Assembly: GCF_020085105.1 (NCBI RefSeq)
Contig: NC_058058.1
Coordinates: 6,502,175 to 6,566,174, forward strand
Direction: 5' to 3'
DNA: 64,000 nt
DNA from: Siniperca chuatsi
Taxonomy: Eukaryota > Chordata > Actinopteri > Centrarchiformes > Sinipercidae
The first letter of the stretch is position 1, and every line of letters starts with the position of its first letter. Under the pieces are notes generated by a model. The model saw only the letters and a list, made by a program, of their open reading frames with translations. It did not search any database and was not told the origin of the DNA. The position numbers and the translations under genes are program-made. Shown piece by piece: positions 1 to 64,000 of the stretch.

Positions 1-236
1 TCACAGTTTTTCACAGTTTAATAAACGTATTTTATTTTTTTGTGCATAAGAGCTGAAGGCAGTAACATTACGCCTATTTGTAATATTATAAAATGCCGTT
101 GTGACTTGAACGTAAAAGGCATGTATTCAGACATGAGACCAAGATGTTAAATTGCCATTAGATTAACAAAAAGGGGTGCATGTATGAAAAGGGGCTTAAC
201 TTTCAAAATCCTTTTGAAAAGCTGTGTGTGTCCCAC

Positions 237-3200
237 CTTTGCAGTGTTGGGCTCATCTTTCACGCTTGCTGTAGATGTCGAGGATATTAGAGCTTGTTCG
301 TACTCTTCATCTACGGGCTCATCCTTCACCTTGACCAAAGGTGGTGAAGGAGATGACTTGATTGGCTGAGTGGCATGTAACCTCTCCTACAACAGGGAAA
401 AAAAGGGGGGGGGGGATTGTTGTTTGGACTTCCACGACCATAATTGGTGTAGATTTTGATGTAGATTTCAACTTCTGTGGTAACATCCAAACAAATAGCT
501 TTCTCTGCGCTAACAGTGTGACATAAAATCCAAAACATTACAGCCCTAAAGAACATTAAAGCTAGAAATATTTGAGAGAAGCACAGAAATGTACAAAAAC
601 TAAGGCAGATTTTCTTTCTTCTACTTACATTGGCTGATAGCTTAACTACTTTCATCCCGTTCATTATGGTCGCTGGTGATGAGCTGTCCCTTCCTACAGG
701 AAAATGAGCAACACGGAATTGGTTAACTGTGAATACGGGTGCAAAGTAAGTAATAAAGAAACTAAATACATGCAGAAAACAAATCATCCATTGCGACAGT
801 GATTTACAAATAACCAGATGAAATCTTATGGTCTGTGACTGGCCAGCCAGAAATGTAACCAAAACCAGAGAGTTTAAGACATTTACTTTTAATTGTAGGA
901 TGTGAGGAAGAATTAAGCTTAAGATGCTTCAGAATTTCCCGTTCTAATTTCTAGTGTCCTGGATTGGATAATACTCCAGCAGTACATATCTCAGCATTTA
1001 ATGGTGAGATGTGCACTAGCCAATAGCTCCAAAATCAGGTTGGTTTGTCTCTTATCAGTGGGTTGAGAATTTCATATCTTTAATCACACACTGGTGTTTC
1101 TTGTAAAACACCCCAAGCACATCGCTCTGAAGTCACTCACCTGTACTGGCCGTGACTGTAGACGATGGAGACGAGCTGGACTGCATCGAGTCTATAGCCA
1201 CTTTCACGTCCTCCACTTGGTCCTCCTCTGCAGGTGGTGGTAACACAGTGGGTTTCACATCAGTTTCCTCCTTAACAGAGTTACTGTCCTCTGTCGCTGA
1301 GGATGTGAGGGAAATTTTAAATACAAATTAATGGGATGCTATACAGCAGTAGCTTCCAAGTGCAGAAAATCAGAATCAGCAATACTTTATTCCCCGAGGG
1401 GAAACTCTTTTGTTTGCTGCACACTATCACGTCAATGCACACAGGGATAGAAGTACTAAGCAAATCAAAATATAATACACTATAATACAGGTAAGATAAA
1501 TTAAGTACAAAGTGGATATAAGTATAAAATTAAAATAAGTGTAAAGTACATAGTGGATTTACCGGCTGATGATAAGTATGTACGGTATAATAATACAATG
1601 TAATAATGTCTTTTAACTGGAAAAGCAGGATGAAGAGCTTCTGGCCTGCTGAACTGTCTTTGAACAATATCCTAGGTCTGTATTTCTGTAGCTCACATCG
1701 TAAACTGACAGCTCTGTGAATTTGGCAGAATGAATAGTTTCCAAAGAGAGGACATGGGTTACCACTTATAGGCTGTATTAAACAAAGATTCTCATCATTT
1801 AAACGGCTGCAGAAAGCGCTCTATGTCTGTGCAGCCACGAGCACACGAGTCAAAGTTTGAATACTGCCATCGGTTCGATCCCCACCACCTCCTGTTCACA
1901 TGTCAAAGTGTCCTTGGGCAAGACAATGAACACCAAATTGCTCCAGATGGTCAGGCCAGCAAACCTTGTACAGCAATTTGAATAAAAGTGTTATATAAAT
2001 GTAGCCATTTGCCATTTTAAGTGCCAGAAGGCAAAATAAGTTCAATGAAAATGTTTCAAGGGCAGGAAGAATACATATCTGCAGCACTTTCCCTGGAAAA
2101 AACAAAAATAATGGGACCAATGTGTAATGATAATGTAAGAGATTGTATAGGAATATATTACCTGCAACACAGCCAACTGTGCTGCATAACTAATAAGCTA
2201 AATATGTCACAGTTGGCTTTTTAAGAGTTGGTGAATGCACTTGGAAATAGCCCCTTCAGACATGCACCGTCCTTGGTAAACGTAATGGCAATTTTATGTG
2301 TCGCTGTCATGTCTGAATGAACGCCTGCGTCACTTGAGTGCCACCAGTAGCAGTTAAAGTAAGCACAAATTAAGTACAGCTGCACATTGAACACACACAA
2401 AGAGAAATTAAATGCACTTCTTGTTCCGCCTTCTTAAGAGCAACGTAATAAAATGACCAATTATAATCTGTCGTGCAATGAATGAATGAGTTTTAAGTTG
2501 TTCCCCTCACAGTGTGGGGAAAAAGAGCCTGTACCTTAACAGAAAGATGAAGCCAGCAGTGTTTCAAAAGGGCTAATGATGTATGACTCATTAAAAGAGC
2601 AGCTCTGTAAACAATGTGATATACAGCCATGCTTTTAAACTGTTCACTACAATCAACTGTTGTGATTTTTTTGACTCCAAAAGCTCCTTTTTACAGCTGC
2701 ATGAATGTGAAGCTGGGCGGTGCTGAGAAATGGGGGCATGCACAGCAAAACTCCCAAGAAAATGTTTCCCTGATAATGATAATATGTGAAGCAAGGGCAA
2801 TTAATAATTCATTAGTAATTACATGTCTACTTTGTCACCTTATGCTCCACAATTTCCAAAAACATCCTCTTTTCCTACAAGAACAACACAAGTTTTGCTT
2901 TTCATTAATTAACTTTCGTTGGTTTAAAATGTTTCTCTGCATCATCAACACAAAAATTTTGTGATAAACTCTTTGAGAAGCAAAATTTCTGCTTTACTTT
3001 ACCTGTATTTGAAATGTCAGGTGAGCGACTGCTATCCACATCCATCAAACTATTCTGTTCTTCCTCTTTCATCTGAGCTTCCTGTTCCACCTGATCCACT
3101 GTCCCAATGTCCATCATCTCATCGAGGTCGTCCGCTGTAGAAACACTCAATTTACAACCAAGAGACTCCTTTTCCTGCTGCGTGCCGATGTTCGGGTCCA

Positions 3201-6200
3201 TCTTTTCGTCAGTGTTTGTTTTCTCCTTCTTGCCATCAGAGGTCTGGTTTGTGTCCTCACTGACATCAGGTCCTGCAGGACTTTCCTCTAAGATGTTGTC
3301 CTTCAGTGCCATATTTTCTTCATTTAACTCAAACTCTTCCTCAGTTTTTACCTCAGTACCCTCTTTTTCAGACTCTGAGTTGCTACCTGTCTCAGCACCT
3401 TGAACCAAAACAGTGCTGACTGTCTCTTCTGTAGAGAAAGACGACTGTGAAGGGGATGGATTTAGAGGAGCTACAGATACAGGGACCACCGCGGCCTCAG
3501 TTTCTTTATGTTCAATTTCTTTTTCAGCAACAGAGTTAACCTCCTCTCCATATTCAGAGAGTCTAGGAGAAGCTCCCCGAACAAGCTCTGGGTCTCCAAC
3601 ATCCACTGAGGCTCCTGGCTCTGAAACAGCTTCCATGGACTCTCCGTCTGTCCCCTCCGTTACCTGTGTAAGACAATAAACAATTAACATTCAGTACAAT
3701 GCCAGAATATTCACTTTATTCTTGTGCTATTGAAAAAGGAGTTCTAGAAAAAAAACCCGCCATGTGTCAAACAAGATGGCTGTGCTGAAAACAAATACAA
3801 CCTCACATTTTGACAAGTTTCAACAAGGTTTTCGGAGTTATGCACAGCTCTAACTGCGCTCCTTATTTCTCCTCAATCACAGAGCTGCGTTAGACAAAAA
3901 CGGCATCATTACACAGTTGTGTTTATAACGTTAGCTTTCTATTGGATATTTAGTGATGTAAAAAAAATAATAACAATAAAAAATGTGTCCTCTTTTTTCA
4001 TCAATTACACTATGAAGAAACTTGTTTCAAATAAAAGTTACATCTTGTGTTCATTTTCAATTTTTCTGTTGATCAATTCACTCCCTGGCCACTTTATTAG
4101 GTACACCTATACATTCTAATGCAATCCAATACAACAGCTCAGAAATAAAAGCTTATAATGGTCAGTATTTGTTAAAACTTTATGAGAGGTGTTAATTCTA
4201 CTGTATGTTTATTACTGAGGTCGTAGTAAGTAGTGATGGTGTTGTACTGGACTGCATTATATTGAAATGTGTTTCTAATGTTTGTAAATGGGGTGGGCAA
4301 AACATTAGAAAACATCTCTCGATATAATGCAGTCCAGTTCAACACCACTGCAAACTACAACCTCAATAATAAACATGTAGTTCAATTATTGCTTCTGACA
4401 GTGTCCAACAAAACTCAACATTATTATCTTTGAAAAGGTAGAATTTAAGGTTGAGCTGTTGCATTGGATAGCGTTAGATTTTACAGGTGTACCTAATACA
4501 GTGGCCATTTAGTGTATCTCTAATTTTTGTTAGCAAAATTGACAATATTGGTGTAACAAATGAGGAATAAGGTATGAAAGTGTTTTAGAGGGCAAAGCAC
4601 CAGCATAGATTTCAAATAACAGGAAGAGCAAGTTAATGCTGCTTCTAATAGAAACATTTCCTGCACACATTGGTGGGAGCGAACGATGATTTACATCTTG
4701 AGCCGCTCAGTCATAAATTACGTCGTTTATTAGTCATAAAAGAGGTTGTTGTTTAGATGTTAATCATGAATGACTAACAGCTTAAATAAAAGTTTAGAGA
4801 GAGTGTGTTTTCCCACAGGTTTATGAGTCAGCTGTGTAAACAACAGGGCTTGGAATCACAGGATAACTCACAATACTTTCAAAATATTTCACCCATGACA
4901 ATGATGAATAATAAAAAGGCAATTCTTTGATAAGTGATATTTTGCAAAAAAGTCGTTATGTCACAATATCTGTGACTGAATTTACTCATTTTGAAAAGCA
5001 GGAGTCAAACATTTTTTAGTTTTTGTATTTCTACTAGTGTAAATAGTTAACCAATGTACTTGTCAACCAATCACACATTACAAGCAATATCCATGAAGTA
5101 GTGTTTCAGATATATAAATCTGAGGTATCCTCACATACATATGGCTTTTTGTGTATTTCTCAACTAATTATACTTAAATAATTAAATAAAGGCCTTGTTC
5201 ACCCTTGTGTTTACATGCGTTACTGATCATGTAAACAAACCTTAAAGAAAACATTAGCATTTCATCGTTGCCCTGTGTATTAAAACACAGGGCAACGTTT
5301 TTTGGAAATAAAACACAAATTTCTATTACAATGGTCCACACACACCACTGCAGAGCTGATTCCTGTTTCAAATAGCAGGAACTGTACTTAACCATGCGTG
5401 TACGTACAACCAGTTTTGTTTGTTTTGGACTTATAATGCCATCATGTAAAAGCGAAGTAATCATCTGCAATGGCTGATGACTCATGGCACTACTCGAAGG
5501 ATGTTGGTTAGTGCTTTCAGTTTGATGGATCCCAGTATTTATCTGGGTTGGAAGCTATGAGTTTAAAAACTATACTTTTATCATTATACTACTATAATTT
5601 GAATGAGCAGAAGACGGAGAACGCCTCTCTCTTTAAAATAAAAAGGGCTGAGGTATTGTTGATTCATTAGTTACACTCATCACTGACAAAATGGTTACTG
5701 CAGACATGATCGGCGGTCCCTGACACTGGTGTTTTTGTACATGTGCACAATAAAATAACCACAACTTCAGCCTCATTCTGTCATAAATTGGCAGATGATG
5801 AAAACTCAATACATTTTATGGCCACTAAGTTCAGGTACCACACTTTAATTAAACATGCCACCACTGTGTCTGTCTCGCTGACAGTGAAGTTTACCCACCT
5901 CCGCTGAATAATTAGCTGATAAATCGTCCAGTGCAGCTATATAATCGTTAATAGTGGACGAGTGTTATATTTAAGCCATTTAAGTTTTTGTTTTTACTGA
6001 ATGGGCAGGTTTAAGGATCACTTTGCATGCCCATACGGACTCCATTGTGCAGCCGAGTCAATGCAATGTGCTCGTGTAGAAAATGTTCTTAACTTTACAA
6101 TGAAGCTAGCTTAAATGTAATCACAGCCGACATGCATGTATAAAAAATATCTATAGTAAAACACTGATTGTAAAAATTAGCATACGTGTGCACGCACTGT

Positions 6201-6422
6201 CAGTTTAGTGTTATTTGTCTGTGTTTTAACCGTGCATTCTCACAAAACAAACGCGAAATAACACGTTAGCTTGTTGCTGATATAGCAACGCTGCTCCTGC
6301 AATGTAAACACAGCTAGCCTAACTGCCGCACAGCTGTTTAGCCAACAGCTACAACCTAACTTTAGCTTCTAAATGAGGGGTTTAATTACCTCCGTCTGAG
6401 TCGCTTCCTTTAATCCAGCCAT
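237..6422 (-). CDS. zmym4: Zinc finger MYM-type protein 4-like, N-terminal exons (partial; 3' part beyond left edge)
   Basis: Five coding exons can be joined in phase on the minus strand: 6390-6422 (starts ATG, MAGLKEATQTE), 3003-3663, 1141-1296, 629-693 and 237-386. All have GT donors and AG acceptors. Together they give 355 codons and stay open at the left edge. The long second exon encodes an acidic, low-complexity, Glu/Ser-rich region. The last exon carries VKVKDEPVDEEYEQAL followed by a second KDEP motif, which are the paired SUMO-consensus-like motifs that precede the MYM zinc fingers in ZMYM2/ZMYM4. The MYM fingers themselves would lie beyond position 1. Proteins of this family are nuclear and bind SUMO and chromatin or transcription complexes. 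Adjacency to sfpq matches human ZMYM4-SFPQ, which favours zmym4 over zmym2 or zmym6. Intron 1 is about 2.7 kb and holds repeats. The acceptor of the exon at 386 is preceded by a C11 run on the coding strand, whose length is likely to vary. Confidence 0.85.
1369..1600 (-). repeat. LINE 3' tail, minus orientation, in zmym4 intron
   Basis: Read on the minus strand, this ends with the teleost LINE/SINE tail in which an AATAAAGTATT-like sequence is followed by short ATTCTG repeats. The block holding the polypyrimidine-rich text, 'AGTACTTCT', the cgtga motif and the ccccgagggg palindrome recurs at 7950-8218 and 57640-57860 in plus orientation. It is probably a 5'-truncated L2-like element. Family assignment is from memory of such tails. 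Confidence 0.6.
1838..2030 (+). repeat. tRNA-derived SINE fragment
   Basis: A B-box-like GGTTCGATCCCCAC lies at about 1872, followed by the body 'aagtgtccttgggcaagaca' and a tail ending in repeats of a 'tataaatgtagcc' type. This layout (tRNA-like head, conserved body, short 3' repeat) is typical of teleost SINEs. The A box is degenerate. It lies inside a zmym4 intron. Confidence 0.6.
4085..4512. mobile_element. Fold-back MITE, about 430 bp, in zmym4 intron 1
   Basis: The left end reads ggccactttattaggtacac and the right end, reverse-complemented, reads ggccactgtattaggtacac. Both are followed by matching text about Caa(t/c)gcaacagctc, so the arms pair over more than 60 bp. Internal palindromes also pair (tactggactgcattatat near 4246 with its complement near 4322). 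There is no coding capacity. Related copies lie at 32560-32745 and 62212-62440. Confidence 0.75.
4521..5205. other. zmym4 intron 1, no feature recognised
   Basis: AT-rich intron sequence between the MITE and the double hairpin. I see no exon, RNA gene or clear repeat in it. The stretch 5310-6380 is similar. Confidence 0.5.
5209..5303. other. Two adjacent perfect hairpins, second followed by T6
   Basis: gtttacatg (5209-5217) pairs with catgtaaac (5228-5236) across a 10-nt loop. cgttgccctgtgt (5266-5278) pairs perfectly with acacagggcaacg (5285-5297) across a 6-nt loop and is followed by six T. It lies inside zmym4 intron 1 with no coding context. It could be part of an old DNA-transposon end or a structured RNA; nothing decides between these. 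Confidence 0.6.
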
Positions 6423-6850
6423 GTTATGATGTTTTGACTAGATTACTGCACGACCTGTAAACAAGACAACTAGCCAGCTCACCCTTTGCTAAGCTAAAGC
6501 TAGCTTGCTCACATATCCGCACACCTCTCTGCCTGCCCGTTAGCTCGCCTTTAGCGCGTAAAATATGCTCACACGCCACAATAACTAACCGCTATCCCGA
6601 TGAAATAACTCTTCTAGTTCGGAGTTATGCTAGATATACAAAAGGTCTTCGTATAGCAACGTTATAAGGAATGTTTACAGCCGTAACAGCGTGCAGAAAA
6701 TTACCGCGCCAGCGACTTGGACAGACGAGACTTGATTGGTGGCCAGATGTTGGTGTCCATCGCCAGTTTCCGTAGCCGCCATGTTTGCTCCAAAATCCCG
6801 TTCCTTGGGTTCGGCAAATAAAAGGCGACTTGAAAAATAGACAATACAAC
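6423..6850 (-). promoter_or_regulatory. zmym4: zmym4 promoter and 5' UTR region
   Basis: This lies directly upstream of the ATG at 6422 and is richer in CpG than the surrounding DNA. On the minus strand a YY1-like AACATGGCGGC core occurs at about 6775-6786, as is common at TATA-less vertebrate promoters. No clear TATA box is placed for zmym4. The transcription start cannot be fixed from sequence alone, and an upstream non-coding exon is possible. Confidence 0.45.
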
Positions 6851-7184
6851 CGTGAGATACTTTCTAAATGTTTATTCTCTTCATCCTTTGCATCCAGTCT
6901 AGCTTGTTGCAGAGCGTTTGTCTTCTTCTTTTGTTTACTTGCTTTTGGCAGCTGTGAAACTCCGCGAGCTCGCTACCACCCCCAGTGGTGTAACGCGTGC
7001 ACTTCAGTAAGCGAAATAGCCAAAAGTATATGGACACACCTGTGTATTTTCATGGTGTGTGCCAGGCTCCAGTTGAGCTACATTAGTGTTCAGTGTAGAG
7101 ATTGCATTATGTGGCGTTCCCGTCATTTAGTTAAAATCGTAATTACAAACAATTAAATGAGAAAATCTGTTAAAATGGACGGTT

Positions 7185-7495
7185 CACCCAAAAATCGAAT
7201 ATACATATTTTGCCTCTTACCTGTAGTGCTATTTATCCATCCAGATTGTTTTGGTGTGAGTTGCCGAGTTTTGGAGATATCGGCCGTAGAGATGTCTGCA
7301 TTTTTTTTTATATAATGGGACTATATGGCACTATATGGCTTGTTGTGCTCAAAGGGCCAAAAAATACATTTGAAAAACTCAACAGTAATGTTTATTTCCA
7401 GAAATGATGACCCGGTTACTCAAGGTAATCCACAGACCTTGTTGTGAGCTGTTTCATGTAGAGACTATGGGTAGAAAGAAAATAGTTCCTAAATG
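7185..7495. repeat. Interspersed teleost repeat, unclassified
   Basis: The text around 'gttgccgagttttggagata', 'tcggccgtagagatgtctgc' and 'ccacagaccttgttgtgagc' belongs to a family I recognise as widespread in percomorph genomes. It shows no coding potential or long terminal repeats here. It ends just before the open reading frame at 7522, so that frame may belong to the same composite repeat. Confidence 0.5.
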
Positions 7496-7521
7496 AAACT
7501 GCCAATTAAAATAAAACTAAA

Positions 7522-7839
7522 ATGAGTGACTATGACAGCGACAACGAAATGCCGTTCACTGTGGAGGCAAGGGGATACCTTTTCGAACCAGAGTACACAG
7601 AAGAAGAACTTTTACAGAAGGACACTGAACTGGCCGAAAGAGAGAGAGAGGGGAAACTTCTGGGGAAACTGGAGCACAAGCTACCTGGTGGTGCAGATGT
7701 GTCAACTGTAAGCCCATTCACACGGACCCAAAGAGCCAGTGCTGCCAAGAGTGGGGCTTGGTTACAACACAACTTCAGGATGTTTCTGAATCAGAGGATG
7801 CCAGCGTTACATTGTGTATCACCATCAAACGTTTTGTGA
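7522..7839 (+). pseudogene. Fragment of a P2X7-like / transposon-associated 'YLFEPEYTEEEL' protein
   Basis: An open frame of 105 codons starts at an ATG: MSDYDSDNEMPFTVEARGYL, then a FEPEYTEEEL motif and a Glu/Lys-rich helical stretch. The FEPEY-TEEEL type of N-terminus occurs in multi-copy teleost proteins annotated as P2X purinoceptor 7-like, which usually continue into a Cys/His-rich domain. That domain is absent: the frame drifts into unrelated residues after about residue 65 and stops. It is flanked on the left by an interspersed repeat and on the right by a LINE tail, so I read it as a dead, repeat-borne first exon. A short real gene cannot be excluded. The family link is from memory. 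Confidence 0.4.
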
Positions 7840-7949
7840 ACTGCAGACAGCACCCATCAGCTTACTTCTGAGGGTAAGGTAAGCTCAGGTAAGCTAAGAG
7901 ACGATGGGACAGTCCTGACACCATCCCCCGTGACTCCATCCACCAGCCT

Positions 7950-8218
7950 TAACTTAACTTAACAGTTCCCTATTACTATGCACTATTACCTTATACCGCA
8001 TTATTATCATCAACTGGTAAACCCACTTAGTACTTCACACTTATTTTATTTTATACTTATACCCACTTGGTACTCTATTTATTTTCTGACCTGTATTATA
8101 GTGTATTATATTTTTTGCTTAGTACTTCTCTTCCTGTGTGCACTGACGTGAGCTGCTGTAGCAAAAGAGTTTCTCCTCAGGGATCAATAAAGTATTTCTG
8201 ATTCTGATTCTGATACAC
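7950..8218 (+). repeat. LINE 3' tail, plus orientation
   Basis: AT-rich 3' UTR-like text ends in 'aataaagtatttctgattct' with further gattct units. The last 110 bp match 57735-57857 closely, and the same block is inverted at 1369-1600. It is likely a 5'-truncated non-LTR element. Confidence 0.65.
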
Positions 8219-8747
8219 TTGTTTTGTACATTTTACAACAACTAGACATGTAGATTTGACTCTGTTAATAGTAAGCACAGTCGATTAGGAGAACATATGC
8301 TTTAATACCCAAACTGTGATTTGCAGAGCTGTCTGCAAGCTCCTGACTTCAACAGGGTAGCAGTGATACATTCATGTGATTAATACATGAAAATGATTCA
8401 TTTGCTACCAAATATACGGAAAATTACATTTTGAACATAAATGCTCTTATTTTTAGGTTGGAAACTCTGAAAAGTGTATTTCTGTGTTTCTTAGTTATGA
8501 AACAAGGAGCCTTTAACTGTCTCAATGCAAGAGAGTGACCAAGTTTAGTCACTGATAAGAAACCGTTCATATATACAGGCATATTTACACATACTTATTA
8601 CATAAGTAGCTTATTAATCGGCATGACTTCCATGTTTTTAATTTGTCTCCCAGGTTCTTTTTTCCAGCATAGCTGCATATCAGTGCGTTGCCTTTTAACA
8701 GACCAAAGTGTAAATGGACGTTTAGGTCCAGGCTGCATTTAAAGACG

Positions 8748-9283
8748 TACACTATATGGCCAAAAGTATGTGGACACCCAAACAGTACACACATGTGTGA
8801 GTGTTGAACATTTCATTCCAAAACCACAGGCTTTAACTTGTGTTGCTATAACGGCCTCCACTCCTCTGGGAAGGTTTTCCACCAGATGTTGGAAGGGATT
8901 TGCTCCCATTCAGACACAAGAGCATTAGTGAGGTCCAACACTGATGTTTGGTGATCAGGTCTGGCTCGCAGTTCCAGTTCATCCCAAAGGTGTTGGATGG
9001 GGTTGAGTTCAGGGCTCTCAGTAGAGTTCTTCCACACCAAAATGGATCTGGCTTTGTGCGCGGGGGCATTATCACGTTGAAGCAGGGAAGGGTCTTCCCC
9101 AAACTGCTGCCACAAAGCTGGAGACACGCTATTGTCTAAAATATCATCGTTTGCTGCAGCAGTAAGATTTCCCTTAATTTGAACGAAGGAATCTAGCCCA
9201 TATCATAAAAAACACAGCCCCAGACCCAAAATACACAAAATGTATGTGGACAGGGCTGTCCATATACTTTTGGCCGTATAGTA
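8748..9283 (-). mobile_element. Tc1/mariner-type remnant with internal deletion
   Basis: Terminal inverted repeats begin CACTATATGGCCAAAAGTAT on the left and CTATACGGCCAAAAGTATAT (reverse-complemented) on the right, each next to TA, the Tc1 target duplication. On the minus strand, 8846-9127 encodes the C-terminal part of a Tc1 transposase: the DNAPAHKA and SPELNPIQHLWDELE-like motifs, the latter carrying the last catalytic acidic residues, then a TNAL..EW tail. The N-terminal helix-turn-helix and first catalytic Asp are missing and the frame is broken. At about 530 bp against about 1.6 kb for full elements, it is non-autonomous. It ends 17 bp from the stop codon of the gene to its right. Confidence 0.85.
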
Positions 9284-9299
9284 CGACAACATTGTTGTA

Positions 9300-12200
9300 T
9301 TAGTGGTATGTAACTGTCTTCGGTGCTCCATGCTGGAGCTTCAGAGAAGTTATCTTACTGTCCAACTCATCCATGAAGCCCTCATCCACAGATTCACTGT
9401 CCACCTCCTCTCCTTCAGCCTCTGTGGGCAGAAACACATGAAGCTGAGTGCGAGCCGGACCGGCGGCGGCAGCCACAGCGGGGCGTTTACTGCAGCTCGG
9501 AAGACAAGGCTTCCCAACCAAGGACAAAGGCTCTCCCTGAGACGATGAGTTGCGATACTGCATCACTAAAGGTCGGAGGTCACCCTGTACCGTCTCTGCA
9601 CTCAGGACCGGGTTGTGCGAATGACGCCTCACTCGTCTTGGCTTGGAGCTGGGCTGGATGGCCTGGGAGAAGTGAATAAAGGCCGGTCTGCTGCAGCTTT
9701 GGACCTGCTGGTGGTTCTGCTGCTGATGGAGCTGGCTGGTCCCGGACTGGTGGCAGGTCCTGCAGGGGTGCAGGACTGATGACTTGGAAAATGGAGGAGG
9801 TGGGGGTCGCTTTTGTAAAACACTGGTGCGACGGTTGCTGGAGAATCCCTCGAATAGGAAGACATTCTCATTTGGGGTGAGGAGGGACGGCTCGCTGAGG
9901 CTGTGGAGAAAAAGAGAGACCGTAATGGAGGGTTAGTAAAAACATTTTCAGGATTAACAAGCCATGCTAGCAGCTCTGTGAGGCTGTGCTTTAAGCTAAA
10001 AGTGTCAACATGCTAACATGCTCAATAACAATGCTAACATGTTGATGTTTAGCAGGTGTTGTGTTTTCACCATCTTCAGCATATTAGCATGCTAACCTTT
10101 GCTTATTAGCACTAAACACTTAACACAACTGAGTTTGATGGAAATTACATTAGTTTTGCAGGTATTTGGTCATAAACCAAAGTATTGGACACATTGATAT
10201 TTTGACCTGATAAATGGAAAGATAAGATATCACCAAAGTTATTACATCCTGAGGGGGACCTGAATGTCTAAACCAAATTTCATTTCAATCCGTCCAATAA
10301 CTGTCGAAACATTTCACCCAAAAACACAAAAGTCAAGCTCATGGTGGCGCTAGAGGAAAAGTCAGGGGATCACCAAAGTCAGTAAGATTCATCCTCTGGG
10401 AACCATGAATGTCTTCTCCAGATCTTAATGACAATCCATCCAAAAGTTGTTGAGATATTTTCCAGCCTGGACCAAAGAGGTGGACGTCGTGTGACAGAAA
10501 CAAGACAAGTCTGCAGCCACGCTAGCTGCTTTGTGAGGCTGTACTTGGAGACAGTGGTGTTTTGAGCTTAATGCTAATGTCACGGTGCTAACATGCTCAC
10601 AGTGACAATGCTAACATGCTGATGTTTAGCAGGTGTAATGTTTTATCAAGCTCACCATCTTAGTTTAGCATGTTAGCATGCTAACATTTGCTAAAAAGCA
10701 CTAAACACAGTTCAGCTGAGGCCGATGGGAATGTCATGTGCAGGTATTTGGTCATAAATTTTTATCTGTACAAATTTTAATCACAATCCATCCAGTAGTC
10801 GTTGGACCAAAGTGGTGGACTCACTGAACGACAGACCGACATCCCTAGAGCCACGCAGCTAACATGGCTAACAAGACAAATGTTTTACACATCAAAGCTC
10901 CCTCGTCCTCATTTATTTGATGGTTATTCAAAACCTGCTCTGCTTGGGTGAGTGTAGGCCATCAAATACTCTGTTGGACGGTGAGGGATGTGTGTTTGTG
11001 TGTGTGTTTAAGAGCCTAAAGTGTGTGTGTGCCTCACTCAGGTTTCTCCCTCCTCTGAGTGAAGCCAGTGCGGGTGACGGATCAGCTTCCACACCTGAGA
11101 TTTATGACACACTTGTCCCTGGCCTTCTGTACTCAAAGCAAACCAGCTGGGAGCGTAGAAGTGGCCTACATCATGCTATCAAATTGGGACGGACCAGAGA
11201 GGAAACAATTACACTGTAATTCCAGTCAAGAGCTTAACCTGCGCTTTGACAGGCACCTTTGCTGAAATGAATAGTAGAGACAGTGAAGATGGGAGAGAGG
11301 AGATGACATACAGGTGATTAATCACATTCAAACCCGCAGAGACTCTGCTGCATGATCTGCACTGTAGGCCACTGAATCCTTTATCATTAACACACCGATG
11401 ACCTAGTGACTCAGTCCTTTGGTCTGTCATTTAACACACACTGGACACAGATATCATGTAAATGTGTTCAGTCAAGTCAAGTCAGTTTTTATTTTATAAA
11501 GCCCAAAATCACAAGTGTGTCTCAGAGAGCTTTATAGCCTGTACAACATACATTAACCTCTATCCTTTATACTCTCAGTTTGGAAGAGGAGAGACTCCAC
11601 ACACACACACACACATTTAAATTTTATTTAAATATAAAATATTTCAGCATAATTCTGAAAATGTGGTTCCATTTACATTAAAGGAGTGGTTCGACAAGAT
11701 ACCACTCTGATGGGGGAACAGGGGGAAATAGCTAATCTGGCTCTGTCCAAGCGTAACAAAATCCACCTAGCAACACCTCTAAAGCTTAAAATCCCACCGG
11801 GTCTTTTTTACACTTTTGTTTTTGTTAATTAAACAAATGAGATATGACGCGTTATTGAATGAGCTTTAAAGGTGCTGGTAGGTGGATTTTTTTGACTGTT
11901 GGACAGACCCAGGCTAGCTCCTGTTTCCAGTCTTTATGCTAAGCTAAGCTAACCGGCTGCTTGCTGGAGCTTTATGATTAGCGATGTGAGAGTGGGGTAA
12001 CACTTTATAGAGTATTTGTAACATTTCAACTGCATGTCCCAACCGAGACCTTTATTTGTGAACCTGTTGAATCTCAACTAATAAGCTGTTGAAATGTTTC
12101 AAATACTCTATAAACTATCTGTAGGCGGACTATCCAAGTAAAGTGTAACTAAGTGTAGTATCGATCTTCTCATCTAACTCTCAGCAAGAAAGCAAATAAG

Positions 12201-14049
12201 TGTATTTGCCAAAATGTCGATGATTAAGATGATTAAAATTGATGTTATTTCATTCATGGACACAGATCCTCAATCAGACTCAGGAAACAACTTAATCTGC
12301 AAACACGGAATTGTTATTTTTTTTATGTTTTTAAAAACAAAAGTTTGTGGGGCATTATAACCTCTGGAAAGACTTTCCACTAGGTAGGGCTGCAACTAAT
12401 GATTCTTTTCATTACCGATTAATCTGCGTATTATTTTCTCGATTAATGGTTAAGTCTTTTAAAAAATGTTTTCACAAGTTTCAGTCAACTCAAGATATTG
12501 AGTTTTCTATCACATATGGAGAAAAAAAAGCAGAAAATCCTCCCATTTGAGAAAGTGGAACCAGCATATATGTTGGGCATTTCTGCTTGAAATGATTAAT
12601 CGATTACCAAAATAGTTGTCAATTAATTTTCTTTCATCTAATTAATCGACAAATCGTTTCAGACCAACAACAGTTCAGAATTAAACCTACATCCTTCTTA
12701 ATGTCTCTTTCCAATTGGGTGTGAAAGTGTTGGGTTTTACGACATCAGGACAATTTGGGCGGAGTCAACCCGATGTCACTCGCAGAAAACATTTAATAAA
12801 TCGACCACCTTTCCTTTAACACAAATATACTCTAGCCCTAGTGTTTGCCGCATCGTGTATGACCATTACATTCGAGTCACAGAGCTCGACATCAGTTTTT
12901 CCTAAAAATAAATACCCCAAACTTTGTTTAACAAAACCTCCAGCTGTTCTGAAGGTATTTCCAGAATCCTCAAAGACTCCTCGAACAGTCTGGATGAAAA
13001 GATATTCTGTCTGTTAAAAGGTAAAAGGTTAAAAAGGTTTTTAAGTTTTGCCTTTTTTCCTATTTCAAACAAAGACGATAGCCGGAAATGACGTATGTCA
13101 GTGCTTTAAAAACTATCAGAGCAGTTATATTTGTCTGTGTCGATGTTGCACTGTATTTTTTTATGTTTTCATACATGTTCCTCATATCGTACAAAATGAG
13201 CTGGGAGACTGGCTACCTGAATAGGAAACACAGTTGCAAACGGATTAAAATTGTAATTTTTTCGTGCAAACCTAATATTTTTTCATCCAGATGGTTAAAA
13301 GAGTCTTTGAGGATTCTGGAAATAACTTAACAACTTCAGTAAGTATTGTTGGAATAACTGGAAATGTTTGAAAACCCACGGAGAAATGACTTTTTGAAAG
13401 AAACAGGTGCTTAGCTCAGTGACTCGATTGTAATGGCAGTACACGAGAGGCACAAACTGGGCCACACACACACACACACACACACACTAACTAACCTCTG
13501 CAGCTCACCTGATCCGTCAGTAAAAAGAAAATTCTATGAAATCCTTTCAACTAAAGTCTGATGTGCAGCTCACCTGAGACGAGTCATGCTGCTTCGCCTG
13601 CGGGGCCCTTTGGCTGTGGCTACCAGTGACGGCAGCCTCAGAGGGGTCTTGGTCCCCCTGCTTCCTCCTGCTGTGGGTGGAGGGTGAACAGAGCTGGTGA
13701 GCAGGTAGGTCTGAACCAGAGCTCTGCTCTTCTGGACCGCTCTCTGATGCCACGGTCCACGGATGTCCAAACCCAAGCCGAGCACGGCTGTCGGGGGTGC
13801 AGCTCCAGCGGTGCCACTCATTGCTCTCTGAAACTGTGTCACACCTGGAGGAGAATTTACCTGAAAATGCCCTCTGGTAGTTAAACTAGAAACTGATGTA
13901 TCCCGCCACACATGGACGGCCCTACAAATGAAAATACAATCAGCTGAAGGATAGATATCAAGGGTTTCCGACTGCACAGACCTGGATCTGTGTGTGTCTA
14001 CAGCTACAGGCCGTGGGGGGTGAATGGAGAGGGGATTGTAGCGCTCCAC
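9300..14049 (-). CDS. Unrecognised Pro/Ser/Arg-rich protein, two 3' coding exons
   Basis: Two minus-strand exons join in phase: 13574-14049 (AG acceptor before VERYNPLSIHPPRP, donor CAG|GTGAGC) and 9300-9900 (acceptor CACAG, ending TAA). They give 358 residues. The 5' start was not found; the GTG at 14049 is an internal codon after a splice acceptor, not a start. The protein is low in predicted structure, with basic patches (PRRRSSM, KPRRVRRHSH), a KRPPPPPF proline run, a Gln/His cluster and an acidic C-terminus EEVDSESVDEGFMDELDSKI. Such composition suggests a nuclear or scaffold protein, but that is inference. An alternative small intron between about 13914 and 13980 is possible because a good acceptor (TTTGTAG) occurs there. 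The 3' UTR would have to run through the Tc1 remnant next door. I do not know the family. Confidence 0.6.
9957..10870. repeat. Interspersed repeat with two internal copies
   Basis: Text such as 'catgctaacatgctcaataa', 'ttagcaggtgt', 'gcaggtatttggtcataaa', 'caatccatcca' and 'tggtggcgctagaggaaaag' marks a high-copy teleost repeat. The first half (about 9960-10170) recurs at about 10500-10760, so this is a partial tandem or full-plus-partial copy. It sits in the intron of the unrecognised gene. Confidence 0.65.
11468..11580 (+). repeat. LINE-like 3' end fragment
   Basis: 'tcagtttttattttataaag' followed by 'cccaaaatcacaa' and a 'gagctttatagcc' element resembles the 3' ends of teleost non-LTR elements of the 'TTTATATAGCCCAATATCACA' class. 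It is short and degenerate. Confidence 0.45.
11690..11990. mobile_element. Fold-back element, about 300 bp
   Basis: The left arm (ctggctctgtccaagcgtaa, then aaatccacctagcaacacct) pairs with the right arm (aggtgctggtaggtggattt, then ttggacagacccaggctagc). The outer ends carry 'tatgctaagctaagctaac'. This is a typical teleost MITE with no coding capacity. Confidence 0.65.
11993..12155. mobile_element. Short palindromic MITE
   Basis: 'gtaacactttatagagtatt' plus 'tgtaacatttcaac' near the left end pairs with 'gttgaaatgtttcaaatact' plus 'ctataaa' near the right. The right end 'ggactatccaagtaaagtgt' is a terminus I associate with a common teleost MITE family. Confidence 0.65.
12385..12665. mobile_element. 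MITE of the 'gctgcaactaatgatt' family
   Basis: It begins 'gggctgcaactaatgattct' and ends with 'attaatcgacaaatcgtttc', near-complementary ends rich in ATTAATCG. The interior has the usual 'agttttctatcaca...ggagaaaa' text. Other copies in this window: 43090-43420, 50935-51540 (interrupted), 54340-54940 (two adjoining copies) and 60594-60890. Confidence 0.7.
12941..13345. repeat. Inverted repeat, arms about 70-80 bp
   Basis: The left arm contains 'atttccagaatcctcaaaga' and 'tctggatgaaaa'. The right arm holds the reverse complement, 'tctttgaggattctggaaat', after 'tttttcatccaga'. The arms are separated by about 250 bp. It is probably an old fold-back transposon lying in the intron of the unrecognised gene. 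Confidence 0.65.
13461..13488. repeat. (CA)n microsatellite
   Basis: A run of about 13 CA units in an intron; likely length-polymorphic. Confidence 0.85.
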
Positions 14050-14314
14050 CTGTGGGCATCGGATGCCATCAATGATGCATGTTCATCAATGATGCATGGC
14101 TGGAGCTGGTCAGGTGGACGCCACCTCTTTTCCCTCTTCCCCAGGTCAGCTTACAGACGGAGGGAACAGGTGGTGAACAGAAGGGGCTAAGTGAGTGTTG
14201 GTTGAACGTCCAGGAAATGTAGATGTGATACAATGAACTTCAGGTAGAAAGCACCCTCACTCAATGGTAACAGACTGGAAAACGTTGGATTGCGGCTCAC
14301 TGTTGCTGAGGAAC

Positions 14315-14445
14315 ACTTCAGTTGTTAAGTACTTTTACTTAAGTATCACTTTCAATGGAGGACTTTTAGTTGTAATGGAATATTTTTAGTGTGGTATTAG
14401 TACTTTTACTGAAGTACAGGATCTGAATACTTCCTCCACTACTAG
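14315..14445. repeat. Fragment of the 'acttttacttaagta' repeat family
   Basis: The text 'acttttacttaagtatcact ... ggtattagtacttttactga ... gaatacttcctccact' matches the right ends of the elements at 42910-43730, 43730-44545, 52675-53490 and 58055-58340. Confidence 0.65.
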
Positions 14446-15234
14446 TCTTGGTATGGTAGTTCATAATCTCCCATATGGCATTCAGCTGGGTCGAGATCTG
14501 GTGACTGAAGGTCATAGCATGATTTTCATACGCATCAAACCTTTAGGTGACCGCTCGTACCCTGCACGGAGGCATCTGCATTAGTTTTGTTCCTCCACTC
14601 AGGTTTTCCCTTTAATTAGTCACCTGTCTGTGTATTTGGCTGCTAGCAGCCCGTTTAAAAGAGCGTTACAGTGCCAGGGTGCAGCTCAGGTCATACAACA
14701 CCAAACTGACCCTCATTCGACCTCCCGCAGTCGGCTCGTGCCTTTAAGCTCCTTCGTATCGTCTTGCTCCATCTGGGCTGGACCTCCTCCAGGGTTGACA
14801 GCCAACCCTCGGGATACAAGTGTGATCCAGCAGCGGAAACATTGCACCTTTACCCTTAATTGTAACTGGCCTCAAGGAGCTTCAGAGCAGGAGCACCGAG
14901 GCAAGTCAGCAGGCAGCCTGAGGTGGTAGTTAATCAACTGCAAGTGGGTATAAAAATGCATCAGTTTGACTAAATCAAGTCAAACTGTGTCTTCATGTTT
15001 TTTTGTTAGTCTTTACAATCTGCTGTATTTATCTTAGATTTGACAGAATATATGTAATCATGCTATAAAGTTTAGTACAGTTCTACTTTAAATATATATA
15101 AGTTAGAACAATATAAGTTGAAGTGTACTCATAAATAAATGGGTGATCATCTCCACTGTAAGAAATACAAACAACAAAACTCAGGTTTATATTATTTATT
15201 ATTAAAAACTTCAAAGCGAAAACAAAACAGCGCA

Positions 15235-15652
15235 TCCCTCCTCTGGACCGCGGGCTGCTTGTCCTCTGCTGGATGTCTCCTGGTACTGCATCTGCTTCAC
15301 CACCTGCAGCTCTGTGAGGGAGGAGCAGAAAAAAAACAACAACAAAAAACTGTCTTTAGTGGAGATTATTAAACAGAAATGCTGCTCCTACAGTCAATCT
15401 ACCAGTGTAACGTACATCACAGTTCAAGGCCTTCTTTTCCAGTATTAGTTTTCAAGATTTCTTTACTTTAATGCTATTGTTACAAGCTATTTTCACGACA
15501 CACACACACACACACATTTCACATTCTCATGTCTGAAAGGTAAACTGCACGGGAACTAACATGGAAGTCATCCTGGCGTCACCACAGTGCAGTTGCTCGG
15601 TCTCCTGCAGCTCTGGCATTTTATCATCAGTCTTCATTTTACCTACAAAAAC
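15235..15652 (-). other. Possible terminal exon pair of an unidentified small gene
   Basis: On the minus strand, a TTTTTGTAG acceptor precedes GTAAAATGAAGACTGATG (about 15565-15652), which ends at a GTTAGT donor. A CTCCCTCACAG acceptor near 15318 precedes a stretch that can read ELQVVKQMQYQETSSRGQ and stop, with an AATAAA signal at 15195-15200. However, the two pieces do not join in a frame that keeps this reading. They could be 5' non-coding or alternative exons of the unrecognised gene to the left, or chance. Transcript data would decide. Confidence 0.2.
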
Positions 15653-15829
15653 GGGGACAAACAAAAGAAAACACCAACTGTTATTTAACTTCTACAATGA
15701 ACCTACAGTTTATAAAGCGAGTTACTCTAAAGATCGTGAGAAAACAACATTTACTACTTTTTAAATGCCCCGCACGCCCTCACTGGTGTTATTATGTTAT
15801 TATGGCTGATTAGTAATTAAAGTTGGGCA

Positions 15830-16115
15830 GAGCTATTCTAAACGTCAATTAAAGCCCGTTGTGGCTCCAGAGGGAACTGCGAGAAATTTGAAGTCCTCAA
15901 GTGATGTCACTTGAGTCAGCATCATTGGGGCTCAAGACTACAAGTTTGAACATCTGGGGGAGCAGAGTTAGAAAGAAGTGCGGTGACCAGACCTCTGTAG
16001 GCCGATCCTCATCTCTGCTGCAGCCTGAGGCTACATTAGCTGCTACTAGCATAAAACACCCGAATCTCTGACCGAACTGTCAACGGTAGAGTTGCATTGT
16101 GGGTAACGTAGGCGC
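15830..16115. repeat. Interspersed repeat, unclassified
   Basis: The block from 'gtggctccagagggaactgc' through 'agtgatgtcacttgagtcag' to 'gcattgtgggtaacgtaggc' looks like a teleost interspersed repeat. I see no termini or coding frame. Confidence 0.4.
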
Positions 16116-19100
16116 CAGGTTTTAACAAGGAATAAGAATGTGTGGAATAATAATAATAAAAAAAGAAAGACTATCTCTGTTTCTGCTGCATCGATTTTGA
16201 TCTTTTATTCTAAACTGTCGACCATGTTATGAGAGTGCAATGTTAAATTTTAAAGCAACGCGTATATGTTTAATATATAAAAGACTGGGTTCTTCTCTCG
16301 TTCTGAGATCTGAACAGCGTTTAGCCCATACGTTGCATTTCATTAACTACTGTGGATCTTACCATGCTTTAATGGTGTGGATTCTCAGCCTCCTTCCACT
16401 GGTCGAGGCTCCTGTGGCGAGAGACAAACAATGAGAGTCTGGCAGTGAACTGGTCAGCAGGTTTCTACCATTACTTTTGTTTTATATACCATTACTATTT
16501 TGAGATTGCCACCCTTAAAAAGACAAAAAAAACGACAGCCTGTGGTTTTCTGTGTATATGTGTTTTGTGTGTGCATGTGTTTGTGCAGACAGTGACTGTG
16601 GAGATGCAAAAGAAAACCAAACATGTTTTAAATTGTAAATGCAAGTTATGATGTTATGTGAACATGCATTACAAGTTAATAACTCTTCATGTGTATGTCA
16701 ATGTGAGGAGAAATACAAATATGTTGTATGAATCGTGTGAGAAAGTTAATATACAGGTAAAGTTTTAGAAAGGCATCTCAGCACCCTGAAGTAGATTCAT
16801 TTGTTTACAAACTGCAGAGGGGACGAGACAAATTCATGACAACAACGTTCAAATCCTCGAGGAAGGTAATTCTGTTACAAAGCCATGTGAAGCTGGACTT
16901 CGTACTGACACATCAGGGGTGTTACTGCAAAACCCCAAACAGAGCTGGGAGCTGCACCATAACCATGTACAGAAGTAGACTTGCTCATTTTCAGTGTCAG
17001 TCTTGCAGACTTTGGGGCAGTGCCCTTTTAGAAGAGGCCATTAGAGGCCAAAAAGGGTTGTTCTGGCATCACACTCAGAGACGGACATAGAAAAAATATT
17101 TGGCCAGCTGAAGACTTAACTTAGAAAATGGATCACAGTGCAGACAGATACATCTCGACAGCCTCCAGGGCTTGATTCATGGCATTGGCTGAACACAGTG
17201 TAGTTCCCTCTTGATCAGAGCTTGTGAGAACCATAAACTCCAGGGAGCACCACAGTCCTTTTAAAGCTACACGACAAGTCCTACGTACAAGCAACAAAAA
17301 GGAAAATGCCACAGTCGTGATGTACTGTACTTTTCCCAAAATGGCTGGCTGGTCACTGGCATGACAGGACATTGAAGTTTAACAGGAAGAAGGACAAAAT
17401 GTGAGTAGTGAGAGGTACTGAGAAGAAAGAGTCCAGCACTACTGCAAAATTTTAATCTCAGCGAAGAACTACTTTCACTTTTCCTCCTCACAATCAACTG
17501 ATCGCTAACAGGATGTGAAATAACCAACAACTAAAGGTTTATATAAATTTGCCGTGTCTTACACACAGTCTAACACCAACAACCATCATTTAGATCAGGG
17601 ATCTTAAAAGTTTGAAGTTTAGTAGTAGTTTATTTTCACCGATTATTCATTAAAGGAATATCTGGTAATCTTGCTGCTGCTGTAATATTAGGCCTGTTTG
17701 TAAACACTATTGTTGCTGCGTTAAGACTGAAGTGATTTTAGTCAGTTTATTGCATGGTTTTCTAGTTTCAGTCAGTATATTATTGTGAAGTAGTAGTCAC
17801 TGTTTAAAAAGTATCAAGCAGAGCATTTTTATTGTGGTTCCGTTTTGAGAAAAATAGCATTTTTGAAGTGCATTGCCCTGTTACACTGTAAAACAAAATA
17901 CTGATAGTTATTGATGGTTTTGCTGCTATTATTCTTTGTCTTACTTCTTAAGGGGGTGATCATCTCTAAGTTTTAGAACTACAGTTCCCATGATGCGTTG
18001 GGGGATGTAAACAGGAAGTATGTTGCCATGGATTCAGTGAGTTAGCCTGCAGCCTGGCACCATTAAAAGTATGCCAAATGACCTATTAGCAGTTCCTATT
18101 TGCAATTTAACCATAGATGTGTACAGACAACTAGCACTGGATTATACTTTGACACTAAAGAAAACTTAACATGATGATTCTCAGGCAAGTTCTGGTATTA
18201 TAAGGAGAGTCTCCCCACCCCCCGATGATTTCTAAGCAGATTTATGGACGTTTAATCGCGATGACATCAAAGACGTGATATCCTTGGGAAGTGTCACACT
18301 GAATCTAAAAATGTGCATCATGTCTGTGTTCAGATTTAACTGAGTTATGACTCCAAGAAAGAGTGTGATTTTTGATGCAAATTGCGGCAATCTGGCGCCA
18401 AGGGTTTTAAAGTACCTGTATTCATAAGCTGTGTGTCACAGCTGCTGACCTAGTTGGTAAATGGGCCACGTCAGCAGCCAAACAACAATAACTAACTTTA
18501 CGTTGTTTTCAGAACACCGGCATGCAACCATGGCATTGTGTTTGTGTTTTCTCCCCATACAATACTTGTCTGTTGTAAATAATGCACTGGTGTAGTCAGA
18601 GTATAGACACTTCCGGTGATATAGTAAATCCAAAGTTTATAGCCCTTTGGTTGAACGGAAAGTGAAGAGAAACTGCTTAACATGAACTAAGGAAATTAGT
18701 CATAATTTGTTTGAATTTAAATATTTGCCCTTTTCAAGAGAAAGAAGCCACACCAAACTATCTACACAAACACAAAGTCACAAAAGGTTGTGGTGTAAGG
18801 ATCAAAGTACAGGCAAACTGCATTGAGCATTGGATTAAAAAACAGGATGTCATGACATGGGGACTTACATTTTTTACAATCCCACCCAGAGCAACCCAAG
18901 CAGTATGTGATATGTTTCACTTAAAAACTGCAAAGACATCCCAACCCAGTCCCACAAATATTAATGTTTGTAGTTTTAAAGACATCTCACAGCCAGAGAC
19001 AGAGGGAGTCAGGAGTAGTGATGACAGATGGAGCAGTTCTGTCAGTTGCCAAGGTCAGTGCAATGTCTACACAACTCAGTGATAAACGAAAGCGCTAACT

Positions 19101-19800
19101 ACTATAACATTTAAATAGTTTGAATGATTTTAATAATTTACCATGCTTCAGTGATTCACACTAGTACTGTACTTGTAAAAATAATTATGTGAAACAAAGA
19201 TTGGCTTGCGCACTTGTACTGTTTCTGAAAGGGCAAAAAGCTAGCCAATATAGTAAGAATTTTAACAAATACATTAAAAAGGTACCAAACCAGAAATAAT
19301 CAGTTTCTGTAGTTTTGATTAGACACAGCACTATTTGACTGTTAAAGATATAAAAGCAGTGCAGCACAAAGACAAAACTACATAAAGTTTTTAGTGAATT
19401 ACAGTAGAAAATTTTACTTTGTTCATTGTTGCACACAACCTGCCTATTTCCATTGCTAATTACCTTTTAAATATGGCAAAAACTGTTTACAAACAGCAAA
19501 AATCACCAAAGAAATCAGCACAAGCTGAACGAAGAGTATACAACTGAAATATCTTGTACGGTTGTACAAGAGTTAAGCTTTCTAATGCTTTAAGTTCATT
19601 TTGCTTAAAAACTTCAAGCAATGCCAAAAAATAAAAAACAGGATACCCCTCTCTTGACTTCCAGTGTTCCCAAAATATATGTCAGTGTGTCAAGTTTCAG
19701 CACTGTATTCCACACATCTGTGGTTAGAAACTGTAGTGTTGAACCAGTGACTCAGCCGTCCATACATAGTTCCTTTCATGCATACATACAGAGAAGCCAA
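16116..19800. other. Gene-poor interval, nothing recognised
   Basis: I found no exon with coherent splice sites, RNA gene or clear repeat on either strand. Short open frames here have no family signature and no coding bias that I can see. Confidence 0.45.
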
Positions 19801-19808
19801 AGTACTAC

Positions 19809-19810
19809 AA

Positions 19811-19842
<32 letters not shown>
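19809..19842. repeat. (CA)n microsatellite, about 17 units
   Basis: Uninterrupted CA dinucleotides; the longest such tract in the window and likely polymorphic. Confidence 0.9.
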
Positions 19843-19847
<5 letters not shown>

Positions 19848-20304
19848 GGGCTATAATGTTTTACCACATCCCCACACAAAAAGGTTGAAGAACAGAGATC
19901 TGCACTGTGATGCCATTCTTTGTAAGTGTGATGCCAGAAGCCCTGTAAACGTCACTGTGAGCAGTGACATGGTAGAGAGGACAGAGTAGAGTCAAGTTAT
20001 GGGACAACTGTGCATCTTGTATTATAAACATGGATGGGACACTTACCTTTACTTGTTCAGCTGATCTGTGTAAGCATACCTCTGGCTGCAGTGCAAACAA
20101 GTCCAGGCTTTACTGTCCACTGACTTCTGCAGAACTACTCGTCAATGTAACCCAACTGCAGAGAAGAGCCTCTACTGTGGACTGGGGCAGCCTGTCTTTG
20201 ACAAGCTGGCTGACAGCAGCTAACGCACCTCTCATTTACCCAAAGACATGAAACATACACACGACCACACAGGCACAACACGCCATCCTCTCTTCAAACG
20301 GTGC

Positions 20305-20780
20305 ATGGCAGGGCTCAACATTAACGCTTGCCCACGGCAAGTAAACTCTGTTCGGGCAAGTGGAATGCCTCATGCAGTTGTCCGATCGGGCAAGTGGAAA
20401 ATAAATGTGATGTCTTTATCCATTTTTAAAACAGTTATTGTTGTTAGCAGTCCACTAGCCGTCCATGATGCCTTGGTGGCAGCTCTGATCTCCAACGCAC
20501 TGCGCAATGAAATAACAAGCGACCGTCTTGTTGGACTGGTTTTGTTTTGTTTGGACGATTTTTGTCTGGACGATTTTTGTCATTTTATTTTGCTAATTTA
20601 AAGGTTTGCCTCTGAACGACGAGTGAGAGCCGCTTCTCAGCGACAGACTCTTGTTCAGCGAGCTAACCCAGTAGCACAAAAAGGCCAGCAATGGCAGAGA
20701 GAAGCAGCAGGGAAACAGCCAGAATATTTTCACATCTAACTCTGAATTAAGGGTTTATTTTGACCAAACCAGAGTTGGCG
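20305..20780. repeat. Probable hAT-like transposon fragment
   Basis: It starts 'cagggctcaacattaacgct' followed by repeated 'cgggcaagt' motifs, a terminus I associate with teleost hAT-type elements. A direct repeat 'ggacgatttttgtct' occurs near 20555-20580. No transposase frame is intact and the right end is not found. Confidence 0.35.
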
Positions 20781-21059
20781 GTTTTTTGGTGGGTTTTATT
20801 TTGTTTCTGTTGAGGTGAATGAAGTGTATTTTGATGAGTTAACAAGGCAATTAAGCTATTCTTAGTTTGGTGAAAGAGAAACAAATTCAGAAGGTGTACG
20901 GTCGTATTTTTCTGTTTAGTAAGGAAAATGGGGCCGGGCATGGCGCAAACACACGTGCGCTAATATATCGGCAGGTCGGCGAACATTTTTAACATATCGC
21001 CCAACCCAAACATGACTATACTTCAGAATCAGAAATACTTTGATCCCAGAGGGGAAACT

Positions 21060-22265
21060 CAGGAATGTCAGTGTCAAAGCTTTGGTTTTTTTACTCCAAT
21101 AACGCAAAGTCAAAATGTGTTGCAACACGGGACCAAACCTCTGTAATAGTTACTTTATAGTCTCTTGACTATGAACTCTTCTTAAAAATGTTGTGTCAAA
21201 GGTTTGATTTCTAATTTTACGCCACTGATGCCGTCAAATACATTGGTAGTAAGGGACATGCCTGTTCTGAACCTCTAATATAGTTACTGTGCAGTCTGTT
21301 AAGAGTGCTTGGCACCACGTTTAAACAAATCTTGACCACGAACTTCTCTTTAACGTCAGTGTCAAAGCGGTTTACTATTTTTACTCGAACAACACAAAGT
21401 CAAAATGTGTTGGTAATAAGGGACATCGCTGTTTTGAACCTCTGTAATTTAGTTGCTTAATAGTATGTTAAGTGAGCTTGGCGCCATGTTTACACAAATC
21501 TTGACAAAGAACTTTTCTTTAAGAATGTCAGCGTCAAAGATTTGATTAAAATTTTTGCTCCAATACCCTGTTCCAAACCTCAGTAATACCATTCCTTTGT
21601 AGTCTGTTCAATGTGCTTTGGCGCCACCTTTAAAAGAAATCTTGACTATGAACTTCTCATAAAAAAAAAAAGAAAGTCTGTAGGTGGGTTTCCATCCACC
21701 AGTTTTTAGGCACATTTTCAATGTGCACATCAAAAAATAAATAAAATAAACCTGAGTGGAAATTCGAGGAAATCTCAAAATATCTCAAAACGTTTTTACG
21801 CTTGGCGGAGGTGGAAAAGTTTGTGTACCGATAAAAGCAAAATGTGATACAGTCCAATGGAAACAGACTTGACTTGAAGCATGTGACTTAAACATCCACT
21901 CCACTGAAGATACGAAAAATAGCAGCAGACGAAAACAGGAATAAGATCTGTGTGGAGCGGTGAGGAGACTGTAACGTTCCTCAAATACATCAAACAAAAA
22001 TAAATGCCATATTTCCAATCACGTGTTCGACATTGTTTGACTGGCGCTCATTTAATTATGTCATCTCGTTGTGTCCTCTTCTTCTGCAATGGTTTAAGGG
22101 CACCCGACTGGAGAATTAGCGCCACCAGCTGTTTCTCGACAAACCAGCTCCTAATAGTTGCATAATGGTAGTGGATGGAAACACATTCATTTGCATTCTC
22201 TGGAAATTTGGTTAGTGTCAAAGCTTTCATTTTCATTTTCGCTCCAATAACGCAAAGTCAAAGTG
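21060..22265. repeat. Diverged tandem array, unit about 150-170 bp, interrupted
   Basis: Units near 21069, 21195, 21358, 21526 and 22208 share, in order, 'gtcaaag-tttga', 'cgcaaagtcaaaatgtgttg', 'ctgtaat-tagtt', 'agtctgttaa', 'gcttggcgcca-gttta' and 'aaatcttgac-a-gaacttc'. About four copies are in a row; the last is split off by the insertion at 21667-22200. A short LINE-tail-like sequence (21023-21062) lies at the left end. Confidence 0.7.
21667..22205. mobile_element. DNA transposon (MITE) inserted in the tandem array
   Basis: The left end 'gtaggtgggtttccatccac' and the right end 'gtagtggatggaaacaca' are near-complementary. Both sides continue in tandem-array sequence, so the element entered after the array formed. 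It has no intact transposase. Confidence 0.65.
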
Positions 22266-22554
22266 TTCTGCGATAGGGGAAGTTTAGTGTTTCTTGGCAC
22301 AATCAGTTCAATCTTGTGTACTTGGAAGAAGAATGGCCAAATATTAAAAACTATCTTCCAACTTTACAAGCTATAGTCCAAGCTATAGAGCCACCACCTA
22401 CAGTATCATGATCAACAATAAATGTACATTTCTTAAAAATAGGTGCTATTTGGTCCTCGAGAGTAATAGCTTTTCATTAACAAAACCACTCCAACCGAAG
22501 CTACAGACTTTGAATTTCTTGGTTTGGAAAGTTCCTTCTCATAGTCCAACACCT

Positions 22555-22745
22555 TTAAAGATGGTCAAACCTGTTAAAGAAAAACAAATTGTACACAACA
22601 CCAACACACAGACATAACATTACAAGTTTTAAAATGTACACTTAGGTCAAGTCAATGAGAACTTGTAGTACTATTTTGCAGGATGTTCAGATGCTGTGTG
22701 AAGAATAATCTCTCCAGTGAAATAGTTTCTTCAACTAGCAAAGCC
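22555..22745 (-). other. Duplicated splice-acceptor-like cassette, copy A
   Basis: On the minus strand a strong acceptor-like TTTTTCTTTAACAG is followed by GTTTGACCATCTTTAAAGGT. It is preceded about 100 bp upstream by CATCTGAACATCCTGCAAAA. The same ordered blocks occur at 25380-25570 with moderate divergence. Both copies lie downstream of sfpq on its strand. They may be alternative 3' exons of sfpq transcripts or a shared repeat. No long coding frame is conserved. Confidence 0.5.
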
Positions 22746-22809
22746 CTAAATTATCCTAATATTCATAAATACGTGTCTAATATGATATTTTATTTAACAT
22801 TAACTTGCG

Positions 22810-22985
22810 AGGCACCCCAGTAGCTCACCTGGTAGAGCGCGTACCATGTATCAAGGCTTACCGCAGCGGCCCTTTGCTGCATGTCATGCCCACCCTTCTC
22901 TCTCTCCCCTGCCTTTCCTGTCTCTCACCAGCTATCACTATCATAATAAAGCAGAAATAGAAAAAAAATAAATAAATCTTATCTT
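22810..22985 (+). mobile_element. tRNA-derived SINE
   Basis: The A-box region 'tagctcacctggtagagcgc' is followed by 'gcagcggccctttgctgcat' and a pyrimidine-rich body 'cttctctctctcccctgcct'. It ends with a 'aataaa'-containing A-rich tail. The B box (GGTTCGA) expected between the head and the 'cggccc' block is missing, which suggests an internal deletion. It is a common teleost SINE type. Confidence 0.75.
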
Positions 22986-23699
22986 TAACTTGCTATACAC
23001 AAAAATAAATTAGTAATTATAAGTTTCGTAAGCTGCGTATTCACCTTTAATTCCTTACACTTTTTAAAATATCCAATTGTCTTACCAACTCCAAAGTACT
23101 GGCAGTCATTTGACTTTGACCTTTACTCCCTTGTTTTTCCATTTTCCTTGTGACAAAATCCCTTCCAGGGGTTACATTTCAGTCAGGAAATCCAGTTAAA
23201 CATCTGTCCATTAAGTCACACAGACACTGGACAGTCTATTTACAAAAAAGTACTACATACATGAATCCGAAGGGGTTTGTTATTGCACTAAATTCTCTTT
23301 GTCAATCTTGATAAAGTGGCAAAAGACTCAAGGATTAAAGCATCAAAAAGCTTAGCAAAGGTATCTTTTTTACTCATGAAATGATTATAACTCAGTGTGG
23401 AAGCCATCTAAAAAAAAGTATCAAATTTGGAATAACCCTCAAGGCTGACCTTGGGCGAGGTAAATAAAAAGCTGGTTTAATGTTGTATTAATATTTAGTT
23501 TTAGGCTGTGATCTGAAAAATAGCTACACCAGCACTGATCCACAGACACAAGGGTTGTAAACTGGTTCCAGACTAAACTTATACACGTATATAAAGCATC
23601 ATGTTTCATTAACCATATATATTTCAGCACCATTCGCACTAATTGTCTTACTGTTTTCAAATGTTTTTTGTACTTTTTAAAAATATATATATCTATATG

Positions 23700-23852
23700 C
23701 ACATAGCTTAATGTTTACCTTGTTGTCCTTGTTTTTTTTAAAGCTGTATTTATGTTTATTTCTGTGCATGTACATTGAGAGCAACGAAAAACCGCAGTCA
23801 AATTCCTTGTATGTGTACACACCTGGCCGATAAAGCTGTTTCTGATATGATT
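23700..23852 (+). repeat. LINE 3' tail ('ggccgataaagctg' type)
   Basis: 'gagcaacgaaaaaccgcagt', 'caaattccttgtatgtgtac' and 'ggccgataaagctgtttctg' form a 3' end of the same class as the inverted one at 56568-56640. It is 5'-truncated. Confidence 0.6.
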
Positions 23853-23859
23853 AAACCAA

Positions 23860-25375
23860 CAAACACCAATTTGGTGTTGTGGAAAGGAGCGCTCCTTTCA
23901 CACTGACTTCCATTCCCACAACAGAAGTACAAGGAGTTATGTAACTACAGCATGTCTTCAAAGAAATCAGAAATTGTCAAATTAATGACTGCAGTATACT
24001 TATCAAAAATTGTTGCAATTCGGTGATGCCAATCCCTCTCAGAAAAGTAAGTACTCGCCAGTGTTTCCCTTATATTCATTCTGAAGCTACTAAAATTTCA
24101 CATGATCATTAATAACAATGGGATACTAATGATTTTCACGGTTGGCTAGCTCCCTCACCTCATTCTTCAAAGAACATCTACATGAAAGGTACTGTGTTAA
24201 TCACACAGTAAATGTACAGTATAGGTTACAGTGTCAGTTAATAAATGCTGCATCTTCTCAAGACCAAGAAAAGTCTTGTATGTCATTTCTCAACTGCTGG
24301 AAAAGTGAAGGGAGTTAGCCCTAGCCAACACCTCCCCTGTGCTTACGACTACGGTCTGGGAGCTGAGCAGGAAAGGCTAACAGTTTTTTGGCTGCTATCT
24401 AACATTACCTAAATTTAGAGGAAGTAAGTAAGGTTAATTACTTGATTTAGCTGCATGTCATTATACTTACATGTCCAGTGTTAAGAACGTCAGGTACAAG
24501 CTTAGACTGAACTGGTGCACAACTTTGTCCTGTACACATACTGTACATCTAGTTAAATTATATTTACATTTTCAGATGAGTCTGAAAAACTGGTTGGTTA
24601 GGAAAAGAAAGGACAACGGTGACCATGGGAGGAGCTGAGGTTAGTAAAGCAAATTAGCAATGCAAACTACTCACTAAGTTTCTTTTGGATTTTAATGTAC
24701 AAATGCTGGGTAATTATACACAATGGAGTGAATCTTGCATGTCTATTTTTTTATATTAATTTCTACAGATAAATGTCAAAAGCTGTAAGTTAAGTAAACT
24801 AAGACACAAAAGGCAAACATGAATGATCCTATCTATAATGATTCAGGGGTCATTTAAACATAGTTTTCCATACCATTATAACACTTAGTTGGTGCTGCGC
24901 CATGAACGTATCATAACTAAATGACTTTTCCCAGATCTAAGTGCACTTCTGTAGCAAGTTTAGTCTTTAAGCTTCTTGGGTGTTTTTTATTTATTTGCTC
25001 TAGGCTTTTCCAACTTTTTGTACGCTGCTGGGGGAAAAAAAAAAAATTAGGGGAAACAAACAATTTCTAGACAGAATTTCTGCTCTCTCATCTGAAGTGA
25101 CATTTCTCATGAAAAAAAAAATAAAATCTTGGGGTTTACTTGTGTAGGTGTTTTATCTACAGGGTTTTTCATGCAAGAGGAATGTGCATCATTGCCCAAC
25201 TGCCAATCTATACTACACGGGCTCAAAGGCAAATGTGTTGGCATCCTTGTTTTAATCTTCTATATACTGTTCTGTTGTGAATCCTACTAAGGTCATTTGA
25301 ACAAGTCCAGTGTTTAGGTTACTTTGCTAAAGCATTCCTGAGTACACGCTATACAGCCACAAAATCCTCCACAGT
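23860..25375. other. Gene-poor interval, nothing recognised
   Basis: AT-rich DNA without recognisable exons or repeat termini. Confidence 0.4.
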
Positions 25376-25379
25376 CCAT

Positions 25380-25570
25380 AACCTTTAAAGTTGGTCAAAC
25401 CTGTTAAAGAAAAAAATGTACATAACACAAACACACGTAACATTGCAGATAAACACTCCATGACATCCAAATCTATTACCAAATTCATCCAAGTATTTGT
25501 AGTCCTCTGTTTTGCAGCCATTTCAGATGTGTTTTGCAGGATTCTCAGATGCCAAACGAAGATGTTCAGA
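25380..25570 (-). other. Duplicated splice-acceptor-like cassette, copy B
   Basis: Minus-strand TTTTTTTCTTTAACAG is followed by GTTTGACCAACTTTAAAGGT and TATGGACTGTGG; upstream is CATCTGAGAATCCTGCAAAA. It matches copy A at 22555-22745 in order and orientation, about 2.8 kb away. The stretch between the matching blocks is longer here. Confidence 0.5.
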
Positions 25571-27835
25571 AGATTTTTCTTGACTTTCTTTCCAAGCAAA
25601 AAAATCTTGTTTTAGTTATTGTGCAGGGTGCATTATCATACTGTGTACAAGAGGAATGCTACAAATCATTTTTTAAGGTTCTTGATGTCTTACATGCTCC
25701 AATGATTTGGCAGTCTTTGGCTATTTGACAAATGAGAACAACTGACATAGGATGCATTGTAGTCATCCTGTTACAGATCCAAATGTTGTCCAAAGTGGAC
25801 AGACACTTACTGTTTACAAAAGAGCAGTAGGCAAGTGACTCCAAAAGGTTGGTGGCTGAAAGCCACTTATTGTTTAACTTAAAAATGTAACTATTATAAA
25901 AAAGTAGTATCAGAAGTTGCGCTGTTCCAAGGACACTTTTGTCAACTGCACGTAATGTAAATGCACCTTCAATAGTCCACAGTCAAGCTAGTTCCAGGAA
26001 AAAATAATCAAAGTGTCCTGCTTCATCTTTCAGAATATTCTCCATTTCCATAACAAAAACGCAGTCAAGTGTAACAATTATACTTGTCAAGATTCAAGTT
26101 GTAATTATTACAAGAATACTTACACTCACTTTACAGCCCACCTCCTCCTACCACACAACTCTGAGAAATGCTTGCTGAGGCAAGCCAGTGTCCATTTGAT
26201 GCCAAGTGATGTCACAATACCTCAAAACAGGTACTAACATGATTAATGGGGAGCGGCCAGCAGAATAAAAATGTCGAAGGACACCTTAAGAACGAGGGTT
26301 TCTTTCATATGATAATTATATAAAATGTTAATAGTTTGACAGTTTCTTTATGTAGTGGGCAATCAATCAACCACAGAGTTTAGGTACAATCTGTGATCCA
26401 GTTGACAACAAACAGGTAGCCCACCATCAAAATTCAAAACAGATTTGGTAACTCCATTATCTCAAGGTATTTAATACCAGGCATTATGTTTTTATTGCTC
26501 CCCATATTGAAGACTTTGCATCCTGGGTAGAAGGCAACCACGACAGTTCTCTTGATACGATTTGTGGGCTCTTTTGTCTTGTAATATTGCCACAAATGAC
26601 ATTAATGCAGCTACAGCTTAACATGTCTCCTGAAATGCAGATAGACTTGTCAATGGGCACTGTTGAATGTGACTCAATTAATGATATGAGGCAGTGTGAG
26701 AAGGTGCGTTTGTTGTCAAATGTCACCTTCAACAACAGATCTGGGGGAAATAACAAAATGAAAGCACTGTGGACCCCGGCTGTACCGAAGTAACATAGTA
26801 AGGCTTGTCCATGACCAACAATTAACTAAAAGAGCATGCTGAGAAAACTTCTTTCAGCCAAATAACCTTGTATCTGTGCAGCACAATATAAATTAAATTA
26901 GAATTCAGTGTAAAATTGTATTGGATTATGAAATCAATACAACTGTGATAAGATGTAAAAGGGAATTCACAAGCTGTCGACAGTGAAATGTTGTCATGAC
27001 ATGTCTTGTCAGTAACAGGAAGTAGAAAGTAGAAAAGGTGTAGCAGAGACAGGCCATATATTCCACTCCAGAATGAGCCATAATCAATGCAGTTTACCTT
27101 GCTTATAACTCTGAAAGCCTGGGCACAGAACTGATACTCTGGATTTCTTGTCTTCTTACAGGTCCAGCAAAATGATTGCTACAACTTGTGCACGTTTAGG
27201 ATCCATTTTCTAAATCCAACATTGGCTATGTTTGCTTACTCTCATGTTACACTAATGTCATGTAGCTATGAAAATCGTCATTAATTCATAAATATTTTGA
27301 ATTAAAAGCAAGAATTTAAAAATATATTAAGAGTAAGAACTGAATAGAATTGGTCACGGGGTGGCCCCTTGCTTGCTTTATGTTTTTTGGAAAATAAGGG
27401 ATGACGTTTTCATCCATAGACAGAACTAAACTTGCTTTAGTTTCAAAACTGACCACTATGCATGTTGGTCAAACTGAGCTCCTTGCCAGTCAAGCAAAGG
27501 CAGATTTACACATGCCAAAAATAGTGCGACTATAATATGGACAGTCGACTCATAAAATTTCATGTCAATTACTTCAGTCAAGACAAACTCTGTTGACCTC
27601 TGTTGTACCCAAAAATAAGTCCTTAACAGAACTGAATATGACTACGTTTACATGCAGGTTTGTAAAGGTTAATCTGTCTTTAGATTAGACAGTGACTGGG
27701 TGCCAAACAACATCTAAGAAAATGTTTTTAATGTTGCCACTTAGGGGACTGAGGTTATGTGCTTATTTGTTTAACTGCCATTACACTTTAATACATGGCC
27801 AACATCTACACACTGAAGCACTTTTGCACTTGGGC
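25571..27835. other. Gene-poor interval downstream of sfpq
   Basis: No convincing exon, RNA gene or repeat is visible. If extended sfpq 3' transcripts exist, they would cross this region. Confidence 0.4.
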
Positions 27836-27837
27836 TT

Positions 27838-28413
27838 TCTCAGGGCCTTCTCACACCTGAAAGGCCGAACCAAGGTTCGTGTTATATTGTACACATTTGA
27901 TCCGGTCAGTTTTGGTTTCACACTGCAATCATGCAAGTGCACTAAAGAACTATACATGACATCCTGTCATCATCACCTAGCTGTACTTACAATTGATTGA
28001 TTTGTAGATGGGCGTGCGTCTGACGTCGGCGTGTTGTCAATTCAGCAGGTAGCCTTTTATCGCAGTTTGAATGAATGGAGAAAAATTAATGAACAGTTTC
28101 ATTTTGTTGCCACTATAATAATAATTTGGTCTCCTCTCCCCACGTTTTGTTGCGTTGTTTTTCCTTTTTCCGGTTCTGACGATAGCCTGCAGATAGAACT
28201 TCCTGTAATTGGTCCAAAAGTCCGAACCATCCAAAAATGTTTTCACACTAGAAACGAACCGAACCATGGTTAACTTGATCAGGACAGAGACCACCTCTTT
28301 TCATAGGACCTCGGTTCGTCGTCTGGGGGAGGTTTTACATGTGTAATTTTGAGTCAGATCAAAGTGACAGTCCCAAAGTCTGGACCAAACGAGGTAGGTG
28401 TGAAAGGGCCCTT
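27838..28413. mobile_element. Non-autonomous DNA transposon, about 575 bp
   Basis: The left end 'agggccttctcacacctgaa' and the reverse complement of the right end 'agggccctttcacacctacc' form terminal inverted repeats, and both continue into 'gaaccaagg'- or 'tttggtcc'-type sub-terminal motifs. This AGGGCCCTTTCACACC terminus is one I associate with hAT-like teleost elements. No target duplication could be confirmed. Confidence 0.65.
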
Positions 28414-29480
28414 GTATATCCATCTCACTGCCAGAAGCATAACTGAGACTAAAAGTGTAATGATGTCCATCATCACATCATTAAGAGAAATACAAACAAA
28501 TCGGGTCATCAAAAGGTTGTTGCTTTTATAAATGGACGAGATCTCATAACAATTTTAAAGACATAATCCAACTCCAAAAGTTTTATGTCACCTGTCCATC
28601 TACGAGAATTGACGATTTTACTAACAGACATGGGTGAGCATGGTGATCCTTATATTATCATCATCGTTAGACTGCATGTAAACGTAGCCAATAACCCCAG
28701 GTTCCAAACATGCACACAAAACACACACTAATGTGGACTGTGTGTCAGTGACAGACCGAGTACGTGATATGAGCAGAATGTGTTTGTAAGAAGACGAGTG
28801 TGTGTCCACTTGGCTACACACAACCACACACACTATACCACAGGCTTTCTTAAAGGTTCTATGTGTAGTATTTCTGCTCGCCTGAAGCAAGACTGTAAAA
28901 GCAGAGTTACCGAATGCCAATGAATGAAACACGGTAAACAACTCAGTGCACCCACTTGAGTATGAAAAATTGCTTTTTAGCACGTTTAATGTTTCACAGA
29001 GAGGAGACTTATATTTCCACTGAGTGCAGTGTTTGTAGAGTGAAATGGCAAAGTTGTGCTGGGTGCCGACTAGTCTATAGACTTCTTAGCAGATGCTAAA
29101 TGTCTTACCAGTGTTATTTCGCACTATTTATGTCTCAGCTTAATTACTTCTTTGTTAAAAATATAATAAACTGACATGGTATCTGCTGGGAAGAAAATAA
29201 AGATGCAAAGGATGGGTGGGGCATTTGCAGCGAGCATACGCTTCAGACGGGGCCACATGTGTTTTTTAGATTGTGTTTTACGCATCGCTGAACGAAAGAG
29301 GTCAGGACTCTGGCAGAGATAACACATAGACCCTTTAAGACCTAACGTGGCAGATTTATCCAAATTATTTAATTTGTGCAAACAACCAACTGTTGGAATT
29401 TGGTTGCTTTTCGAACGTACTGTACGTTTCAACTTTTAGGAATAAATGTTAAAGGTTTGTCCTGATAGAACCAATGTCTC

Positions 29481-29486
29481 TTTATT
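29481..29486 (-). terminator. sfpq: sfpq polyadenylation signal AATAAA
   Basis: The first AATAAA on the minus strand after the sfpq stop codon, about 340 nt downstream, giving a short 3' UTR. Longer 3' ends further left are possible. Confidence 0.55.
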
Positions 29487-29821
29487 ATAATACATGCTTT
29501 GACTCCAAATGTATGGCACAAAACACAGCCATAGAAAGTTGAGAAAAATGTTACAATTATCACTTCACGGCGACTCACAGAGCATAATACATCTAGAAAA
29601 CAAAATTATACATGGGTCAGAAAGAACTAACGGACCACACGAGGTTGACCTCTCTTTCCATACTACTGACAATACAAAATAAAAAATGAAAATATTGACT
29701 TTGTCATAAAATGAGTAAATTGTCAGGCTAAAATGTAGCAACAATTTAAACTTAAATACAAGAAAAGCATGTTTGGATAATCTATACAAATGGTGCTGCT
29801 GGGAGCGTCAAAGAACAGCGT

Positions 29822-32800
29822 TTAAAAACGGGGTTTCTTAGAAGGACCATCAAACTCCTCGCGGACCCTCCCGTACCCGGGGTTACCAGGACCCATTCCC
29901 CTAGGACCGCCCTGGGCGAAGCGCTCGTTGCGCTGTGGGGGTCAAATTTGCCAGGGAGGCAGATAGGAAGGTGGGGAATAAGGTACGGGATGTGTTCAGT
30001 GCGCAAGCACACAGTTCATGTCCATATGGAAATGTATAAAAATGGTATGGCAATAGAGGTGATTTGTTTTAAATCATGAGCAGATTTACAAAACAACCAG
30101 CAGGAGACACATCCGGAGAAACCGTTCGTTCCAATATGAAGGTCCACAGGTGCCACAGGTTACATACGGAAAAGGAAGAGAGGGTAATGCTTTTGTTAGT
30201 CAGTGCCTACCTAGTATGGTCTCTCCAGTGCATGCCAAGACTAGCCTATAGTCTTTACTTGTTCTTAGGTCTAGCATTTTGTAAATGCTGACCATATTTA
30301 CCTCTTCATGATCATTTAATATAGGAACAGATTCATACCTAACTCTCTTGGGGATATTTACTTTAAAAAAAAAAACAAACATATTTAATAATTGTATATA
30401 TTAATATAAGATGATAAATAAAACCCAAACATTTTGAATTCCTTTGTTGCAACCAGAATTCATGTTTCCTTTTTTTAAATTTGAAAAAAGATATGAAATT
30501 AGGTGCCACTGTAACAAATTCGGACTGAATTAAGTTCTAAAGTTTCCTGAAAAGAAATTATGGTGTATTAATCTGCTGTCCAGCAATCATGGCACCTCTT
30601 ATGGCACTGCATTGATAAAATGGAAAAACCTAACTAATGGTCTTCAATGTGACCAGAATCTGAAGTACAGGAACTGTACCAGAAATACATGTGTAGACTT
30701 TTGGCACTTGGGCACAGTAACATGTAAACATTGCACAAGACATTCAGCACAACCATTTTTTCCAACAAGAAATGGAATTTGTTTATCAATATGCACTTTA
30801 TATGCCAATTCAGACAAGTTCTGTGAAACTACAATAGTGTTGGAAAGAGTGAATGTCTCAAAAGCCAAAAATCCAACAGAGGGGATGGCTTTGATTTACA
30901 ACTACAGGCTACAATGGAACAATATAATAAGAACAGAACATAAATGTAATGTAGTAAGAATGTAGAATATGAATATATCCTGAAGTGGATCTACCCAACA
31001 TGAATCTGCTCAGCCTACTAAATTATTAATGACTTTAACTGAGCTTTACATTAAGATGTGACTATAAAAAGTACAGTGTGTCAAGGTGCACACTTCATGG
31101 ATTGTCAAACTGTTGCATTGCCAACATCAACATTGCCAACAAGCTTGAACCTAAAAACAATTCTTAGTTCTTCAGCCTTTTCTAAAATAATTTTAAGGGC
31201 AAATGGTGCTTTATATTCATAGCCAGACTAAATACTTATGCCGAGCTATTATTTATAGTATGTGTAAACTAAGTTTGATTTGTCAAAAGCTACAAATGTG
31301 AAGCGCACCATTTTTCAAACACAAAAGTAAGTTGTCAAAGCCTGCTTAAGAAGTTTCTGGAAATACATTTCATTCAGGACCTACAATGTTAACACACATT
31401 TAGCCGTTCTTACTGTCAACGGCAATCCAGAAACAAACCTAACATTGGTACTACAATTCTGCCAGAAGCATAGATCTCAAGCGTTGTCCAGTATTCACCA
31501 ATATCATCCTAAGAACAAACGGTCACAAGGCTTTGCCTGCCCCCATCAATTAATCCTGCTGTAATATACAAGTGTGAATATTTTTTTCAAGATTGAATGC
31601 CATATACCGTCAGCCTGCACTAAAAGCATTATAAATGCTCAGTTACAAAAAAGATGTTGATGAGAAGGTAAAGGTTGCTGGTCCAGAAGATGAACTACAC
31701 CCCTACACGTAGCATGTTCATATACAACTTCCTTTCTTCTCATGACAGGTGATACATGAAACTGCTAGCACAGTATGAAAAAAAGGGATTTAAAAACTAA
31801 ATAAACACATTGTCAACAGTTAAGGGAAAAAACACTGGTAGGTGCCATTCTGCCTCCGGTCAAGAAAACATGCCTGTCCCGCTCACATGAGACAGGGCTT
31901 GCAATAGCAGTCCACTACACAAACGATGTGATAAGAGTGAGCAGAGCCACTGAAGTCTGTCTACAGCTGTCAGAGAGCACATTGGAGAGCAATTTCTTAT
32001 GATTTAGTGCAGGTTGACGGTTCTGTAGCTGGAATGCACTAAGATGAAGGTAACTGAGGGGGCTTGGCTTGCCACTGAAAGAAACAGGTAGCATATCTGT
32101 CACAGTCAACAACCAGCAAGCCATCCGAAGACAGCTGGGAACACAAATCATTCATATTTTCTCATGCTGCTTGGCCAGCTGGCCTTCGTGTTCAAAATCA
32201 GCTGGGAGTCTTTCCAACAAAAAGGAAAGCCGAACAAACTACATTAACTACTAATCTTCCAAAAAGTGGGATACGTTACCATTTCGTTGCCCATCAAGCC
32301 TCCTGATGATGGTCCCTGCTGTCCCTCAAAGCCCAGTCCACCCATGGGGAACTTCTGGTTGGATGCACCAAAGGGCATATCTAACAGAAAGTACACATAC
32401 ATACGTCAGTCAAACTTCTAATGGGGCCTGTTCATGTCAAAGCTGATGACAAGATACATTACATTCACACAGATATCAGTGTGTCATTCCAAAGGGAATC
32501 ACACAACCTTGAAAGAGAAAACCTACCTGAGTGCTGTATTACATACATATACACTCAACTGCCAGTTTATTAGGTCCCTCTAGCTGAAACTAATGCAGTC
32601 CGACACCTGCGAAAAATCCAACTCACATAACGTTCTCTTTTTGTTGAAACTGTTTTAGAGAGGTTCTGGTTCAAATTTAACTTCTACTTGGAGGTTGTAG
32701 TTTGTGGTGCTGTTGAATTGAATTGTGTTATATTGACCGGTTTATAATATTAATATTTAATCATTGATCAGTAACTGATATACATAGAGTATAGATCATA

Positions 32801-35800
32801 GAGTTGTTTCTTGAATGAAATTACTGAAAAATAACTTACCACCCATGCCCATAGCTCCACCCGGATTCATTCTCATTTCCCTGTCCCTCTGCAATAAAAA
32901 GACAAGAAAATAAACATTAAACCGGGCAAATATTGATGAAGTATCTTGTTGCATTGCATTTATGTAATAGTCTTGTATTCTAATTAAGTTTAACTCACAT
33001 CCATGAAGTTGCCCATCCTGTAGTTCTCTTCACGCTGGCGGCGCATCTGTTCTTCCATCTCCCTCTTGCGAAGCATCTCCTCCTCCCGCCTGCGTCGCTC
33101 TTCTTCTTGTCTGTTTACAAAGAGGAAAATCAAATGGGATCCACGTTTAACATTACTTAACAAATTAGATTTAATTTAACTCATTACAAAGGGAGTACAA
33201 TGGTCAAAAATGTAAGAATTTACAAATCAGTGTAACAAAGCTGTAAAGCACCATCCCTGACAGTGAAGGAAGGAGTATTGTGTTTGAGAGGACGCCCGGA
33301 TCACAATAACATCTGCTGCAATCAACAACCAAGCAAAATTATAATGAACATAAATACCTGAGCTGCATCTCCTTCCTCTTTTGCATCTCCTGACTGTGCA
33401 ACTCCTCCATGCGCCGCAGTTCCTCCTGTCGTCTCAGCAGATCTGAAAGGAAACATGAAACCAACACATTTAATTGTGGTACCTGAACACCAGGGCACTC
33501 CACATCATGTAAATGACATCTTTTGCAGTGATAAATAGCATAAAATATAATCAAACAGCTGTAGGCTTTTGTTTCGTTTTTAAACCTGACATCACTTGCC
33601 TTGTCGGAGCAGGTTAGCCTGGTGCTCATGGTAAGCGTCCTCCATCTCACTCTCCAGCTTCTCACGGGCCTCACGCATGTTCTTCTCCACCTGCTGCCTC
33701 TGCTGCTTCTCCATTTCATCCAGGGACTTCCAGCGCTTGGAGTACTCAAATTCAAAAGTGCCTGGACGAGCAAAACGAGGAGGTTCCTCGCGCTCTCTAT
33801 AGACGCAATCAACACAATATACAGTATGTCATGTTTACATAATTGTATCTGCACCATAGTCCTGTTGAGTTCTGCCCTATCAGATTGGAAATACTAAAGC
33901 CATGCTAAATGCTCTATAGTAACATGGGTGCAAAAATATTTTGCGTCGGTGGGAAACAAATGCCTCAACAGCAAATGCAAAACTGTCAATGATTCTTTTT
34001 AAACCAGTACTTTATATTAACACCCCAATATTTTGATTTCAACTTTTCATCAACTTTATACAGTAAGCAATATGGATATCTGTGTTAGTCGCCAACATGG
34101 GGTTTTAAAGGCTGCCGGCAACATCCTTTCTCCTTCACACAGATTAACATCTGCCACTCCACACAGAAGATTGATTTTTAACAGCTGCAATCCCTGACCC
34201 CCCCCCCACCATCTGCTGCCCACAAAACAATGACTTCAAAAATAATTTACATAATAAAGGCGATTGCATCAGAGAGACTTAACTACACCATATTCAGCTC
34301 AATTTCAAAACATCTTTTCTAATACCCACAAAGGCAAACCTATGGTGTGAACATGACAAACAGTGATATGCTTACGCTTGATATCTGGGGTTCTTCTGTG
34401 CCAATTTCTCTGGAAGACCATCTTCATCATCAAACTGCTCCAGGGGCTCGACAACGACAGGCCGGGGTTGCCTGAAAATGGTGAAACGAATAAAAGACGA
34501 ATAAGCGAGGGTTTCAAGCATCTTCTATGGAGGTGTACTGACTCACTGACCACAATGCAAAGGTGTGCTTTTTTTTTTAAAATTAATTAATTTTTTTTTT
34601 ACTTTAGCTGCACTTACGTGGTGAGCAGAAAGACACCCTCATTGCAACGATCCAGTGCCTTTCTAGCAGCAGGTTTGGAGGCAAACTCGACAATGCCCTT
34701 GCCTGTGGAGCGCCCACGGTCATCTACAATGACAACAGCCCTCTCGACCATTCCAAACTGTGAGAAAGCTTCTTCCAGGAGCTCATTGGAAACGAACGGC
34801 GACAGATTCTTCACAGACAAAGCTGCGGAGTGTGTGGCAAATCGGACACGCAGGGGTCTGCCTTTCATGGGTATGTCATCCAACTCTGCTTTTGCTATCT
34901 CTGCAAGTGCACGGGACTCCTGCAAGAAATCAAATGCAACTACTTTTAAGGGATCTGTTCAACCCAAATTAACAATATTTCACAAGCTTGTGAAATTCTA
35001 TGATACTTGTGTAAATTTAAGAATTGGATGTCTTACCAATCGGATGAAACCAAAGCCTTTGCCTTTGTTGATGAAGACCTCGCTGGGCTCCCCATATTTC
35101 GCGAACAGTTTCTTGAAATCTTCCTCCGTTATGTCATTGGGCAGGTTGCCAATGAACAGACGGCACCGCTGTGTGTACGACTTCTCACCGGGTTTCAGCA
35201 GCATGGACAGTGTTGCCCTAAACTCCTGTTAATTAACAATAACAACGTTAAGTTAAACTCTTAAAATGTCTGTGCTAAACCAAATAATACCATGATACTC
35301 AGACGACAAAACACACAAAATGATATTAAAAACAGGGATAGAAAATGTTTTTTAAAAAATCACCTAGAACTAGACATCTTGAAATAGTCGTGTTCGTATA
35401 CGTGGTCACGTAACGTTCATTCGCGTCTTTATTCTCCTAACAAAACGCCCATCCCCCCATTCACCGCGGTGCCCAAAGGAAAAATAAGCTTAGCCTATAT
35501 TTTCTGTTTAAGTTCATTTTAACTAGCATGCACGAGATGGAAAAAACAAAACAAAAGGGTGTCAAAGTGCAAAACAAACACTACATACTGTATGTTATTT
35601 GCTTTACCTGAATTTTTTTCGACTGTAACGTTACGGGTTTTGGACAAGATGGCGGATAGCTGAAGCTAAAGTGCTAACCCCGAGTGCGCGTGATTTCTGT
35701 CACCGCTAGAACCGCCATTAGCTGCAACAGGCGGCTAAAGAAAGACAGCCGTTGAATGCAAGAAAGCACCGCCCGGGCTGCAAAGTGTTTCAAATCGAGC

Positions 35801-36616
35801 TCAAACTGAATGAGCTAGCGTTAGCTAACAATGGCTGTCGACGCCATTCGCAGCAGAAAATGGTATACCAAGAATAATATAGACCTTTGGATGGCTCCCG
35901 TCTGACTCGGCTGCAGCGCTGTTTGTGGCCCTATTCTCCGGAACCTCCCGGTTCATCATCGGTGGCCCTGTCCTCTGGCCTTGTGGCTTCGGGCCTTGCT
36001 GTGGACCTGGCTTCGGGCCTTGCTGTGGACCTGGCTGTGGACCTGGCTGTGGACCTGGCTTCGGGCCTTGCTGTGGACTTGGCTTCGGGCCTTGCTGTGG
36101 ACCTGGCTTCGGGCTCGGGTGTGGAGGCTGCTTCTGTTGCTGTCCGTTAGCATTTCCCACCGGTGACTTCAGCTGCTGGTTCTGGTTCTGGTTTTTGTTT
36201 GCCTGGTTAGGCTGAGGGGAGGTCATGTTAGGTTTCGGCGGGGGTGACTGAATCTTCGGCGGAGGCGTAGGGGTTGTCGGTGTCCGCTGCTGCTCCTGCT
36301 TTTGCTGTGCCGGTGGTTGCTGCTGCTGCATCGGGCCTTTCATTGTGAGAGCCGGGCCGGGACTCGGCGGAGGGATGATTGGCAGCGACTGGTTCTGTTG
36401 TGGCTTCTGGGGAGTCAATTGTGGGCCCTGATTCGGCGGTCTGTTGAAGTTATTATTTGGTCCCCTCCGATTTTGGTTCTGATTTTGGAAAGGATGGCTC
36501 CTGAAATTTGGGTTTCCCATTAGCCCACCTCGCATTGGGCCGCCGGGCCCACTGCCTCTGCGTTGCTGGAAATTATTCATCCCAACGCCGCCGCGATTAC
36601 TGTTAAATCGAGACAT
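29822..36616 (-). CDS. sfpq: Splicing factor, proline- and glutamine-rich (SFPQ/PSF)
   Basis: Ten coding exons join in phase: 35885-36616, 35037-35225, 34618-34919, 34376-34471, 33600-33796, 33358-33442, 32999-33110, 32840-32888, 32280-32380 and 29822-29932. They encode 657 residues against about 707 in human. Residues 1-244 (exon 1) are an RGG-, Pro-, Gln- and Asn-rich disordered region with PGPQ/GPKP repeats. RRM1 starts at CRLFIGNLP (265) with RNP1 [11 protein letters not shown]2 starts near ALSVKNLS (341) with [12 protein letters not shown] segment with [17 protein letters not shown] follows, then a long charged coiled coil (about 470-560), and the C-terminus ends KKPRF. SFPQ is a nuclear DBHS-family RNA- and DNA-binding protein of paraspeckles, acting in splicing and transcription as dimers with NONO and PSPC1. 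Intron 5 uses a GC donor. The last intron is 2.35 kb, the longest in the gene. Confidence 0.97.
29933..32279 (-). other. sfpq: sfpq last intron (intron 9), 2.35 kb
   Basis: All other introns in this gene are between about 110 and 660 bp; this one is 2,347 bp and free of obvious transposons. In mammals the equivalent long intron of SFPQ is known to be conserved and retained in some neural transcripts. The donor here is ATG|GTAACG, which is weaker than the GTAAGT consensus. Retention would add a new C-terminus in place of the RNERF...KKPRF exon. Confidence 0.6.
32560..32745. repeat. MITE fragment in sfpq intron 8
   Basis: 'ctgccagtttattaggtccc' then 'tagctgaaactaatgcagtc' and 'ggttgtagtttgtggtgctg' match the element at 62212-62440 and the termini of the one at 4085-4512. 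Only part is present. Confidence 0.6.
35990..36125 (-). repeat. In-frame minisatellite in sfpq exon 1
   Basis: Tandem units of 12 to 24 bp, about ctggcttcgggccttgctgtgga on the plus strand in shorter and longer forms, encode PGPQQGPKP and PGPQ repeats. Unit lengths are multiples of three, so copy-number changes keep the frame. The tract is likely to vary between individuals and species. Confidence 0.75.
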
Positions 36617-36859
36617 TAATCCTTATATCAGCGAAAACTTAAAATACTTAAAACGTTATTAATTTGCTGCGTAACAGCCGTCTCCTACCGATATTTGCAG
36701 GTCAAACTCCTCAAAATGGCGACTAACGGTTGCGCATAGAGGGGTCTTTCTTTCTCCAGCACAGTGAGAACCGCCCCGCTACGCTCATTGGTCCGCTGCT
36801 CAGCAGGAGGCGTCACCAGGAAGTTCAGAATCTTTTGAAACAAACAATTCGTTGGACTT
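36617..36859 (-). promoter_or_regulatory. sfpq: sfpq promoter and 5' UTR
   Basis: This lies directly upstream of the ATG at 36616. A CCAAT box in sense orientation (36786-36790) and a YY1-like AAAATGGCGAC core (36713-36723) are present; no TATA box is apparent. The region is cut off at 36860 by a LINE insertion, so the native upstream sequence resumes at 38028. Confidence 0.55.
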
Positions 36860-37876
36860 CTTATTAAATGTGACTTTGAGCTATCCAAATTACCCATTAA
36901 GTTGTCTAAGTTTCATGGACAAGTTCTCCAGTACTGGAAATTAATTTATAATCATAATTTTTCGCCCCATGATACACCTTTATGGAATAACAGGTATATA
37001 CTGATTAGAAAAAAATCCTTCTTTTACAAACACTGGGCTGAACAGGGTGTAATGCTGGTTTTACATTTACTGGATGACAGGGGTAATTTACTTAACTATT
37101 CAGACTTCATTCACAAATATAATATTATTTGTTCTAATCAACAATTTACACAAGTCACCAATGCGATTCCACAAGCTATTATTGGTTCTGTCAAAGGTTT
37201 CTTGATGTACACGCACTCTGTTCCCCAACTGTTTCCCTTAACTATTCAAAACATTTCCTTTTTAGACAAAAAATGTAACAAGTTCTTAAGATCAGTTTTA
37301 TCCAATGTATGTTTTTCCTTGCCTTTAAGAAGACGAAATATTATGAAAGGTTTCACCAGTCAAAATATAAAAAAGTTCAGATGTAACTATTTAAAATTTC
37401 CTGTCCCACCCAAAGCTAAAGAGGTACGTTTCAAATTGTTAAATAATGTTTATCCATGCAAAGAATTTTTACATTCAAAATTTAATATTGAAGACAATGT
37501 TTGTACTTTTTGTTTAGCTAACATTGAAACAGATGAGCATCTCTTTTTCTCGTGTGTTTATTCAAAGATATTTTGGGATAGTTTCTGTATTTGGGTTTAT
37601 CAAAACAACTTAGGTGTCCGTTCTTTCAATTACAATGATGTTAAATTTGGCGTTATACTGGAGGACAAATCAAAAGATTTAACAATTAATAGTATGATTG
37701 TTATGGCAATTTTTTTCATTCACAAATGTAAATTTGGCAATATTAAGCCTTTATTTAATGTTTTTATTCATGATATGTCATCTTTAAAAGAGTCTTTGAA
37801 TGTCTGTAAATCTAGGAATGCACTTTGGCTATGTAATAATCTGGAAGCTCTTTCTTTGAACCCTGTAACTCTGTAA
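36860..37876 (+). CDS. C-terminal part of LINE ORF2 (truncated, open from the insertion edge)
   Basis: The frame is open from the first base after the target duplication (LIKCDFELSKLPIKL, then SKFHGQVLQYWKLIYNHNFS) to a stop at 37876. The internal KAKEVRFKLLNN stretch and the Cys/His motif CTFC...DEHLFFSC (Cx2C, then Hx4C) are the zinc-binding C-terminal region found after the reverse transcriptase in L1/Tx1-clade ORF2 proteins. Endonuclease and reverse transcriptase domains are absent because of 5' truncation, so it cannot move by itself. There is no native start codon; the 339 codons are a remnant, not a host gene. Confidence 0.85.
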   Translation, partial: LIKCDFELSKLPIKLSKFHGQVLQYWKLIYNHNFSPHDTPLWNNRYILIRKKSFFYKHWAEQGVMLVLHLLDDRGNLLNYSDFIHKYNIICSNQQFTQVTNAIPQAIIGSVKGFLMYTHSVPQLFPLTIQNISFLDKKCNKFLRSVLSNVCFSLPLRRRNIMKGFTSQNIKKFRCNYLKFPVPPKAKEVRFKLLNNVYPCKEFLHSKFNIEDNVCTFCLANIETDEHLFFSCVYSKIFWDSFCIWVYQNNLGVRSFNYNDVKFGVILEDKSKDLTINSMIVMAIFFIHKCKFGNIKPLFNVFIHDMSSLKESLNVCKSRNALWLCNNLEALSLNPVTL

Positions 37877-38013
37877 TTATGGCTTTCTTTGTTCTTGGTT
37901 TTCATTTTTGTTCAATTGTTTGACCTGCTCTTCTTGAAATATTGAATGTTTAATAAGCCTGTATGGTTTTTGAAATAAATATTAATAAAAAAATAAAAAA
38001 ATAAATTAAAAAA
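36860..38013 (+). mobile_element. 5'-truncated L1/Tx1-type LINE with target-site duplication
   Basis: The 14-bp sequence aattcgttggactt occurs at 36846-36859 and again, exact, at 38014-38027. Between them is a plus-strand LINE 3' end with AATAAA at 37974-37979 and an impure A-rich tail. Exact duplication and an undamaged reading frame indicate a young insertion. It is transcriptionally divergent from sfpq. Confidence 0.93.
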
Positions 38014-39142
38014 AATTCGTTGGACTTTGTAATTCAGCTCTCATTTGGGTCTTAATTCAGGTATTTAGGAAAATGTAATGCTGGAGTGTACAAACATTCC
38101 TGATGTAAAAACCCTTTAATAGCATCACAAAACACTACTAATTGAAATGTAGTGTTGGTTACAGTTTTAGTCCCTGTATTAAAAGATCTGTGACTTATAT
38201 TGGGTTACAGTCTTGTATTTTGAATTTTGCTGTTGGGGATACCCTTGTGTTGATATTTGGATTACTCATTTTTGCCTATTCCAGAGCAGTAATTCATCTA
38301 GATGCAGCAATTTAGAAGAAAGTACTCCTAGTGATGCACATTTGCATGGAACACTGTTTGTGCAGATGGCCCGTCGCATGTTAACAGAAAGCAAAATACA
38401 GCAAGAATTTTCCATCTCCTTCTCCTTGCTGTTGTGAAAACTGTCAACTTTGCAAAGCGCACAAAAAAAAATCTAGGGCCTGCCCTGCAGTAAAGACAAT
38501 ACACACACTAACGTAAGAATAAAGACAGTAAAACAAAATGGACCATTCACTGAAAAAACTTTGTCTTATCAAGCTTAAAGGGAGAAGGGGGGGAAATCTT
38601 GTAAAAATACAAGTTTAAGAATGTGCAATTAGGACCTTTAGAAAGGGTGTTATTTAATTGCCATTATTAGATTTTATTTGAGTAAAAAATTAATGCAGTT
38701 CTTTGGACTCAAGTCACAAATTTGAAGTCAAAATTTAAAAGGACTGGCAAGAATGACTCGTGAGCCCTTTGACTTGAAAAATCTGATACTCTACTACAGG
38801 CATGGAATAAATTTGAAAGTAATTAGCACACATTTAGTTGTATTTTCCTGATTCACAAAATGTGTTCACTGTTAGTCTTTTGGTGTTTACATGTTGAAGA
38901 ACAGATGACTTGTTTTGGATGCTAAACTTAAAATTTAGGACTTGATGCCATGAAGGTTTGTTAAAGCATTGATTACACCTTGTTCCATTAGAGGACACTT
39001 GTGGTGTTTGCTTAATTATAGATTTTATAAATGTTTGAATTTTTATTTTCCTCATACCTATCTTTTTTTAGTTAATTCATTTTCTGATATTTATCCAGCT
39101 ATGGAAAATAAAAGACGCTCAACTCGGACTTTTTTTTTGTCA

Positions 39143-39148
39143 TTTATT
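39143..39148 (-). terminator. lypla2: Candidate distal polyadenylation signal for lypla2
   Basis: AATAAA on the minus strand followed by ACAAAAAAAAA. It would imply a 2.6 kb 3' UTR. The nearer signals at 40435-40445 may be used instead. Confidence 0.3.
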
Positions 39149-39178
39149 CCGCATACAGGTGTTTTGGAAACAAAAAAA

Positions 39179-39201
39179 AGCGGAGACCACCAGTCTCCGC
39201 T
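39179..39201 (-). other. Perfect 9-bp hairpin followed by T8 on the minus strand
   Basis: agcggagac pairs with gtctccgct around a 5-nt loop. On the minus strand it is followed at once by eight T. This has the shape of an intrinsic terminator, but in a vertebrate it is more likely an RNA stem in the lypla2 3' UTR or chance. It lies about 30 bp upstream of the distal AATAAA. Confidence 0.55.
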
Positions 39202-41761
39202 CAACATGTTTTCTTAACGCTTATCATTATAAACAGACACAAAAAAAGGATGAGATGACAACGGTGACAAAACACAACAAAACATAAGTCCAATAAACAA
39301 AAAACACGTATGTAGAAAGTTTAACCAATAACAACATACAACCCAGGAGAAAACACACAAGACGGTGTGACATCGTCACACAGGGGGGAAATGTTGGAAT
39401 AATTAAAAAACACGGTGAAGAGAAGAAGAGAAGAAATAAACTAAATTAAGGAAGCAAACACAACGCAGGGCTGCATCAGAGATTCAAAGTGACGGGAAAA
39501 TACAAAAGGACACAAGGAGATAAGAATGACATTCATTGATTAGTGAACAACAATCCAAACAGATGTCTTTCCTCCTTTTCCACTTTTTGTTTTTTAAAAA
39601 TCAGGTTTGAGAACAGTAATATAGAGCAGGTAATCATGAGGAGAGCAAAATTAACATTCACAAAGGAAAATGCAGAACACCTGATATATATATATTTTAA
39701 GCACACACGACTCCTCAGAGTTACACTCCAATGTCCAAGGATCACAAGTTGTTCAAGATTAACTTTTTTTTAAATCTGTAAAATCACCATTCAGTTATGT
39801 TGGAACAGCTTCTTGCCAAAGCCCTCCCAATGTATAGCCATTTTTTTCTAAAGAAGTGAACTATAATAGTGTTGGGTTTAAGTTTAAATCTGACCTTTTA
39901 TGTTCTATTAGTGGGTTACAGTAAGTTGCCAAAGGAGGGAGCTGGGAAGTGAATATTTTCTTACACTTTGTTGGGAATAAATGGTCTAAGCCAGTTTTAA
40001 ACTCAGGTCTGCTTTGGTGTCGTGGAAAAAGATATGGAGGAAGCAGGTGTTTCCAGAGTTTAAAACACACAAAACCACTGAAAATCAACTCGGACAAATG
40101 GAGAGGAGGCTGTTCATGGGGCGTCTGTCGCTGAAACAGGAACACTTGAATGGGGAAAATGTTTAAAGAGGAAACGGTGGTGGGAGGAACAGTGAAACGA
40201 CTCGTGGCGTGCAGTCTGTGCGGGCCTGCAACCATCTGAAGTGAGGCATTATTTCATGCAAATCACACAGTCAGTTATTCCCCTTTAAGCCTCCAATCTC
40301 ATTTTAAAAAAGGAAATAAACGGAGGTAATTTTACATAAAGAAACATAATCAAAGCAGAAAGAGATTGCTGACATGCAGGTGTGGAAGTTTTGAAATAAA
40401 CAGCACAGGTTGGCAAAAGCATCGATTGATTAGTTTTATTTTATTTCAATTGGATTTTCCTTATATAATTCAAGATATTTTATCACACTCATTAAAAAAA
40501 GAAAGAAATGTGAGGCTCCCATGGATGTTGGTATTTTAATAAAAAGGGGCATCCATAGGTAAGTGGTCGAGATTAGCGATGTAAGACCCGGACAGGCTGC
40601 AGTGCACTGTCATGGGGTGGTAGGCTGTGGGATGGATGGGTTGGTGGGAAACCAGCTGCTCCAGCTCTAAAGCCAGCACTCACTGCTCCTGAGTCAGACT
40701 CTGTAGGACTCCAACACTGGAGTGAAGCCGCAGTCGGAGCAAATTTCAACGGGCAAAATTTACTCGTGTGGTGCAGCAAAAAAGCATGAGGGGACAGGAA
40801 ATAGCTTGGGCAGGGTTGTAAACATAAACTGCAAGAGCTAGCATGGCTAGCGGGCTAACAACAGCAGTCCACAAAGCTGTAAATTATACAACGTTTTATC
40901 AAATCATATTTTACTGTCAGTAACCTCTGCCACTCTCCTTGTACTCACTGCAGCCAAGCAGCATCCCTTCTTCTCTGCTACTTGTATTATTTCACTGTGC
41001 AGTTATTAAGCAAGACTATAAACAACCAATATTTCCTGAATGAGAAGTCAATCCCACCTTTTCTCTCAAACTGGCTGGACATTGGAGAGCCTCAAGATTT
41101 CACATGTCAAAGCTCAGTCAGATTCAGATTTAACTCAGGTAGGTCAATTCGCGACAAAAAGCAAACGTGTCTCGCCCCGTTCCACATAGAAAAGAATGGG
41201 AAGCGAAATCCAGTCTGACTGATACTAAGGCGCTAGTATGGTCACTGACAGCATCAGGTAGGTGTTCACCTGCTTATCCGACTCCATCTTAATGATGGTT
41301 TTCCACTAAATGTCTTACAAACTGACACATCAATGAAAATGGGAAAGGTGTGGCAGTTGACGCAATGGAGGATGTGATAGCTGAAAAAAAAGGTTAAGAT
41401 GAAGCAAAATGAGGTAAAAGTGGAGAAAAACTGAGGTTGTTTAAATAAAACCAAAGGGAATGTATTGTGTGAGTCATTATTTCTCCCTCCGAAAGGCTAA
41501 GACTTGTGAGTGTGAGCACTTGGTTATGTTATTATCAAATTAGTTTGTTGTTGGATTTCACTGCATGGAGAAGCATATGTTTTGTTTAGCAGTGTGGATC
41601 AAATCATTATTTTCAAATGTGCGTGTGTTTTCATGTGTGTGTTTGTTATTTTGTCGATGTGTGTGGACGAGGGGGTGCTCATGGCTGTTTCCTGTGGGAG
41701 AATGGCAGATCAGGGGTGAGAGGTCAGTGTCTCAGGGGGTCATAGTGGGGATGAGGTGAGG

Positions 41762-50101
<8,340 letters not shown>

Positions 50102-50934
50102 TCAGAAAGGAGGACAGAAACACCAGAGGTCGGCTGAGTACAGATAGCACAGGGTGGCACTACATAAAATATGTTGTCGATCATGTGCATCGAGGCCCAG
50201 CAAAAAGCTTTATTTGAATTTGCAAAATGTCCCTATTTAATTTCCGCATGATTCCCAGAGCCTTCATACTAACCACGAGACCGTTCACATGACAAGATAT
50301 AAAACTGGAAATATTTAAACATCTACTCAAAGCTTAAACTTTACATCTTTTATTCCTCTGGTTGCAGACAGATCTTCCAGAGCATTTTCTGGATGATAAA
50401 TGTTTTTAATAATACAAATAAGAGTTTACAAATCTATGTTGCTTCTAATGAACCAGCCCTAGGCTCTGGAGTCTTTTGATTACATCATATTAAATTGGGA
50501 AATACTTGTTTTCTCTGGTTTCTATATCTGGAGGACAAGCAAATTGTGCAAGCTCAATAGGACTTAATTTCAACCAGGGACATTTTTTAAATCATATTTT
50601 TGTCCTACAGTTTCAGTTTGATTTAGACACTAAAAATCTACACAATGTCCTCTGACTGTCCACAAATGTTCGTGTTGTTCAATACACACAGCCTTCGATT
50701 ATTACTCAGAGCAATAAGCTTTACGAGTAGCACTGTGCTCGGGGGATTTTTTTAGCCCTGGGTTTTGCCTCTCAGGTTATAATCAAAGATAAGGCAGTAA
50801 AGGACAGCGCTCATTTAAGTAAAGATGCACATTATCTATCAAAGAAACTGAATGTGATTTTAAGTAGGGTTAGTGAATTAATAATACAGATATTTACATA
50901 GAAAACATTTTTGTTGGAATACCATTAGAGCTGC

Positions 50935-51540
50935 AACTAATAATTATTTTTATTATCCACTAATCTGCAGATTATTTTCTCAATTAATCGTTTCGATTTT
51001 CAATTTACTGTCATCTATGACGAAGAAATATGGGCTAAAAATTACAATATTTGGCATTTTCACTTGAAAAACGACTGAAACAATTAATCAATTACTAAAA
51101 TAGTTGCCAATTAGAGCTAGACTGATAAATGGGCCAATATTAGTTTTTTGCATAGATCGGTATCAGTGTGTATGTCGGCTGATTAGTAGCAAGAATCATC
51201 AAGTGCCAAACTAGGTTTGAGGTAATTAATTATATTTTGTATCACTTCACTTTTACACAGTTTGTCCACCAGAGAGCACTGACAAGTTGATTTCTTCAAC
51301 CGTAAAATGTCCCGTCTAATATCTTGGTCACAATTCTTTAAAAAACAAATCTAAGTGATCCGTATCAAGATTTTTGTTTATGTTATGCGTTTAACTATGG
51401 GCCGATATATCATTATCAGATTTTTTAACTCTAAAATATCCATATCAGTATTGGCCTAAAAAAAAAAAATCGGGCTCTATTGCCGATAAATTTTCTGTTA
51501 ATCGACCAATTGATTAATCACTAATCGTCGCTCTAGCTAC
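50935..51540. mobile_element. MITE split by a second MITE, lypla2 intron 1
   Basis: The outer element starts 'agctgcaactaataattatt' and breaks at 'tagttgccaatta' (about 51112). It resumes at about 51490 with 'aattttctgttaatcgacca' and ends 'cactaatcgtcgctctagct'. The inner element starts 'gagctagactgataaatggg' and ends 'aaatcgggctctattgccga', with near-complementary ends and interior 'gggccgatatatcattatca'. Confidence 0.7.
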
Positions 51541-52674
51541 CATTATAATGGAGAGCATGATAACCAATTTTATTATAATGTATTATTTGCTATTATTTAT
51601 ATATAAATGCAGGAAACAGCAGGGTTCCCTTGAAAACACAAAAGAAAAAGAGAATTTTTCAGTTAAAGTAGACGATGCGCACTGTAGATTAAAAAAATGT
51701 TTATTACAATTCTCTTCCTCCAAACTTGTTCACAAGTCAAAAACCAAATGTTCAAATCACCAGGACAAATTCTGAAACAAGCAGAGCTTATTCAAAACAG
51801 GGGACTTGCAGACACATGTAATGGGCAGCGCCGTGTACAGTGGTGTCTGTCATGAAGTCTGACAATGAACAGCTCACTGGTTATCAGCGCAGCCATTCAG
51901 TCCGCAGACAGGAACAACAAAGCTGAACATACCACTTATACGCACAAACACACATAATGAACCTGCTGCTGAACCTAAAACAGTAGTCATGCGGTGTTTG
52001 TGTGAGGCGGGCAGGTTGCTGTAACTGACGAGACTCATTAACTAAATGAAACACACTCCCTCTCCCTGTACTGTACTCTGTAAATCGGCCGCAGACGTCC
52101 ATCCCTCTGCACAGTGAGTCAGCCACCGATAACAAGCATGAGATCAGGTGGTTGTTTTACAGGAAAGTCGAGCAGTAAAAGCCTTCGCTCCTCAATGCCC
52201 TATAACTTTCTGATGATGTGGGACAGGATGAGGCAAGACGGAACGGGCGGGTCAGATGGCGTGCTGCCTGATTTGCAAATAGGCGATGTGGAGATGAGAA
52301 AACGTCTGAAACACAAAGGTTAATGTGTAAGCCTTGAGTGGGATAATACTCTACGCGAGTTAAAATTGCACCGCTGTTATGGCCGTTTTTCCCGTGGCCT
52401 GTGTGTTAGCGCTTATCATCTGAAGGTCATATTCACAGCTAAAATACGTGGAAGTGGTAGGTAAATGTGTGATTTAAGCGTCCAAAGTGTAGACAAAAGA
52501 GGGTTGTTTTTGCCCTGCATCCTGACCCTTCATAAATGAGTAATAGCTGAATAATAACTGAGCAGAGTTAAGCACCAGGAAATAGTCTCTTTCAGTGGTG
52601 TAGAAAGTTCTGGTTTGAATCTTTAAGCATCAAAGGCTATCAGAAGGGAAATATCCACATGTATGTTTTTAGTG

Positions 52675-53490
52675 ATTGAACGGAACTAAGTACATTTACT
52701 CCAGTACTGTTTTTCTTGTATTTTACTCGAGTATTTCCATTTTATGCTACTTTATGCTTTTCCTTCGCTACATTTCAGGGAGAAATATTGTACTTTTTAC
52801 TCCACTACATTTACCGTCTACTTTTCAGATTCAGATTTCACAATTAAAAAATATATTATAAGCTCATAAAATACAATGTGTTGTTAAAGATTAAACCAAC
52901 TGATCCCAACCTTTTTGACTTGTGTCTAGTTGGGTCACATTTCACACGTCAATGAGTTGTTAGCAGTTACACCAAACAGTGATGGTTTCATTTAATTTAA
53001 ATAACAGTTAGAGGATCAAAGAGGTCAAATTATCCAATATTTCACAAAAAAGAAAACATGGGAGAGAGTTTTAATATACAAATTTGTGTAGTAGAAGTTT
53101 TTTCTTCTTTTCAATCCCATTAATCACCTCATGGCCCCACAGATTTATTTATCTTGTGACCCTTTGGAGGGGGCCTGACCCCCAGGTTGGGAACCACTGG
53201 ACTAAACTACATAACTGCATATAAAGAAGCTAAAACTAGCTCCAACTCAAACAGCTAAACAAGAGTAAAATAACAGTAACAATCTAATAATGTAAGATAT
53301 AATAATATATTAGTCACAGGGGCCATTTTTCTGCAGAATGAGTACTTTTAATACTTTAAGTACATTTTGCTGATAAAACATCTGTACTTGTACTTAAGTA
53401 GGATTTTAAATGCAGACTTGTACAGGAGTATTTTGAAACTGAAGTATTGGTACTTTAACTTAAGTAAAAGACGTGAGTACTTCTTCCATC
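52675..53490. repeat. Near full-length 'acttttacttaagta' repeat
   Basis: It begins 'aactaagtacatttactcca' and ends 'gtgagtacttcttccatcg'. It includes the 'gatcccaacctttttgactt' to 'gttgggaaccactggactaa' segment shared with 43905-44230. About 815 bp; unclassified. Confidence 0.65.
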
Positions 53491-54339
53491 GATCCCTCGG
53501 TATGATTCTGTTTGAGAAAATGACACGAACAAAACGTGATGTAATAAAAAGGTGCATCGCAAGATGTGCATTCATTATCACCAAATTCTAATTTATTTAT
53601 TTTTTAAACAAATGTAATTTCGGTACACTCTGGCCCGAGTGGGAACAGACAGAGCCACATAGATAATAGGACTAAAAGCAGACCGCAAAATAAAGAGGAG
53701 TGGAAGAAACAAAGAGATAAGAAAAGATAGAGAGGAGTGAGAGATAGAGGAGTGCAGGAACATCGGACAATCTGTTCCAACAAGTAGGACAAGCCCCCAA
53801 AATAGGCAGCATATGCAAAGAGGCGATTAATCACTTTTATACCCTTTTTTTCCACCTGTTATTGTTCAGCAGATGAACAATGACCCGTAAGGCGGACTTC
53901 CAGCATAATGCCCCATGAGGGTTTTCAATGCACGCTCTAAAACAATGGCTCACTCTCTACGCTTCTGGAGGAGGCCGGTGGTTAAAAATAGCGTCACGCT
54001 GTGTGCGAGCATCTAGTCCAATTCTGGTTGGGTCCAAAACAACTGAAAACAGGACCTGTTCCAGTATACAAAGTCTGTTTAATCAATGCATCCATCTCCT
54101 GACCGTGCACTACTTAAACAACTTAACGGATGCAGCAACAACCTAAATATGAATGTTTCCTTTAATTTTCCACAACCCTTTGCCAGTAATGATCAATATT
54201 TCAGCAGTGGATGGAAATGCACAAACTATACGTTCACCTCCAACATTTATGGGTAGAAATGACAGATATTGCTGACTGGATTTAAGTGATTGAGATATCT
54301 TCAGTCTTCTCCTGATGTCTGTGAATGGGAACGTGACTG

Positions 54340-54940
54340 TGACAATTATTTTCATTATCTGTTAATTATGCTGTCAATTAATCAATTGGTCTATAAAATG
54401 TCAGGGGAAAAAAAGCCAATCACACGTTCCCAGAGTCCATGGTAACATCTAAAAGTTGCTTGTTTTGTCTGAAATCAGTCTAAAAGTCACAGATACTTAA
54501 TTCAAACTGAATACATAAAAGAGACAAACAGAAAATCCTCATATTAGCAAAGCTGGAAGGAGACAATGTTACATTTTTGCTTGAGAAATGAATGAAACAA
54601 TGAATTTATTATCAAAATTGTTTGCCAATTAATTTTCTGTTGATTGACTAATCATTTCAGCTCTTAACTGGTTATTCATTAAAGTCATTTATCAAACAAA
54701 AAAAGCCAAACATTCGCTGGTTACAGCTGCTAAAATGTAAGCATTTGCTGCTTTTTTCTGTTTTATATCATTGTAAATTCTATCATTTTGAGTTTTGAAC
54801 TGCTGGTCAGACAAAATTAGCATTTCTAAGACCTCGCCTTTAGCTCCGTTTTACTATTTCCTTTACATTTACTACATTAAATGATTAATCGATGAATGAA
54901 AACAATCACTGGTTGCTTTCCTAGCACTAACCACATGTTA
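54340..54940. repeat. Two adjoining MITE copies ('gctgcaactaatgatt' family)
   Basis: The first runs from 'gacaattattttcattatct' to 'gattgactaatcatttcagc' (about 54340-54660). The second (about 54665-54905) has 'ttacagctgctaaaatgtaa' and ends 'attaatcgatgaatgaaaac'. Both are degenerate. Confidence 0.5.
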
Positions 54941-54957
54941 TAAAAGTTACGGTTGGT

Positions 54958-55110
54958 CGGGGCACCGTGTTGGCCTATGGGTTTAAGGCACTGACAATGA
55001 ACTTCATCGCCGCTGGTTCGAGGCCAGCCGGGGAGCTTTGCTGCATGCCACCCCCCATCGCTTCAGCCCTCATTCACTTTCATCATCAGTCATGTTTCTA
55101 TTGTCTACTG
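54958..55110 (+). repeat. tRNA-like SINE head
   Basis: 'ggggcaccgtgttggcctat' with 'gggtttaaggc' resembles an A box, and 'gctggttcgaggccagccgg' contains a B-box-like GGTTCGAGGCC about 50 bp later. It is followed by 'gctttgctgcatgccacccc', as in teleost SINEs. The body is short. Confidence 0.6.
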
Positions 55111-55563
55111 TCCAAAGGAATAAAGTGCCCCAAAATACTTTCTAAACGGTTACAAGCTGATTTACTAGATACAGCTAATGGATATAAATATGGATCATGT
55201 CAAATGATAGTGGATATCATCTTGCATTGTGGTCATCATGATATCTTGATTTAGAGTAAAAATGTTTTCCTGGTATCAAAAGGCTGCGTTGTAGTCAAGT
55301 GATACTGCTCTGTCACAATAAAATAAGCATCAAAGCACCAACTGCGATACTCCAAATATTCTCAGATGTTTGAGTCAAAATGTTGGAAAACATAATTCAA
55401 TAGGAATTTCTCAGGTGACACAAACCAGGAAAGAAAGCAAAGAAAAACGCTTCCTGTGTTGCAGCCAACTTAAAGCGCATCACGAGTCTCCATCCTGCAT
55501 GACTCCAATTGCATTTAAGTCAAACAAACACACACACAAAAAAAACAGAAGCGTGCTGCAGTC

Positions 55564-55590
55564 TGTGTGTGTGTGTGTGTGTGTGTGTGG
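55564..55590. repeat. (GT)n microsatellite, about 13 units
   Basis: Uninterrupted GT run within lypla2 intron 1; likely polymorphic. Confidence 0.85.
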
Positions 55591-56288
55591 ACGTCAATCG
55601 GCTGAACAAACACACACACACCAGGCTGCTGCATTCAGACAGCTCTTTGCTCAATGGCTACGGATGGCTGGCAAACAACAGGATAATATGCGGCACTGAG
55701 TGACAGGCATCCCCCTCCTCCCTCCTCCGCTGCTGCTGGAGGTTAATAGCTCGGCTAGCTAGCTGGTGTAGAAACTCACAAGTCAAAAGAGCAAACCGAA
55801 AACAGTGAGGTTAAACCGGCTATTGTTAGCGAATAAAAAATAATTAGTTTAGGCAGCTGAAGCAGAGGAAGTGGGTGGCGTGGGTGTCGAAGAGGAAGGA
55901 GACAATGAATGGTTGAAGCTTAGCTATGTTGTACGACCCGTCGTCCTCGGTAGTGATGGCATTCAGCAGCGCAAAGCACTTGCGTTTAATCCCGGTTTAG
56001 CTGCCCCCCCTCCGCCACACACACACACACACAATAACCGGGGCAAGTGGTAGTAGAGCTGCTAGCTAACGACGCGCACACACACATTGATTGTATTGTC
56101 GTCTGCCGGTGTCTCTCTTCGCCTACCTCGGGCTAACGTTACGATTCAAATTCGAACCTCTAACGCGGGCCGTTTTTTAGAAGACCCCTTAACCACCAAA
56201 AGGCTCAAACAAGAATCAGTTTGGACCTGGATAAAGTGGTAAAAATTAAACCCGCGGCCCGCTTACTAATACAAATTCATACACTCAC

Positions 56289-56425
56289 CGCTTGCTGTCC
56301 CAGTTCTCGACGGAACGGAACTTCCGCTACTGGCCGCAGACAAGCAGGGGGCGGGGACAGAGCGTGGAGACGTCATCACATAGCAACGCCCTGCTGTACG
56401 TTCATGGATACCGGTATATTATGAG
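56289..56425 (-). promoter_or_regulatory. lypla2: lypla2 5' UTR exon and promoter
   Basis: On the minus strand GACAGCAAGCG|GTGAGTG at 56289 is a strong donor, fitting the acceptor just before the ATG exon at 50083. The region holds an ETS-type GCGGAAGTT (about 56320), a GC box (GGGGCGGGG, 56347-56355) and a CRE-like gacgtcat (56369-56376). It is the most CpG-rich spot upstream of lypla2. No TATA box is seen. Confidence 0.55.
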
Positions 56426-56567
56426 AGCTTATTTTCTGATTATCTTACGATACATCCATGAACACGACTTTGTTTCCTCACAAAATTACAGATATAATCA
56501 ATATAACCCAATATATGATCAATATACAGTGGTTAAAAATCACTAAGTAGTGTCAATAACCCTGTAT

Positions 56568-57590
56568 CAGAATCAGAATCAGCTTTATTGGCCAAATATG
56601 TGTACACATACACCTCTCGATGTGCTTACACACAGAACAATTTACAGGAAGATATAAATAGACATACAGCTAAAAAAAAAAGTGAACAAAAACAGCCAAA
56701 CATAAACACAGAACTATTATGTAGGCCTACATAGGTGAAAAATAGGTGATACAATTAAAAAGCAACAATGTCCAACAAACTTCAATGTATACAAGTCAAG
56801 TTTTCTGTAGATCATAAAATATCAATTACAAATAGTGCAAAGGAATAAATATCGACTGGGTAAAGTACTAGATTACTTTATATACATGAAGTGGGTGGTT
56901 ATGTACAGTAGGCTATATGTATACATGTCTTGTATAGCCTACAGTATATACAGGATACGGCTGCAGGATGTATAGATGAATGATAGAGCACAGTGTGTAT
57001 TTTAACCTGTAAATATATAATTTGTAATTTGTAGGTTAGTGGTTTTAATGTTACAGGGTTACTGACAGTGACAGGCTGTGGGTAGAAACTGTTCTTGTGT
57101 CTGGTTGTTGCGCCAACCGGACGGGAGGCCCTTCACACCCTGGAGCAGGCTGTGTCCAGGGTGTGAAGGGTCTGCGGTGATATTTCCTGCCCGTTTCCTG
57201 ACTCTGGAGATGTAGAAGTCCTGAATGGAGGGCAGGTCGGCACCAGTGATCTTTTCTGCAGTCCTGAATCCCCGTTGTGATCTGTTCCTGTCCTGTTTGG
57301 TGGCCGATCCAAACCTGACAGCGATGGATGCACATACAGCAGACTGGACCGGCAGGTTGACCTTCTTGAGCTGCCGCAGGAAGTACATCCTCTGCTGGGC
57401 CTTTTTTCATGATTGTGTCAATGCTGGACGCCCACTTTAGGCCCTGGGAGATTGTGGATCCCAGAAACCTGAAGGTTTCCTCAGCAGACACGGTGCTGCT
57501 GAGTATGGTGATGGGGGGCTCCTCCTGAAGTCCACTGTTATCTGCACAGATTTGAGCTTGTTCAGCTCCAGTTTGTTACACTAAAACATC
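56568..57590 (-). mobile_element. Decayed L2-type LINE, minus strand
   Basis: The 3' end is at about 56568 (minus-strand 'ccaataaagctgattctgat' plus gattct repeats). In 57059-57540, broken across frames, are the C-terminal reverse transcriptase signatures: FRFLGSTIS, LKW.S.ID.I.KK, YFLRQLKK, FGSATKQDRN, LPSIQDFY and SRVRKRA. At least one frameshift (near 57400) and a truncated 5' end make it inactive. The perfect palindrome at 57129-57170 lies in its coding part. Confidence 0.85.
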
Positions 57591-57639
57591 CACTTGCCTA
57601 CAAAATTATAAATAATACATTTACAGTTTAAAATACAGA

Positions 57640-57860
57640 GTGTGCTCTAATATATCATCCATTTATAAATCCTGCCCACTGTATATACTGTATATCTATT
57701 TATGTACATGCATATATTATATACTAAATACATATTATATTTTTTGCTTAGTACTTCTCTTCCTGTGTGCACTGACGTGATAGTGAGCTGCTGTAGCAAA
57801 AGAGTTTCCCCTCAGGGATCAATAAAGTATTTCTGTTTCTGATTCTGATTCTGATGCTGT
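57640..57860 (+). repeat. LINE 3' tail, plus orientation
   Basis: Ends 'aataaagtatttctgtttct' plus gattct units; nearly identical over 110 bp to 8100-8215. Confidence 0.65.
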
Positions 57861-57861
57861 A

Positions 57862-58058
57862 CATAATCACCCACTTCCTGTATATAAAGTAATCTCTTAC
57901 GTTACCCAGTCAATATTTATTGTATTTGTTTACAATCTACAGAACACTTGACTTGATATAGACATTGTATGTTGTTGGTCATTGTTGCTTTTTTATATAT
58001 ATTTATAGATACACCTATGTTTTTTCACCTACTTGTATGTACATACTAGTTCTATGTT
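57862..58058 (+). repeat. Inverted copy of the L2 3' UTR (pairs with 56700-56908)
   Basis: Its reverse complement reads, in order, 'aggtgaaaaaacataggtgt', 'aaaaaagcaacaatgaccaa', 'aagtcaagtgttctgtagat', 'tattgactgggtaacg' and 'acaggaagtgggtgattatg'. The same blocks in the same order are at 56735-56903. The two copies point in opposite directions with about 950 bp between them. Confidence 0.75.
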
Positions 58059-58340
58059 TATTTATAGTTACTCGTTACTTTTCAGATTAAGATTTTACAT
58101 TCAAAGCATATGATCTGTTTACGAAGCGTGACACATTGTTATAGATAACATTACAACATTTTACTTAAGATCATCAATAACAGTGATCCAATATGATAAT
58201 ATTACACTGACAGGAGCCATTCTGCATGATACCTTTTACTTTATACTTTAAGAACATTTTGTTGATAATACTTGTGCACTTTTAGTTGAGGACTTTTGCA
58301 TTTCTACAGTGTGGTCTTACTACTTTTGATTTGGTCTTGC
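58058..58340. repeat. 'Acttttacttaagta' family fragment
   Basis: 'tactcgttacttttcagatt', 'aagattttacattcaaagca', 'ctttaagaacattttgttga' and 'ctacagtgtggtcttactac' match other copies in the window. Confidence 0.6.
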
Positions 58341-58344
58341 ACCA

Positions 58345-59240
58345 CAGTCAATATATATGATGAATGAGAACAACATATATGATCAATACATCCCCGTAAC
58401 AGTATGATTGCCACATTTTCTACTTTGATAATAGCTGTACATATTTACAAGAGTTTTTAATACACTTTGATTTTTTGTTTGTCTCGTTTTGGCTTCCTTG
58501 AAATAGTAAAAAAAGGTCAAGCGTGTCTGAAACACATGAATGTTGTACTGCCAAACTTTAGCGTCAACAGCATTTTATTTCCATTTCGTTTGAGGCAGCA
58601 TTGAAAAATGGTATTCATGACTTCTGTAGATCACATCAAGAGTAAAATGGGACACGCCGCTACTTCTCCAAATGTAATTTGTAAATACTTTGAGCAGCAC
58701 AACTATCTGCGTGGTTAGACACCACTAGAGGTTTGTGAGGATTTGTTTAATTAGGTGAACCAAACCTTTAAACAAAATTATGTGTATTTATAAATATTTG
58801 CTTCTAAGAAGTTCTGCAAAAGTTCCATGTGAGCTATTAAGATTAACATAAATATCTACATCAACTATAAAATCATAGAGCAGACACTATACTGCATGTA
58901 AAATAGTTACCTGAAACATTTAAGCGCACTGTCAAGCATGAAACTAATTATTCTTCCATTTTGATGTGTTTTTTAAAAACAGCAACATTCTCGGAGAGCT
59001 CAAACGTCATATTTTCTCCTGACATCTGCTCCTTTCACATTCCCATAAAGCACTCACTCTGCCACTGACTGCATGATGACACTGCGTTACAAACTCAGTG
59101 AAATCATGAATGACATAACGCCTCAGTGGGGAAAAGAAACTGGAAGGTGTGAAGGTAATGTGTGTTTTTAGGGAGCTTTAATAAGCTTTGGTCTAACAGC
59201 TCTGTAAAATGGCTTGTTTGTGTTACAAGCGTTGCTGTAG
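58345..59240. other. No feature recognised
   Basis: AT-rich intergenic sequence between the repeat cluster and the orphan exon; no exon or repeat termini seen. Confidence 0.4.
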
Positions 59241-59245
59241 AGGAA

Positions 59246-59464
59246 TCACAGCTCAGCCTGTTCACGTCTGCTGTGAGTGCAAAGAGGGAATAGACCTCTA
59301 CTGCAGGAAGCCTTGGAGTCGGTCCAACCCTGGGTCTCATACAGGCTTCCTATCAAATCCTCGACTCCGCTAACCTCGCTCTCCCTCAGATGACGACAAA
59401 CGTACTTAATTAACTGTGTCAACGCAGCGAGCAGCTGCTGGGAATTCATCTCATCAGAGATAAA
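59246..59464 (-). CDS. Orphan candidate terminal exon, helical 73-codon stretch
   Basis: On the minus strand the polypyrimidine tract and acceptor TTATTTGTCTTTCCTCAG are followed in phase 0 by FISDEMNSQQLLAALTQLIK, then YVCRHLRESEVSGVEDLIG and SLYETQGW, ending at a stop at 59246. The first 45 residues look like genuine protein: amphipathic helices, few low-quality codons, and no stop. An ATTAAA signal lies shortly downstream (about 59167-59172 region). No partner exon was found between here and the pithd1 stop at 60257. It may be the last exon of a gene that overlaps pithd1, an alternative 3' exon, or a decayed gene. Family not recognised. Confidence 0.4.
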   Translation of the reverse strand, partial: FISDEMNSQQLLAALTQLIKYVCRHLRESEVSGVEDLIGSLYETQGWTDSKASCSRGLFPLCTHSRREQAEL

Positions 59465-59538
59465 CTGAGGAAAGACAAATAAAACATTTTGGACTATAGA
59501 AACCTGCTCAAACAAGAAGACATCAGTCACGTAATAAA

Positions 59539-59552
59539 CCACTAGGTGGCAG
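59539..59552 (+). promoter_or_regulatory. Consensus CTCF-binding motif
   Basis: ccactaggtggcag matches the CTCF core CCASYAGRKGGCRS at all 14 positions. It lies between the orphan exon and the pithd1 3' end. Occupancy cannot be judged from sequence. Confidence 0.55.
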
Positions 59553-60193
59553 AAAATATCCAGCACTTGTTAGTGGACAATGTGTTGGCTTTACAAAAGG
59601 AAAATAATGATATTTTATAGGTATTATGTACATTTCTAGGCATTTAAATGTATCCAAAGTGCCTTAAAAATGTGTATTTTCTGACTGTGTTTAAGCAGTG
59701 TATCTTTTTTCTGCAGATATTTGAGAGCAAATGAAGTTTCTTTACATGTTTTATACCTAAAAATCATCGCGTGGAGATAATTATGAATCCAGAGTGTAAA
59801 CATGGCAACCAACAAATCTTTAATGAATCAAAAAGAACGAGCACTTGTTTTATTTCCAGCCTTCAGTGTTTTATTTAAGAGTAGCTGTCACGTTATTGAA
59901 GTGTATCTTTATTCATGAATCAGAGTATACAGGTTAAACTGATAACAACAGACTTTATCTGAGTGTTAAATGTTTCATGCGTTTATTATTAAGCTTTTTG
60001 CCCACAACAAGCGTTCACTCTTTATTGCCTTAGAAAACAGAGCAACAACTCGGCACTTCCAGGCACACCTGAAGCTCTCCGGTCTTCAGATTTCCGTGCT
60101 CAGTCCCGGTCGAGCTCAACCAACCTGCCGGTACGCAGCGTTGCAATCATCTTTTAATTTTTGACCCCTGTCAAGCAGACGCCCCTGAAAACT

Positions 60194-60236
60194 CTCCTCC
60201 TCCTCCTCCTCTTCCTCCTCTTCCTCCTCCTCCTGT
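60194..60236 (+). repeat. (TCC)n/(CTT) trinucleotide tract
   Basis: Pyrimidine-pure repeat 'tcctcctcctcctcctcttc' extended to about 40 bp, 20 bp downstream of the pithd1 stop codon and so inside its 3' UTR, where the mRNA carries a GGA/GAA purine run. Confidence 0.8.
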
Positions 60237-60256
60237 TGCCTTCCTCGCTGAAGCTT

Positions 60257-63200
60257 TCAGGAAATGAAGTTGGTTTGTGGGATGATGCTCTCCACTTTGT
60301 GATCCGCAGGGTTTGCTGATGCCTCGTAGTTACAGATCGTCACCTCATGTCTGTGAGCCTAAAACAACCCAGACAGAGAGACAAGCTGACTGACAGCACA
60401 GACATTTATAAATAGTGTTTCAGGTTAGAGTTAATAAATTAAAAGAAAGACGGGGCTAAAGAGGGAGAAACAGCTCGTTATACACTCATAAAAGACCGTG
60501 AATTTTTATTTTCATTTTGTGTCTTTGTTACCATGTAAACTGAATTAATTTAAACATAATGGGAGACCTGCTAAAAAGTTGACCCTACCAGGGCTGCAAC
60601 TAACTAAGTAACTAACTAGAATAATCTAGAGATTACTTTCCCATTTGGTTTATAAAATGTCAGAAAATAGTGAAAAATAACAAGTCAAATTGCTTATTTT
60701 GTCTGACCAAAGATATTGAGTTTACTATCACAGAAGACAAAGAAAAGCAGCAAATCCTCACAGCTGACCACAAAATGTTTGCCATTTTGCTTAAAAAATA
60801 ATTTTAACAATTAACAGATTGTAAAAATAGTTTTGACTTAATAGTTTGATTAATTGACTTAATCTATTGATCGATTCAGCCCTAGAACCCGCTAAGCACA
60901 TTGCACTCGATGCTGCTCTGACACTATAAAATATAATGTACATAATATGTTTTACACATTGTTTCACATTCTTCCATTTTAAATGCTTTAGCGCAGCGGT
61001 TCACAAAGTTGCTCCTGTCATTCCGCGCCACCGTTCTCCCAGACAAGTAAACCGATTTCATTTTAACAACAATATTGGGAAAACTGAATCAAACAAAATG
61101 AATCAAGCAGCATTTTTAAGAACATGAACTGCATGTTTCTTTTAACACATGTTCCTCATTGTTTTCAGTTATCCAAATGAAAAATAAAAAATAAAAACAC
61201 TTTGCCCAAACTGCCAGAGGTTTTAGACATAAAAGCAACGCGGATATCCTGCTATTCTGACAGTGAACTTGAGAGCGAGACGTCTTCATATTTTGGATTT
61301 GGATCGTCACCTGTTTCACTTTTCTTCCCCGTCAAAAACTGTCCAATGAAACTGAATTTTGACAGCATCAGAGCACCATTGTTTGTTTGTCGTTTCCAAA
61401 TGATCAGATTAATTTAAATTTTTTTCAGCTTCGCGTTTTTCCTCCTGGTCATATACAATACACAATGGCTCTATGCCTCCCCAGTGGGACCCATCCCCAG
61501 TTTGGAAACCACCGAGAGCGACTCTCCACCCAAATACTCCATCCAGCCTGTGAACCACATCAAATAAAACTGCTGTCTGTCTGAAAAGCCCAGACATCAA
61601 GCCTCAAGAGAGTGACAACAAAGATTCAAAGACCTTAAATGTAGCAGAAAGTACAAACAACTGACCCAACTGTACGGCTGCATGCTTGCAACATGCATGA
61701 TGTTTGCTATTCTAAGCTGTGGGGCAAAATGGCAACACACGACGCACGAGTAGGAACATTCAGCGGCGATTTAATCACACAGGAAGACAGAAATAATATT
61801 CAAAATAATGACGGAAAATGTCTTTTTTTTTTATAAAGCTACAGTGAACGCGAACTGTTTGGTGTTCATTTAAAAAAGAATAACAAATTCACTTTGTGAA
61901 TAACAAAACAACTGCTTCGCACCAACTGACAGACACGAAAAGACTCTTGGGGATCGAAGGGAAACTGAGTAACGCCAGACAGATACCAAAATATTTTGGG
62001 AAGGAATCTGCTGCCCTCGGGATAAACTGATTAGTCAAAATAATATCTCCTTTCAGTGTAGTTAAAATATGACACACACACACCCAAATCAACCATGGAA
62101 GAGCTGGAAAAAGGCTCGAAACACTCAGTGAGGGACTTGGGACTAAATTCCTAAATGTAGGAACACGTAGAAGAAACATTAATGACAGCGTCTGACTGAA
62201 AGAATATTCACTTGCTGCCAGTTCATTAGGTACACCGAGCTGAAACTAATGCAGTCTAATACAACCGCTCTGCAATAAATCCTACCTTCATGAAGGTTAT
62301 ACTGTTCAGTTTTTGTTCAAGCTGTTGTAGAGACGTGTTGATTCGACTTTATGGCTGTAGTTTGCAGTGCTGTTTACTGTATTGTGTTAAACTGAGAGGG
62401 GTTTCTAACATTTTGTTTACCCTCATTGATACAGTGATATCTAGAACATTATTATGGTATTTTAGATGATCAGAGGACAAAGACAGGATTCAGCAGACTG
62501 ATGTTTCTTTTAAAGTCTGACCTCTGAGTATTCTCCCCTCAGACCGATGTAGTAGACCCTGGTGCTCTCTGCTCCAAAGTTCTTCGAGATGTGGATGGAG
62601 AGGTGCTGAACATTGGAAAAACGAGCGATCCTGGAAATAATGACACAACGGGAGACACTTCAGTTTGAGACAACAGCCTGGAAATTAAATTCAGACTCAA
62701 AGGAAGCAACACTGAACCGTCTGTGTCTGAGAAACCAGGATCATAGGAGGAATCAAACATCCTGAGCCATGGCCATGTTGTGTGTGTGTGTTTGTAAATA
62801 TCATAGAAACTCATACACACGCATACAAGTGGAGACAAGCATGACTTACTGAGACAAAACAGAAAGAAAAAACAGAGAGAGTTGGTTCCACTTGTGTTTT
62901 GAACGCTTCTCTGACCAGATCACAAAGATTGGATTTCAGTGCATCATGTCACTGTGCGTCCAGGATTTGCCCATGATGCATCTTACATACGAGCTACATT
63001 ATTTAATCACTTCTCTGTCGCCATCTTGAACCGTGAAAACTGCCTGGAATATCAATCAAATCTAAACAAAACAAAAAAAACGTCATTCTGGTGCAGTCAC
63101 TTAAAGCTAAATCATGTAACATTTGTGGCAATAAAAAAAGGTACAATCAACAGTGCATTTTAAAATGTGTATTTTATGTTATCAGTCTTTGTTTGTCGGT

Positions 63201-63680
63201 GACATGTGTGTTGGCTGCTGTAGGCTTTTCAGCAACCATCTTCCTTGTAAGCTTGGTCTGCAGTGAGCTGGTTGTGGCTATCAGTGACTAAGCCAGCAGA
63301 CTTACCAACAATGACAACAACTAAAAACGGAAGAAAACTAAAGAACAAGTGTTTAACAAGACAAAAATATATGACTTTCTAAACTGCACACTTCTTGAGT
63401 GCACCACCTGCTCGATCAGCGCCTGAAGCAGCTTGTTTGGATGCCTCAAACTCAATGACACCTCATAAGACAGATGGAAAGTGTTGATTTGGGAAACTGA
63501 CGGGACAAACAATTCCTGCTTGAAGGTAGAAAATTGCCGAGGTGATAAAAAACAAAAAACTCTTCACGCTCTCACTTTGTCGGGTACTCCAGCTCAGCGA
63601 CAGGGTCTCTGTTGAGTCTGAAGGCTTGTTCGGGTTCTCTGCCGGTGTCGTCGAAGGACATCTGAGGGATGTTCTTGTAC
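60257..63680 (-). CDS. pithd1: PITH domain-containing protein 1, C-terminal exons (partial; 5' part beyond right edge)
   Basis: Three exons join in phase: 63576-63680 (YKNIPQMSFDDTGREPEQ...), 62522-62630 (IARFSNVQHLSIHISKNFGA) and 60257-60358 (AHRHEVTICNYEASANPADH ... PQTNFIS stop). They make about the last 105 residues of a family that is about 210 residues long, i.e. the second half of the PITH beta-sandwich, the domain shared with thioredoxin-like TXNL1 that docks on the proteasome. The extreme C-terminus QTNFIS matches the conserved QTHFIS ending. The preceding exons are not in the window with confidence; sequence at 63987-64000 could be an exon edge but does not fit the expected residues. 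In human, PITHD1 lies next to LYPLA2, as here. Confidence 0.93.
60594..60890. mobile_element. MITE in pithd1 intron ('gctgcaactaatgatt' family)
   Basis: Begins 'agggctgcaactaactaagt' and ends 'cttaatctattgatcgattc' with 'agccct', near-complementary ends. Interior 'ttataaaatgtcagaaaata' and 'atattgagtttactatcaca' are typical of the family. Confidence 0.65.
62212..62440. repeat. MITE fragment in pithd1 intron
   Basis: 'ctgccagttcattaggtaca' then 'gagctgaaactaatgcagtc' and 'tggctgtagtttgcagtgct' match 32560-32745. Only one end is clear. Confidence 0.6.
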
Positions 63681-63714
63681 CTGGAGTGAAAAAGAAGTGA
63701 ACGTCATGAAATCA

Positions 63715-63728
63715 CTGCCCTCTAGTGA
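63715..63728 (-). promoter_or_regulatory. Near-consensus CTCF motif, reverse orientation
   Basis: The reverse complement TCACTAGAGGGCAG matches CCASYAGRKGGCRS at 13 of 14 positions (first base differs). It lies in a pithd1 intron, 35 bp upstream of the exon ending at 63680 on that strand. Confidence 0.4.
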
Positions 63729-64000
63729 GGGAAGAGACAGGAGCACTTTAACTGCAGATCAGTTTCTTATTTTAATGGGACTCAGCCAAACACTCCTTTT
63801 TGTATAATGCAGACCAGGGCTATTCAATTACAAAACCAAGGAAATGTAGATGGGCCAGACATTTACTGCAGCCTTTTTAAAACCTTTTTCTTTTTTTGTT
63901 TTTGGTAATGACAAATTTTAAACAAATGCAAATTAGTCACAAAAAATAGCAGGTGTTTGGAGATGGCGGTAAAATACACAAATACTTGCCCGTCCAGGCA

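Follow-up and report, generated by a model that had tools for sequence, protein, structure and literature searches.

In zebrafish, 82 families of the L1 clade have been described, which comprise the Swimmer and the Tx1-a, -b and -c branches and of which many are very young; the same comparison of four teleosts counts six L1-clade families in medaka, three in stickleback and two in tetraodon (excerpted text of PMC4746887). A second comparison covers several fishes and their L1 and Tx1 elements (PMC7140322, likewise in excerpt). In the lizard Anolis, polymorphic LINE insertions are numerous and mostly of low frequency, according to the excerpted text of PMC5389967. A literature search combining zf-RVT, LINE and fish returned, among the matches listed, no title on fish LINEs.

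Here, we analysed a window (the whole stretch of DNA of 64,000 nucleotides, located on contig C17) in which the 3' end of a LINE lies immediately upstream of sfpq. The insertion event is real, cleanly marked and ordinary in kind. Very probably, the insert is a dead copy, truncated at its 5' end, of an L1/Tx1-type LINE that is present in few copies and was recently active; the insert would have entered by target-primed reverse transcription roughly 0.2–3.4 million years ago and would have little or no effect on sfpq.

The insert and its target-site duplication

The insert covers 1,154 bp (36860–38013) on the plus strand and comprises the C-terminal part of ORF2, the 3' UTR and an A-rich tail (37974–38013) bearing AATAAA at positions 37974, 37984, 37992 and 38000. 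Its description as a LINE 3' end in the initial annotation is borne out by a zf-RVT match and by dispersed relatives in the genome. The CpG observed/expected ratio of the insert is 0.32, and an Rfam scan of the window gave nothing at the gathering threshold.

As had been claimed, exact copies of AATTCGTTGGACTT flank the insert (36846–36859 and 38014–38027, both read on the plus strand). Across the host genome (718,788,923 bases in 65 contigs), this 14-mer has two exact sites in all, and both are the borders of the insert; the reversed pattern, used as a control, occurs three times. With one mismatch allowed, there are still two sites in the window, while 100 dinucleotide shuffles yielded a mean of 0.02 sites and in no case (0/100) two. 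The exactness of the copies therefore stands, but the full 14 bp are an upper limit for the duplication and 12 bp are certain, because its first two A's are indistinguishable from the A-rich tail. At the 5' junction, up to 2 bp are ambiguous, since a longer relative has the same two letters at this place as the TT that stand just before the insert. Read against the L1 endonuclease consensus, the nick site showed no clear agreement.

From the junction, the frame of the ORF2 remnant (36860–37876, plus strand) runs open to a stop codon at 37874–37876. This gives 338 codons inside the insert; the openness first noted is real, whereas the count of 339 would include the stop. In this frame, Pfam zf-RVT (PF13966) scored 32.1 bits against a cut-off of 27.5, at residues 176–242 of the stretch translated from 36851, so that the C-terminal zinc-binding motif expected of an L1/Tx1-type LINE is present. 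Counting the insert, 13 copies have at least 300 aligned codons, and seven of them are free of in-register stops (indels not counted). The open frame is a weak sign of youth, and it fits recent descent from coding elements because 6/12 of the other copies are equally free of stops.

Other elements were met in the same window. An ORF at 8846–9202 on the minus strand resembles, judged by motif, the end of a Tc1-type transposase. Two further stretches, 8104–8214 and 57733–57849, are near-identical (100% over 48 nt and 97% over 67 nt) and both end in a TTTCTGATTCTGAT-like tail; they may be 3' ends from a further LINE family. Near 1413–1534 there are diverged inverted pieces.

Relatives, mode of insertion and age

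Used as a genome query, the insert gave at least 45 matches including itself, at 83–100% identity, where one copy is in some cases represented by several pieces; this is a lower bound, with 40 of 72 first-look candidates scored. A query of 300 bp from the 3' part gave at least 40 matches (40 of 65 candidates scored). That the genome should contain other, similar 3' ends had been set beforehand as a test of the annotation, and at least 44 matches besides the insert were found. Other copies start at different 5' points and sit in dispersed targets with differing duplications, and the relatives with complete 3' ends carry A-rich tails that differ in sequence.

Among the 29 other copies fetched, 11 extend further upstream than the first base of the insert and share the same letters there, several of them being alike across all of the 1.5 kb retrieved. 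The 1,500-bp upstream flank of the insert matched none of the flanks of these 29 copies at E 1e-10. Because relatives continue upstream and the insert's own flank is unshared, the insert represents a 3' end left by truncation, without the fixed 5' end of a defined unit. Exact duplications of 11–20 bp were found in 14 of the 18 other copies that were testable, the 11 upstream-continuing copies lying outside this test with its short windows. The other four (4/29) had no duplication of at least 11 bp, and three of these four matches also end before the 3' end. Counting the insert, duplications of 11–20 bp occur in 15/30 copies with a median of 14, so that the 14-bp duplication is typical of the family. 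A perfect duplication is a weak sign of youth; L024, a copy sharing 88% identity with the insert, keeps an exact one of 13 bp.

These observations are consistent with the following sequence of events. Starting at its A-rich tail, the LINE RNA would have been copied into DNA at a nick just upstream of the sfpq promoter, reverse transcription would have halted after about 1.15 kb, and repair would have produced the 12–14-bp duplication.

Over the 1,109 alignment columns in which eight or more other copies are represented, the insert carries six private bases (0.54%, Poisson 95% range 0.20–1.18%), a count that incomplete sampling can inflate and that may include changes of the source lineage, in which case the insertion would be younger. 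It can also run too low, because L009 shows 0 private bases of 1,078 and yet has a terminal branch of 0.0163. By private bases, the insert ranks 11th lowest of 30 copies and is not the youngest-looking one. In a maximum-likelihood tree of 40 sequences from 39 copies (one entered as two pieces), its terminal branch of 0.0084 is the 8th shortest; the distinct places number 39, since L020/L060 and L021/L068 are pieces of one copy each. The nearest two of seven relatives compared directly differ from the insert by 1.3 and 1.5%. With neutral rates of 3.5e-9 to 1e-8 per site per year, a rough age would be about 0.2–3.4 million years by private bases and, equally rough, about 0.8–2.4 million years by the terminal branch. 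The insertion thus looks fairly young, and on both the private bases and the terminal branch its earlier description as recent holds in a relative sense.

The promoter side of sfpq and the weighing of alternatives

The frame with the N-terminal coding region of sfpq lies at 35825–36616 on the minus strand, with a presumed ATG at 36616–36614 that we picked by the SFPQ N-terminus. An RRM exon within 34614–34958 matches SFPQ entries best (E 1.3e-54), ahead of NONO (E 9.2e-48) and PSPC1 (E 2.1e-47), and its next best place in the genome is 74% identical, which identifies the gene beside the insert as sfpq. Within the N-terminal region, a repeat with a 12-bp period (35960–36151) encodes amino-acid repeats; short-period arrays often vary in copy number. 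Elsewhere in the genome, the stretch L070 (around G000:C5:12999442-12999759) encodes at its positions 796–2124, minus strand, a NONO-like protein in one uninterrupted frame of 442 codons, whose best PDB match is 9glc_BD (non-POU domain containing octamer binding, E 5.7e-178). The uninterrupted frame suggests an intronless nono gene or a retrogene. On C24, a related gene matches in two separate stretches.

The presumed ATG and the insert are 243 bp apart, and 229 bp of this distance lie between the ATG and the first copy of the duplication; the position immediately upstream of the gene is as annotated, and the distance given as about 245 bp becomes 243 bp. These 229 bp (36617–36845, on the minus strand) form a CpG-rich stretch with 13 CpG and an observed/expected ratio of 1.10, which would represent the 5' leader and core promoter. 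It contains a CCAAT box on the gene's strand (36787–36791) and a YY1-like motif (36713–36721). The stretch is intact with the insert at its outer edge, and 36560–36859 is single copy in the genome. A loss of the promoter core is not supported: CCAAT, YY1-like motif and CpG-rich stretch all remain on the gene side. As to the dosage sensitivity initially ascribed to the gene, homozygous sfpq mutants of zebrafish have been compared with a pool of wild-type and heterozygous siblings, and the excerpted main text of that study contains neither "dosage" nor "haploinsuf" (PMC5405110).

The native DNA displaced by the insert is CpG-poor, with 0 CpG in 38028–38300, and includes an older degenerate repeat (38086–38303), parts of which match 10 other genome places at 68–80% identity. 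The nearest coding sequence identified upstream (about 42014–42187, minus strand) is lypla2-like, with better agreement to acyl-protein thioesterase 2 (E 2.5e-23) than to thioesterase 1 (E 2.1e-18). It shares the strand of sfpq, so that the two are arranged tail to head and not divergently. None of eight ORFs of at least 60 aa located in 38183–41215 reached a Pfam cut-off (UPA_2 stayed below it, E 0.0097), in a scan that covered ORFs of at least 60 aa, and within 39500–41762 those above 109 aa. A divergent promoter, suggested initially, found no support in this same-strand neighbour and these ORFs and was rejected. Nor does the fragment appear to have carried a promoter in: LINE promoters normally lie at the LINE 5' end, and this fragment lacks that end, its content being limited to the tail and the 3' portion of ORF2. 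A strong effect of the insert on sfpq is not expected from the sequence; little or no effect may be assumed, given the intact DNA on the promoter side and a fragment without a known promoter. The case for a regulatory role is weak, and nothing in the sequence speaks positively for it.

As polymorphic LINE insertions are many in Anolis (PMC5389967, in excerpt), a young insertion could still be segregating. If it also lowered or altered sfpq expression, by chromatin silencing that spreads from the LINE or by moving upstream elements away from the promoter, the fair youth of the insert, the mostly low frequency of the Anolis insertions and the place of the insert on the border of the CpG-rich stretch, 243 bp away from the presumed ATG, would all be in keeping with this. 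Set against it are the intact promoter-side DNA and the CpG-poor, partly old repetitive nature of the DNA beyond the insert, and we regard this scenario as improbable; that a recent, still segregating LINE fragment would alter sfpq expression between alleles seems more doubtful still. No empty allele was seen within the single assembly analysed: the 14-mer stands only at the insert borders, and the promoter side has one match and the far side one full-length match.

Two further explanations have hardly any probability. The 338 open codons could be taken for an adopted, translated gene, but the remnant starts in the middle of ORF2 without a start region of its own, stop-free frames are shared by half of the comparable copies as given above, and six private bases (three synonymous, three not) are not enough to reveal selection in one direction or the other. 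Arrival by segmental duplication or assembly error instead of retrotransposition is at odds with the A-rich tail and the exact short duplication, with 5' starts that differ among copies and an upstream flank common to 0/29 others, and with a promoter side that is single copy; as the copies bear duplications of their own, this candidate was discarded. Retrotransposition of a truncated LINE copy remains our preferred reading. It adds one well-marked case in which a LINE has been recently active in a fish genome, and the insert is a possible insertion marker. Wider importance would hang on polymorphism and on an expression effect on sfpq; if both were true, the locus would offer a cleanly marked natural test of the independence of a CpG-rich core promoter from its native upstream DNA.

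Placement among known LINEs

A longer relative on contig C8 (L037) contains a 291-aa upstream ORF, an endonuclease-bearing ORF and a 1,007-aa RT ORF. Matches above cut-off were obtained for the APE-type endonuclease (PF03372, Exo_endo_phos; 31.3 bits, cut-off 24.5), for the reverse transcriptase (PF00078, RVT_1; 126.4 bits, cut-off 29.6) and for zf-RVT, where endonuclease and RT sit, read as they stand, in two overlapping ORFs of different frames. The 291-aa ORF had no Pfam match above cut-off, its sole match being CCCAP below it. Against PDB, the RT of L037 matched the LINE-1 ORF2 protein at E 8.3e-66 and R2 at E 5.5e-18. The insert itself shows the A-rich tail, 5' truncation and short target-site duplication that are traits of L1/Tx1-type elements. 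Placed by domain content and PDB similarity, the insert fits a 5'-truncated copy of an L1/Tx1-type LINE.

With the site-specific LINEs of the R2 type, the family has the RT domain in common, but it differs from them in the Exo_endo_phos endonuclease of L037 and in its dispersed targets with differing duplications. LINE-1, represented by the ORF2 protein entries in PDB, is similar in the RT region and leaves the same type of insertion hallmarks. Human LINE-1, however, numbers hundreds of thousands of copies, far more than the matches counted here (at least 45). Likened by domains and PDB similarity and not by an RT tree of named elements, the family resembles the L1/Tx1-type LINEs of teleosts (Swimmer, Tx1-a, -b and -c; excerpted text of PMC4746887) in combining RT, zf-RVT and endonuclease, and also in its A-rich tail, 5' truncation, short duplications and recent activity.
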